Shown in pieces: positions 1-37,794 of a stretch of DNA of 37,794 nt (position 1 is the first letter of the stretch; each line of letters opens with the position of its first letter). Under the pieces are notes generated by a model. That model was not told where the DNA came from, did not search any database, and was given only the letters and a program-made list of their open reading frames with translations. The stretch is from assembly GCA_002687515.1 (NCBI GenBank), contig NZAK01000107.1, positions 1-37,794 of the forward strand, given 5' to 3'. Source of the DNA: Rhodospirillaceae bacterium. Its GTDB lineage: Bacteria; Pseudomonadota; Alphaproteobacteria; Rhodospirillales; UBA2165. A program made the position numbers and the translations under genes.

Positions 1-608
1 ATCTCCAGCGCCCGCTTGGCCACCTCCTGGCCCTTGATGTCGGCAAGGTCGAGGGGCGCCTCGGTGTCGGCGGCCACCGCCGGCTCGGGCGGGCTTAGCA
101 CCTGGGTGCCTTTGAAATGATTGACCAGGGCGAGCAGCGAATCGGGCGCCAGCACGCCGATGCCGGCCCAGGCCGCCTCGCCGCCCTGGGCTTCCGGGCA
201 GATCAGGCCGAGGCCGCGCGCCGCCGCCGTGATCGCCGCCGGCAGGACGCCGTTGACCGGGCGGATGCCGGCGTCCAGGGTCAGTTCGCCGAGCACGCAA
301 TAGGTGGCCATCTCGTCGGCCGGCAGCACATCCATGGCAGCGAGCAGGCCGAGCGCGATGGGCAAGTCGAAATGGCTGCCTTCCTTGACCAGGTCGGCCG
401 GCGACAGGTTGACGGTGATCCGTTTCGGCGGCAGCGCCAGGCCGAGGGCGTTCAAGGCGGCGCGCACCCGTTCGCGGGATTCGGCGACCGCCTTGTCGGG
501 CAGCCCGACCACGGTGAAGACCGGCATGCCGCCCGAGATCTGCACCTGGACATCCACATCCAGGACCTCGATGCCGTTGAAGGCGACCGTCGTGATGCGT
601 GCGACCAC
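1..608 (-). CDS. comM: ComM/YifB family Mg-chelatase-like AAA+ ATPase, N-terminal part (runs off the window)
   Basis: The minus strand is open from a GTG at 608 to the window edge, about 202 codons. A GGGAGG ribosome site lies about 8 bases upstream. The translation starts VARITTVAFNGIEVLDVDVQ, continues with GMPVFTVVGLPDKAVAESRERVRAAL and then NLSPADLVKEGSHFDLPIAL, and reaches DIKGQEVAKRALEI at the edge. This is the conserved N-terminal ChlI-like domain of ComM/YifB; the Walker A would lie beyond the window. Family members are hexameric helicases linked to branch migration in natural transformation; the role in non-competent alphaproteobacteria is unclear. The gene lies on the same strand as gshB, its frequent alphaproteobacterial neighbour, but is separated from it here by two opposite-strand genes. 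Confidence 0.9.
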   Translation of the reverse strand, partial: MVARITTVAFNGIEVLDVDVQVQISGGMPVFTVVGLPDKAVAESRERVRAALNALGLALPPKRITVNLSPADLVKEGSHFDLPIALGLLAAMDVLPADEMATYCVLGELTLDAGIRPVNGVLPAAITAAARGLGLICPEAQGGEAAWAGIGVLAPDSLLALVNHFKGTQVLSPPEPAVAADTEAPLDLADIKGQEVAKRALE

Positions 609-890
609 TGGGCGAAACCTCCCAACCGGTTAAACCAGGGGTTAGTTATAGTGCGAACGAAAGAAGAACACAAAGGTTTATTGTCAGGATGTGCGTAATT
701 GTTCCTATTTGACGCCGCTTGCCGACGATTCTGGTGCCATCGTTACATGCTTTGGCCGCGGAAAATGCTAATATTTGGGCTTCGGCATGGTAAATCCCGT
801 CCGATTGTCCCAATCTATTCAATATGGCTGTTTCATAATGCCCAATCAAATCCGTGATCAATCCCGTAGTCAGAGCGAAGGAGCTCCGTG

Positions 891-2402
891 ATGACCGGCC
901 GCGACGACATCATCGATCATCTGCAAACCGAGATTGCCGCCCTCGATTCGCGCCTTTCGTCCGATAACGAATTGATCCGCTCCCTGCATGATCAGCTGCG
1001 CGCCCATAACGACCGCAGCGGCGATGACCGGCGCACCCAGATTTACCGGCGCGCCGCCATCGACATGGTTCCCGATACAAGTCGTTTGGAATTTGCCAAT
1101 TCGGCGCCGGTGATCGTCGAGGACATGGGCGCCGCGCTGGTGGCCCTCGGCGACCGGCTCGATCACAAATTCGCCGAGATCAAGGCCTTGAGCGAGATTA
1201 CCCAGCGCGTCAACGCCGGCATGTTTTTCGACGAGGTGCTCAATCACGTATTCGACAGCTTCAAGACCATCATCCCCTACAACCGCATCGGCGTTGCCTT
1301 GATCGAAACAAGCAAATCGGGCCAAACCCTGGTGCGGGCGCAATGGGGGCGCGCCGATTATCAGCCGATGCTGCTGGAAAAGGGCTATGCGGCCATCCTC
1401 GAGCGCAGCGGCCTCAAGGAAATCGCCGCCAGCCAGGAACCGCGCATCATCAACGATCTCGAGGCCTATTTGCGGGCCAACGAAAAGTCCGCGCCCACCC
1501 GGCTGATGGTGAATGAGGGCATCCGCTCCAGCCTGACCTGTCCGCTGGTGGTCCGGAACGAGGTCACCGGTTTCATATTCTTTTCCAGCCTGGAGCCCGA
1601 TGATTACCGGGATCAGCATATCGAGCTGTTCTCCCAGATCGCCGGCGAATTGGCGCTCACCCTGGAGAAAAGCCGTACCTACGAGGATCTTTATCTGCGC
1701 AACGAGTTTATCGCCAAAGTGTTTGGCCAGCATGTGACCAACGAGGTGGCGCAAGCGGCGCTCAGCAATGACGGCCCCTTGGCGCTCGGCGGCGAGCGCC
1801 ACAAAGTCACCGTGCTGATGGCCGATTTGCGCGGCTTCACGCCGATGTCCGAAAAACTATCGCCGGAAGAAGTGGTCGATGCCCTGAACGTGTTTCTCGG
1901 CTCGATGACCGAAATCATCATGAAGCATGGCGGCAACGTCGATAATTTTATCGGCGATGCGATCATGGCCGTCTTCGGAATTCCTATTGCCAAGCCCGAC
2001 GACGCGGCGCGCGCCGTGGCCTGCGCCGTCGAAATGCAAAATACCATGGCCATGGTCAACGCCAAGATCAAGGGCCGCGACCTGCCCGACCTCAAGATGG
2101 GCGTCGGGCTCTCGACCGGCGAGGCGGTGGCCGGCAATATGGGTTCGGAAATGCGGGTAAAATTCAGCGTCATCGGCGCCACCGTTAATTTGGCGGCGCG
2201 CATCGAGGGCATGGCCAGCGGCGGCCAGATTTTTGCATCCGATGCCACCTTTGGCGATGTGCGGGATATTGTCCAGACGGCGGGCAGCCTGAATGTGCAA
2301 TTAAGGGGCCTCTCCCAGCCGGTGCCGATCCATGAAATAACCGGCATCGGCGGCGACTATGAAATCGAAAAATCAACGCAACAGGCCGTGCCCGCGAAAT
2401 GA
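891..2402 (+). CDS. GAF domain-containing class III adenylate/guanylate cyclase
   Basis: 503 residues. AAGGAG at 878-883 favours the ATG at 891 over the GTG at 888. Order: N-terminal coiled-coil-like segment (about 1-45), a GAF-type sensor domain (about 100-260), then a class III nucleotidyl cyclase domain (about 305-485). Metal-binding Asp312 (in LMADLRGFT) and Asp356 (in FIGDAIMAVFG) are present, as are the transition-state pair Asn433 and Arg437 (TVNLAARIE). The purine-selecting Lys position is Asn352 and the Asp position is Ser426, so this is class IIIb-like and ATP versus GTP preference cannot be assigned. It should be a soluble cytoplasmic cyclase gated by a small ligand. It overlaps the downstream glycosyltransferase by ATGA, which implies coupled translation. 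Confidence 0.9.
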   Translation: MTGRDDIIDHLQTEIAALDSRLSSDNELIRSLHDQLRAHNDRSGDDRRTQIYRRAAIDMVPDTSRLEFANSAPVIVEDMGAALVALGDRLDHKFAEIKALSEITQRVNAGMFFDEVLNHVFDSFKTIIPYNRIGVALIETSKSGQTLVRAQWGRADYQPMLLEKGYAAILERSGLKEIAASQEPRIINDLEAYLRANEKSAPTRLMVNEGIRSSLTCPLVVRNEVTGFIFFSSLEPDDYRDQHIELFSQIAGELALTLEKSRTYEDLYLRNEFIAKVFGQHVTNEVAQAALSNDGPLALGGERHKVTVLMADLRGFTPMSEKLSPEEVVDALNVFLGSMTEIIMKHGGNVDNFIGDAIMAVFGIPIAKPDDAARAVACAVEMQNTMAMVNAKIKGRDLPDLKMGVGLSTGEAVAGNMGSEMRVKFSVIGATVNLAARIEGMASGGQIFASDATFGDVRDIVQTAGSLNVQLRGLSQPVPIHEITGIGGDYEIEKSTQQAVPAK

Positions 2403-3256
2403 ACCGATCCGCCCCCCGGCCAATTCCCCGGCCAATTCCCCGCCATGCCGTCGCCTGCTTTCACCTGACCGCTCTCAACCCGGTCACGGCGAACACCTAT
2501 TGGGCATTTTTCCAAATGATGGCGGCGACCCTCCGGCGGGTTTCGCCGGGCGCCGAGATCCATCTCCTGACCCTCGATAGCTGCGCCGTTCCGGAGGGGC
2601 TGGATTGCGATTTGGTTTTCCTGCGTGCCTCGGCGCGTCCCCTTGCCGAAAGTTTCGACATTCTGATGCTCGAGGAGGCGGAGACCTGGTGTGCCTATGC
2701 CGACGCCGGCCACTTGTCCGGGCCGACAATATTGATCGACGCCGATCTGATCTTTCAAAGGGATCCGTTTTCCCTGTTCGACGGCGGCTTCGATGTCGGC
2801 CTGACCTATACCACCGAGGCCGATCTGCACCCCTTCAATTCGGGCGTCATCCTGATCGACCCGGGGCACGCAGGCGTCGCGGAGGCCTACCTTGAGAAGA
2901 TCGGCGAGCTGGTGGCCGGCTACGGGCCCGAACAGCAATCCTGGTATGGCGATCAAATGGCGATCAGCGCCCTCCTCGGCGATCCCGATTTCTCGGCCGC
3001 CGACGGCGTTATCGACCGGCAGGCCGGCGGCGTCCGCTACCGCCTGCTGCCGGCCCAGGACTGGAACCACAGCCCGCCCCTGGATGCCAACGACCAGCCG
3101 GTGTTCCAGGCGGCGCCCGAAGCCGGCATCGTCCATTTCAAGGGCGAACGGAAGGCGCTGATGGCGCGCTATGGGGCCGAAGTGCTGGGCCTCGAGATCG
3201 CCGAAGACCCGGCCGCGCCGGGCGGCTGGTCGGTGGTCGATCTACAGCGTGATTAA
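2399..3256 (+). CDS. GT-A fold glycosyltransferase (GT8-like nucleotide-diphospho-sugar transferase)
   Basis: 285 residues; the ATG overlaps the cyclase stop (ATGA). Seen: a hydrophobic strand ending in a DxD-type motif, LIDADLIF (Asp114-Asp116), then FNSGVILID (146-154), GDQ (184-186) and HFKGE (246-250). This pattern is typical of GT8-like retaining glycosyltransferases that use Mn2+ and a nucleotide-sugar. Donor and acceptor cannot be predicted. No signal peptide or membrane segment is visible. The N-terminus carries a 12-base tandem duplication giving [10 protein letters not shown]. Its TAA overlaps the convergent gshB stop. The two-gene unit with a cyclase is unusual; a link between second-messenger signalling and glycan synthesis is only inference. 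Confidence 0.75.
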
Positions 3257-4206
3257 ACCTTGGAGGAATTCAGCCGGCTTTCGATGGCGTCCCAGATATC
3301 GGCTTCCAGCCTGGTGCCGTCGAAATTGTTGATTTCCTGCAGGCAGGTGGGCGAGGTGACATTGATCTCGGTCATGTAGTCGCCGATCACGTCGATGCCG
3401 ACGAAAATCATGCCGCGTTCCCTGAGGGATGGGCCGATGGCTTCGCAAATTTCCATCTCGCGGCCGGTCAGCGTGGTTTTCAGGGCGCGCCCGCCGACAT
3501 GCAGGTTGGAGCGGGATTCGCCCGCCGCCGGCACCCGGTTGACGGCGCCCGCCGGCTTGCCGTCGATCAGGATGATGCGCTTGTCGCCGGCGCGCACCGC
3601 CGCCTCGTAGCGCTGGACGATGATCGGTTCGCGGAACAGTTCGGTGAACAGTTCCAGCAGCGAGTTGAGGTTTTCGTCCTCAGGCCCGATATGAAAAACC
3701 CCGGCGCCGCCGTTGCCGAACAGCGGTTTGATGATCAGATCGCCATGCTCGGCGCGGAACTCCATGATCTGTTCCCGGTTCGAAGTGATCAGCGTCGGCG
3801 GCATCAGTTCGGGGAAATGGGTGACGAACAGTTTTTCCGGCGCGTTGCGCACGGAGACCGGATCATTGACCACCAGGGTGCCCGGATGCACATGCTCCAA
3901 CAGATGGGTGGCGGTGATATAGGCCATGTCGAAGGGCGGGTCCTGGCGCATCAGCACCACATCGGCGAGCGCCAGGTCGATCCATTCGCGCGGCCCCAAA
4001 TCGAAATGGTTGCCCGCCTCGCGGCGCACCGTCAGCGGCCGCGCCCCGGCCGTCACCCGCCCGTAATTGAGCACCAGATCCTGGGGCAGGTAGTGATACA
4101 GGCTGTAGCCGCGCGCCTGCGCCTCGAGCGCCAGGACGAAGGTGCTGTCGGCGGTGATGTCGATGGTCTCCATGGGATCCATCTGGATGGCGACGATCAT
4201 GCTCAT
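3253..4206 (-). CDS. gshB: Glutathione synthetase
   Basis: 317 residues, the usual length for bacterial GshB. It joins gamma-glutamylcysteine and glycine using ATP in the cytosol. Seen: the N-terminal pre-ATP-grasp domain ([20 protein letters not shown]), MRQDPPFDM (86-94), the glycine-rich ATP-grasp loop [11 protein letters not shown] (160-170), RSNLHVGG (232-239) and the metal/substrate segment TEINVTSPT (279-287). It is the last gene of a minus-strand run rsmI - yraN - BON lipoprotein - gshB; the gap to the lipoprotein gene is only 35 bases. A second in-frame ATG is two codons downstream, so the start could be 4200. The stop codon shares a palindromic TTAA with the convergent glycosyltransferase. 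Confidence 0.97.
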
Positions 4207-4241
4207 CGGATTCTTCGTGGGCCTTTTCCGGGCGCCGCCCC

Positions 4242-4847
4242 TCAGGACGGCGGCGGATCCTTGATGCGCACGTGATTGACCACGTTGCGCACATATTGAA
4301 CGTTGCCGGCATGGGCGATGACCCGGCCGAGCTCTTTCTTGTCCTGGGCGATACCGATCAGATAGACGGTGCCGTTCACCGTTTCGATGGCGTAATTGAT
4401 CGACAGCACGTCTTCATCGAGGGTCAGCTTGGTGGTCAGTTGGGTGGTGATCCAGGTGTCCTTGGCGTAATTGGCGACGGTGCTGCTTTTGCTCAATTGA
4501 ATCTCGTTGATCACTTCCTTGACGCCGTCGGCCTTCCACGAAAGCGCCACCGCCTGGTCGGCGAGCTTGGTCTTGGTGGTGGTTCCGGTCAGCAGCACGC
4601 GGCCCTCGTAGACCTCGACATCGATGACCGCCAGCGACTTGATCTCGGTAACCAGAAATTCCTTCAGGATCATGGTTTCGATTTTCAAATCGCTGACCCG
4701 GGTCTTGATGCCGCGTTCCTGCACCGCCGCGACGCCGACCGCCGCGCCGCCGCCGACCGCCGCCGCGCATCCGGTCAGGGGCAGCAGCAGCGCCGCCGCC
4801 ATCAATAGGCGTTTGACTGCAAAAGATGTGTCGGGGTTCAAGGTCAT
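4242..4847 (-). CDS. BON-domain outer-membrane lipoprotein (DolP/YraP-like)
   Basis: 201 residues. A signal peptide with positively charged start ([17 protein letters not shown]) ends in lipobox LTGC with Cys27 as lipidation site, followed by an Ala/Gly-rich linker. Two BON domains follow, about 50-115 and 125-195, each with the pattern of an early hydrophobic helix, a strand with V.L.G and a V..V.N/V.NV ending. DolP-type proteins bind anionic phospholipids and support outer-membrane integrity. The location beside yraN, rsmI and lpoA matches the yraL-yraM-yraN-yraP neighbourhood of other proteobacteria. An alternative start at Met16 would leave too short a charged region, so the upstream ATG is kept. 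Confidence 0.88.
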
Positions 4848-4957
4848 TGGCTCACCAATCGGTTGGTCTAAACCGGTCGCGGTTTCGCGAATCGCCTATT
4901 TTACCTTTCCCGCGCGCGAGCGCAAAGCCTCTCGTTCCGCCAAGTGTTTTATTGTCT

Positions 4958-5326
4958 CTATTCTCCCGGCCGCCAAGCGCCCGGCATATGCATTGGCCAG
5001 CGGCCGGGCGCGATCAGGATCACGTCGAAACGCAGATCCAGCCCGGCGCAATCGGGATGGCGGCCGATAAAGGCTCCGGCGGCGCGCTCGATGCGCGCCT
5101 GTTGGCGGCCACCTACCGCCTCTGCCGCCGCCTCCCGGCTGGGCCGCGCCTTGACCTCGACAAAGGCCAATGTCTTGCCGCGCCGGGCGACGATATCGAT
5201 CTCGCCGAGCGGCGTCCGGTAGCGCCGCGCGACGATGCGATAACCCTTGCAGCGCAGCAACAGCCGGGCGACGCGTTCGGCGCGGGCACCGAAAGCCCAG
5301 GCGCGCCGGCGCTTAGGTTCAGCCAT
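4958..5326 (-). CDS. yraN: YraN family (UPF0102) nuclease-like protein
   Basis: 122 residues, the usual size. Seen: the family's basic N-terminus, RAERVARLLLRCKGYRIVARR, then a PD-(D/E)xK-like core with GEIDIV (Glu42, Asp44) and FVEVKAR (Glu57, Lys59). The family has a Holliday-junction-resolvase-like fold; its role is not established. The start overlaps the end of rsmI by 8 bases, so the two are co-translated. The C-terminus reads through FDVILIAPGRWPMHMPGAW, matching the usual final strand and tail. Confidence 0.93.
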   Translation of the reverse strand: MAEPKRRRAWAFGARAERVARLLLRCKGYRIVARRYRTPLGEIDIVARRGKTLAFVEVKARPSREAAAEAVGGRQQARIERAAGAFIGRHPDCAGLDLRFDVILIAPGRWPMHMPGAWRPGE

Positions 5327-6365
5327 CCTTCAGGGCCAGAGCGCGGGAATAGACTTGTTTGCGCGGCAAGCCGGTCGCCGCCGCTACCCGGTCGGCGGCG
5401 TCGCGGACGCTCATCTCGGCCAGGGCTTCGGTAATCAGGGCGTCGAGGGCGTCGCCGCCGATATCGGGCGCCGCGCCCGGGGCGCCGACGACGATGACGA
5501 TTTCCCCCTTCGGCGGGCCTTCTTCCTTGGCGGCGGCGGCCAGTTGGTCCAGCCGGCCGCGGCGCATTTCTTCGTACATTTTAGTCAGCTCGCGCGCGAT
5601 CGCCGCGTCGCGGGGTCCCAGGATATCGGCCATGTCGCCGAGCGTCGCGGCCAGGCGCCGGTTGCTTTCCTGAAACACCAGCGTCGCCGGAACCGCGGCC
5701 AGCTGTTCAAGGACGCGCCGGCGCCCGGCGCGGCGCGGCGGCAAATAGCCTTCGAACAAATAGCGGTCGGTCGGCAGCCCCGACAGGACCAATGCGGTCA
5801 GTCCGGCATTGGCGCCGGGAACGGCGGTAACCGGTATGTCTTCCTCGATACAGGCGCGCACCAGCTTGTAGCCGGGATCGGCGATCGCCGGCATGCCGGC
5901 ATCGGATACCAGCGCCACGCTTTCGCCATCTTTCATACGCTTAATCAGCCGCGGCCGCCGCGCCGCCGCGTTGTGATCGTGATAGGGCGTCAGTTTGGCT
6001 TCGATGCTGTGCATAGCGAACAAGCGCCCGCTGACGCGCGTGTCCTCGCAGGCAACGATATCCGCTTGGCCGAGGACGGCGATGGCGCGGAGGCTCAGAT
6101 CCTGGGCGTTGCCGATCGGGGTGGCGACCAGGTAAAGGCCCGGCCCAAGCGCGGGGGCGCGGCGTTTACTTCCGCCCGGCGCGCCATTAGTCTGCCCGCC
6201 TCGGTTGGGCCGCTGGGTTGGACGATCCCGCTTAGCGCCGCCGATTTGGGCAATAGGGGATGATTGCCGTTGTGACGATGCCTTTGCAGATCGTTTATCG
6301 GGCCGTTTATCAGGCCGTTTATCAGGCCGCTTATTTGGCCGTTTATAAGAGGTTTTGCGCGCCAT
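5319..6365 (-). CDS. rsmI: 16S rRNA (cytidine1402-2'-O)-methyltransferase
   Basis: RsmI methylates the 2'-O of C1402 in 16S rRNA using SAM. The catalytic core begins at about residue 76 with GLYLVATPIGNAQDLSLRAI, followed by ACEDTRVSGRLF, the SAM-binding loop SDAGMPAIADPG, PGANAGLTALVLSGLPTDRYLFEGYLP and GPRDAAIARELTK, then the C-terminal ALITEAL..MSVRDAADRVAA module. The reading frame is open far upstream (to 6758), but the only ATG close to the core is 6365; no ATG, GTG or TTG lies between it and the core. That start gives 348 residues with a basic, repetitive N-terminal extension (KRPDKRPDKRPDK). The product is certain, the start is not. The 5' end overlaps the divergent lpoA gene on the other strand. 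Confidence 0.92.
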   Translation of the reverse strand: MARKTSYKRPNKRPDKRPDKRPDKRSAKASSQRQSSPIAQIGGAKRDRPTQRPNRGGQTNGAPGGSKRRAPALGPGLYLVATPIGNAQDLSLRAIAVLGQADIVACEDTRVSGRLFAMHSIEAKLTPYHDHNAAARRPRLIKRMKDGESVALVSDAGMPAIADPGYKLVRACIEEDIPVTAVPGANAGLTALVLSGLPTDRYLFEGYLPPRRAGRRRVLEQLAAVPATLVFQESNRRLAATLGDMADILGPRDAAIARELTKMYEEMRRGRLDQLAAAAKEEGPPKGEIVIVVGAPGAAPDIGGDALDALITEALAEMSVRDAADRVAAATGLPRKQVYSRALALKDG

Positions 6366-7906
6366 GGATGCTGGCCCTGTTGGTCGTCCTGTTATCGGGG
6401 TGCGTGCAGGGCCAATTCTCGCCAATCCGCGGCAATAGGCAAGCCTCACGGCCGCCGCCGGCCGCCGTGCCGCCGTTGCCGCAATCGCAACCGGCGCCGC
6501 GACCGTGGCCGCCGGCGCAAGCCCCTTCGCAACTCCCCGCCCAAACGCCCCGGCAAACCCCCCCGCAAACCCCCCCGCAAACCGTGCTCGATAGGACGGC
6601 GCAAATGCCGCCGGCCGGGCAAACCGCGGCGCCGGCCCAATCGCCGCCGGCCCCACAGCTGCAAATCGAATCGCCCCAGATCGAATCGCAACCCCCTCAA
6701 TCGCCCCTTGGCGCCGATGGCTCCCTGGCGGCAAAAGAAGACCGCTATCAATCGCCACCGCCGCCGCAAAAAACCGATGTGCCCCGGGTTGCCATCCTGT
6801 TGCCCCTGAGCGGCCCCCATTCGGAGATTGGCCAGGCGCTGCTCAACGCGGCGCAGCTGGCCTTGTTCCATTTCGCCGACAAGCGCTTCGAGCTTTTGCT
6901 GCAGGATACGCGCGGCACCTCGGCCGGCGCGGCGGACGCGGCGGCGCTGGCCATCGGCGACGGCGCGGCGCTCATCCTCGGGCCGCTGCTGGCCAGTTCG
7001 GCGGAAGCGATCACGTCGGCGACACGGGCCGCCGGCGTCACCGTGATCGCCTTTTCCAATGATCGCCGGGTGGTCGGTAATGGCGTCTTCACCGTCGGTT
7101 TCCTGCCCGGCGAGCAGGTCGATAGGGTGGTGCGCTACGCCTACCGGCGGGGGTTGCGCAATTTTGCCTTGTTGGCCCCCGACGATGATTACGGCAGCGC
7201 CGTCGCCGAGGCCCTGAACCAGACCGCGACGCAATTGTCCGCCGCCGTCACGCGCCGCGAATTTTATGATCCGCTTAGCGAGGATCTGGCGCCGGTGGTG
7301 CGCAGCCTGGCCGATTACGATACGCGCCGGCAAAACCTGTTGGGCGAACGCAAGGCCTTGGCTGCGCGCAACGATGAGGTGGCGCGCGCCGCCTTGAGGC
7401 GGCTCGAAAATTTACAGACCTTGGGTGACGTGTCGTTCGATGCCTTGCTCATCGCCGAGGGCGGCAAGCGATTGCAGGCGATCGCCGCGCTGCTGCCGCA
7501 TTTCGATATCGATCCGAAAAAAACACGGATTCTCGGCACCGGCCAATGGGATGTGCACGGGATCGGCAGGGAGCCGGCGCTTCTCGATGCCTGGTTCGCG
7601 GCGCCGCCGCCGGCCAGGCGCGCCGAATTCATAACCCAATACCAACAGATTTACGGCAAGGTGCCGCCGCGCATCGCCACCCTCGCCTATGACGCTACGG
7701 CGATCGCCGCCGTTTTCGCCCGCGGCGACGGTAAATTCGATCTCAGCGAAATTCTTTCGCCGCAGGGGTTCACCGGGCGCGACGGCCTGTTCCGGTTCCT
7801 CGGCGAGGGCATCACCCAGCGCGGGCTTTCGGTGCATCAGGTCAAGCGCACCCGCAACCGGGTCATCGACCCGGCGCCGAGCGGCTTCGGTCCGCAAACA
7901 AATTGA
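6260..7906 (+). CDS. lpoA: LppC/LpoA family lipoprotein, putative penicillin-binding protein activator
   Basis: 548 residues from the ATG at 6260; GTG 6272, ATG 6278 and ATG 6368 are alternative starts and no ribosome site is well spaced. The signal peptide core MLALLVVLLSGC has its lipobox at 45-48. A Pro/Gln-rich linker (about 58-170) precedes a periplasmic-binding-protein type 1 domain starting VPRVAILLPLSGPHSEIGQALLNAAQ and containing LILGPLLASSAEAI and FALLAPDDDYGSAVAEAL. LpoA-type proteins sit in the outer membrane and stimulate class A penicillin-binding proteins; alphaproteobacterial members lack direct study, so the function is by family. The linker contains 12-base tandem duplications (6553-6583). 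The first 30 codons encode VYQAVYQAAYLAVYK from a repeat also read by rsmI on the other strand. Confidence 0.85.
   Translation: MIAVVTMPLQIVYRAVYQAVYQAAYLAVYKRFCAPWMLALLVVLLSGCVQGQFSPIRGNRQASRPPPAAVPPLPQSQPAPRPWPPAQAPSQLPAQTPRQTPPQTPPQTVLDRTAQMPPAGQTAAPAQSPPAPQLQIESPQIESQPPQSPLGADGSLAAKEDRYQSPPPPQKTDVPRVAILLPLSGPHSEIGQALLNAAQLALFHFADKRFELLLQDTRGTSAGAADAAALAIGDGAALILGPLLASSAEAITSATRAAGVTVIAFSNDRRVVGNGVFTVGFLPGEQVDRVVRYAYRRGLRNFALLAPDDDYGSAVAEALNQTATQLSAAVTRREFYDPLSEDLAPVVRSLADYDTRRQNLLGERKALAARNDEVARAALRRLENLQTLGDVSFDALLIAEGGKRLQAIAALLPHFDIDPKKTRILGTGQWDVHGIGREPALLDAWFAAPPPARRAEFITQYQQIYGKVPPRIATLAYDATAIAAVFARGDGKFDLSEILSPQGFTGRDGLFRFLGEGITQRGLSVHQVKRTRNRVIDPAPSGFGPQTN
6289..6348. repeat. Five-unit 12-base tandem repeat in the rsmI/lpoA 5' overlap
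   Basis: Units begin at 6289, 6301, 6313, 6325 and 6337 with consensus GGCCGTTTATCA; units 2 and 3 are identical and the others differ at 2-4 positions. Because the period is a multiple of three, copy number can change without frameshift. On the plus strand it encodes (A)VYQ-type repeats of LpoA, on the minus strand KRPD repeats of RsmI. Confidence 0.85.
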
Positions 7907-7918
7907 TCGCGGCCAATT

Positions 7919-8244
7919 TAGAGCACTTTCCGACCAAATGGAATCAATTTGATGGGAACAAATCGGTTTTCCGGCCACCTGGGATTCTTGGCGCGGTGCG
8001 CGGCGCGATGCGGATCCATCGGGCCACCTTCTTCAACGTATCTGGCGCCGCAACGCACCCGGGGAGCCGATTTGACCCACCGCAGGCCGGGTGCTTTTGA
8101 CCCGTGGACGTCGTCGCACATCTTTGCCGATGCCAATGCCCAAATATATCATGGGCCATGCGAAGTGCTCCTCGCCCATTCGGGACCAACGTGGGGGCAA
8201 AATCATCCCGGTCAAATGGTTCCTATCAATCATGAACCGCTCTA
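7919..8244. repeat. Gene-free element with imperfect inverted ends (MITE-like candidate)
   Basis: This covers most of the 363-base gap between lpoA and the WavE-like gene. The left end starts TAGAGCACTTTCCGACCAAA and the right end finishes GAACCGCTCTA; TAGAGC/GCTCTA are exact inverted copies. Farther in, TTGATGGGAAC on the left matches GTTCCTATCAA on the right with one mismatch. Each end also contains a CAAATGG motif. Short ORFs inside resemble no family I recognise and have no convincing ribosome sites, so I call no gene. Similar CAAATGG-containing palindromes are, from general experience, dispersed in alphaproteobacterial genomes. Confidence 0.4.
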
Positions 8245-8269
8245 GTCTCTGGGCCGGTGGTCGGGCCGG

Positions 8270-9361
8270 TTAGGTCTCGCCGGGGTTAAATTTGTCTTTT
8301 ACTTCGCCCAAGGCGGTTTGGCCGGCCGCGATCGCGAATTCCATGAACGCGTCAAAATCCGCTTCAAGGCAGGCTTCACGGATATCCGTCAGGCCTTCAA
8401 GGTAGGCGCGCGCATCGTCAAAGCGGCGGCCGATGTCACATTCGCGATATTTACCGCCCGCTACCCGGCGAAAATAATCATCGCCGACGGGCATAATCGC
8501 CTTCAGACGCGGTTGGCCCATCAAAATATCTGAAATGCTCATACCGGCGCTAAACGCCACCTGTTCGGGCTGGTCGCGCCATTCGAACACACGCCCGCCG
8601 CCCCAGTCGTTGGAGAAATACAGCGATGCAATTTTGTAATAAAGCGCAAGAATTCGGACATAGGTGTCATTTTGCAATAGTTGGCGAAGCACCGAATAAC
8701 GGTATTCGTTTGGAAATTCATGGGTCGCGCCAAGGACGTTTTCGATATGAAGAAAACGTTCGAATATCGGGAATTCATAAATGAACGGATGCAGGAAACG
8801 GCGGATGTGAATCCGCTCCTTGGACATCTGGTACATGACATCGTAGCGGATATCCATGTTAACCAGCTTGGCCACATCGCGCTTGTGACCGAAAAAGAAA
8901 AGATCATGGATGTAGAATGGCGAGGTCGCTTCCATTCCCCAAACCCAGACTCTTTGTTCAAAAATATGGCGCGCCCGGGCAAAATTTTGGGGAAATCTCA
9001 ATTTGCCGTCTTGCCCGGTGACGTGGGCGAAGGCATCCGGTTCGATAAAAACATCGGTGCGCGTCTTCAAGACCCGGTGACCTTCCGGTACGCGGCGGAG
9101 GCCCACTTGCAGCGACATCATCTGGCTCAGCATATTGCCGCTCCAGCTTTGCGGCTCGGGAACGGCGGCGAGGATGAGATCGTACTGGCTGCCAAGCTTA
9201 GTCAGGAATTCTAGATTTTCCTGAGCTTCCTTATCCCATGTGGACAACACAATTTCCTCGACGCCGCTCATGCCACGGAAAGCATCGAGCGAGCGCAAGA
9301 ACAAGTCCTTGTCGCGGAGAAGTCCCGAAAAGATGATTGAGACCGGCGTGTTAGGCATCAT
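8270..9361 (-). CDS. WavE-like lipopolysaccharide synthesis protein
   Basis: 363 residues from ATG 9361 (a second ATG is at 9358). An AGGA site 6-7 bases upstream supports this over the longer reading frame from 9424. It overlaps the end of the preceding nucleotidyltransferase by 11 bases. The N-terminus VSIIFSGLLRDKDLFLRSLDAFR and VEEIVLSTWDKEAQENL, then RVPEGHRVLKTRTDVFIEPDAF (KTRTD at 99-103), match the WavE family named from Vibrio cholerae LPS core synthesis. The biochemical activity of the family is unproven but a glycosyltransferase-like role is likely. It is the last gene of a surface-glycan run on this strand. I am fairly sure of the family and not of the substrate. Confidence 0.75.
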   Translation of the reverse strand: MMPNTPVSIIFSGLLRDKDLFLRSLDAFRGMSGVEEIVLSTWDKEAQENLEFLTKLGSQYDLILAAVPEPQSWSGNMLSQMMSLQVGLRRVPEGHRVLKTRTDVFIEPDAFAHVTGQDGKLRFPQNFARARHIFEQRVWVWGMEATSPFYIHDLFFFGHKRDVAKLVNMDIRYDVMYQMSKERIHIRRFLHPFIYEFPIFERFLHIENVLGATHEFPNEYRYSVLRQLLQNDTYVRILALYYKIASLYFSNDWGGGRVFEWRDQPEQVAFSAGMSISDILMGQPRLKAIMPVGDDYFRRVAGGKYRECDIGRRFDDARAYLEGLTDIREACLEADFDAFMEFAIAAGQTALGEVKDKFNPGET

Positions 9362-10100
9362 CGGTTTCCTGTCGCCGTTGCAACTGTTCATATTGCGCCG
9401 GAGTGCCGCAAAATTCGACTTCATTTTCGCCGATCAGGTGATAGCGGATATCGGCGCCGTCGGCGATCAGCCGGTTATAGAGCGGCGCCACGTAATATTC
9501 GCCATTGACCAGTTGCCAGCCGGGGTCGTCGCATGCGGCGCGGAACGCCTCGGCAAACAATTTCGCGCTGCGAAAATGATAAAGGCCGGTGCAGCATAGA
9601 TCGGAAATGGGATTTTTCTCGGCGGTTTCGGCGACACGTCCACCATCGCCCGCCCTGGGCCGGACGAACGACCAACCGTCGCCGCTGCCCTTGAACACCT
9701 CCAAATACCCGTCAATCAGCATCAAATCGAAGGTAGCCGGATAGCAAAAGCCGGGCCGCAAGGTATCGACGTTGAAAATGGTCAATGGCTCGGCATCGCC
9801 GGTGGAAGTTCGCTCCAGCCCAAGAAATACCGTTTCGGCCTGGCCCCGCGTCGGCTGATCGAGGCCCGCCGTCAAGGGATCAGGGAGACCAAGGCGTTCG
9901 CATTCACCCATGACGAAGCTGCGAATCTTTGGATCGTTCTGGAATATGAACATGAACTCTTCGCTTTGGAACAGGGCCGAAAATCCTTCCACCACATGGT
10001 GCAAAACGCTTTTGCCGCCGAGTTCCAGCATGAATTTTGGTTTCTTGTAGCCGGCATTTTGGAAGCGGAGGCTCTGCCCCGCCATCGGAAACACGATCAC
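9351..10100 (-). CDS. Sugar-phosphate nucleotidyltransferase
   Basis: 249 residues. Signature of the NTP_transferase fold: MAGQSLRFQNAGYKKPKFMLE (residues 6-26) with the activating Lys22 in PK, TRGQAETVFLG (84-94) for base binding, and metal Asp112 in FNVDT. NEYYVAPLY-like (GEYYVAPLYNRLIADG) near the C-terminus fits capsule/LPS enzymes that charge an unusual sugar or alcohol phosphate. It overlaps the upstream nucleotidyltransferase-like/kinase fusion by ATGA, so the two are translated together and probably act on the same compound: the kinase would phosphorylate and this enzyme would add the nucleotide. The substrate cannot be told from sequence. Confidence 0.82.
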   Translation of the reverse strand: MIVFPMAGQSLRFQNAGYKKPKFMLELGGKSVLHHVVEGFSALFQSEEFMFIFQNDPKIRSFVMGECERLGLPDPLTAGLDQPTRGQAETVFLGLERTSTGDAEPLTIFNVDTLRPGFCYPATFDLMLIDGYLEVFKGSGDGWSFVRPRAGDGGRVAETAEKNPISDLCCTGLYHFRSAKLFAEAFRAACDDPGWQLVNGEYYVAPLYNRLIADGADIRYHLIGENEVEFCGTPAQYEQLQRRQETDDA

Positions 10101-11692
10101 GATGGCCGGCCCTCCTGGCCCAGGATGTGAAGCCGCAGCGCATTGGCAAGCAGCGCCCGCTGGCGGCCTGGATTGTCGGCATGCAGCGGCAGCATCGACA
10201 AATAAAGCAGCACGGCGATGGGATTGGAGGCGGCATCCCGAGGCCGGCGCCCGGCGAAGCTGCTGTCCATAAATGATCCGATTACATCGCCGCAGCCCGC
10301 CAAGTCCGGAATATCGATGGATATGGCATGGGCGCCGTCATCCACCAGGCGGTAACGCCCGGCGATGATGAAATCGTAACCGCCCGCCACCGAATGATAC
10401 AGTTTGGCGATATCGTATCGCGCATCGCCATAGATGCTTGGCCGGGTACCGCCCATATGTCCCCTGGGATCGACGGTGCGTATGGTATTGGCCCGGAAGT
10501 CATAAAAGATATTGCTGAAGCAGAAATCACCGTGAACGATACGAAGGTCATTTTCCGACGCCGCCGGAATTTTCTCGAAATTTTCCAAGGCGATGGATTT
10601 GAGCCCCGGCAGCGCGCGCTCCGCGTAAGTCCAGGACTGGTCGAGATCGACACCGCTTAACTGCGAAAATTCTTGCAGCCGCTGCAGCGTTTTCTCGAGG
10701 TAAATATCATCCGCCGATGGCGTATCGCCGGGCGTCGGGTACTCGCCACAGAGGCTCATGAATTCGCCGCAGGATTGGAAAATATGCTGCCAAACGTAGA
10801 CCGGCAGCCGGCCGAAGACATATAGATCGGCAAGCGTCGAGAGGTACAGGTATTCGGTTTCGTAACCGTTACCGGGGCATCGCCCAAGATATCTGGGCAT
10901 GAAGATGCTGAGCCGATGCGGTATGGTTTCGTACCAGTTGGCTTCGGCATCCATTTGAAATTTGTCGTCGCTGGACTTGATCGCCGTGCGCCGCGAAATG
11001 TCGAGCCGGTTGAAGGCGCGATGTGTCGGCATCTTGGCGACCGATTGGTGGTAGAGCTCCATATGCCCGAAGTCGAGCCATTGGCTGCCGCCTACAATGT
11101 CCAATGGTTTCGCCGCCGCATAAACATTCAATGCTTCGATGAAGCGCGCGCCGCTGCTTTCCAGGGCGGAGATGTATAGGGCGGTATCGGAAAACGAAAA
11201 ATAGCCCGATAGTACGCACCGTTCATCAGCACCGCTCGGAAGTCCGTCAAAAAAACGAACGGCACCGGTTTCACCGCGTTCGTATTCGGCCCATGAATAG
11301 TAACTGCTGGTGATCCCTTCCGAGACCACGTCTCCGGCATCAATCGGTATCCCGTGAACCAGCGTGTCGCCATGCAAGATAGAAAGCGCGCCCGAAGTTG
11401 CCTTCGCTTCGGCCAAGACGTGCAGGACCGATTTGCCGAGGGACAGGTTCGGGGGAACGGAAATGATATTAAAGCCAAGCTGATCCAGGCGTTCGGCGTC
11501 TGTCGCCGGTATAATAAAATCGGCGGGCAGTGAAATCAGCCGGCGTCCGGTAAATCCGGAAACCCATTCGGCCTGGTGTTCATAAAGGCGGCGATTGCCC
11601 ACCGGCAGGAATGCCGGCGGGATTTGCCCGAATTCCGAGGTGAATTCGGGGCCGACATACGCTCCGGACGTTATCAGAAATGTCCGTTCCAA
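10097..11692 (-). CDS. Fusion of nucleotidyltransferase-like domain and aminoglycoside/choline-kinase-type phosphotransferase
   Basis: 531 residues in two parts. Residues 1-210 resemble a nucleotidyltransferase: PPAFLPVGNRRLYEHQ (25-40), ILHGDTLV (Asp109) and a DFGHMELYHQS boundary (207-217). The usual glycine-rich GxGxR loop is absent and the activating PK has become PP, so this half may be catalytically dead or regulatory. Residues 255-500 form a phosphotransferase: Brenner motif IVHGDFCFSNIFYD (His387, Asp389, Asn394) and the metal motif TVDPRG (Asp408), followed by YDIAKLYHS. Predicted to phosphorylate a sugar or small alcohol for surface glycan synthesis. ATGA overlap with the next gene. 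Similar fusions occur in capsule loci; substrate unknown. Confidence 0.75.
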   Translation of the reverse strand: MERTFLITSGAYVGPEFTSEFGQIPPAFLPVGNRRLYEHQAEWVSGFTGRRLISLPADFIIPATDAERLDQLGFNIISVPPNLSLGKSVLHVLAEAKATSGALSILHGDTLVHGIPIDAGDVVSEGITSSYYSWAEYERGETGAVRFFDGLPSGADERCVLSGYFSFSDTALYISALESSGARFIEALNVYAAAKPLDIVGGSQWLDFGHMELYHQSVAKMPTHRAFNRLDISRRTAIKSSDDKFQMDAEANWYETIPHRLSIFMPRYLGRCPGNGYETEYLYLSTLADLYVFGRLPVYVWQHIFQSCGEFMSLCGEYPTPGDTPSADDIYLEKTLQRLQEFSQLSGVDLDQSWTYAERALPGLKSIALENFEKIPAASENDLRIVHGDFCFSNIFYDFRANTIRTVDPRGHMGGTRPSIYGDARYDIAKLYHSVAGGYDFIIAGRYRLVDDGAHAISIDIPDLAGCGDVIGSFMDSSFAGRRPRDAASNPIAVLLYLSMLPLHADNPGRQRALLANALRLHILGQEGRPS

Positions 11693-11788
11693 GAAGTTTT
11701 TGCCCGATAAAAAGTTAAACCGCCATATTCGATTTCAGCCTATCAAATAGCAAAAAAAAGCGAACCGGGCGTTAATATCGCCGGCCAA

Positions 11789-13915
11789 TTAATCTTCCTC
11801 TTCATGGGCCCGCTCGTCCCGGAGATCAGTAATCTTTTGCGCCAGTCCGGGTGGCAGCTGGCCTAGATATGGCTCGATCGCCTGCCACGTGTTGCCCGGG
11901 ATAGGGTGCTCGCCGGGGTTCATCCACTGGACTCGGGATGCAAAATAACACCAGCTTTTAACGATCGATAACGCGCCGTCGGCGTCGTCCAGCTTTTCGT
12001 GGCATCGCAAGGCGATGGACAGGAACTCTGTCAAATATGGCGCATAAAGCGCGGTCGCGGTGTAGACCGCATCGAGAATGATCTCGGCCGGGCGGTCTGC
12101 GGCATAAAGCGCCTTGGCGCAAAGCCGTGCCGCCGGAAAATGGACGGGACATAGGTCCAGCGCCTGGGTTAAAGCCTCGATTCCCGCGTCCAGCCGGTTT
12201 TCCTGCAAATAGTCCAACCCGATATAGCACTTCGCGGTTGCCGCAATTATGGAGCGGGCCTCCGGCGCATCATCATTGCCGAAGGCCAGGTCGCGGGCCA
12301 GAGAATTGAAGTAGGCCTCATAGGGGGTCAGTTCACTGCGAACGGGCATCAGATGGATGCGGATATCGTCGCGCGCCGGATCGAACAATCCGCTTCCGTA
12401 AATTTGGCAAACATGCCGAAATTTTTGAATGGCCGCCGCTTTGTCGCTGGTGGCCCATAAATATCTGCCGAGATTGAAGTTCAAAGGTACCGAAGTTTCG
12501 AATTTTTCATCGGCCGTGTTTATCAACGCATCAAGTTCCGCGCGTATGCCGCCATCCAGCGGTTTGGCGGTAAAGGCATGTATCAGGCCGATAACGGTAC
12601 GGCAGGCTTCGGTGTGTTCACCGTCACCAGCAGGCTTGCCGGTTGAGATCGGTTTCGCCACCGTTTCCGGCCCGGTGAACCGGGTGCCTTGGTTCAATAG
12701 CGCGATCTGAAACAGGCAATGTTTGAGAAAGCGGATTTCCCGCTCCGGGGACGGCGGAAATATCTGTTGCAAATTCTTGCCCGAATTACGGAAGCCGTCC
12801 TCCGCCGGATTTCGTATCCGGCCGGGCGCATCGGCTGGGAGGGGGTCCAGGTCCAGCTCCTGAATATCCGCGCCGGCCAAGCGCAAAAAGGAACTTGCGC
12901 CCATGCCTTGCGGAGAAAGAATGATTCCGCCGGCACAAGCCGCGTCCATGGCCCGTGTCTGCATGCCACCGATTAGCCGTTCATAAATAGCGGACAACCG
13001 AGTCTGCGCCATAATGGCGCGGTAGTCCTCCGTTTCCATGAAGCCGTGATAGATGCGTATATCAAGGTCATCCCCATCGATCGCGGCAAGTTCGAACAGG
13101 AACTGGGATTTGCCGCGCATCATTGGTGTAAACGAATTACCGGTGTGGACCAGATCAATTTCCCTTTTTTCTAGGCTTGCAGAAAAACCAGCCCGGTCGG
13201 TGTAGATGTCATGAGCCGGATAGGTGGCCACGCGTCCGGGATAAATCCGGTCCATTGGAAAATGTTCTCCGGACATGGCGCACATTATGAGGTCGGCACG
13301 GACGAGATCATCATGTTGGCTGGGAAGATGGAAATCGAAATCGTAGGTCCAGTAAATCACCGGGATGCCAAGATCGAAGATGCCCTCGGGCACACGGGGA
13401 CCATAGATATCGAACAGGATAACCGCATCGGGCGGTGCGACACCGGCGATGATTTCCGTCGCTGTTGGGGCTTTTTCATCCCGCTCCAGGACCAGCGAAT
13501 GGATTATGAATTGCCCGGGTACGTTTTCAGGAATGCCGCGTCTGGTATGGGCGCCCGCGATTAACAGGAGCCGGAATTCCCCGCCGCCGATCATCGCCGC
13601 CAGTTCATCGCCGCCTTCGGGTTCGGCCAAATCTCTGCCAAGGCACCAACGCCCGAATGCCTGGTAATGGGCGGTTGCCGGATGCTGGATCTGAATATTT
13701 TCAAGCTCAGAGAGCGCTTTTTCGATCCAGCCGCACATCAACAGGGCCACCGCTTGTAGTTCTGGCTCGCCATCCCGGCGGGCCAGTTCGAAGGCGCCGA
13801 AGTAATCGCCGCTATCGAGAGCCGCCGCCGCGGATGCGTGGGAGTCCAGGACCGTTTCCATCTTTGGCCAGGGCGGAACCTGATCGATCTTGAGCCGGCG
13901 TTTTAGCGCGTTCAT
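11789..13915 (-). CDS. CgeB-like glycosyltransferase with C-terminal TPR region
   Basis: 708 residues. I choose ATG 13915 because GAGGA lies just upstream and it avoids overlap with the acyl-CoA dehydrogenase gene; the frame is open to 13969. Residues about 40-110 look helical and repeat-like. A middle part contains PVIYWTYDFDFHLPSQHDDL (about 185-204), LIMCAMSG, DLVHTGNSF and the nucleotide-sugar-binding type segment RAMDAACAGGIILSP (321-335), which resembles the RxFE.xAxG motif of CgeB/GT4-like enzymes, though the Glu is replaced by Asp. From about 460 onward the helical repeats (NFNLGRYLWATSDKAAAIQKF, CYIGLDYLQENRLDAGIEAL) look like TPRs. It probably modifies a surface polysaccharide or protein such as flagellin; acceptor unknown. 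Confidence 0.6.
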   Translation of the reverse strand: MNALKRRLKIDQVPPWPKMETVLDSHASAAAALDSGDYFGAFELARRDGEPELQAVALLMCGWIEKALSELENIQIQHPATAHYQAFGRWCLGRDLAEPEGGDELAAMIGGGEFRLLLIAGAHTRRGIPENVPGQFIIHSLVLERDEKAPTATEIIAGVAPPDAVILFDIYGPRVPEGIFDLGIPVIYWTYDFDFHLPSQHDDLVRADLIMCAMSGEHFPMDRIYPGRVATYPAHDIYTDRAGFSASLEKREIDLVHTGNSFTPMMRGKSQFLFELAAIDGDDLDIRIYHGFMETEDYRAIMAQTRLSAIYERLIGGMQTRAMDAACAGGIILSPQGMGASSFLRLAGADIQELDLDPLPADAPGRIRNPAEDGFRNSGKNLQQIFPPSPEREIRFLKHCLFQIALLNQGTRFTGPETVAKPISTGKPAGDGEHTEACRTVIGLIHAFTAKPLDGGIRAELDALINTADEKFETSVPLNFNLGRYLWATSDKAAAIQKFRHVCQIYGSGLFDPARDDIRIHLMPVRSELTPYEAYFNSLARDLAFGNDDAPEARSIIAATAKCYIGLDYLQENRLDAGIEALTQALDLCPVHFPAARLCAKALYAADRPAEIILDAVYTATALYAPYLTEFLSIALRCHEKLDDADGALSIVKSWCYFASRVQWMNPGEHPIPGNTWQAIEPYLGQLPPGLAQKITDLRDERAHEEED

Positions 13916-13940
13916 CGATCCTCGCACGGGCCGGTTACGG

Positions 13941-15092
13941 TCAGAACGATCTCGGCAGGCCAAGCACATGCTCGGCGATGTAGGCGAGGATCAGATTGGT
14001 CGAGACCGGCGCGATCTGGTAGAGCCGGGTTTCGCGGAATTTTCGCTCGACATCGTATTCCTGGGCAAAGCCGTAGCCGCCAAAGGTTTGGATACACATA
14101 TTGGCCGCTTCCCAGGACGCTTCGGCGGCCAGATGCTTGGCCATATTCGCTTCGGCGCCGCAAGAAGCGCCGGCGTCGAACATTTGCGCCGCCTTGCCGC
14201 TCATTAGGGCCGCCGCTTCGGTTTCGGCATAGGCGCGCGCGATCGGAAACTGGATGCCCTGGTTTTGTCCGATGGGCCGCCCGAAAACGTTCCGGGTGTT
14301 GGCATAATCGGTCGCTTTTTCGATGAACCAGCGCGCATCGCCGATGCATTCGGCGGAAATCAGGATACGCTCGGCATTCATGCCGTCGAGGATATATTTG
14401 AAGCCGGCGCCTTCCTCGCCGATCAGGTTCTCGGCCGGCACCTTCAGATTGTCGAAAAACACTTCGGTGGTGGCGTGGTTGATCATGGTCTTGATCGGAC
14501 GCACGGTCAGGCCCTGGCCAAGGGATTCTTTCATATCGACCAGGAATACCGACAGCCCGTCGTGACGGCGTTCGACTTGATCCCTTGGGGTTGTGCGCGC
14601 GAGAAGCAGCATCAAATCCGAATGTTCGGCGCGCGAGGTCCAGACCTTTTGTCCGTTAACCACATAGTGCGCGCCATCCAGCTTGGCGGCCGTGGTCAGG
14701 CTGGCGGTATCGGTGCCGCTGCTCGGTTCGGTCACGCCAAAGGCCTGCAAACGCATTGTTCCGGCGGCGATTTCGGGTAGGTATTTTTGTTTCTGTTGAT
14801 CGGAGCCGTGGCGCAGCACGGTGCCCATAATATACATCTGCGCATGGCAGGCGGCCGCGTTGCCGCCACTTGAATGGACTTCTTCCAAGATGGCGGCGGC
14901 GGCGGCGATGCCGAGGCCGCTGCCGCCATATTCCTCGGGTATCAAGGCCCCAAGGAAACCGGCGTCGGTCATCGATTTGACGAATTCCGTCGGATAGGCG
15001 CGCGCATCGTCCAATTCCCGCCAATATTCCGGCGGGAACCCGGCTGAAAGTGATCTGACCGAGGCGCGAATGTCACTGTAATTTTCGTTCAT
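13941..15092 (-). CDS. Acyl-CoA dehydrogenase
   Basis: 383 residues, the typical length of FAD-dependent acyl-CoA dehydrogenases; it oxidises an acyl-CoA at C2-C3 and passes electrons to ETF. Signature 1 FGVTEPSSGTD (118-128) and VNGQKVWTSRAEHSD are clear, as are GRPIGQNQGIQFPIA and QTFGGYGFAQEYDVERKFRETRLYQIAP. The C-terminal catalytic Glu of medium-chain enzymes is missing (YQIAP instead of YEGT). A Glu at 241 in GMNAERI lies where isovaleryl-CoA dehydrogenase has its base, so activity is probably kept. It diverges from a relic of a class III CoA-transferase, which suggests an original activation/oxidation gene pair. Substrate unknown; branched or cyclic acyl-CoA is possible. Confidence 0.9.
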   Translation of the reverse strand: MNENYSDIRASVRSLSAGFPPEYWRELDDARAYPTEFVKSMTDAGFLGALIPEEYGGSGLGIAAAAAILEEVHSSGGNAAACHAQMYIMGTVLRHGSDQQKQKYLPEIAAGTMRLQAFGVTEPSSGTDTASLTTAAKLDGAHYVVNGQKVWTSRAEHSDLMLLLARTTPRDQVERRHDGLSVFLVDMKESLGQGLTVRPIKTMINHATTEVFFDNLKVPAENLIGEEGAGFKYILDGMNAERILISAECIGDARWFIEKATDYANTRNVFGRPIGQNQGIQFPIARAYAETEAAALMSGKAAQMFDAGASCGAEANMAKHLAAEASWEAANMCIQTFGGYGFAQEYDVERKFRETRLYQIAPVSTNLILAYIAEHVLGLPRSF

Positions 15093-15217
15093 GGCGTTGA
15101 CCGATTTCCAATATTTGAATTACGTTTGTTGCACAGTCACTTATACCTCGTTTGTCCGGCCGTTGCCGAATAAAGTGTTGTTCCAATCCGGTCAATCATC
15201 ATCAGGGAATGCCGCCC

Positions 15218-15310
15218 ATGAGCAACCAACGCGCATCAAAAATATTGGAACAATACATGGTTCTGGATTTGACGCGGGCCCGCGCCGGGCCGACGGCGGC
15301 GCGCCAGTGA
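15218..15310 (+). pseudogene. 5' relic of a class III (CaiB/BaiF/Frc) CoA-transferase gene
   Basis: A 30-codon frame starts at ATG 15218 (AGGGAA about 10 bases upstream) and reads MSNQRASKILEQYMVLDLTR then ARAGPTAARQ before TGA. VLDLTR..AGP.A..Q is the best-conserved N-terminal motif of class III CoA-transferases, normally followed by LADLGADVIKVE; here homology stops abruptly after the Gln. No continuation is visible in another frame downstream, where the glycosyltransferase begins. The stop overlaps that gene's GTG (GTGA). I read this as a truncation or recombination breakpoint at about 15307; a functional leader peptide is the less likely alternative. Confidence 0.7.
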
Positions 15311-16143
15311 GCGATCCGGCATTTCGGCGGCTGAGCGTGCTTTGGGATTTGCCCGACGATTGGTGCGAAGAACAGCACATCATAGATATATTGGAGAATA
15401 TCGAGGCGCGGTTTGTCGAGTTGGGATTGGCCGAACGTTTCGTATTCGTGGTATCGTCGCTGGCCGACCAATTGCCGATGACCCACAAGGAGCGGGTGAT
15501 CGTGCTTCAGACCAGCGACGAGGGGCATGAAGTGCCGTCCTATGTGGGCGACGTCTTCATGGTGTTCAAGAACTATCCGCCTTTCACCGAGGCGCCGGAC
15601 AATCTCCGTGTATTTCCCCTCGGCTGCAACAAGGATGTGCCCGATTTGCCGGCGCCGGTTATATTGGAACGGCCGATCGATGTGTTTTTTATCGGGCGGC
15701 CCGAATTCCGCGATGATTTTTTCGATGCGGCCGATCAAGCGTTCGGCGGCGACAGTGATTTGCGCGTCGAAATTTCAAGGGCGCCGGAATTTCGCAAGGG
15801 GCTGACGCCGGACGACTATGCGAAAACCCTGGCCGCGAGTAAAATTGCGTTGTCGCCGCGCGGCGTCAGCCACGAAACGTTCCGCACCTACGAAGCCATG
15901 CGCGCCGGCTGCATCGTTATCGCGCAACGCCAAATCCCGTGCTGGTATACGGCGGGCTGGCCGGTGATCGAGGTCGACGATTGGCAAGATATTGGCGAGC
16001 TGATCCGCGGCCAATTGGCCGACCCCGCCGCCATGCGGGCGCAGTCCGATGCGGCGCGCAACTGGTGGACGGAAAAGTGCAGTCCCCCGGCGGTTGCCGA
16101 CTACGTTATCGGCGAAATCGCCGCCCGGCTGATGGGGCGCTAA
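15307..16143 (+). CDS. Exostosin-like glycosyltransferase
   Basis: 278 residues from GTG 15307. The frame is open to ATG 15091, but the first 72 codons overlap the CoA-transferase relic in another frame and do not look like the family, so I prefer the GTG, although no good ribosome site precedes it. The region SPRGVSHETFRTYEAMRAGC (183-202) followed by IVI is the conserved nucleotide-sugar-binding segment of exostosin/GT47-like and related glycosyltransferases, where Glu contacts the donor. RPIDVFFIGRPEFRDDFFDAA marks the inter-domain strand. It probably belongs functionally with the glycan genes at 8.3-13.9 kb. Donor and acceptor are unknown. Confidence 0.65.
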   Translation: MSDPAFRRLSVLWDLPDDWCEEQHIIDILENIEARFVELGLAERFVFVVSSLADQLPMTHKERVIVLQTSDEGHEVPSYVGDVFMVFKNYPPFTEAPDNLRVFPLGCNKDVPDLPAPVILERPIDVFFIGRPEFRDDFFDAADQAFGGDSDLRVEISRAPEFRKGLTPDDYAKTLAASKIALSPRGVSHETFRTYEAMRAGCIVIAQRQIPCWYTAGWPVIEVDDWQDIGELIRGQLADPAAMRAQSDAARNWWTEKCSPPAVADYVIGEIAARLMGR

Positions 16144-16149
16144 CCGACG

Positions 16150-17184
16150 ATGGAAGCTGCGGACAATATTTCGGCTGTGCCGACGACGCTGATCACCGGA
16201 TTTTTCGGCGTCGGCAAAACAACCACCCTGCGCTCCCTGATCGAACGCAAGCCGGAGGACGAAAAGTGGGCGATTCTGGTCAATGAGTTCGGTGAGGTCG
16301 GTATCGACGGCGCATTGCTTGAAAACCTGTCCGGCGACGGCGTTCAAATCCGCGAGATCGTCGGCGGCTGCCTGTGCTGTACGGCCAATGTGCCGATGCG
16401 CGTCGCGGTGACCGAAATCTTGCGGCGCACCCGCCCTGACCGCCTGTTGATCGAGCCGACCGGCATCGGGCATCCGGCGGGATTGATCGACGAGCTGCGC
16501 AGCGATGGTCTGGCCGATGCCATCGATCTGCGCGCGGTGATCTGCCTGGTCGATCCGCGGCTGATTCACGATGCCCGCATCCAGGAAGCGGCCGTGTTCC
16601 GCGATCAGGTTGCCATCGCCGACGTCTTGATCGCCGGCAAGGCGGATTTGGCGGGCGAAGACGACATCGCCCGGTTCCGGGAATGGGCAAGAAATTTGTT
16701 TCCGCCCAAATCCCACATTGCGGTCGCCGCCGAAGGAAACATTGACTACCGGTTCCTCGATCTTGCGCCGGGCCGGTACGCGGTGGGAGCCGAGGGTGGC
16801 CATCGGCACAACCCCGCCGAAACAGAGGTTCAGAGGAGGTCAAGCGGCAGCCACCAGTTCGAGCGCATCCAGTCGGCCGGAGACGAATATCATGGCTGCG
16901 GTTGGGTGTTCGGCCCGGATTTTATTTTCGATCAAGGGGCAATCGCCGATTGCCTGGGACCGCCGGGATTACCGGGGATCGAGGCGGCCGGCGCGGCGCT
17001 TCGCGCCAAGGGTGTTTTCCGGGTCGGCGGCGATTGGATATTGCTGAACCGGACCGGCGCCGAATGCACGGTGGGCGACATTGCCTATCGACGCGACAGC
17101 CGCATCGAGGTGATCGTTCCAAACGGCGTAACCGCCGATTGGGACCGGCTCGAACGGGCGCTTCTGGAATGCCTGAAAAGCTGA
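16150..17184 (+). CDS. CobW/COG0523 family GTP-dependent metallochaperone
   Basis: 344 residues. Walker A ITGFFGVGKTTTLRSL (GFFGVGKTT at 17-25), the metal motif GGCLCC (Cys74, Cys76, Cys77), LLIEPTGIGHPAGLIDEL and a degenerate guanine motif AGKAD (in place of NKxD) define COG0523. Family members insert Zn, Co or Fe into target proteins or act in low-metal conditions. A His-bearing linker (GGHRH; EYHGCGW) precedes a reduced CobW C-terminal domain ending with VGGDWILLNRTG. It follows the glycosyltransferase by six bases on the same strand. No Zur-like site was recognised upstream. The metal and client are unknown; the zinc-dependent Had downstream is one possible client but nothing in the sequence shows it. 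Confidence 0.88.
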   Translation: MEAADNISAVPTTLITGFFGVGKTTTLRSLIERKPEDEKWAILVNEFGEVGIDGALLENLSGDGVQIREIVGGCLCCTANVPMRVAVTEILRRTRPDRLLIEPTGIGHPAGLIDELRSDGLADAIDLRAVICLVDPRLIHDARIQEAAVFRDQVAIADVLIAGKADLAGEDDIARFREWARNLFPPKSHIAVAAEGNIDYRFLDLAPGRYAVGAEGGHRHNPAETEVQRRSSGSHQFERIQSAGDEYHGCGWVFGPDFIFDQGAIADCLGPPGLPGIEAAGAALRAKGVFRVGGDWILLNRTGAECTVGDIAYRRDSRIEVIVPNGVTADWDRLERALLECLKS

Positions 17185-17195
17185 CGCTTAGCGTA

Positions 17196-18344
17196 TTATT
17201 TTTTTAGCTTACGCTGTTTCGGCCCGTGATAATCGCTCAACGGGCGGATCAACGTATTATCGGCGTTCTGCTCCAGGAAATGGGCCGCCCAGCCGGTGAT
17301 CCGCGCCATCACGAATAAGGGCGTATAGAGGTTGATCGGGAAACCCATCAGGTAGTAGGCGGGCCCGGAGGGAAAATCCAGATTGGGGTGAATGCCCTTT
17401 TCCTCGATCATGATTTTCTTGAGCACGTCGGATATCTCGATCCACTTGGTTTCGCCGGACCAGGCCGTTAAATCCTCGAGGCAAGCATGCATGGTGGGAA
17501 CGCGGGAGTCCCCGTGTTTGTACACCCGGTGCCCGAAGCCCATGACCAGACGCTTGTTCTTCATCGCCCGGCGCAGCCAGGCTTCCGCCTTTTTGGGGTC
17601 GCCGACTTCTTGAAGCATATCCATGACCGCTTCGTTGGCGCCGCCGTGCAGCGGGCCCTTGAGGGCGCCGATGGCGCCGGTGATAGCGCCGTAGATGTCC
17701 GAGCGCGTCGACGTGATGACGCGCGCCGTGAAGGTCGAGGCATTGAAGCTGTGTTCCGCATAGAGGATCAGCGAGACATTGAAGGCGCGGATGACCTCGG
17801 CGGGAGGCATCTTCCCGAAGCACATGTGGAAAAAATTTTCAGACATCGAGAGATTGGCGCGCGGCCGGATCGGCCGTTTGCCCGAACGCAGACGGAAATC
17901 GGCGGCGATCATGGTCGGTATCTTGGCCAACAGATCGATGGCCCGGTCCAAATCCTTGCGCCGCGCCTCGCCGCCCCAGGCGGTCTCCGTGGTGCCCAGA
18001 TAGCTGACCGCCGTCCTGAGGGTGTCCATCGGGTGGGCCGATTTTGGGAATTCGGCGATGACGTTCAGATGGCGCCGTTCGAGGGCACGCCGGCTTCGCT
18101 CCTTTTTCTTGAACGCCGCATATTGGGACCGGCTCGGCAACTCGCCATAGAGCAGAAGATAGGCGACTTCTTCAAACTCGCACTTGGCGGCCAGATCCTG
18201 AACCGCGTAACCGCGGTAGGTGAGGGAATTGGTTTCCGGCATGACCTTGGAAACAGCCGTTGAGTCGGCATAGACGCCGACCAGGCCTTTCTTAAGTTCG
18301 GGTCCCGCCGGTTTCCCGCCTTTGCGTTTTGCCGTTTTCGCCAT
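17196..18344 (-). CDS. prpC: 2-Methylcitrate synthase (citrate synthase family)
   Basis: 382 residues, the length of PrpC rather than hexameric GltA. It condenses propionyl-CoA with oxaloacetate. Seen: GLVGVYADSTAVSKVMPETN near the start, typical of PrpC, His198 in AEHSFNAST, catalytic His233 in GPLHGGAN, His272 in GFGHRVYKHGD and catalytic Asp323 in NLDFPSGPAY. Operon with prpB (23-base gap) and prpD. GGAGA lies upstream of the ATG. A true citrate synthase role cannot be excluded by sequence, but the prpD-prpB context argues for methylcitrate. Confidence 0.92.
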   Translation of the reverse strand: MAKTAKRKGGKPAGPELKKGLVGVYADSTAVSKVMPETNSLTYRGYAVQDLAAKCEFEEVAYLLLYGELPSRSQYAAFKKKERSRRALERRHLNVIAEFPKSAHPMDTLRTAVSYLGTTETAWGGEARRKDLDRAIDLLAKIPTMIAADFRLRSGKRPIRPRANLSMSENFFHMCFGKMPPAEVIRAFNVSLILYAEHSFNASTFTARVITSTRSDIYGAITGAIGALKGPLHGGANEAVMDMLQEVGDPKKAEAWLRRAMKNKRLVMGFGHRVYKHGDSRVPTMHACLEDLTAWSGETKWIEISDVLKKIMIEEKGIHPNLDFPSGPAYYLMGFPINLYTPLFVMARITGWAAHFLEQNADNTLIRPLSDYHGPKQRKLKK

Positions 18345-18367
18345 TGCTCTAAATCTCCCCTAGGATT

Positions 18368-19261
18368 TCAAAGTTTGAAGTTGAATATATCCTGATCGAA
18401 GGAATTGTAATCTTCGTATCTCAGCACTTCGTAGAGACGTTTGCGGGTCTGCATCCGCTCGACGATGCCGGCTTGCGTGCCCTCCTTCATAATCTCCGCG
18501 AATCCATCCTCGATCGCCTTCATGGCCAGGCGCAGCGAGGTTACGGGATAGATGACAATATTGAAGCCCAAATCCTCCAACTCGCGCGTGGTCAACAATG
18601 GTGTCTTGCCAAACTCCGTCATGTTGGCGAGCAAGGGTACGTCAAAGGCCGCGCGGAAAGTTTCGTACTGCTTTTTATCGGTCAGCGCTTCTGGAAACAA
18701 AGCTTCGGCGCCGGCGTCAACATAGGCCTTGGCGCGCTGGATGGTGGCATCCAGCCCTTCGACGGCGTTGGCATCGGTGCGCGCCATAATCAAGAAATTG
18801 GAATCGCGCTTGGCGTCGGCGGCGGCGCGTATCTTGCGCGCCATCGCCACCGTCTCGATCAATGTCTTGTTGTCCAGATGGCCGCAACGCTTCGGTAAAA
18901 CCTGATCTTCGATGTGGCACCCGGAAAGTCCGGCATCTTCCATTTCGCGCACCGTGCGCGCCGCGTTCATGCTTTCGCCGAAGCCGGTATCGGCATCGAT
19001 GATCGACGGCAAATCGGTGGCGCCGGCGATCTGGCGTCCGCGCCCGGCAACCTCGGCCAGGGTGGTCAGGCCGATATCGGGAAGCGCCAGGTCCGCCGAC
19101 AGGGCGGCGCCGGATATATAGACGCCATCGAAGCCGGTTTCCTCGGCAATGCGGCCGACGATGGGCGCATGGGCGCCGGGAAACCTGAGCAGGCGGCCCG
19201 ATGCCAGCGCATCCCGCAGCCCTTGACGCTTTTCCGCCGGTGTCTTTTCGGCAAACAGCAT
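18368..19261 (-). CDS. prpB: 2-Methylisocitrate lyase
   Basis: 297 residues, the usual length. It cleaves 2-methylisocitrate to pyruvate and succinate. Seen: FPGAHAPIVGRIAEETGFDGVYISGAA at the N-terminus, metal-binding IDADTGFG (Asp89, Asp91), the active-site motif LPKRCGH (Lys124-His128) with catalytic Cys126, MARTDA, and the C-terminal RLYEVLRYEDYNSFDQ. It starts on the base where prpD ends, so the two are translationally coupled. Confidence 0.96.
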   Translation of the reverse strand: MLFAEKTPAEKRQGLRDALASGRLLRFPGAHAPIVGRIAEETGFDGVYISGAALSADLALPDIGLTTLAEVAGRGRQIAGATDLPSIIDADTGFGESMNAARTVREMEDAGLSGCHIEDQVLPKRCGHLDNKTLIETVAMARKIRAAADAKRDSNFLIMARTDANAVEGLDATIQRAKAYVDAGAEALFPEALTDKKQYETFRAAFDVPLLANMTEFGKTPLLTTRELEDLGFNIVIYPVTSLRLAMKAIEDGFAEIMKEGTQAGIVERMQTRKRLYEVLRYEDYNSFDQDIFNFKL

Positions 19262-20814
19262 CAGAATATCCCTTTCTCGTCGGCGCCGGGCCGGGCCAGA
19301 TGGTCCGCCGGAGCTTCCACGTTCAGGCCGCTCAATTCATCACCTTTCAAATCGGCAAGGTTCTGGACACGTTCCAAGAACCGGTCCACCTCGGCATCAT
19401 GCAAGACGCCATCCGATAATATCCTAAATTTACGGATATAGTCATCACGCCCAAACGGCTTGGCGCCCGATGGATGGGCATCGGCGACGGCGAGCTCGTC
19501 GGTAATCACTTCACCGGATGCCAACGTGATTTCCAGGCGTCCGCCGAAGGCCCGTTTTGCCGGATCGGGATCATGATAGCGCTCGGTCCATTCCGTATCC
19601 TCTTCGGTCGAAATCTTGTGCCACAAACGCACCGTATCTTCACGGCCCGCCCGTTCCGGTGCATAGGAGCGCACATGATGCCATTCACCGTCCTGCAGGG
19701 CGACAGCCAATATATACATGATGCTGTGGTCCAGTGTCTCGCGGCTGGCTTTTGGGTCCATCTTCTGCGGATCGCCCGCACCAGTGCCGATAACGTAGTG
19801 GGTGTGGTGGCTGGTAAAGAGCTTGATCCCGGCCACCTGATCCCAATCGGAAATCCGTGTCCCCATCTTGAAGGCAAGGTCGATGATCGCCTGGCTTTGA
19901 TATTCCGCCGAATGCTCCTTGGTGTAGGATTCCAATATGGCGCGTTTTTTCTCGCCCGGTTCCGGCAGCGGCACCGAATATTCGGCATCCGGGCCGCTCA
20001 GGATTCGGGCGATGACACTGTCCTCGCCCTCATAGATGGGCGACGGCGCGCCTTCGCCGCGCATGCACCGGTCGACCGCTTCGATAGCCAGCTTGCCGGC
20101 GTGGGAGGGCGCATAGGCCTTCCAGGACGATATCTCGCCCTTGCGCGATTGCCGCGTCGATATGGTGACATGCAGCGCTTGTTGAACCGCCTGGTAAATG
20201 GTTTCGGTATCGAGATTTAAAAGCGTGCCGATGCCGGCGGCGGCGGACGGACCCAAATGTGCGATATGATCGATCCGGTGTTCGTGCAGGCAAATGCCCT
20301 TCACCAGATCGATCTGAATCTCGTAGCCGGTGGCGATACCGCGAATCAGGTCGTTGCCATCGCGGCCCGCCTGCTGGGCAACCGCCAGGATGGGCGGGAT
20401 ATTATCGCCGGGATGGGAGTAATCGGCGGCAAGGAAGGTGTCGTGGTAATCTAGCTCGCGCACCGCCGTACCGTTGGCCCAGGCCGCCCATTCCGCATGA
20501 AAGCGCTGATCGCCAGGAACGCCGAATACCGTCGCGCCGCCGGGGCGCGCGTGGGCGAGGGCTTGCGCCCGGGCCGCGATGACCGGATGCCGGTTGAGCG
20601 AGGCGACCGCCACGGCGGCGTTGTCGATCATCCGATTGATAATCATATCGGTGACATCGGGCTCGACTTCCACCGGATCGGTGGCGACTTCGGATATTTT
20701 CCAGGCCAATTGACCGGTGACCGGAAGGTCCTCGGCGGAGGCGTATGTTCTGATCTTATGTTGCTGCAATAATTTCTTGCCTTTCACGCCTTCTGGTAGG
20801 CCCTCAGCGGTCAT
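19261..20814 (-). CDS. prpD: 2-Methylcitrate dehydratase, MmgE/PrpD family
   Basis: 517 residues from ATG 20814, chosen because [20 protein letters not shown] resembles a normal PrpD start; the frame also opens at ATG 20862 and TTG 20886, and none has a strong ribosome site. Family features: [46 protein letters not shown] (conserved substrate-binding Asp/His cluster), [19 protein letters not shown], and [37 protein letters not shown]. The protein dehydrates 2-methylcitrate to 2-methyl-cis-aconitate. First gene of the prpDBC operon, facing the benzoyl-CoA operon across about 176 bases that contain its likely promoter. Confidence 0.92.
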
Positions 20815-20904
20815 TCGTCCAGCATATACGGACCTGATATCCACTGAGCGGAATGACTTCATAAACCGAAATTTCGATTGCTGCAAAATCCCATAAGTTT
20901 ATTG

Positions 20905-20946
20905 TTGACTCTAAAAGCGCAAAACGGTACCGTATTACCGAATTAA
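20905..20946 (+). promoter_or_regulatory. Promoter and palindromic operator of the had-dch-bcr operon
   Basis: A -35-like TTGACT (20905-20910), a 17-base spacer and a weak -10 TACCGT (20928-20933) precede had. An inverted repeat CGGTA-N6-TACCG (20925-20940) covers the -10. Nearly the same sequence (22 of 26 positions) lies in the hemerythrin promoter at 29134-29159. The overlap with the -10 points to a repressor, and the size fits a TetR-type dimer. Downstream, a short imperfect hairpin (TCCATTCC / GGAAATGGA, 20947-20967) lies in the leader. The site may also act on divergent prpD. Confidence 0.6.
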
Positions 20947-20990
20947 TCCATTCCCTATGGAAATGGATGTCTAACCGCAAGAGGTGCCGC

Positions 20991-22073
20991 ATGACCCAAG
21001 AAGCCTATCGGTGGGAAATGAAAGAACCGGGAACCGCGATGGAAAAGACCGGTTTCGATCCCTATCCGGTGGCCGGGTCCGAGGTTATTGTCGAGATTGC
21101 CGGCTGCGGCGTTTGCCATACGGACCTCGGATATTTCTACGACGGCGTCCGCACAACCCACGAGCTGCCCCTGGCCCTCGGCCATGAAATCAGCGGCCGG
21201 ATTGTCGATGCCGGTCCAGACGCAAAATCGTGGTTGAACAAGGCCGTTATCGTGCCGGCGGTTATTCCCTGCGGCACCTGCGATCACTGCCAGCGCGGCA
21301 AGGAGACCATCTGCCGCAATCAGGTGATGCCCGGCTACGACATCCAGGGCGGCTTTGCCTCCCATATCAAGGTTCCGTCTTACGGCTTGTGCGAAGTGGA
21401 CGAGGATCGGCTGGCAAAGGCGGGGCTGGAGCTGGCCGATTTGTCGGTTATTGCCGATGCCGTGACGACACCCTATCAGGCGGTCATTCAAGCCGATGTA
21501 AGCGAAGGCGATCTGGTCGTCGTGGTCGGCGCCGGCGGTGTCGGCGGTTATTGCGCCCAAATCGCCGCATCCTTCGGCGCGGCCGTGGTCGTCGTCGATA
21601 TCGACGCGCAAAAACTCGAGATGATGAGCCAGCATGGCGCCGCGCTGGCACTCAATCCGAAGGATTATCCGGGCCGTGAACTGCGCAAGGCGGTTTTTGC
21701 GTTCGCGTCCGAGCGCGGGCTCAGGGCCACCGAATGGACCATATTCGAATGCTCGGGCAGCACCGCCGGCCAGGAAGCGGCATTCGGCCTTCTGGTGCAC
21801 GGCGCGACGCTGGCGGTGGTCGGTTTCACGATGGACAAGGTCGAGCTCAGGCTTTCCAACCTGATGGCCTTCCACGCCCGCGCCCTCGGCAATTGGGGGT
21901 GCCCGCCGCGCCACTATCCCGAAGTTCTCAATCTGGTTCTGGATGGCAAGATCAATGTTAAATCATTCGTCGAACATCGGCCGCTCGACGACATCAATGA
22001 TGCATTCGCGATGGTTCACGCGCATGAAAATAAGGCACGCCTTGTGTTGATACCGGACGCGGAGGGGAAATAA
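20991..22073 (+). CDS. had: 6-Hydroxycyclohex-1-ene-1-carbonyl-CoA dehydrogenase
   Basis: 360 residues; AGAGG six bases before ATG 20991 decides this start over ATG 20967. Zinc-containing alcohol dehydrogenase fold: catalytic zinc site [20 protein letters not shown] (Cys42) and GHE (His65, Glu66), structural zinc cysteines 94, 97, 100 and 108 in [16 protein letters not shown], and NAD loop GAGGVGG (180-186). [24 protein letters not shown] is typical of Had from Thauera-type benzoyl-CoA degraders, which oxidises 6-hydroxycyclohexene-carbonyl-CoA with NAD+. First gene of the operon; one-base overlap with dch. Confidence 0.9.
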
Positions 22074-22843
22074 TGGCTGATAAGCCGCTGGCAACCTGGT
22101 TCGACCGAAACGGCAAGCTGCTGCGCCTTAGATTGTCGCGCCCGAAAGCAAACCTTGTTGATGCCGAGATGATCGGGGCGCTGAACGATGCATTGGCGGC
22201 TCACGGAAGCAACCAGGATTTGCTCGCCGTTTTGATCGATCACGAGGGCCCGAACTTCAGCTTCGGCGCCAGCGTCGAGGAACATTTGCCTGATCAATGC
22301 GCCGCCATGCTGAAAAGCATGGATGACCTGGTTATCAACATACTTCAAAGCCAGGTGCCGGTCCTGGTGGCGGTCGGTGGCCAATGCCTCGGCGGCGGGC
22401 TTGAAGTCGCATGCGCCGGCAATTTTATTTTTGCCGGGCTGGATGCCCAGTTTGGCCAACCGGAAATCAAGGTGGGCGTGTTCGCGCCCGCCGCCAGTTG
22501 CCTGCTGCCCGCCATCATCGGTCAGGCAAAAGCCGAGGACCTGTTGTACAGCGGACGCTCGGTTTCGGCGGTCGAAGCCGCCGATATGGGACTGCTCCAC
22601 GGCGTCGCCGAAAATCCGGAAGAAGCGGCGCTTGCCTATTTCGATGAACATCTTGCGGACAAAAGCGCGTCGGTTCTCCGGCACGCCGTCCGCGCCGCCC
22701 GCGCCGAATACGCCGAGGGTGTGGCGGTAAAACTCCGCGCCCTTGAAGATTTATATTTGCAAGGGCTGATGGAAACGCACGATGCGGTCGAAGGCCTGCA
22801 GGCCTTTTTAGAGAAACGCCAAGCCAAATGGGAAAATAGATAG
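22073..22843 (+). CDS. dch: Cyclohexa-1,5-diene-1-carbonyl-CoA hydratase
   Basis: 256 residues, matching Dch (about 258) and far shorter than the ring hydrolase Oah (about 377). Crotonase fold: GPNFSFGASVEEHLPDQ (59-75), the oxyanion-hole loop VGGQCLGGGLEVACAGNF (101-118) and FGQPEIKVGVFAPAAS. It hydrates the dienoyl-CoA made by benzoyl-CoA reductase to 6-hydroxycyclohex-1-ene-1-carbonyl-CoA, the substrate of the upstream had product. The gene overlaps had by one base and is followed by bcrC after two bases, so the operon is tightly packed. Confidence 0.92.
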   Translation: MADKPLATWFDRNGKLLRLRLSRPKANLVDAEMIGALNDALAAHGSNQDLLAVLIDHEGPNFSFGASVEEHLPDQCAAMLKSMDDLVINILQSQVPVLVAVGGQCLGGGLEVACAGNFIFAGLDAQFGQPEIKVGVFAPAASCLLPAIIGQAKAEDLLYSGRSVSAVEAADMGLLHGVAENPEEAALAYFDEHLADKSASVLRHAVRAARAEYAEGVAVKLRALEDLYLQGLMETHDAVEGLQAFLEKRQAKWENR

Positions 22844-22845
22844 CC

Positions 22846-24012
22846 ATGCCGGTCAACGAAATTATCCAACGATGTGAAGAGCTTTTCGAAGATCTATCCT
22901 TTTCGTCCGCGCGGGCGTGGAAGGATGCCGAAAAGGGGCGCAAGGTTGTCGGTTACATGCCGGTCTATGTCCCCCATGAAATCATTCATGCTGCCGGTAT
23001 GCTGCCGCTGGGTATTCTCGGTGGCGGTGACGCGCTGGAGGTTATCCACGGTGACGCCTATTACCAGAGCTACATTTGCCGCATTCCCCGCTCGACGGTG
23101 GAACTCGGTATCACCAAGCGCCTCGACTTCGTTGACGGTATGCTGTTCCCGAGCCTGTGCGACGTGATCCGTAATCTTTCCGGTGTCTGGAAAATGCTGT
23201 TCCCGGAAGTTTACACCCGTTATTTCGACACGCCACAGAATTTCCGCAGTGATATCGGCGGCGAATTTTACACCCAAGACCTCCGCGAATTGGTGGCCGG
23301 CCTTGAGAAATTGGGCGGCTGCAAAATCAGTGACGACGATCTCAGAAATTCCATCGAGATCTACAATGAACACCGCCGCACGGTCCGCAAGGTCTATCAG
23401 TTCCGGTCCGATCAGCCCTGGAAGATGCCGTCTTCGGAGGTTTATCTTTTGATGAGGGCCGGGGAAACCGTCACCGTCGAAGAACATTCCCAGATGATGA
23501 ACGACTATCTGGCGGCGGTGGAAAATGAAGACCGGCGCATGAAGGATAATTGCCGGGTCATCGTCAACGGCTCGTTTTGCGAACAGCCGCCGCTCGGTCT
23601 GATCAAATCCATCGAACTGGCCGGCTGTTACATCGTTGACGACGATTACCTGATGGATAATCGCCTGATTACCGAGGATGTGGCCACCGAGGGCGATCCC
23701 CTGGTCAACCTATCGGAAGCCTTCCTCAAGCATTCCATGGAGTTCCCCTCCAAATTCGAGCCCAACGGTGAAATCAAGGGCCATTACATCGCCGACATCG
23801 TCAAGCAGCGGGGCGCCGAGGGTGTTATCTTCGCGGCGCCCAGCTTCTGCGATCCGGCTTTGCTGGACCAGCCGATGCTGGCCAATGTGCTAGATGAACG
23901 GAAAATCCCCTACATCGCCTTTCAATACGCCGAAAATTCCGGACAAATGCAGCCGATCAGGGAACAGGCCGGAACTTTCGCCGATTCAATCAAACTATGG
24001 AGCGCGGCATGA
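22846..24012 (+). CDS. bcrC: Benzoyl-CoA reductase, subunit C
   Basis: 388 residues, the expected size of BcrC. HgdB/FldC-like 2-hydroxyacyl-CoA dehydratase fold: AWKDAEKGRKVVGYMPVYVP, YICRIPRSTVELG (Cys78), FPSLCDVIRNLSGVW (Cys105), NGSFCEQPPLGLIKSIELAG (Cys245) and FAAPSFCDPALLDQPM (Cys335). With BcrB it forms the module that binds benzoyl-CoA and iron-sulfur clusters and reduces the aromatic ring by single-electron steps. The subunit assignment rests on size, order and these motifs. Overlaps bcrB by ATGA. The enzyme is cytoplasmic and highly oxygen-sensitive in characterised members. Confidence 0.94.
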   Translation: MPVNEIIQRCEELFEDLSFSSARAWKDAEKGRKVVGYMPVYVPHEIIHAAGMLPLGILGGGDALEVIHGDAYYQSYICRIPRSTVELGITKRLDFVDGMLFPSLCDVIRNLSGVWKMLFPEVYTRYFDTPQNFRSDIGGEFYTQDLRELVAGLEKLGGCKISDDDLRNSIEIYNEHRRTVRKVYQFRSDQPWKMPSSEVYLLMRAGETVTVEEHSQMMNDYLAAVENEDRRMKDNCRVIVNGSFCEQPPLGLIKSIELAGCYIVDDDYLMDNRLITEDVATEGDPLVNLSEAFLKHSMEFPSKFEPNGEIKGHYIADIVKQRGAEGVIFAAPSFCDPALLDQPMLANVLDERKIPYIAFQYAENSGQMQPIREQAGTFADSIKLWSAA

Positions 24013-25313
24013 GCACCGAAGATAAACCCGACATCATCAAAGATGCATCTATGTTGAAGCAGAAGGAGATGATCGCCGGCAATTACGATAAACTGACCGA
24101 TGCCAAGGAACTGGGGCTGAAAACCTCATCCACCTTCGTTCCCGGCAACCTCAACGAATTGCTGATGTGTTTCGGCATCGTCAACAACCTGCCGGAAATC
24201 AACGCGCTTAACAACGCCATGCGCAAACAGTCGGGCGCGATGATCACGGATGCCGAAAAGATGGGTCATTCGGAAGACGTTTGCACCTATGTGAAGGCGG
24301 ATATCGGCATGATGGCCAGGGGCAACATTGCCCCCAACGGCAAGCCGATGCCCGACCCGGACATGCTGCTGCTGTCCTATACCGGCTGCTACACATTCCT
24401 GAAATGGTTCGAGCTGTTACGTGAACAATACAAGTGCCCGACCGTCATGCTGCACGTGCCCTACCAAGGGGACGGCAAGGCCCAGATCACCCAAAGCATG
24501 CGCGATTACGTGATCAAGCAATTGAAGGAAGAAGTTATTCCGACCATGGAACAGATCTCGGGCATCAAATTCGATATCGATAAGTTGCGCGAATATCTGC
24601 GTAATTCAGCCAAGGCCGAGGACGACCTGGTCTGGGGGCTGCAAACCGCCAAGAACAAGCCTTCGCCGATCGACGGCTATTTTGGCGCCGTTTATTACAT
24701 CGGCCCCATTTTTAGCGCTTTCCGCGGCACCGAGGACGCCGTCGAATATTACAAATTGCTGAGGGGCGAGATCAAAGAGCGTCTCGATCAAGGCCTTGGC
24801 CCGGTTACGCCGGAAGGTGAGATGGGCGAGGAAAAGTACCGCCTGGTGGTCGAGGGACCGCCCAACTGGACCAACTTCCGCGAGTTTTGGAAAATGTTCT
24901 ATGAAGACGGCGCCGTCTGTGTCGCCAGTTCCTATTCCAAGGTGGGTGGCGTCTATGACTATGACGGTTTCCGCCACGACCCCGATAATCCGCTCGAATC
25001 CCTGGCTGACTATTGCCTCGGTTGTTACACCAACCGCAACCTGCCGGAACGCACCCAGATGATGGTCGATTACATCGAGGAATATCAAGCCGATGGCTTG
25101 CTGATCAATTCGATCAAAAGCTGCAACAGCTTCGCCGCCGGTGAATTGTTGATGCTGCGCGAGGTCGAGGCGCGCACCGGCAAGCCGGGCGCCTTCATTG
25201 AAACCGATTTGGTCGATCCGCGTTACTTCTCGCCGGCCAACGTCAAGAACCGCCTGGAAAGTTATTTCCAGATGATCGAACAGAAACGCCAAGGCGGGGC
25301 CGAGGCTGCCTAG
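24009..25313 (+). CDS. bcrB: Benzoyl-CoA reductase, subunit B
   Basis: 434 residues from ATG 24009, which overlaps the bcrC stop and has GGAG upstream; the frame also opens at 23997. Same HgdB/FldB-like fold as BcrC: LGLKTSSTFVPGNLNELLMCFGIVNN near the N-terminus, LLLSYTGCYTFLKWFELLREQYKCPTVMLHVPY, ASSYSKVGGVYDYDGFRHD, ADYCLGCYTNRNLPERTQMM and LLINSIKSCNSFAAGELLMLREV. The conserved cysteines would ligate the [4Fe-4S] cluster near the substrate. Partner of BcrC in the ring-reduction module. Confidence 0.94.
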   Translation: MSTEDKPDIIKDASMLKQKEMIAGNYDKLTDAKELGLKTSSTFVPGNLNELLMCFGIVNNLPEINALNNAMRKQSGAMITDAEKMGHSEDVCTYVKADIGMMARGNIAPNGKPMPDPDMLLLSYTGCYTFLKWFELLREQYKCPTVMLHVPYQGDGKAQITQSMRDYVIKQLKEEVIPTMEQISGIKFDIDKLREYLRNSAKAEDDLVWGLQTAKNKPSPIDGYFGAVYYIGPIFSAFRGTEDAVEYYKLLRGEIKERLDQGLGPVTPEGEMGEEKYRLVVEGPPNWTNFREFWKMFYEDGAVCVASSYSKVGGVYDYDGFRHDPDNPLESLADYCLGCYTNRNLPERTQMMVDYIEEYQADGLLINSIKSCNSFAAGELLMLREVEARTGKPGAFIETDLVDPRYFSPANVKNRLESYFQMIEQKRQGGAEAA

Positions 25314-25350
25314 GGCCATCTGAATCCAGGCCCGGAAAAGGAGATAAAGG

Positions 25351-26694
25351 ATGAAGTGTTATATCGGTATTGACCTCGGATCGACGACTACCAAGGCCGT
25401 TTTGATGGATGAAGACAAGGCGGTTCTCGGCCAGGGAATCACAAATTCCCGGTCCAATTACGACACCGCCGCCGCCGTTTCCAAGCAGGAAGCGATCATC
25501 GGCACCCGGTTCACCCTGGCCCACCGGGCGCTCAAGGAGCATGGCGCCGTGAACGGCGACACGGACGAATTCCTCGACGATCTGGAGCGTTCGTTCCGCA
25601 TGGAACAATATCTGGAACAGTTGAAGGATCTTGAGCAGACCTGTGAAAATTACGCCACCGGCGTCCGCTTTGAAGGCCGGGAAAAGGAGGTCCATTCGGC
25701 CCTGCAGGAAATCTTCAAGCAATTGGTCGATGAAGCGCCGCCGATGTTCGCCCGCGATGCCAAGCGGAAATCGGACTTTTTCCGTGATATCGCCGGCGGC
25801 CGTTTCATGAGCATTGCCGAAGAGGCGGCCGATGCTTCGGGCCTGCCCTTCGACTTGCTTCTCAACGTTTATGACAAATCGATCATCGAAGTGGAAAACC
25901 GGCCCCCCGCCGGCGATATGGAGGGCAAGTTCACCCGTGCCCTGGATCACATCATCGAGCAATCGTCCGAAATGGAATTGGAACATGACGAGATCATGGA
26001 GCCGCTGAGAGAGGCCATCGGTGTCGAATTGGAGGAAACTTATGTGGTTGGCACCGGCTATGGCCGGGTGCGGCTGCCCTTTCCAAAGGAACATATCCGT
26101 TCGGAAATTCTCTGTCATGGGTTGGGGGCGCACATCATGTATCCCAAGACCCGCACGGTGCTGGACATCGGCGGCCAGGACACCAAGGCGATCCAGGTTG
26201 ATGACAGAGGCATTGTCGAAAACTTTCAGATGAATGACCGCTGTGCCGCCGGATGTGGCCGCTATTTGGGCTACATCGCCGACGAAATGAATATCGGCGT
26301 CCATGAATTGGGTCCGTTGGCATCGAAATCGACCAAGGTTGCCAAGATCAATTCCACCTGCACCGTGTTCGCCGGCGCCGAATTGCGTGACCGCTTGGCC
26401 TTGGGCGAGAAGCGCGAAGACGTTTTGGCCGGACTGCACCGGGCCATCATCTTGCGGGCCATGTCCATCTTATCCCGGTCCGGCGGCATTTCCGACGAGT
26501 TCACCTTCACCGGCGGCGTTGCCAACAATAACGCGGCGGTGAAGGAATTGAAAAAACTGATCGAAGAAAATTACGGTAAATTGACCATCAATATCGATCC
26601 AGATTCGATCTATACCGGCGCCCTCGGCGCGGCGGAATTTGCACGCCGGGCGGCGGTGGAAGGCGATACGGCAGCGGAAGGAGAAGCGGCATGA
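25351..26694 (+). CDS. bcrA: Benzoyl-CoA reductase, ATP-hydrolysing subunit A
   Basis: 447 residues. ASKHA-fold ATPase: phosphate-1 motif [17 protein letters not shown] (4-20), [13 protein letters not shown] (phosphate 2, about 269-281), [14 protein letters not shown] near the C-terminus. Cluster-ligand cysteines at the BcrA/BcrD interface are Cys298 in [12 protein letters not shown] and Cys337 in [11 protein letters not shown]; Cys302 is additional. The subunit hydrolyses ATP to drive electron transfer from reduced ferredoxin to BcrBC. A 37-base gap after bcrB is the largest in the operon and contains an AAGGAG ribosome site. Overlaps bcrD by ATGA. Confidence 0.95.
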
Positions 26695-27539
26695 CCCATA
26701 CCATCGGCATCGATGTCGGGACCGGAGCGGTCAAGACCGCCCTATTTAGCGTTGACGGCGGCAAAACGGACTGGCTGGTCAAACGGGTTGAACGGATACG
26801 CAAGCGTGATCCCTATAAACTTGCCGAAGAATCCATGAACAACGTCATCGAAGAAGCCGGTCTGTCCATGGATGATATGGACTATATCGCCACCACCGGC
26901 GAGGGAGAGACGCTCGAATTCCATACCGGACACTTCTATTCGATGACCACCCATGCAAGGGGCGCCATTTATCTGGACCCCGAGGTTCGTTCGGTTTTGG
27001 ATGTCGGCGCCCTGCACGGACGCGCCATCCGCATCGACGAACGGGGCAAGGTGTTGGAATACCGGATGACCAGCCAATGCGCATCCGGTACCGGCCAGTT
27101 CCTTGAAAATATCGCACGTTATCTGGGCATCACCACCGAAGAAATCGGCGAGCTTTCGCAACAGGCCGATGATCCAGAAGTAGTCAGCAGCATTTGCGCC
27201 GTTCTGGCGGAAACCGACGTCATCAACATGGTGTCGCGCAGCATCTCGGCGCCAAATATCTTGAAGGGTATCCATATTTCCATGGCGCAGCGCCTTTTGA
27301 AATTGCTGAGGGCGACCAAGGTCATGGACGGCTCTGTTCTAATGACCGGCGGATTAGCGCTGGATCAGGGCCTGATCGCCGCCATGAAGGAGGGCGTTGC
27401 CGATCCCAAAAGCAAAACCAGCGTCGAGGTGCGCGGCCATCCGGATTCAATCTATGCGGGCGCCATCGGCGCGGCCCTTTGGGGTGCGTTCAGATACGAA
27501 AAATTAGCCGAGATCGGTGCCTTGAAGGCCGCATCCTAA
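26691..27539 (+). CDS. bcrD: Benzoyl-CoA reductase, ATP-hydrolysing subunit D
   Basis: 282 residues, the size of BcrD. Short ASKHA ATPase: [17 protein letters not shown] (3-19), [16 protein letters not shown], cluster-ligand Cys130 in [16 protein letters not shown] and Cys169 in [14 protein letters not shown], and [13 protein letters not shown]. The phosphate-2 loop reads DVGALHGR rather than DIGGQDTK of BcrA, as is common for the D subunit. It pairs with BcrA through a bridging [4Fe-4S] cluster. Last gene of the operon, followed by a strong terminator. Confidence 0.94.
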
Positions 27540-27562
27540 ACCTCATCTAGCAAGTTGAAAAA

Positions 27563-27595
27563 AAGCGCCGGCGTGAACGCCGGCGCTTGTTTTTT
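27563..27595. terminator. Bidirectional rho-independent terminator
   Basis: An 11-base-pair GC-rich stem AAGCGCCGGCG / CGCCGGCGCTT with TGAA loop, followed by GTTTTTTT on the plus strand and by an A-run (T-run on the minus strand) at 27558-27564. It lies between the convergent ends of bcrD and the GNAT gene, and fits termination of both operons. Confidence 0.92.
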
Positions 27596-27609
27596 GAATA
27601 TAGTGAGGT

Positions 27610-28119
27610 TTACGAGGGTATGGTCCGTTTAAAGATCAGGCGTTGACTGGGCGCGAAACCGCATTTTTCCAGGAATCCCAAAAGCGCGAAGTTGTCCCAC
27701 GCTACCGTGGTGCGGGTGGTTTCAATCATCAAACCGCCCAGATTTGTGAAAAGCTGCGACATGAGCGCGCGTCCGATACCCTGGTGGCCAAATCGCGGAT
27801 CGACGCCGATGGTGTCCATGACCGCCGCCGGTTCGGTGCGTCCGAACTCTCCATAATCGGTTCGCGCCATGATGAAGCCGGCGACATGCCCGTCCACCTC
27901 GGCAACCAGAGAGACGCGTATTCCGGTCTCGTCCAGCGCCTCCTTCATTTTCGCGATGTAATACTCGCGCCGTTCCTCGCCGGTATTTCGGCGTTCGATC
28001 CTGATCAACGCTTCCAGGTCATCGGCCTCCAAAGAGCGGATCGGGACATGGTCCCGGGCCGGCCCTTCGTCATCAATTTGGTCGTCTTCGACGAAATCCT
28101 GATAAGGTTTTTGTGCCAT
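27610..28119 (-). CDS. GNAT family N-acetyltransferase (distal of a tandem pair)
   Basis: 169 residues; GGGGGA lies six bases upstream of the ATG. GNAT fold with acetyl-CoA pyrophosphate loop VMDTIGVDPRFGHQGIGRAL (100-119; Q/RxxGxG type), preceded by VSLVAEVDGHVAGFIMARTDYGEFG. It shares the RRxYYxxK, FxMART-DYGEFG and DTIGVDP features with the neighbouring GNAT, so the two arose by duplication. An acidic N-terminal tail (about 1-25) is extra. The target is unknown. GNATs such as Pat and KatA acetylate acyl-CoA ligases in Rhodopseudomonas, and badL of its benzoate cluster is a predicted acetyltransferase; a similar role here is inference from position. Confidence 0.85.
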   Translation of the reverse strand: MAQKPYQDFVEDDQIDDEGPARDHVPIRSLEADDLEALIRIERRNTGEERREYYIAKMKEALDETGIRVSLVAEVDGHVAGFIMARTDYGEFGRTEPAAVMDTIGVDPRFGHQGIGRALMSQLFTNLGGLMIETTRTTVAWDNFALLGFLEKCGFAPSQRLIFKRTIPS

Positions 28120-28137
28120 CTGAAATCCCCCTAAATC

Positions 28138-28599
28138 CTAAAAATCACGGGCCGTATCGCATTCGAGCACGTGCGCCGGCGCCATTTCGAAACCGGTGGC
28201 GGCGAAGAATCCGAGCATGCCGTCGAATGTCCAATCCACCTGGGTGCGCATCTCGTTGACGCCCTTGGCCGATAGTTTCTCGTCGAGTGCGTTCAGCAAG
28301 ATTTTGCCGACGCCTTTGGCTTGGGCTTCGGGATCGACGCCGATGGTGTCTAGAACCGCGGCAATGCCCTGGGCTCCAAACTCGCCGTCGTAAGTGCGGG
28401 CGAAGACATAGCCGATCAGTTGCCCATCCGATTCGGCGCCGACAATAACAAAATCATCGGGCGCGGAAATAGCTGCTTCCAGACGTTTTTCGAAATATCC
28501 GCGCCTGGAACGTCCGGCGAGCACGCGGTCGATCTTGACCACCAGGTCCAAATCGTCGGGCCGGAGATTGCGGATATTCAGAGCAGGTAATTCAGCCAT
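28138..28599 (-). CDS. GNAT family N-acetyltransferase (proximal of a tandem pair)
   Basis: 153 residues with a strong AAGGAGG ribosome site. Acetyl-CoA-binding segment VLDTIGVDPEAQAKGVGKIL (82-101) follows FVIVGAESDGQLIGYVFART; the C-terminal GMLGFFAATGFEMAP is the usual final GNAT strand. It begins two bases after the hemerythrin stop and is followed by its paralogue after an 18-base gap, so the three genes form one operon. The substrate is not predictable; lysine acetylation of a metabolic enzyme or acetylation of a small molecule are both possible. Confidence 0.85.
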   Translation of the reverse strand: MAELPALNIRNLRPDDLDLVVKIDRVLAGRSRRGYFEKRLEAAISAPDDFVIVGAESDGQLIGYVFARTYDGEFGAQGIAAVLDTIGVDPEAQAKGVGKILLNALDEKLSAKGVNEMRTQVDWTFDGMLGFFAATGFEMAPAHVLECDTARDF

Positions 28600-28601
28600 T
28601 G

Positions 28602-29096
28602 TTATCCTCCTTGGTTCCAGCGGTGTTCCATAATACCGCTATCCTGGTCTTCGTCGATCAAATCATCCAGCAACGGTATAAGCCCGGCCTCTTCCATGCT
28701 GGCATGGGCCGACAAGCGATCGCTAAACTCAAATGCCGGTTGCTTGAACCGGTTCCAGGCTTCCGCCGAAAAATCGTTATCCAAAAGCAGCTTCGCCGAT
28801 AACTTGACCTGATCGCTGAGCGCGCGAATGACCACATGTTCATCGGACAGAAGTTCCGATAAATCGCCGGCGCCCTCGTCATCTAGAATCGGAAACAAGT
28901 GTTGCTCCTCGAAATCAAAGTGGGGAATGATCTCGCCCTCGATGGCAGCCAGGACATCGGTCAGCAACCTAGTCAGCGCTTGCGGGTCAGAATTCTCGAG
29001 AGCGGTGGAAACAGTATTACCCAGCCGCTCCATCAACGCGATTACCGCCACGTGTTCGTCGTGAAGGCTTTTTGCAACTTGTGTTTGGGGTATCAT
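28602..29096 (-). CDS. Hemerythrin-like (HHE) domain protein
   Basis: 164 residues, a single four-helix HHE domain with a full set of di-iron ligands: His12/His15 in LHDEH, His59-xxx-Glu63 and His66 in PHFDFEEQH, His87 in DEHVVI, and His131-xxx-Glu135 in AHASMEE. AAGGA is six bases before the ATG. Family members bind O2 or NO or repair iron centres. It leads the operon hemerythrin-GNAT-GNAT and its promoter carries the same operator as the benzoyl-CoA reductase operon, which suggests it protects or senses for that oxygen-sensitive enzyme. That role is inference. Confidence 0.88.
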   Translation of the reverse strand: MIPQTQVAKSLHDEHVAVIALMERLGNTVSTALENSDPQALTRLLTDVLAAIEGEIIPHFDFEEQHLFPILDDEGAGDLSELLSDEHVVIRALSDQVKLSAKLLLDNDFSAEAWNRFKQPAFEFSDRLSAHASMEEAGLIPLLDDLIDEDQDSGIMEHRWNQGG

Positions 29097-29133
29097 ATGG
29101 AGTCCTTCCCCAGGTTTCTGACTCTATTATGGT

Positions 29134-29170
29134 AAAATGGTACTGTAATACCGAATTATAGAAACGTCAA
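29134..29170 (-). promoter_or_regulatory. Promoter and operator of the hemerythrin-GNAT operon
   Basis: On the minus strand, -35 TTGACG (29170-29165), a 17-base spacer and a -10 TACAGT (29147-29142) precede the hemerythrin gene. An inverted repeat TGGTA-N6-TACCG (29138-29153) covers the -10. Bases 29134-29159 match 20921-20946 at 22 of 26 positions, including the flanking AAAA and GAATTA, well beyond the palindrome. Confidence 0.6.
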
Positions 29171-29240
29171 GGGATTTAAAGGAATTTCAGGTGATTTTCG
29201 GTAGATTTAAACGCCCAGGAGCCGACTGACTGGTGGGCGT

Positions 29241-30791
29241 CTAGTCTTGTTCGCGATTGCTGTAAATGTCCCGCAGGTCAGTCTTTAGGATCTTGCCCAT
29301 GGCGCTTTTCGGCATTTCCTCGATAAAATCCATTAGCCTGGGAATTTTGTAGCCGCCGATCTTGCCGCGGCAATGTTCAATAATATCCTTTGATTTCAGT
29401 ATTTTACCTGGAGCCGGAACAACGACCGCGAACAGTGCTTCGCCGTACTTTTCATCAGGAATGCCGATCACCGCGGCTTCGTGAACGTCGGCATGTTGAT
29501 AAAGGACGGCTTCGACCTCCGATGTATAGACGTTTTCGCCGCCTGTGATGACCATGTCTTTCTTGCGGTCGAGGAGGAACAACAAACCTTTTTCGTCGAC
29601 ACGGCCGAAATCGCCAGTGAAAAACCAGCCATCCCGAAAAGCCGTTTCGTTTTCATCCGGCCGGTTGAGGTAGCCTTCGGTCACGTTGGGGCCGCGCACG
29701 ACCACTTCACCGGGCTCGCCTTTCGGAACCTCGTTGCCGTCGTCATCCATAATGCGCAAGTCAACGCCGGCGACCGGCCGGCCGGCGGCACGCAGAATAT
29801 CCGTATTTCCCGATCTGACCGCATCCGTGTGGTCGATGGGATCCAGCGTTGTCAATATGGGAGAGGTTTCGGTGAGCCCGTAGCCTTGCTGAATCTCGGT
29901 GCCTTCGAAGCGCTCAATCGAACGCTGCACCCATTCCGCCGCCATCGGCGATGATCCGTAGAATAGAAGCCGGAATTTGGAAAGATTGAAGGAATCGAAT
30001 TCAGGTTCCTGCAGCATTACGATAATCATGGTCGGCGCCAGCATGGTTACGGTGATTTCGTATTCCTGAAGCAACCGCAGCGAGTCCTCGCCCGAGAATA
30101 CCGGCAGGAAGGCATGCGCGCCGCCGCATAAAGTGTAAGCCGTGCCAAGAAGATCGGCGGCATGGAACATCGGCGCGGCATGCAAATACCGGTCATCGGT
30201 TCGAACACCCATCGCCATGTGAACCTGCAAGCCGTTGGAAGTCAGGTTCTTATGACTGAGGCGAACGCCCTTGCTTTTGCCCGTCGTTCCTCCGGTATAG
30301 AGTAGAAGCGCGAGATCGTCATCGCCGGAGTTTACTGGTCCCACATCAGCCGCTTTATCGATCAGTTCTTCGTATTGGGGATAGTCGCATTGGTCGAGGC
30401 GGGGCCCGACATAGACCGTGCGTTCTTTCCACGGCGCCACATCGTCCGACGCGGGCACGCCGAGATAGTCTTTTCCCAGGAATAGATACTTGCAATCGGC
30501 GTCGTCCAGGATGTGCCTAATTTCCGGCGGGGCCAGCCGGTGATTGATCGGCACGGGAATTACACCGCACCAATAGCCGGCGTGCAGGAGTTCCATATAA
30601 CGGTATGAGTTTTCACAAATTATGCCGAAGCGTTGACCGGCTTCGATGCCAAGCCCGGCGAATAGGCCCGACGCCCGCCGGATGCGCTGGATATGTTCGG
30701 CCCAACTGAAATTCCGCTCCAAATCCACGACCGCGATGCGATCGGCATATTGGCGTTCCGCCCGGTCAAGGGCGGATGTCATCGTCAACAT
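29241..30791 (-). CDS. AMP-forming acyl-CoA ligase (FadD/CaiC-like)
   Basis: 516 residues; GGAGG lies nine bases before ATG 30791. ANL-superfamily motifs: LLYTGGTTGKSKGVRLSH (164-180), QGYGLTETSP, GWFFTGDFGRVDEKGLLFLLDRKKD and the hinge, ITGGENVYTSEVE, and the C-terminal catalytic Lys500 in PKSAMGKILK, the lysine that Pat/KatA-type GNATs acetylate in other ligases. It activates a carboxylic acid to its CoA thioester. The sequence looks like a general medium/long-chain or aryl ligase and not clearly like benzoate-CoA ligase; substrate uncertain. It lies upstream of the hemerythrin-GNAT operon on the same strand, but 144 bases and a separate promoter intervene. Confidence 0.88.
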   Translation of the reverse strand: MLTMTSALDRAERQYADRIAVVDLERNFSWAEHIQRIRRASGLFAGLGIEAGQRFGIICENSYRYMELLHAGYWCGVIPVPINHRLAPPEIRHILDDADCKYLFLGKDYLGVPASDDVAPWKERTVYVGPRLDQCDYPQYEELIDKAADVGPVNSGDDDLALLLYTGGTTGKSKGVRLSHKNLTSNGLQVHMAMGVRTDDRYLHAAPMFHAADLLGTAYTLCGGAHAFLPVFSGEDSLRLLQEYEITVTMLAPTMIIVMLQEPEFDSFNLSKFRLLFYGSSPMAAEWVQRSIERFEGTEIQQGYGLTETSPILTTLDPIDHTDAVRSGNTDILRAAGRPVAGVDLRIMDDDGNEVPKGEPGEVVVRGPNVTEGYLNRPDENETAFRDGWFFTGDFGRVDEKGLLFLLDRKKDMVITGGENVYTSEVEAVLYQHADVHEAAVIGIPDEKYGEALFAVVVPAPGKILKSKDIIEHCRGKIGGYKIPRLMDFIEEMPKSAMGKILKTDLRDIYSNREQD

Positions 30792-30936
30792 CGGTTTATT
30801 CCTCCCCGCCTATAATCAATCTGATCGACCGCCCACGCAAGTCTCTTTGAGCGCCGCCGCGGCGCCGGCTATCGGAACTCTTCGGTTGGGGTTTGATTCC
30901 CTTGCAGCGGAGATAGCCGCTTCGATGAACCAGCGG

Positions 30937-31398
30937 TTAATGGGGTTGTCCGCGCCGTTCGAAATAGCGCTGGTGGTATTCTTCGGCGCGGAAAAATTCT
31001 GAATATTCGGTAATTTCGGTCACGATTGGATCCCTGAAGGCTCGGCTTTCCTGTTTGCGCGCGAGTGATTGTCGTGCCAACGATTCCTGATCCATCGAGT
31101 GATAATAAATGGCCGAGCGGTATTGTGTGCCGATGTCCGGACCCTGCCGGTTTAAAGTGGTTGGATCATGAACGGCCCAAAACACCTCCAGAAGTTCTTG
31201 GTAGCTAACTTTTTCAGGATCAAATTCGACCTGCACGACTTCGGCATGACCAGTGGTTCCCGTGCAAACATCCTCGTAGGTTGGATTTTCAAGCGCACCG
31301 CCGGCAAATCCGGAAACCGCCTCAGCGACGCCATCGACTTTCCGAAAGGCGGCCTCTATACCCCAGAAACATCCCGCGCCGAAGGTTGCAAGTTCCAT
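30937..31398 (-). CDS. msrA: Peptide methionine-(S)-S-oxide reductase MsrA
   Basis: 153 residues. Catalytic GCFWG with Cys10, then VDGVAEAVSGFAGG, NPTYEDVCTGTTGHAEVVQVEFDP (second Cys, likely resolving), FWAVHDPTTLNRQGPDIGTQYRSAIYY and a short C-terminus. The C-terminal resolving cysteines of the E. coli enzyme are absent. It repairs oxidised methionine with thioredoxin. The gene lies upstream of the acyl-CoA ligase on the same strand with a 145-base gap, so co-transcription is possible but not shown. Confidence 0.95.
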   Translation of the reverse strand: MELATFGAGCFWGIEAAFRKVDGVAEAVSGFAGGALENPTYEDVCTGTTGHAEVVQVEFDPEKVSYQELLEVFWAVHDPTTLNRQGPDIGTQYRSAIYYHSMDQESLARQSLARKQESRAFRDPIVTEITEYSEFFRAEEYHQRYFERRGQPH

Positions 31399-31577
31399 TG
31401 AACCGTCTCCTCAATACCTGATTGGCCTAATTTTGCGCCATGTTTAACACAAATTTGACACACACCAATGTAAATGCTTGTAACCGCTTCGCTTTCAGAG
31501 TTTTTTCTTGCCGACAGGGGATTTCCCCTTTAGGCAGCAGGCAGTATGAATCATTAGAATAAGCAGACTGGGTAATT

Positions 31578-32249
31578 ATGAAACTTTGTGTCCCCAAGAA
31601 TATTGAATTCGGCAATGTCGTGTATCGGTTTCCAACAGCCGCGAGGCGGCTGGGTATTTTACTCATGGTCTGGGTTTGGGCAATTTCCCAATCGGCGAGC
31701 GGTCAGGCCAGCGCCGGTCCGGCGAGCGAACTGGTGGAGAAATTTCATAACGTCCTGATCGGTGTGATGAAAAAGGGCGGAAATATCAGCGTCCAACAAC
31801 GTTACGAAATACTGTCCCCGAAGGTACGCAAAACCTTTAATCTGCCCTTTATGATCCGAATCGTATCGGGTGCGGCATGGCGATCGGCCAACGACAATGA
31901 CAAGAAAGCATTGCTAGACGCATTTACTAAAATGAGTGTCAGCACTTATGCGTCCCGTTTTGACGATTATTCCGGTCAAAAATTTGAAACCCTGGCGGAA
32001 AGCCAGGGGCCTAAAAAGTCGGTACTGGTGCGTACGCGAATCGTGAGCCCAGGTGATACGCCGGTTAAGCTAACCTATGTTGTGCGAAAATTTGCCGACA
32101 AGTGGCGGGTCATCGACGTGATCCTGGCCGGAGGAATCAGCGAATTGGCGCTGCGGCATTCCGAGTATCGGGCCATATTAAAAAAGGACGGCCCGTTGGA
32201 ACTGGCAGCCACACTCAGCAAGAAATCGGACCAAATATTGGGCAAATGA
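31578..32249 (+). CDS. hpnM: HpnM, MlaC-family hopanoid-associated periplasmic protein
   Basis: 223 residues. A hydrophobic signal segment (LGILLMVWVWAISQSASGQA, about 25-44) precedes a MlaC/Ttg2D domain: ASELVEKFHNVLIGVMKKG, QQRYEILSPKVRKTFNLPFMIRIVSGAAWRSAN (diagnostic), FTKMSVSTYASRFDDYSGQKF, VVRKFADKWRVIDVILAGGISELALRHSEYRAIL. MlaC proteins shuttle lipids across the periplasm; the HpnM subgroup is found with hopanoid genes. Nearby hpnL and hpnN support the subgroup choice; a general MlaC is the alternative. It is convergent with hpnL, 27 bases apart. No mlaA/B/D/E genes are nearby. Confidence 0.85.
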   Translation: MKLCVPKNIEFGNVVYRFPTAARRLGILLMVWVWAISQSASGQASAGPASELVEKFHNVLIGVMKKGGNISVQQRYEILSPKVRKTFNLPFMIRIVSGAAWRSANDNDKKALLDAFTKMSVSTYASRFDDYSGQKFETLAESQGPKKSVLVRTRIVSPGDTPVKLTYVVRKFADKWRVIDVILAGGISELALRHSEYRAILKKDGPLELAATLSKKSDQILGK

Positions 32250-32276
32250 TACGGGCCACTGGGCTTGGTATGAGGG

Positions 32277-33281
32277 TTAATCGGCCGCCGCGCGGGAGCG
32301 CAGCGCTTCTTCTGCTTCTGCGGGTTTCAGTACGTAAAAAACCAACAGACCCCATGCGATCCATACGATTTCCCGCAAGCGGCGGATGAGCGCGGTGGCT
32401 AGGCCAAGCGTGGGTGAGCCGGTAATCGCGGCGCCGATCAGAACCATCGCTCCTTCCTGGGCACCGATCGCGGCGGGAACGAAAAACAGGGCCGAGCGGA
32501 CCATCTGCGCGACGGCTTCGATAATCCAGGCGTCCCATAAGGTGACGGGATGGCCGATAAATTTCATCGTGTAATAAATCTCGGCCACGCCGAACAGCCA
32601 GTTCAAAAAAGAGAGCCCGAAGGCCGCCATGAATCGGGCGCGCCTTTCGGTATAAAAATGCACCAGGCGGTCGTCCACGTCCTCGATGTAGTGCTGAATT
32701 CCATTAAGGGCCTTGAACGCGGGATGGGCGCTCAACTTCAAGCCAACAATGGATGTCAGCTTAAACCTCTGGATGATGAAGAATAAGGCTACGCCGGCCG
32801 AAAATACAATCAGTCCGGTAAATGCCGCGGCAGAATAATCCGCCAATTTTTGCGACCAACTCATCATCGCAAATCCGATGGCGAGAAAGATGACCAGGCC
32901 CACAACGATCAAGGTTTTCGAGACGATCAAGGAGGATATGCCCTCCCGATAATCGACACCGTAGCAACGCCTCAAGAGAATAGCCTTGATCGGCTCACCG
33001 CCAATACTGGCAGCCGGTGTTATGTTATTAAAGGCTTCGCCAACAAGCCGAACTTGGTAAAACCGATAAAGCCAAACGGCCGTTATCGGGGTCGAAGGCG
33101 AAGTCAGCTGCCAGGCCAGCGCATCGATCAGAAAAGCGGCAAAGTAAAGGGCTAGTATCAAAACGAAACCCACGCCCATATTCCGGGCCAAGGCTATCGC
33201 GCCTTGCAAATCGGTTTCTGATATCACCACGCCGAAGAGTGCGATTCCGGCGAGGAGAAATAATATCTTTATTTTTTTCAA
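32277..33281 (-). CDS. hpnL: HpnL, lysylphosphatidylglycerol synthase-like (UPF0104) membrane protein
   Basis: 334 residues with about eight hydrophobic membrane segments. Family motifs: FNNITPAASIGGEPIKAILLRR (about 84-105) and EAVAQMVRSALFFVPAAIGAQEGAMVLIG, the conserved ExxxRS...P..GxxEG pattern of UPF0104/LPG-synthase TM proteins. The start is a TTG at 33281, directly after the upstream stop in the same frame with AGAGG almost touching it, so the exact start is uncertain. It ends the operon hpnN - CDP-alcohol phosphatidyltransferase - hpnL. In hopanoid producers HpnL is linked to hopanoid handling; the biochemical role is unclear. Confidence 0.8.
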   Translation of the reverse strand: MKKIKILFLLAGIALFGVVISETDLQGAIALARNMGVGFVLILALYFAAFLIDALAWQLTSPSTPITAVWLYRFYQVRLVGEAFNNITPAASIGGEPIKAILLRRCYGVDYREGISSLIVSKTLIVVGLVIFLAIGFAMMSWSQKLADYSAAAFTGLIVFSAGVALFFIIQRFKLTSIVGLKLSAHPAFKALNGIQHYIEDVDDRLVHFYTERRARFMAAFGLSFLNWLFGVAEIYYTMKFIGHPVTLWDAWIIEAVAQMVRSALFFVPAAIGAQEGAMVLIGAAITGSPTLGLATALIRRLREIVWIAWGLLVFYVLKPAEAEEALRSRAAAD

Positions 33282-33311
33282 CCTCTGTTCGGCCCGAGTG
33301 AGGGTTGCGGC

Positions 33312-34019
33312 TTATACGCGGTGGTCTTTACCGCGGACGGCGAATTGAAGGATCCAATAAATTTGTGCTCCGACCGCGGCGAGCGGCAAAAGATAGCGTA
33401 TCCAATCCAATAGCGCCATCACGAGGACGATAAACCAAAAATCGGCGCGTGCAAATTCGCGGAAGGCAACGATCAAGACGGCTCCAAGCCCGTCTTTTTC
33501 TTGGCCCTGGTTTTCGTCTTCCCTCGGCATATCCGGATCGGTGATCTGATCGCCGGTGCTATCGCGCCATTTCCAAAAGAGGGTCAGAAAGTAATTGGTG
33601 GTTCCGCCGGCGGCCCCGGCCCATCCTAACCAGAGCCATATTTGTTGCTGTGTTTCGTTGTAAAGACCGTGGCCCATGGCGGCAATCACGGCCGAATTGA
33701 CAACCCAGTCGACAAAGGTATCGAATTCATGGCCGAACCGGGAAGCCTTTTTCCGGGCGCGCGCGATTTCTCCGTCGCAATTATCCAGAATATAGTTGAT
33801 GGTCAGCAATAGGCCCCCCAGGACATTAAATTCGTAACTGCCGGGCAAGAAACTTAAAGCCGCGGCTATCCCGAATATCAGCGCAATGAAGGTCGCTTGA
33901 CTGGACCCCAACCGGGTCTTCAACAGGAGGATCGTCAGCGGCCGGGAAATGTGACGGATCAGCGGAAAAATGGTTGTCGGCCGATCCGGTGGGCGTAGCC
34001 CCGAGCCGGAATTTGTCAT
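33312..34019 (-). CDS. CDP-alcohol phosphatidyltransferase
   Basis: 235 residues, multi-pass. The full motif D-x2-DG-x2-AR-x8-G-x3-D-x3-D is present: Asp79, Asp82, Gly83, Ala86, Arg87, Gly96, Asp100 and Asp104 (ILDNCDGEIARARKKASRFG, then HEFDTFVD). These enzymes transfer a CDP-linked alcohol group to a second alcohol in the cytoplasmic membrane, giving phospholipids such as phosphatidylglycerol-phosphate or inositol lipids. An acidic loop (DPDMPREDENQGQEKDG) between helices is unusual. Start overlaps the end of hpnN by ATGA, so it is translated with the hopanoid transporter. Substrate unknown. Confidence 0.85.
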   Translation of the reverse strand: MTNSGSGLRPPDRPTTIFPLIRHISRPLTILLLKTRLGSSQATFIALIFGIAAALSFLPGSYEFNVLGGLLLTINYILDNCDGEIARARKKASRFGHEFDTFVDWVVNSAVIAAMGHGLYNETQQQIWLWLGWAGAAGGTTNYFLTLFWKWRDSTGDQITDPDMPREDENQGQEKDGLGAVLIVAFREFARADFWFIVLVMALLDWIRYLLPLAAVGAQIYWILQFAVRGKDHRV

Positions 34020-36646
34020 CGGCTATTTCCAAGCGGCAAAACGCTCAGTAGTGCCGGCAGGACTGTCAATGTGCAGATCAGCGTCAAGATAATTGCGATG
34101 GTAAGCAGAACACCCATGCTGGCGGTGCCCGGATGGCTGGATAGGGCAATGCTTGCGAACGATCCGATTGTGGTCAGGGCGCTAAACACAACGGCGCGCG
34201 GCGTGCTGGTGTTCATGGCGCTGAGTTTGCCGCCGGTGGACTTCTCTCGCATCACGAGATGGATTGCGCTGGCGATGCCCAGTCCGAACAGCAGCGGCAG
34301 GACAATCACATTGGCGAAATTGAACGGAAGATCGGCCAACACCGAAACAGCCATGGTCAAGCTCGCGGCGACCAGCAAAGGCGCAAATATGAGCAGGACT
34401 TCCTTCGTGTTTTTGGTGATCACAATGACCAGGGCGGCAATCAGCAGGAACGCCCAAAGGGCAGCCTGGACAAAAGCTTCGACGACGACGCGTCCAGCTT
34501 CCAAAATAGTGACCGGCGATCCGGCTGCGTTCGGTGCGACGGTTCGAACTTCGCTCACGAATCTGGTCAATGCCTTTCGATCCGTCATATCGGCTTTCGG
34601 GGTTACCGTCACTTTGGCGCGGCCATCCTCGGCAATCTGCCGTGATATCAGCTCCTCGGGAAGCGAATTTAGGTCGATTTTCGAAACTTCGAGGGCGTGA
34701 CGCAATTCCAAAAGTCTTTTGACCAGGGTTGAGGTCAGACGGGTCTCCAGTTCCTCAAGTCCCGTTTTGCTAAGGTTGAATTTGGTTGCGAAATCATCCA
34801 GTGCGGCCAAGAGATTATCGATCTCAGTCAACAATTTTTTGTCGTAATCGGAATTATTCGCGCGATTTACAAAACCACGTAAATCTTGAAACGCCGACAA
34901 TCTGTCCGCATGATTTGAACTGCGCCGTTCCGGTTGGATACTCAGCGATGGCGCCAGCGTGAATCCTAGTGTCTCGGCAATCTCGAGTTTTGCCTCCTGC
35001 ATCGAAGGAATGAGATCATTGATTGAAAATGCAGACTTGACGGTCTCCATATTTTCCAGCGACTGGGCAAATTCCCTTGCTTTTTCGATATCGCGCGCCA
35101 GAAATTCGATTCTGTAGGGACCTTCGTCATTTGCTTCCGCCAGGGCAAACAGCGTGGCGACGGATTCCGAGTTTCTGTCCTTCAAATTCAGCGGGTCAAA
35201 ATCGAAGCGGACCTCGGGAAGCAGGATCAGACCGATAATACCCGCCGCGCCGACGATAAATCCCAACGGTCTGTTCCAGCGATATTTGTTTCCGATACCT
35301 GGTTCGTAAGAGTTTTGCGCGGATCGTGTTTGACCGATGCGCGATGAGGTTAGCATCAAAAGTGCCGGAAGCAGCGTAACGTTCGCGGCCAGGGCGATGA
35401 ACATGCCGCCGCCCGCAATGATGCCGAGCTCGGCGAGCCCGATATAGTCGGTGGGAACGAAAGCTAGAAACCCGATGGCTGCCGCTAGAGCGGATAGAAT
35501 CAGCGCGCCGCCCACGTCGCCGCCTGCTTCGACCAAGGCGCCCCTTGCCCGGCTGCCGGCGATCATCGCCTCTCTAAACCGAAGTGTATAGTGGATGCCA
35601 AAATCGACGCTCAACCCGATAAACAACACGGCGAAGGCAATCGAAATCAGATTAAGCGTTCCGACCGCCCAGGCCGCAAATCCAGCGGTCCAAATCAAGC
35701 CGACGATCAAGGTCAGCAATACGGCTGCCGACAATTTTAGGGATTTCAGTCCCCAGATCAGCAGTAGAACAACCAGGCTAAAGGACAACACGCCCGCCAG
35801 TCCGAGGCCGTCAACGACACTAGCTAATTCTTCGTGTTCAAGGGCGACCGAGCCCGTCAGACGGGCGCGAACGCCGAATTTGTCTTCCAACGCAAGATCG
35901 GAAAATGTCTTTCTAAGGCGGTTGATAACATCACCGCCCGGCTGCAGTGCTCGGTAATTAAGGCGTGGTTGCAGGACTATGGTCCGGTATTTGCGGCTCT
36001 CCGGCACATCCTTTCCGGCAATCAGCTCGCGCCAGGACAGGTATTTGCGTTCCCCCGCAATCTGGGCTCGGATTACCTGTACTGTTGCCTTCAGCATTTC
36101 GCCCAGGGCCGGAATATCCGTTTTGTCTTTTTTTTCGGCGCTTTCCTTGAGAATCAGACGTAGCGTTCCGAACAGCCCAGGGAGCGTCGGGTCGTTCCAT
36201 AGCTTTCCAATGAACGGTTGCGCATCGTTGAGCCGGGCTACGAGGCTTTCGAGTTCATCCGTGCTCAGATATAGAAAGCCGTTTTTGGTGAAAAAAGGCA
36301 GTCCTTCGGGGGCGAAGACGCGACCATATAGGCCCGGAAATTTTGCCAATTCGCCGGCCAGAACATCGGCGGCGTCGGCGAGCAAATCCGCGTTGCCTCC
36401 GTCCAATACGATGACGATATTATCGTCAAATTGCGGAAACGCCCTGTCCAGTTCCTTTGCATTTTGGCGAAACGCCAAATCGGGCGATAACATGTCCTCG
36501 GTATCGGTGTTGATCCCGATGCTGGTTGCCGCGAAGTATCCAATGGCGATAGTCAGGATCGAGATCGCGGCAACCGCCGTCTTCGCGTTCTCGGTGATAA
36601 ATTGGATCCACCACTTAAGGGCCGCTTCAGATTTTTTCAATTGCAT
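34016..36646 (-). CDS. hpnN: HpnN, hopanoid RND-superfamily (MMPL) transporter
   Basis: 876 residues, the usual HpnN length. Architecture: a first transmembrane helix (about 20-42), a large periplasmic domain (about 45-275), a block of membrane helices (about 280-440, with LLIWGLKSLKLSAAVLLTLIVGLIW and GLSVDFGIHYTLRFREAM), then a second half of the same plan with helices about 745-870 (GLGIASAIHLVMREK). This MMPL layout with conserved GxSVDFGIH matches HpnN, which moves hopanoids from the inner to the outer membrane. It leads the operon with the phosphatidyltransferase and hpnL. Confidence 0.88.
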   Translation of the reverse strand: MQLKKSEAALKWWIQFITENAKTAVAAISILTIAIGYFAATSIGINTDTEDMLSPDLAFRQNAKELDRAFPQFDDNIVIVLDGGNADLLADAADVLAGELAKFPGLYGRVFAPEGLPFFTKNGFLYLSTDELESLVARLNDAQPFIGKLWNDPTLPGLFGTLRLILKESAEKKDKTDIPALGEMLKATVQVIRAQIAGERKYLSWRELIAGKDVPESRKYRTIVLQPRLNYRALQPGGDVINRLRKTFSDLALEDKFGVRARLTGSVALEHEELASVVDGLGLAGVLSFSLVVLLLIWGLKSLKLSAAVLLTLIVGLIWTAGFAAWAVGTLNLISIAFAVLFIGLSVDFGIHYTLRFREAMIAGSRARGALVEAGGDVGGALILSALAAAIGFLAFVPTDYIGLAELGIIAGGGMFIALAANVTLLPALLMLTSSRIGQTRSAQNSYEPGIGNKYRWNRPLGFIVGAAGIIGLILLPEVRFDFDPLNLKDRNSESVATLFALAEANDEGPYRIEFLARDIEKAREFAQSLENMETVKSAFSINDLIPSMQEAKLEIAETLGFTLAPSLSIQPERRSSNHADRLSAFQDLRGFVNRANNSDYDKKLLTEIDNLLAALDDFATKFNLSKTGLEELETRLTSTLVKRLLELRHALEVSKIDLNSLPEELISRQIAEDGRAKVTVTPKADMTDRKALTRFVSEVRTVAPNAAGSPVTILEAGRVVVEAFVQAALWAFLLIAALVIVITKNTKEVLLIFAPLLVAASLTMAVSVLADLPFNFANVIVLPLLFGLGIASAIHLVMREKSTGGKLSAMNTSTPRAVVFSALTTIGSFASIALSSHPGTASMGVLLTIAIILTLICTLTVLPALLSVLPLGNSR

Positions 36647-36729
36647 GTGGTCCGCATTGGAGTTCCGCTAGCTCTGCTTATAACGCCCGCTATTTGGGCG
36701 GCGCAAGGTAAACACCATTTGTTCGCTGC

Positions 36730-36760
36730 TTGACAACATTCGCCGCGTCCAACAGTTATA
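36730..36760 (+). promoter_or_regulatory. Possible sigma-70 promoter of the second phosphatidyltransferase gene
   Basis: TTGACA (36730-36735) is a perfect -35, with GTTATA (36755-36760) as a weak -10 at 19-base spacing. Transcription would start at or near ATG 36767, giving a leaderless or near-leaderless mRNA, consistent with no ribosome site being visible. Low certainty. Confidence 0.35.
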
Positions 36761-36766
36761 TTGGCC

Positions 36767-37378
36767 ATGAACATCATGCCTTGGGATCAGCGAATTGCAC
36801 GTGTCTTGGTTCGGCCGTTGGTCGACGGTCCGGTACGGCCAAATCAAATCTCCGTCGTGACGTCGATTTTGGCTATAGCGGGCGCCGTGCTATTGGCCCG
36901 AGGCGATCCGGTGTCGGTCAATTGGGGGGCGGGACTATTTATATTTTCACGGTTCCTGGATCATTTTGACGGTGAACTGGCCCGTCAGCAGGGCACCGCC
37001 TCGAAGCTCGGATATTATATGGATTATGTCTCCGGCGGCACCAGTTATGCCGCACTTTTCATCGGCATGGGAATCGGATCCTTCACTGCGTTGGGCGTCT
37101 GGGCACTGATATTGTCGGCGGCCGGTGTCGCGTCGGCGCTCATTTCAATGTATTCGAATATGGAAATCGATCGGCATCGCCACGGTTCGGAGAATATTGA
37201 TGCCGTCGGATATCCGGGAATAGCGGGATTCGAACTCGAGGACGGAATTTACCTTTTGGGGCCGATTACGTGGCTTGGATGGCTGCAGTCATTTTTTGTC
37301 GCCGCCGGTATCGGGGCGTCGGTTTATTGTCTTTGGACAATTCTCAGGCATGCGAGACTGGCCATCGCCAGTCGATAA
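36767..37378 (+). CDS. CDP-alcohol phosphatidyltransferase-like protein with incomplete catalytic motif
   Basis: 203 residues from ATG 36767 (a TTG two codons upstream would give 205; numbering below uses the longer form). Multi-pass protein with FLDHFDGELARQQGTASKLG then YYMDYVSGG: Asp67, Asp70, Gly71, Ala74, Arg75, Gly84 and Asp88 are present, but position 92, normally the fourth Asp and proposed catalytic base, is Gly. The rest of the fold (PNQISVVTSILAIAGAVLLARG and C-terminal helices) is intact. It may be inactive, use another base, or bind a ligand only. Divergent from hpnN. The reading frame is intact, so this is not decay. Confidence 0.75.
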   Translation: MNIMPWDQRIARVLVRPLVDGPVRPNQISVVTSILAIAGAVLLARGDPVSVNWGAGLFIFSRFLDHFDGELARQQGTASKLGYYMDYVSGGTSYAALFIGMGIGSFTALGVWALILSAAGVASALISMYSNMEIDRHRHGSENIDAVGYPGIAGFELEDGIYLLGPITWLGWLQSFFVAAGIGASVYCLWTILRHARLAIASR

Positions 37379-37448
37379 CATATCATTTGAGGTTTTGTTG
37401 GAGAGGTTCCGGATGGATGGGAAGCACTCGACCGGGATGATTTTGCGG

Positions 37449-37500
37449 CACTAAAAGTAAACTGTCACCGATTTAAAACGGTGACAGTTTACTTTTAGTG
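37449..37500. repeat. Perfect 22-bp inverted repeat with 8-base loop
   Basis: Arms 37449-37470 and 37479-37500 are exact reverse complements (left arm ends AAACTGTCACCG; loop ATTTAAAA). It is 70 bases past the phosphatidyltransferase stop. There is no T-run after the stem, and the arms are AT-rich outside, so it is not a classic terminator, though it could stop or stabilise transcripts. Similar GTAAACTGTCACC hairpins often flank Y1/IS200-type transposase elements in environmental proteobacteria; no transposase gene is visible here. Confidence 0.85.
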
Positions 37501-37575
37501 AATGGGAAAATAAATGGCCCCCGGCGGGTTCTCCGATCCCTTGAAATGTTCCGGATACGTTCCATATCATGCCTC

Positions 37576-37587
37576 TGCTCTTTGACA
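37576..37587 (+). promoter_or_regulatory. boxA-like antitermination motif
   Basis: TGCTCTTTGACA matches the boxA core (TGCTCTTTRACA) found in rRNA leaders and upstream of some CRISPR arrays. It is single, with no boxB or mature RNA in the remaining 207 bases, so its function is open. Confidence 0.3.
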
Positions 37588-37752
37588 TCGTGAATATGGA
37601 AGTTTGACGGAGCGCCCGGGGGGCGCAAACCGCGGGGTGCCGCTTGCCTCCGATGCCCTCCCGTTGCCATGCCGTTGCCGCATGGCCCGGGCCTGTTTTG
37701 CCGGGTATGGCGATGGCCGGCCCGGCCGAGATGCTCCTAAAAGACTATGAAT

Positions 37753-37779
37753 GCCTATAAAAGCCTATAATGCCTATGG
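37753..37779 (+). repeat. Short GCCTATAA direct repeat
   Basis: GCCTATAAAA, GCCTATAAT and GCCTATGG follow each other at 37753, 37763 and 37772 (period 10 then 9), preceded by a diverged GACTATGAAT at about 37743. It could be iterons or simple slippage; too short to assign. Confidence 0.5.
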
Positions 37780-37794
37780 TCGAATCGGTTGCTG

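Follow-up and report, generated by a model that had tools for sequence, protein, structure and literature searches.

Five genes lie at positions 31578 to 37378 of the window, the whole stretch of 37,794 nucleotides analysed. On the forward strand, hpnM (31578..32249) encodes an MlaC-type periplasmic lipid-binding protein (TIGR03481, 189.6 bits, cut-off 160.1; PF05494, 123 bits). The following three genes are on the reverse strand. hpnL (32277..33281) has a TTG start and codes for a flippase-like membrane protein (LPG_synthase_TM), which in profile searches passed the cut-off of PF03706 (99.8 bits) and fell short of that of TIGR03476 (183 bits, cut-off 195.65). PT1 (33312..34019) is a CDP-alcohol phosphotransferase with a complete motif (PF01066, 38.8 bits, cut-off 22). 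Its ATG lies on the stop codon of hpnN in an ATGA overlap. hpnN (34016..36646) encodes an RND/MMPL hopanoid transporter (TIGR03480, 919.9 bits, cut-off 751.85); the protein scored below the cut-off of the stricter equivalog NF052374 'hopanoid transporter HpnN' (695.6 versus 1100 bits). PT2 (36761..37378, forward strand; first in-frame ATG at 36767) diverges from hpnN and has the CDP-alcohol phosphotransferase fold, with glycine for the last motif aspartate (PF01066, 43.6 bits, cut-off 22). An earlier note on this DNA had described hopanoid transport genes here, with a full-motif transferase coupled to hpnN and lying before hpnL and an altered, divergent one: all five genes were found in the interval it gave. 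It was also right that the window contains no hopanoid cyclase gene.

The motif of PT1 is whole (DNCDGEIAR-x8-GHEFDTFVD). PT2 reads DHFDGELAR-x8-GYYMDYVSG. A third transferase, PT3, occurs at related loci. In motif counts over two locus sets, which share some genomes, D-x2-D-G-x2-A-R-x8-G-x3-D-x3-D was kept in all PT1-type (69/69) and PT3-type (89/89) ORFs, and the 113 PT2-type ORFs above 150 bits from 121 loci ended in glycine (109) or valine (4), never in aspartate. An exception in further class-level loci was a PT3-labelled ORF of L197 (148 bits), whose motif ends in alanine. The change of the last aspartate is a family trait of PT2. As this residue is absent, PT2 is assigned to the CDP-alcohol phosphotransferases by its fold alone.

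The last motif aspartate is commonly regarded as the catalytic base, and its loss might mark PT2 as a dead remnant. This is highly improbable and was rejected because the motif change is fixed across the family. A remnant would drift, but the segment YP...G.ELEDG.Y is invariant in 45 PT2 sequences and mean column identity is 60%. A phosphatidylcholine synthase described in PMC3972451 works despite a modified motif.

AlphaFold2 models of PT1 (pLDDT 87.6) and PT2 (pLDDT 89.5) had their top fold matches in AF2299 (4o6n, E 1.1e-5, TMq 0.65, and 4q7c, E 1.7e-5, TMq 0.76, respectively). By sequence and fold, the nearest relatives of PT1, PT2 and PT3 are AF2299 and inositol-phosphate enzymes. Among the matches of PT1 there was no choline or ethanolamine transferase. 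Profile searches of solved structures reached CEPT1 with PT2 (1e-6, second-ranked match) and PT3 (3.8e-5). The same searches with PT2 and PT3 also gave pentatricopeptide repeat proteins, which were taken as chance matches.

The arrangement of hpnN and transferases recurs far beyond chance. The earlier note had asked whether transferases are paired in other hpnN neighbourhoods, and a survey of the own locus and those of relatives found PT2 divergent from and adjoining hpnN in 28 of 41 hpnN loci. PT1 was directly downstream of hpnN in 27 and PT3 present in 25 of these loci. Five loci (L181-L184, L213) have hpnI-hpnJ-hpnK flanked by PT1, HpnL and PT3. Gene order is near-constant in the nine mapped genomes of the window's family; among lineages the order varies and the content persists (L162, L166, L170, L197, L205, L214). 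Squalene-hopene cyclase (SHC) was present in 42 of 44 HpnN genomes, the own genome included, with four of the 44 called by contig-cut matches of 619-737 bits, below the cut-off; sub-cut-off PEP mutase matches (G021, G056) were excluded from this genome count.

The contig stops in repeats 416 bases past PT2, where PT3 is expected: L070, a locus from the same genus, has its PT3 frame about 110 bases after PT2. This tail (37379..37794, no strand assigned) is repeated sequence that matches the own genome 72 times, the tail included, and a palindrome within it, at about 37450-37500, occurs there in many copies. It is an assembly break point and lies outside the system. No SHC was found anywhere in the own assembly, which is 87% complete; in a same-genus genome, a single contig carries SHC and hpnN roughly 13 kb apart. 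Searches of the own, incomplete assembly likewise found no PT3, phosphonate genes, dioxygenase, cytidylyltransferase or hopanoid synthesis genes. The best match to PEP mutase was a protein of this window (18368-19261, 149.5 bits). It was rejected as a PEP mutase: the EDK motif is absent and a KRCGH motif, of the methylisocitrate lyase type, is present. The phosphonate-making and activating half of the hopanoid supercluster was probably lost at the contig break; this genome is inferred to have it.

In many relatives, PT3 is followed by phnW, ppd and a PEP mutase fused to a nucleotidyltransferase. A dioxygenase resembling PhnY and a cytidylyltransferase resembling PntC belong to these clusters as well, as do genes of hopanoid synthesis as far as SHC, and a same-genus genome carries the supercluster on contig G001:C21. 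A phosphonate gene was within the stretch examined in 21/41 hpnN loci and in 43/80 PT2 loci, one of the latter (L174) by a 108-bit match alone. The PEP mutase signature EDKxxxxxNS (PMC6697681) was found in 32 of 33 ORFs; the remaining ORF is cut by a contig end. The PEP mutase of L077 scored 398.8 bits with TIGR02320 (cut-off 319.55) and 419 bits with PDB 1m1b. The dioxygenase remained below the cut-off of NF052437 (156.8 versus 500 bits), yet this was its best family match; with PF05721 (PhyH) it scored 77 bits. Thirteen of the 80 PT2 loci had neither phosphonate nor counted hopanoid genes in the stretch examined, which covered the full 20 kb in five of them (L145, L152, L156, L160, L168).

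The free cytidylyltransferase beside hpnA appears PntC-like in profile comparisons. Its best solved structure was the AEP cytidylyltransferase PntC (6pd1, E 2.4e-17, nearly whole length); LicC (8.7e-13) and IPCT (2.6e-6) matched more weakly. In PntC, Glu196 contacts the amine of AEP and Glu104 is the other contact. Counted on the alignment, Glu196 coincides with an invariant glutamate of the free enzyme. The position of Glu104 is occupied by aspartate, as in LicC.

Transferases, PEP mutase and SHC co-occur across genomes. The class sample comprised 385 Alphaproteobacteria genomes. Transferases were called with the PT2 profile at E 1e-25; this profile picks up PT3 too. SHC was called at E 1e-60 (101 of 105 over the cut-off). 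Transferases were found in 43 genomes. SHC was in 41 of these versus 64 of the 342 others (p 4.6e-24), and in 40 of the 43 genomes with PEP mutase over the cut-off versus 65 of 342 others (p 2.7e-22). The 40 genomes with PEP mutase and SHC span 19 families. Their PEP mutases are long, at least 554 amino acids in 38 of the 40; ORFs of the three SHC-less genomes have 438-452. Among the 105 SHC genomes, PEP mutase was present in 35/41 with transferases versus 5/64 without (p 2e-16); the latter five have PEP mutase and none of these transferases. These counts disregard relatedness. With one vote per family, 16 families had both, three and three had one only and 31 neither (p 5e-8). Fifty of the 80 genomes in which PT2 was found were inspected: SHC was over the cut-off in 48 and fragmentary in one more, and PEP mutase was present in 30, a rate biased low since these genomes were picked for unusual loci. 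SHC was also in three of three Rokubacteria with PT2, none of which had PEP mutase over the cut-off.

With the recurrence at hpnN loci and the SHC link, genomic association lends good support to the core of the earlier proposal, a lipid head-group reaction that goes with hopanoid export. Its term 'phosphatidyltransferase' is probably wrong in detail, because the partner genes suggest a CMP-activated head-group donor and not CDP-diacylglycerol. Phosphonate genes and PntC-like cytidylyltransferases as frequent partners point to the nature of the head group. Hopanoids are sterol-like lipids of bacteria. Genes for their synthesis and export are associated with transferases and phosphonate genes in many Alphaproteobacteria, most of them marine and uncultured, which suggests an unrecognised lipid with a carbon-phosphorus head group.

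As a tentative leading reading, with a little less than an even chance of being right, the group that the transferases move is aminoethylphosphonate activated with CMP, and its acceptor is a hopanoid or a lipid exported alongside. A polar hopanoid is favoured as acceptor over a co-transported phospholipid. Beside the observed gene order, families, motifs, three-way co-occurrence and PntC-like free cytidylyltransferase, we infer substrate, acceptor, order of steps and a role for PT2 as follows. The window would contain the export end of the supercluster, and the other end would make and activate the phosphonate head group. PEP mutase, phosphonopyruvate decarboxylase and PhnW may form 2-aminoethylphosphonate (AEP), which the PhnY-like dioxygenase may hydroxylate. 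CMP-AEP could come from two cytidylyltransferases resembling PntC, that of the PEP mutase fusion and the free one beside hpnA. With CMP-AEP as donor, PT1 and PT3 would place the phosphonate on a hydroxyl group of bacteriohopanetetrol or another polar hopanoid. PT2, with the last aspartate missing, may be a partner subunit or an enzyme with another base. HpnL, HpnN and HpnM would flip the product and carry it to the outer membrane.

Some genomes lack parts of this set. G055 and G484 (both 98% complete) have kept PT3, dioxygenase and cytidylyltransferase and showed no PEP mutase over the cut-off. Together with the Rokubacteria, these two genomes mean that the phosphonate can be dispensed with, unless AEP is taken up from outside. 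Of 14 genomes with no PEP mutase over the cut-off, four had the AEP-binding protein phnS2 over its cut-off, compared with none of six that had PEP mutase over the cut-off. This is suggestive of import, with numbers too small to prove it. The 14 include G056, G116 and G413 with PEP mutase matches of 272-298 bits, below the cut-off, and G006 without a transferase match; G056 and G413 are two of the four positives. In G095 (locus L163), PT2, PT3, dioxygenase, phnW, ppd and PEP mutase were present and SHC was not found. This genome is very likely identical to G414.

The acceptor could instead be diacylglycerol. The transferases would then make a phosphonolipid from CMP-AEP and diacylglycerol, which is co-exported by HpnN/HpnM/HpnL or needs hopanoids alongside in the outer membrane. 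CDP-choline/ethanolamine:diacylglycerol transferases belong to the CDP-alcohol phosphotransferase family as well, PT2 and PT3 reach CEPT1, and HpnM resembles MlaC of a phospholipid-carrier family. In L124, L128 and L178, PT1-3 and the phosphonate module stand without hpn synthesis genes, hpnN or SHC in the stretch examined; SHC is still in these genomes. However, a diacylglycerol acceptor leaves the near-absolute SHC link (41/43; 49/50 with fragments) unexplained and gives no reason for transferases flanking hpnI-hpnJ-hpnK. We regard it as unlikely.

Similarly doubtful is a phosphate-linked head group on hopanoids, such as choline, ethanolamine, inositol or another polyol, with the phosphonate genes as a frequent later addition. 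The Rokubacteria fit this chemistry, and the nearest characterised relatives of the transferases include IPCT/DIPPS as well as inositol-phosphate synthases. L189 (G040), L198 and L204 have hpnA, the free cytidylyltransferase and PT3 together without phosphonate genes, and G040 gave no PEP mutase match. Nevertheless, the genomes of L198 and L204 (G473, G189) carry PEP mutase elsewhere, PEP mutase tracks the transferases among SHC genomes, and the free cytidylyltransferase matches PntC better than it does LicC or IPCT. A shared ancestral gene order of one lineage, with no common function, would suit sampled relatives of common ancestry and the constancy within the window's family, but it is barely credible with an order that differs by lineage while content is kept, an association that survives one vote per family and an SHC link that extends to Rokubacteria.

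In its broad form, the phosphonate reading predicts the existence of phosphonohopanoids. Dedicated CDP-alcohol phosphotransferases would add a carbon-phosphorus head group to hopanoids in many Alphaproteobacteria, chiefly in marine Rhodospirillales known without cultivation, HpnN/HpnM/HpnL would export the lipid, and the long PEP mutase of the class would mainly serve such a lipid. This generalisation is possible, and we hold it more cautiously than the transfer reaction itself. If true, hopanoids with a carbon-phosphorus bond are a new lipid class, and a transferase family that annotators would label phosphatidyltransferases gains a function. Two puzzles would be joined: the purpose of most alphaproteobacterial PEP mutases and the lipid moved by HpnN/HpnM/HpnL. 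A biomarker lipid would enter the marine phosphonate cycle, with hopanoids as a sizeable marine phosphonate carrier.

Parts of the system have known counterparts. The Pnt pathways with PntC (Rice et al. 2019, PMC6697681) share the PEP mutase-nucleotidyltransferase fusion, Ppd, the AEP transaminase and the logic of CMP activation. They are described in glycan and phosphonolipid contexts, whereas here the genes stand amid hopanoid synthesis and export genes and the transferases likely perform the last step. The main text of that article does not mention hopanoid, CDP-alcohol or phosphatidyltransferase. For hybrid clusters of SHC and PEP mutase in Roseomonas, an undiscovered terpene-phosphonate was proposed (PMC8776678, 2021), and the link of PEP mutase to hopene cyclase is the same as here. 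In the Roseomonas passages of that article, neither a CDP-alcohol phosphotransferase nor a cytidylyltransferase nor hpnN/M/L is named, and one family is concerned in comparison to 19 here. New relative to that report are the transferases and the wider family span. Literature searches gave no report naming these transferases with the SHC-PEP mutase linkage.

Hopanoid export by HpnN (Doughty 2011, as cited in PMC10942540) involves the same HpnN, HpnM and HpnL families; the coupling to a CDP-alcohol phosphotransferase is particular to the loci described here. The BHT-glucosamine genes hpnI-hpnK-hpnJ are head-group genes of polar hopanoids and are flanked by PT1 and PT3 in L181-L184 and L213; no report of transferases beside them was found in the literature searches. 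AF2299, IPCT-DIPPS (4o6m, 4mnd), PIPS (6h53) and CEPT1/CHPT1 (8gyw, 8ero) have fold and motif in common with the transferases, and IPCT-DIPPS also pairs a cytidylyltransferase with a transferase. Identity to these enzymes in fold alignments is 14-23%, and PT2 differs by its missing last aspartate. Long PT3 frames (e.g., L128, L045) were considered as PT3-Ppd fusions and rejected, since they showed no second domain in a domain search. The only natural fusion detected by the domain search was HpnN-HpnL in locus L167.

Three CDP-alcohol phosphotransferases (PF01066; PT1, PT2 and PT3, jointly the transferases) are tied to hpnN loci. The window carries hpnM (+), hpnL (-), PT1 (-), hpnN (-) and PT2 (+) at 31578-37378. 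The earlier note had described a complete-motif transferase coupled to hpnN and an altered, divergent one. Both descriptions hold: the hpnN stop overlaps the PT1 start (ATGA), and the CDP-alcohol phosphotransferase motif is complete in PT1, with Gly for the last Asp in PT2. This Asp is missing in 113/113 PT2-type ORFs counted. An ELEDG segment is invariant in PT2 and, as a conjecture, may provide an alternative acid or base. AF2299 was the closest solved structure for all three transferases in sequence profiles, and a fold comparison confirmed the likeness for PT1 and PT2.

A HpnN profile search of 60 genomes (own and relatives) gave matches over the cut-off in 40. Paired transferases, for which the earlier note had proposed a survey of hpnN neighbourhoods, recur in other genomes: among 41 hpnN loci, the window counted in, PT2 lies divergently next to hpnN in 28 and PT1 directly downstream in 27. 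The same loci have HpnL (31), HpnM (35), PT3 (25) and a phosphonate gene, i.e., phnW, ppd or PEP mutase (21). Named genomes were scanned with a PT2 alignment. The best 80 of 94 loci came mostly from Rhodospirillales and other alphaproteobacterial MAGs, with three from Rokubacteria; two records without MAG label were LM-1 and AH-558-E05. Within the stretches read, many of which end at contig ends, these 80 loci had HpnN (53), PT3 (63), a phosphonate gene (43, including L174 on a 108-bit match) and a hopanoid gene (58). At L174, from Rokubacteria, two neighbour genes were scanned and both were unrelated.

The window is one entire contig (C105, 37794 bases) of an assembly with 181 contigs and 87% completeness, in which neither PEP mutase nor squalene-hopene cyclase (SHC) was found. 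With a relative's PT3 as query, PT2 itself was the best match among the window and three other PF01066 loci of the genome. PT2 is followed by 416 bases of sequence repeated across the genome (72 matches), after which the contig stops. A REP-like near-perfect palindrome (AAAAGTAAACTGTCACC...GGTGACAGTTTACTTTT, 37449-37500) with many copies in the genome and other repeats occupy the contig end, the position where PT3 should begin. The protein of window 18368-19261 was rejected as PEP mutase; it matched weakly and has a KRCGH motif of the methylisocitrate-lyase type.

In G001, a genome of the same genus, the gene order runs on past PT2 through phosphonate genes into hopanoid synthesis genes. PT2 is followed by PT3, PhnW (TIGR02326, 475 bits), a 365-aa frame without Pfam or NCBIfam match (L077:14391-15485), phosphonopyruvate decarboxylase (Ppd, 425 bits), a PEP mutase-nucleotidyltransferase fusion (399 bits), a PhnY-like dioxygenase (below its cut-off at 157 bits), a free nucleotidyltransferase, HpnA, IspH, HpnH, HpnG (likewise below its cut-off, at 151 bits), SHC, HpnD, HpnB and HpnC. 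The order is near-constant in nine mapped genomes of the window's family, except G002, where the transferases are missing at that locus. Other families have the same content in a different order (L162, L166, L170, L197, L205, L214). In the single-contig genome G407, PhnW and Ppd belong to the hopanoid cluster, with PEP mutase lying roughly 1 megabase away. L086, L087 and L089 hold transferases, dioxygenase and cytidylyltransferase, the phosphonate gene being absent. A module of cytidylyltransferase, PhnW, HpnL, PT1-3 (PT3 of L128 counted as labelled), Ppd, PEP mutase and dioxygenase occurs at L124, L128 and L178; hpnN is absent from the stretch read, and SHC is on another contig of each genome.

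Among the 60 genomes (own and relatives), SHC was present in 42/44 HpnN genomes (including four contig-cut matches under the cut-off) versus 1/16 without HpnN, and PEP mutase in 32/44 versus 2/16. Transferases (at least 140 bits) occurred in 39/43 SHC genomes versus 2/17 without SHC, both of the latter being incomplete assemblies (own genome, G019). An evenly drawn sample of 385 genomes covered the class, Alphaproteobacteria as judged from the record names of the PT2 scan. Transferases were found in 43, with SHC in 41 of these versus 64/342 others. PEP mutase was over the cut-off in 43/385, and 40 of these also had SHC; its ORF has 438-452 aa in the three SHC-less genomes and at least 554 aa in 38/40 with SHC. 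Among the 105 SHC genomes, PEP mutase accompanied transferases in 35/41 versus 5/64 without them. With one vote per family, 16 had both, 3 the transferase alone, 3 PEP mutase alone and 31 neither (p 5e-8). Fifty PT2 genomes, selected from the best 80 of 94 loci for unusual loci, had SHC over the cut-off in 48, as fragments in one and absent in one, and PEP mutase over the cut-off in 30. The transferases therefore accompany hopanoids nearly always and phosphonates mostly, even where the genes are not neighbours. The one genome of the 50 in which SHC was not found (L163 in G095, very likely identical to G414) has PT2, PT3, dioxygenase, phnW, ppd and a PEP mutase running off the contig end.

PMC8776678 describes an SHC-PEP mutase linkage for several Roseomonas, and raises the idea of a terpene-phosphonate. 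Among the papers listed by a literature search, with most subscription papers outside its scope, none tied PT1-3-type transferases to hopanoids.

EDKxxxxxNS is present in 32/33 PEP mutase ORFs, and the G001 enzyme matched a solved PEP phosphomutase structure with 419 bits. The profile of the free cytidylyltransferase was closest to the 2-aminoethylphosphonate (AEP) cytidylyltransferase PntC (6pd1, 2.4e-17), followed by LicC and IPCT. PntC contacts AEP with two glutamates; one is invariant in the free cytidylyltransferase and the other is Asp, LicC-like. We tentatively favour, at somewhat below even probability, a pathway in which AEP would be synthesised and then activated as a CMP derivative. 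PT1 and PT3, with PT2 as partner, would move the activated AEP to a hopanoid, and HpnL, HpnN and HpnM would export the product.

The transferases also have a second home. PT1 and PT3 bracket hpnI and hpnJ in five genomes (L181-L184 and L213 in G002, G033, G057, G050 and G407), and hpnK in 4/5; HpnL adjoins PT1. Because PT1 and PT3 enclose these genes, by family sugar-type hopanoid head-group genes, the transferases are tied to hopanoid head groups without phosphonate. All phosphonate readings are opposed by genomes such as G055 and G484, in which PT3, dioxygenase and cytidylyltransferase occur without a PEP mutase match above the cut-off, and by the Rokubacteria with PT2-type transferases (L174-L176; SHC in 3/3, PEP mutase over cut-off in 0/3). 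AEP import might account for genomes like G055 and G484; phnS2 was found in 4/14 genomes without versus 0/6 with PEP mutase over the cut-off. The rival readings are a diacylglycerol phosphonolipid exported together with hopanoids, which faces the same genomes, and a hopanoid head group linked via phosphate; both are unlikely, to an equal degree. Phosphonolipids with 1-hydroxy-AEP are found in bacteria (Bdellovibrio group).

Two variants of the transport genes were seen. Relatives from other families (e.g., L043, L050) carry hpnM as a tandem pair, where the window's family has mostly one copy. A Kiloniellaceae MAG encodes a natural HpnN-HpnL fusion in one frame of 1259 aa (L167:1667-5443).
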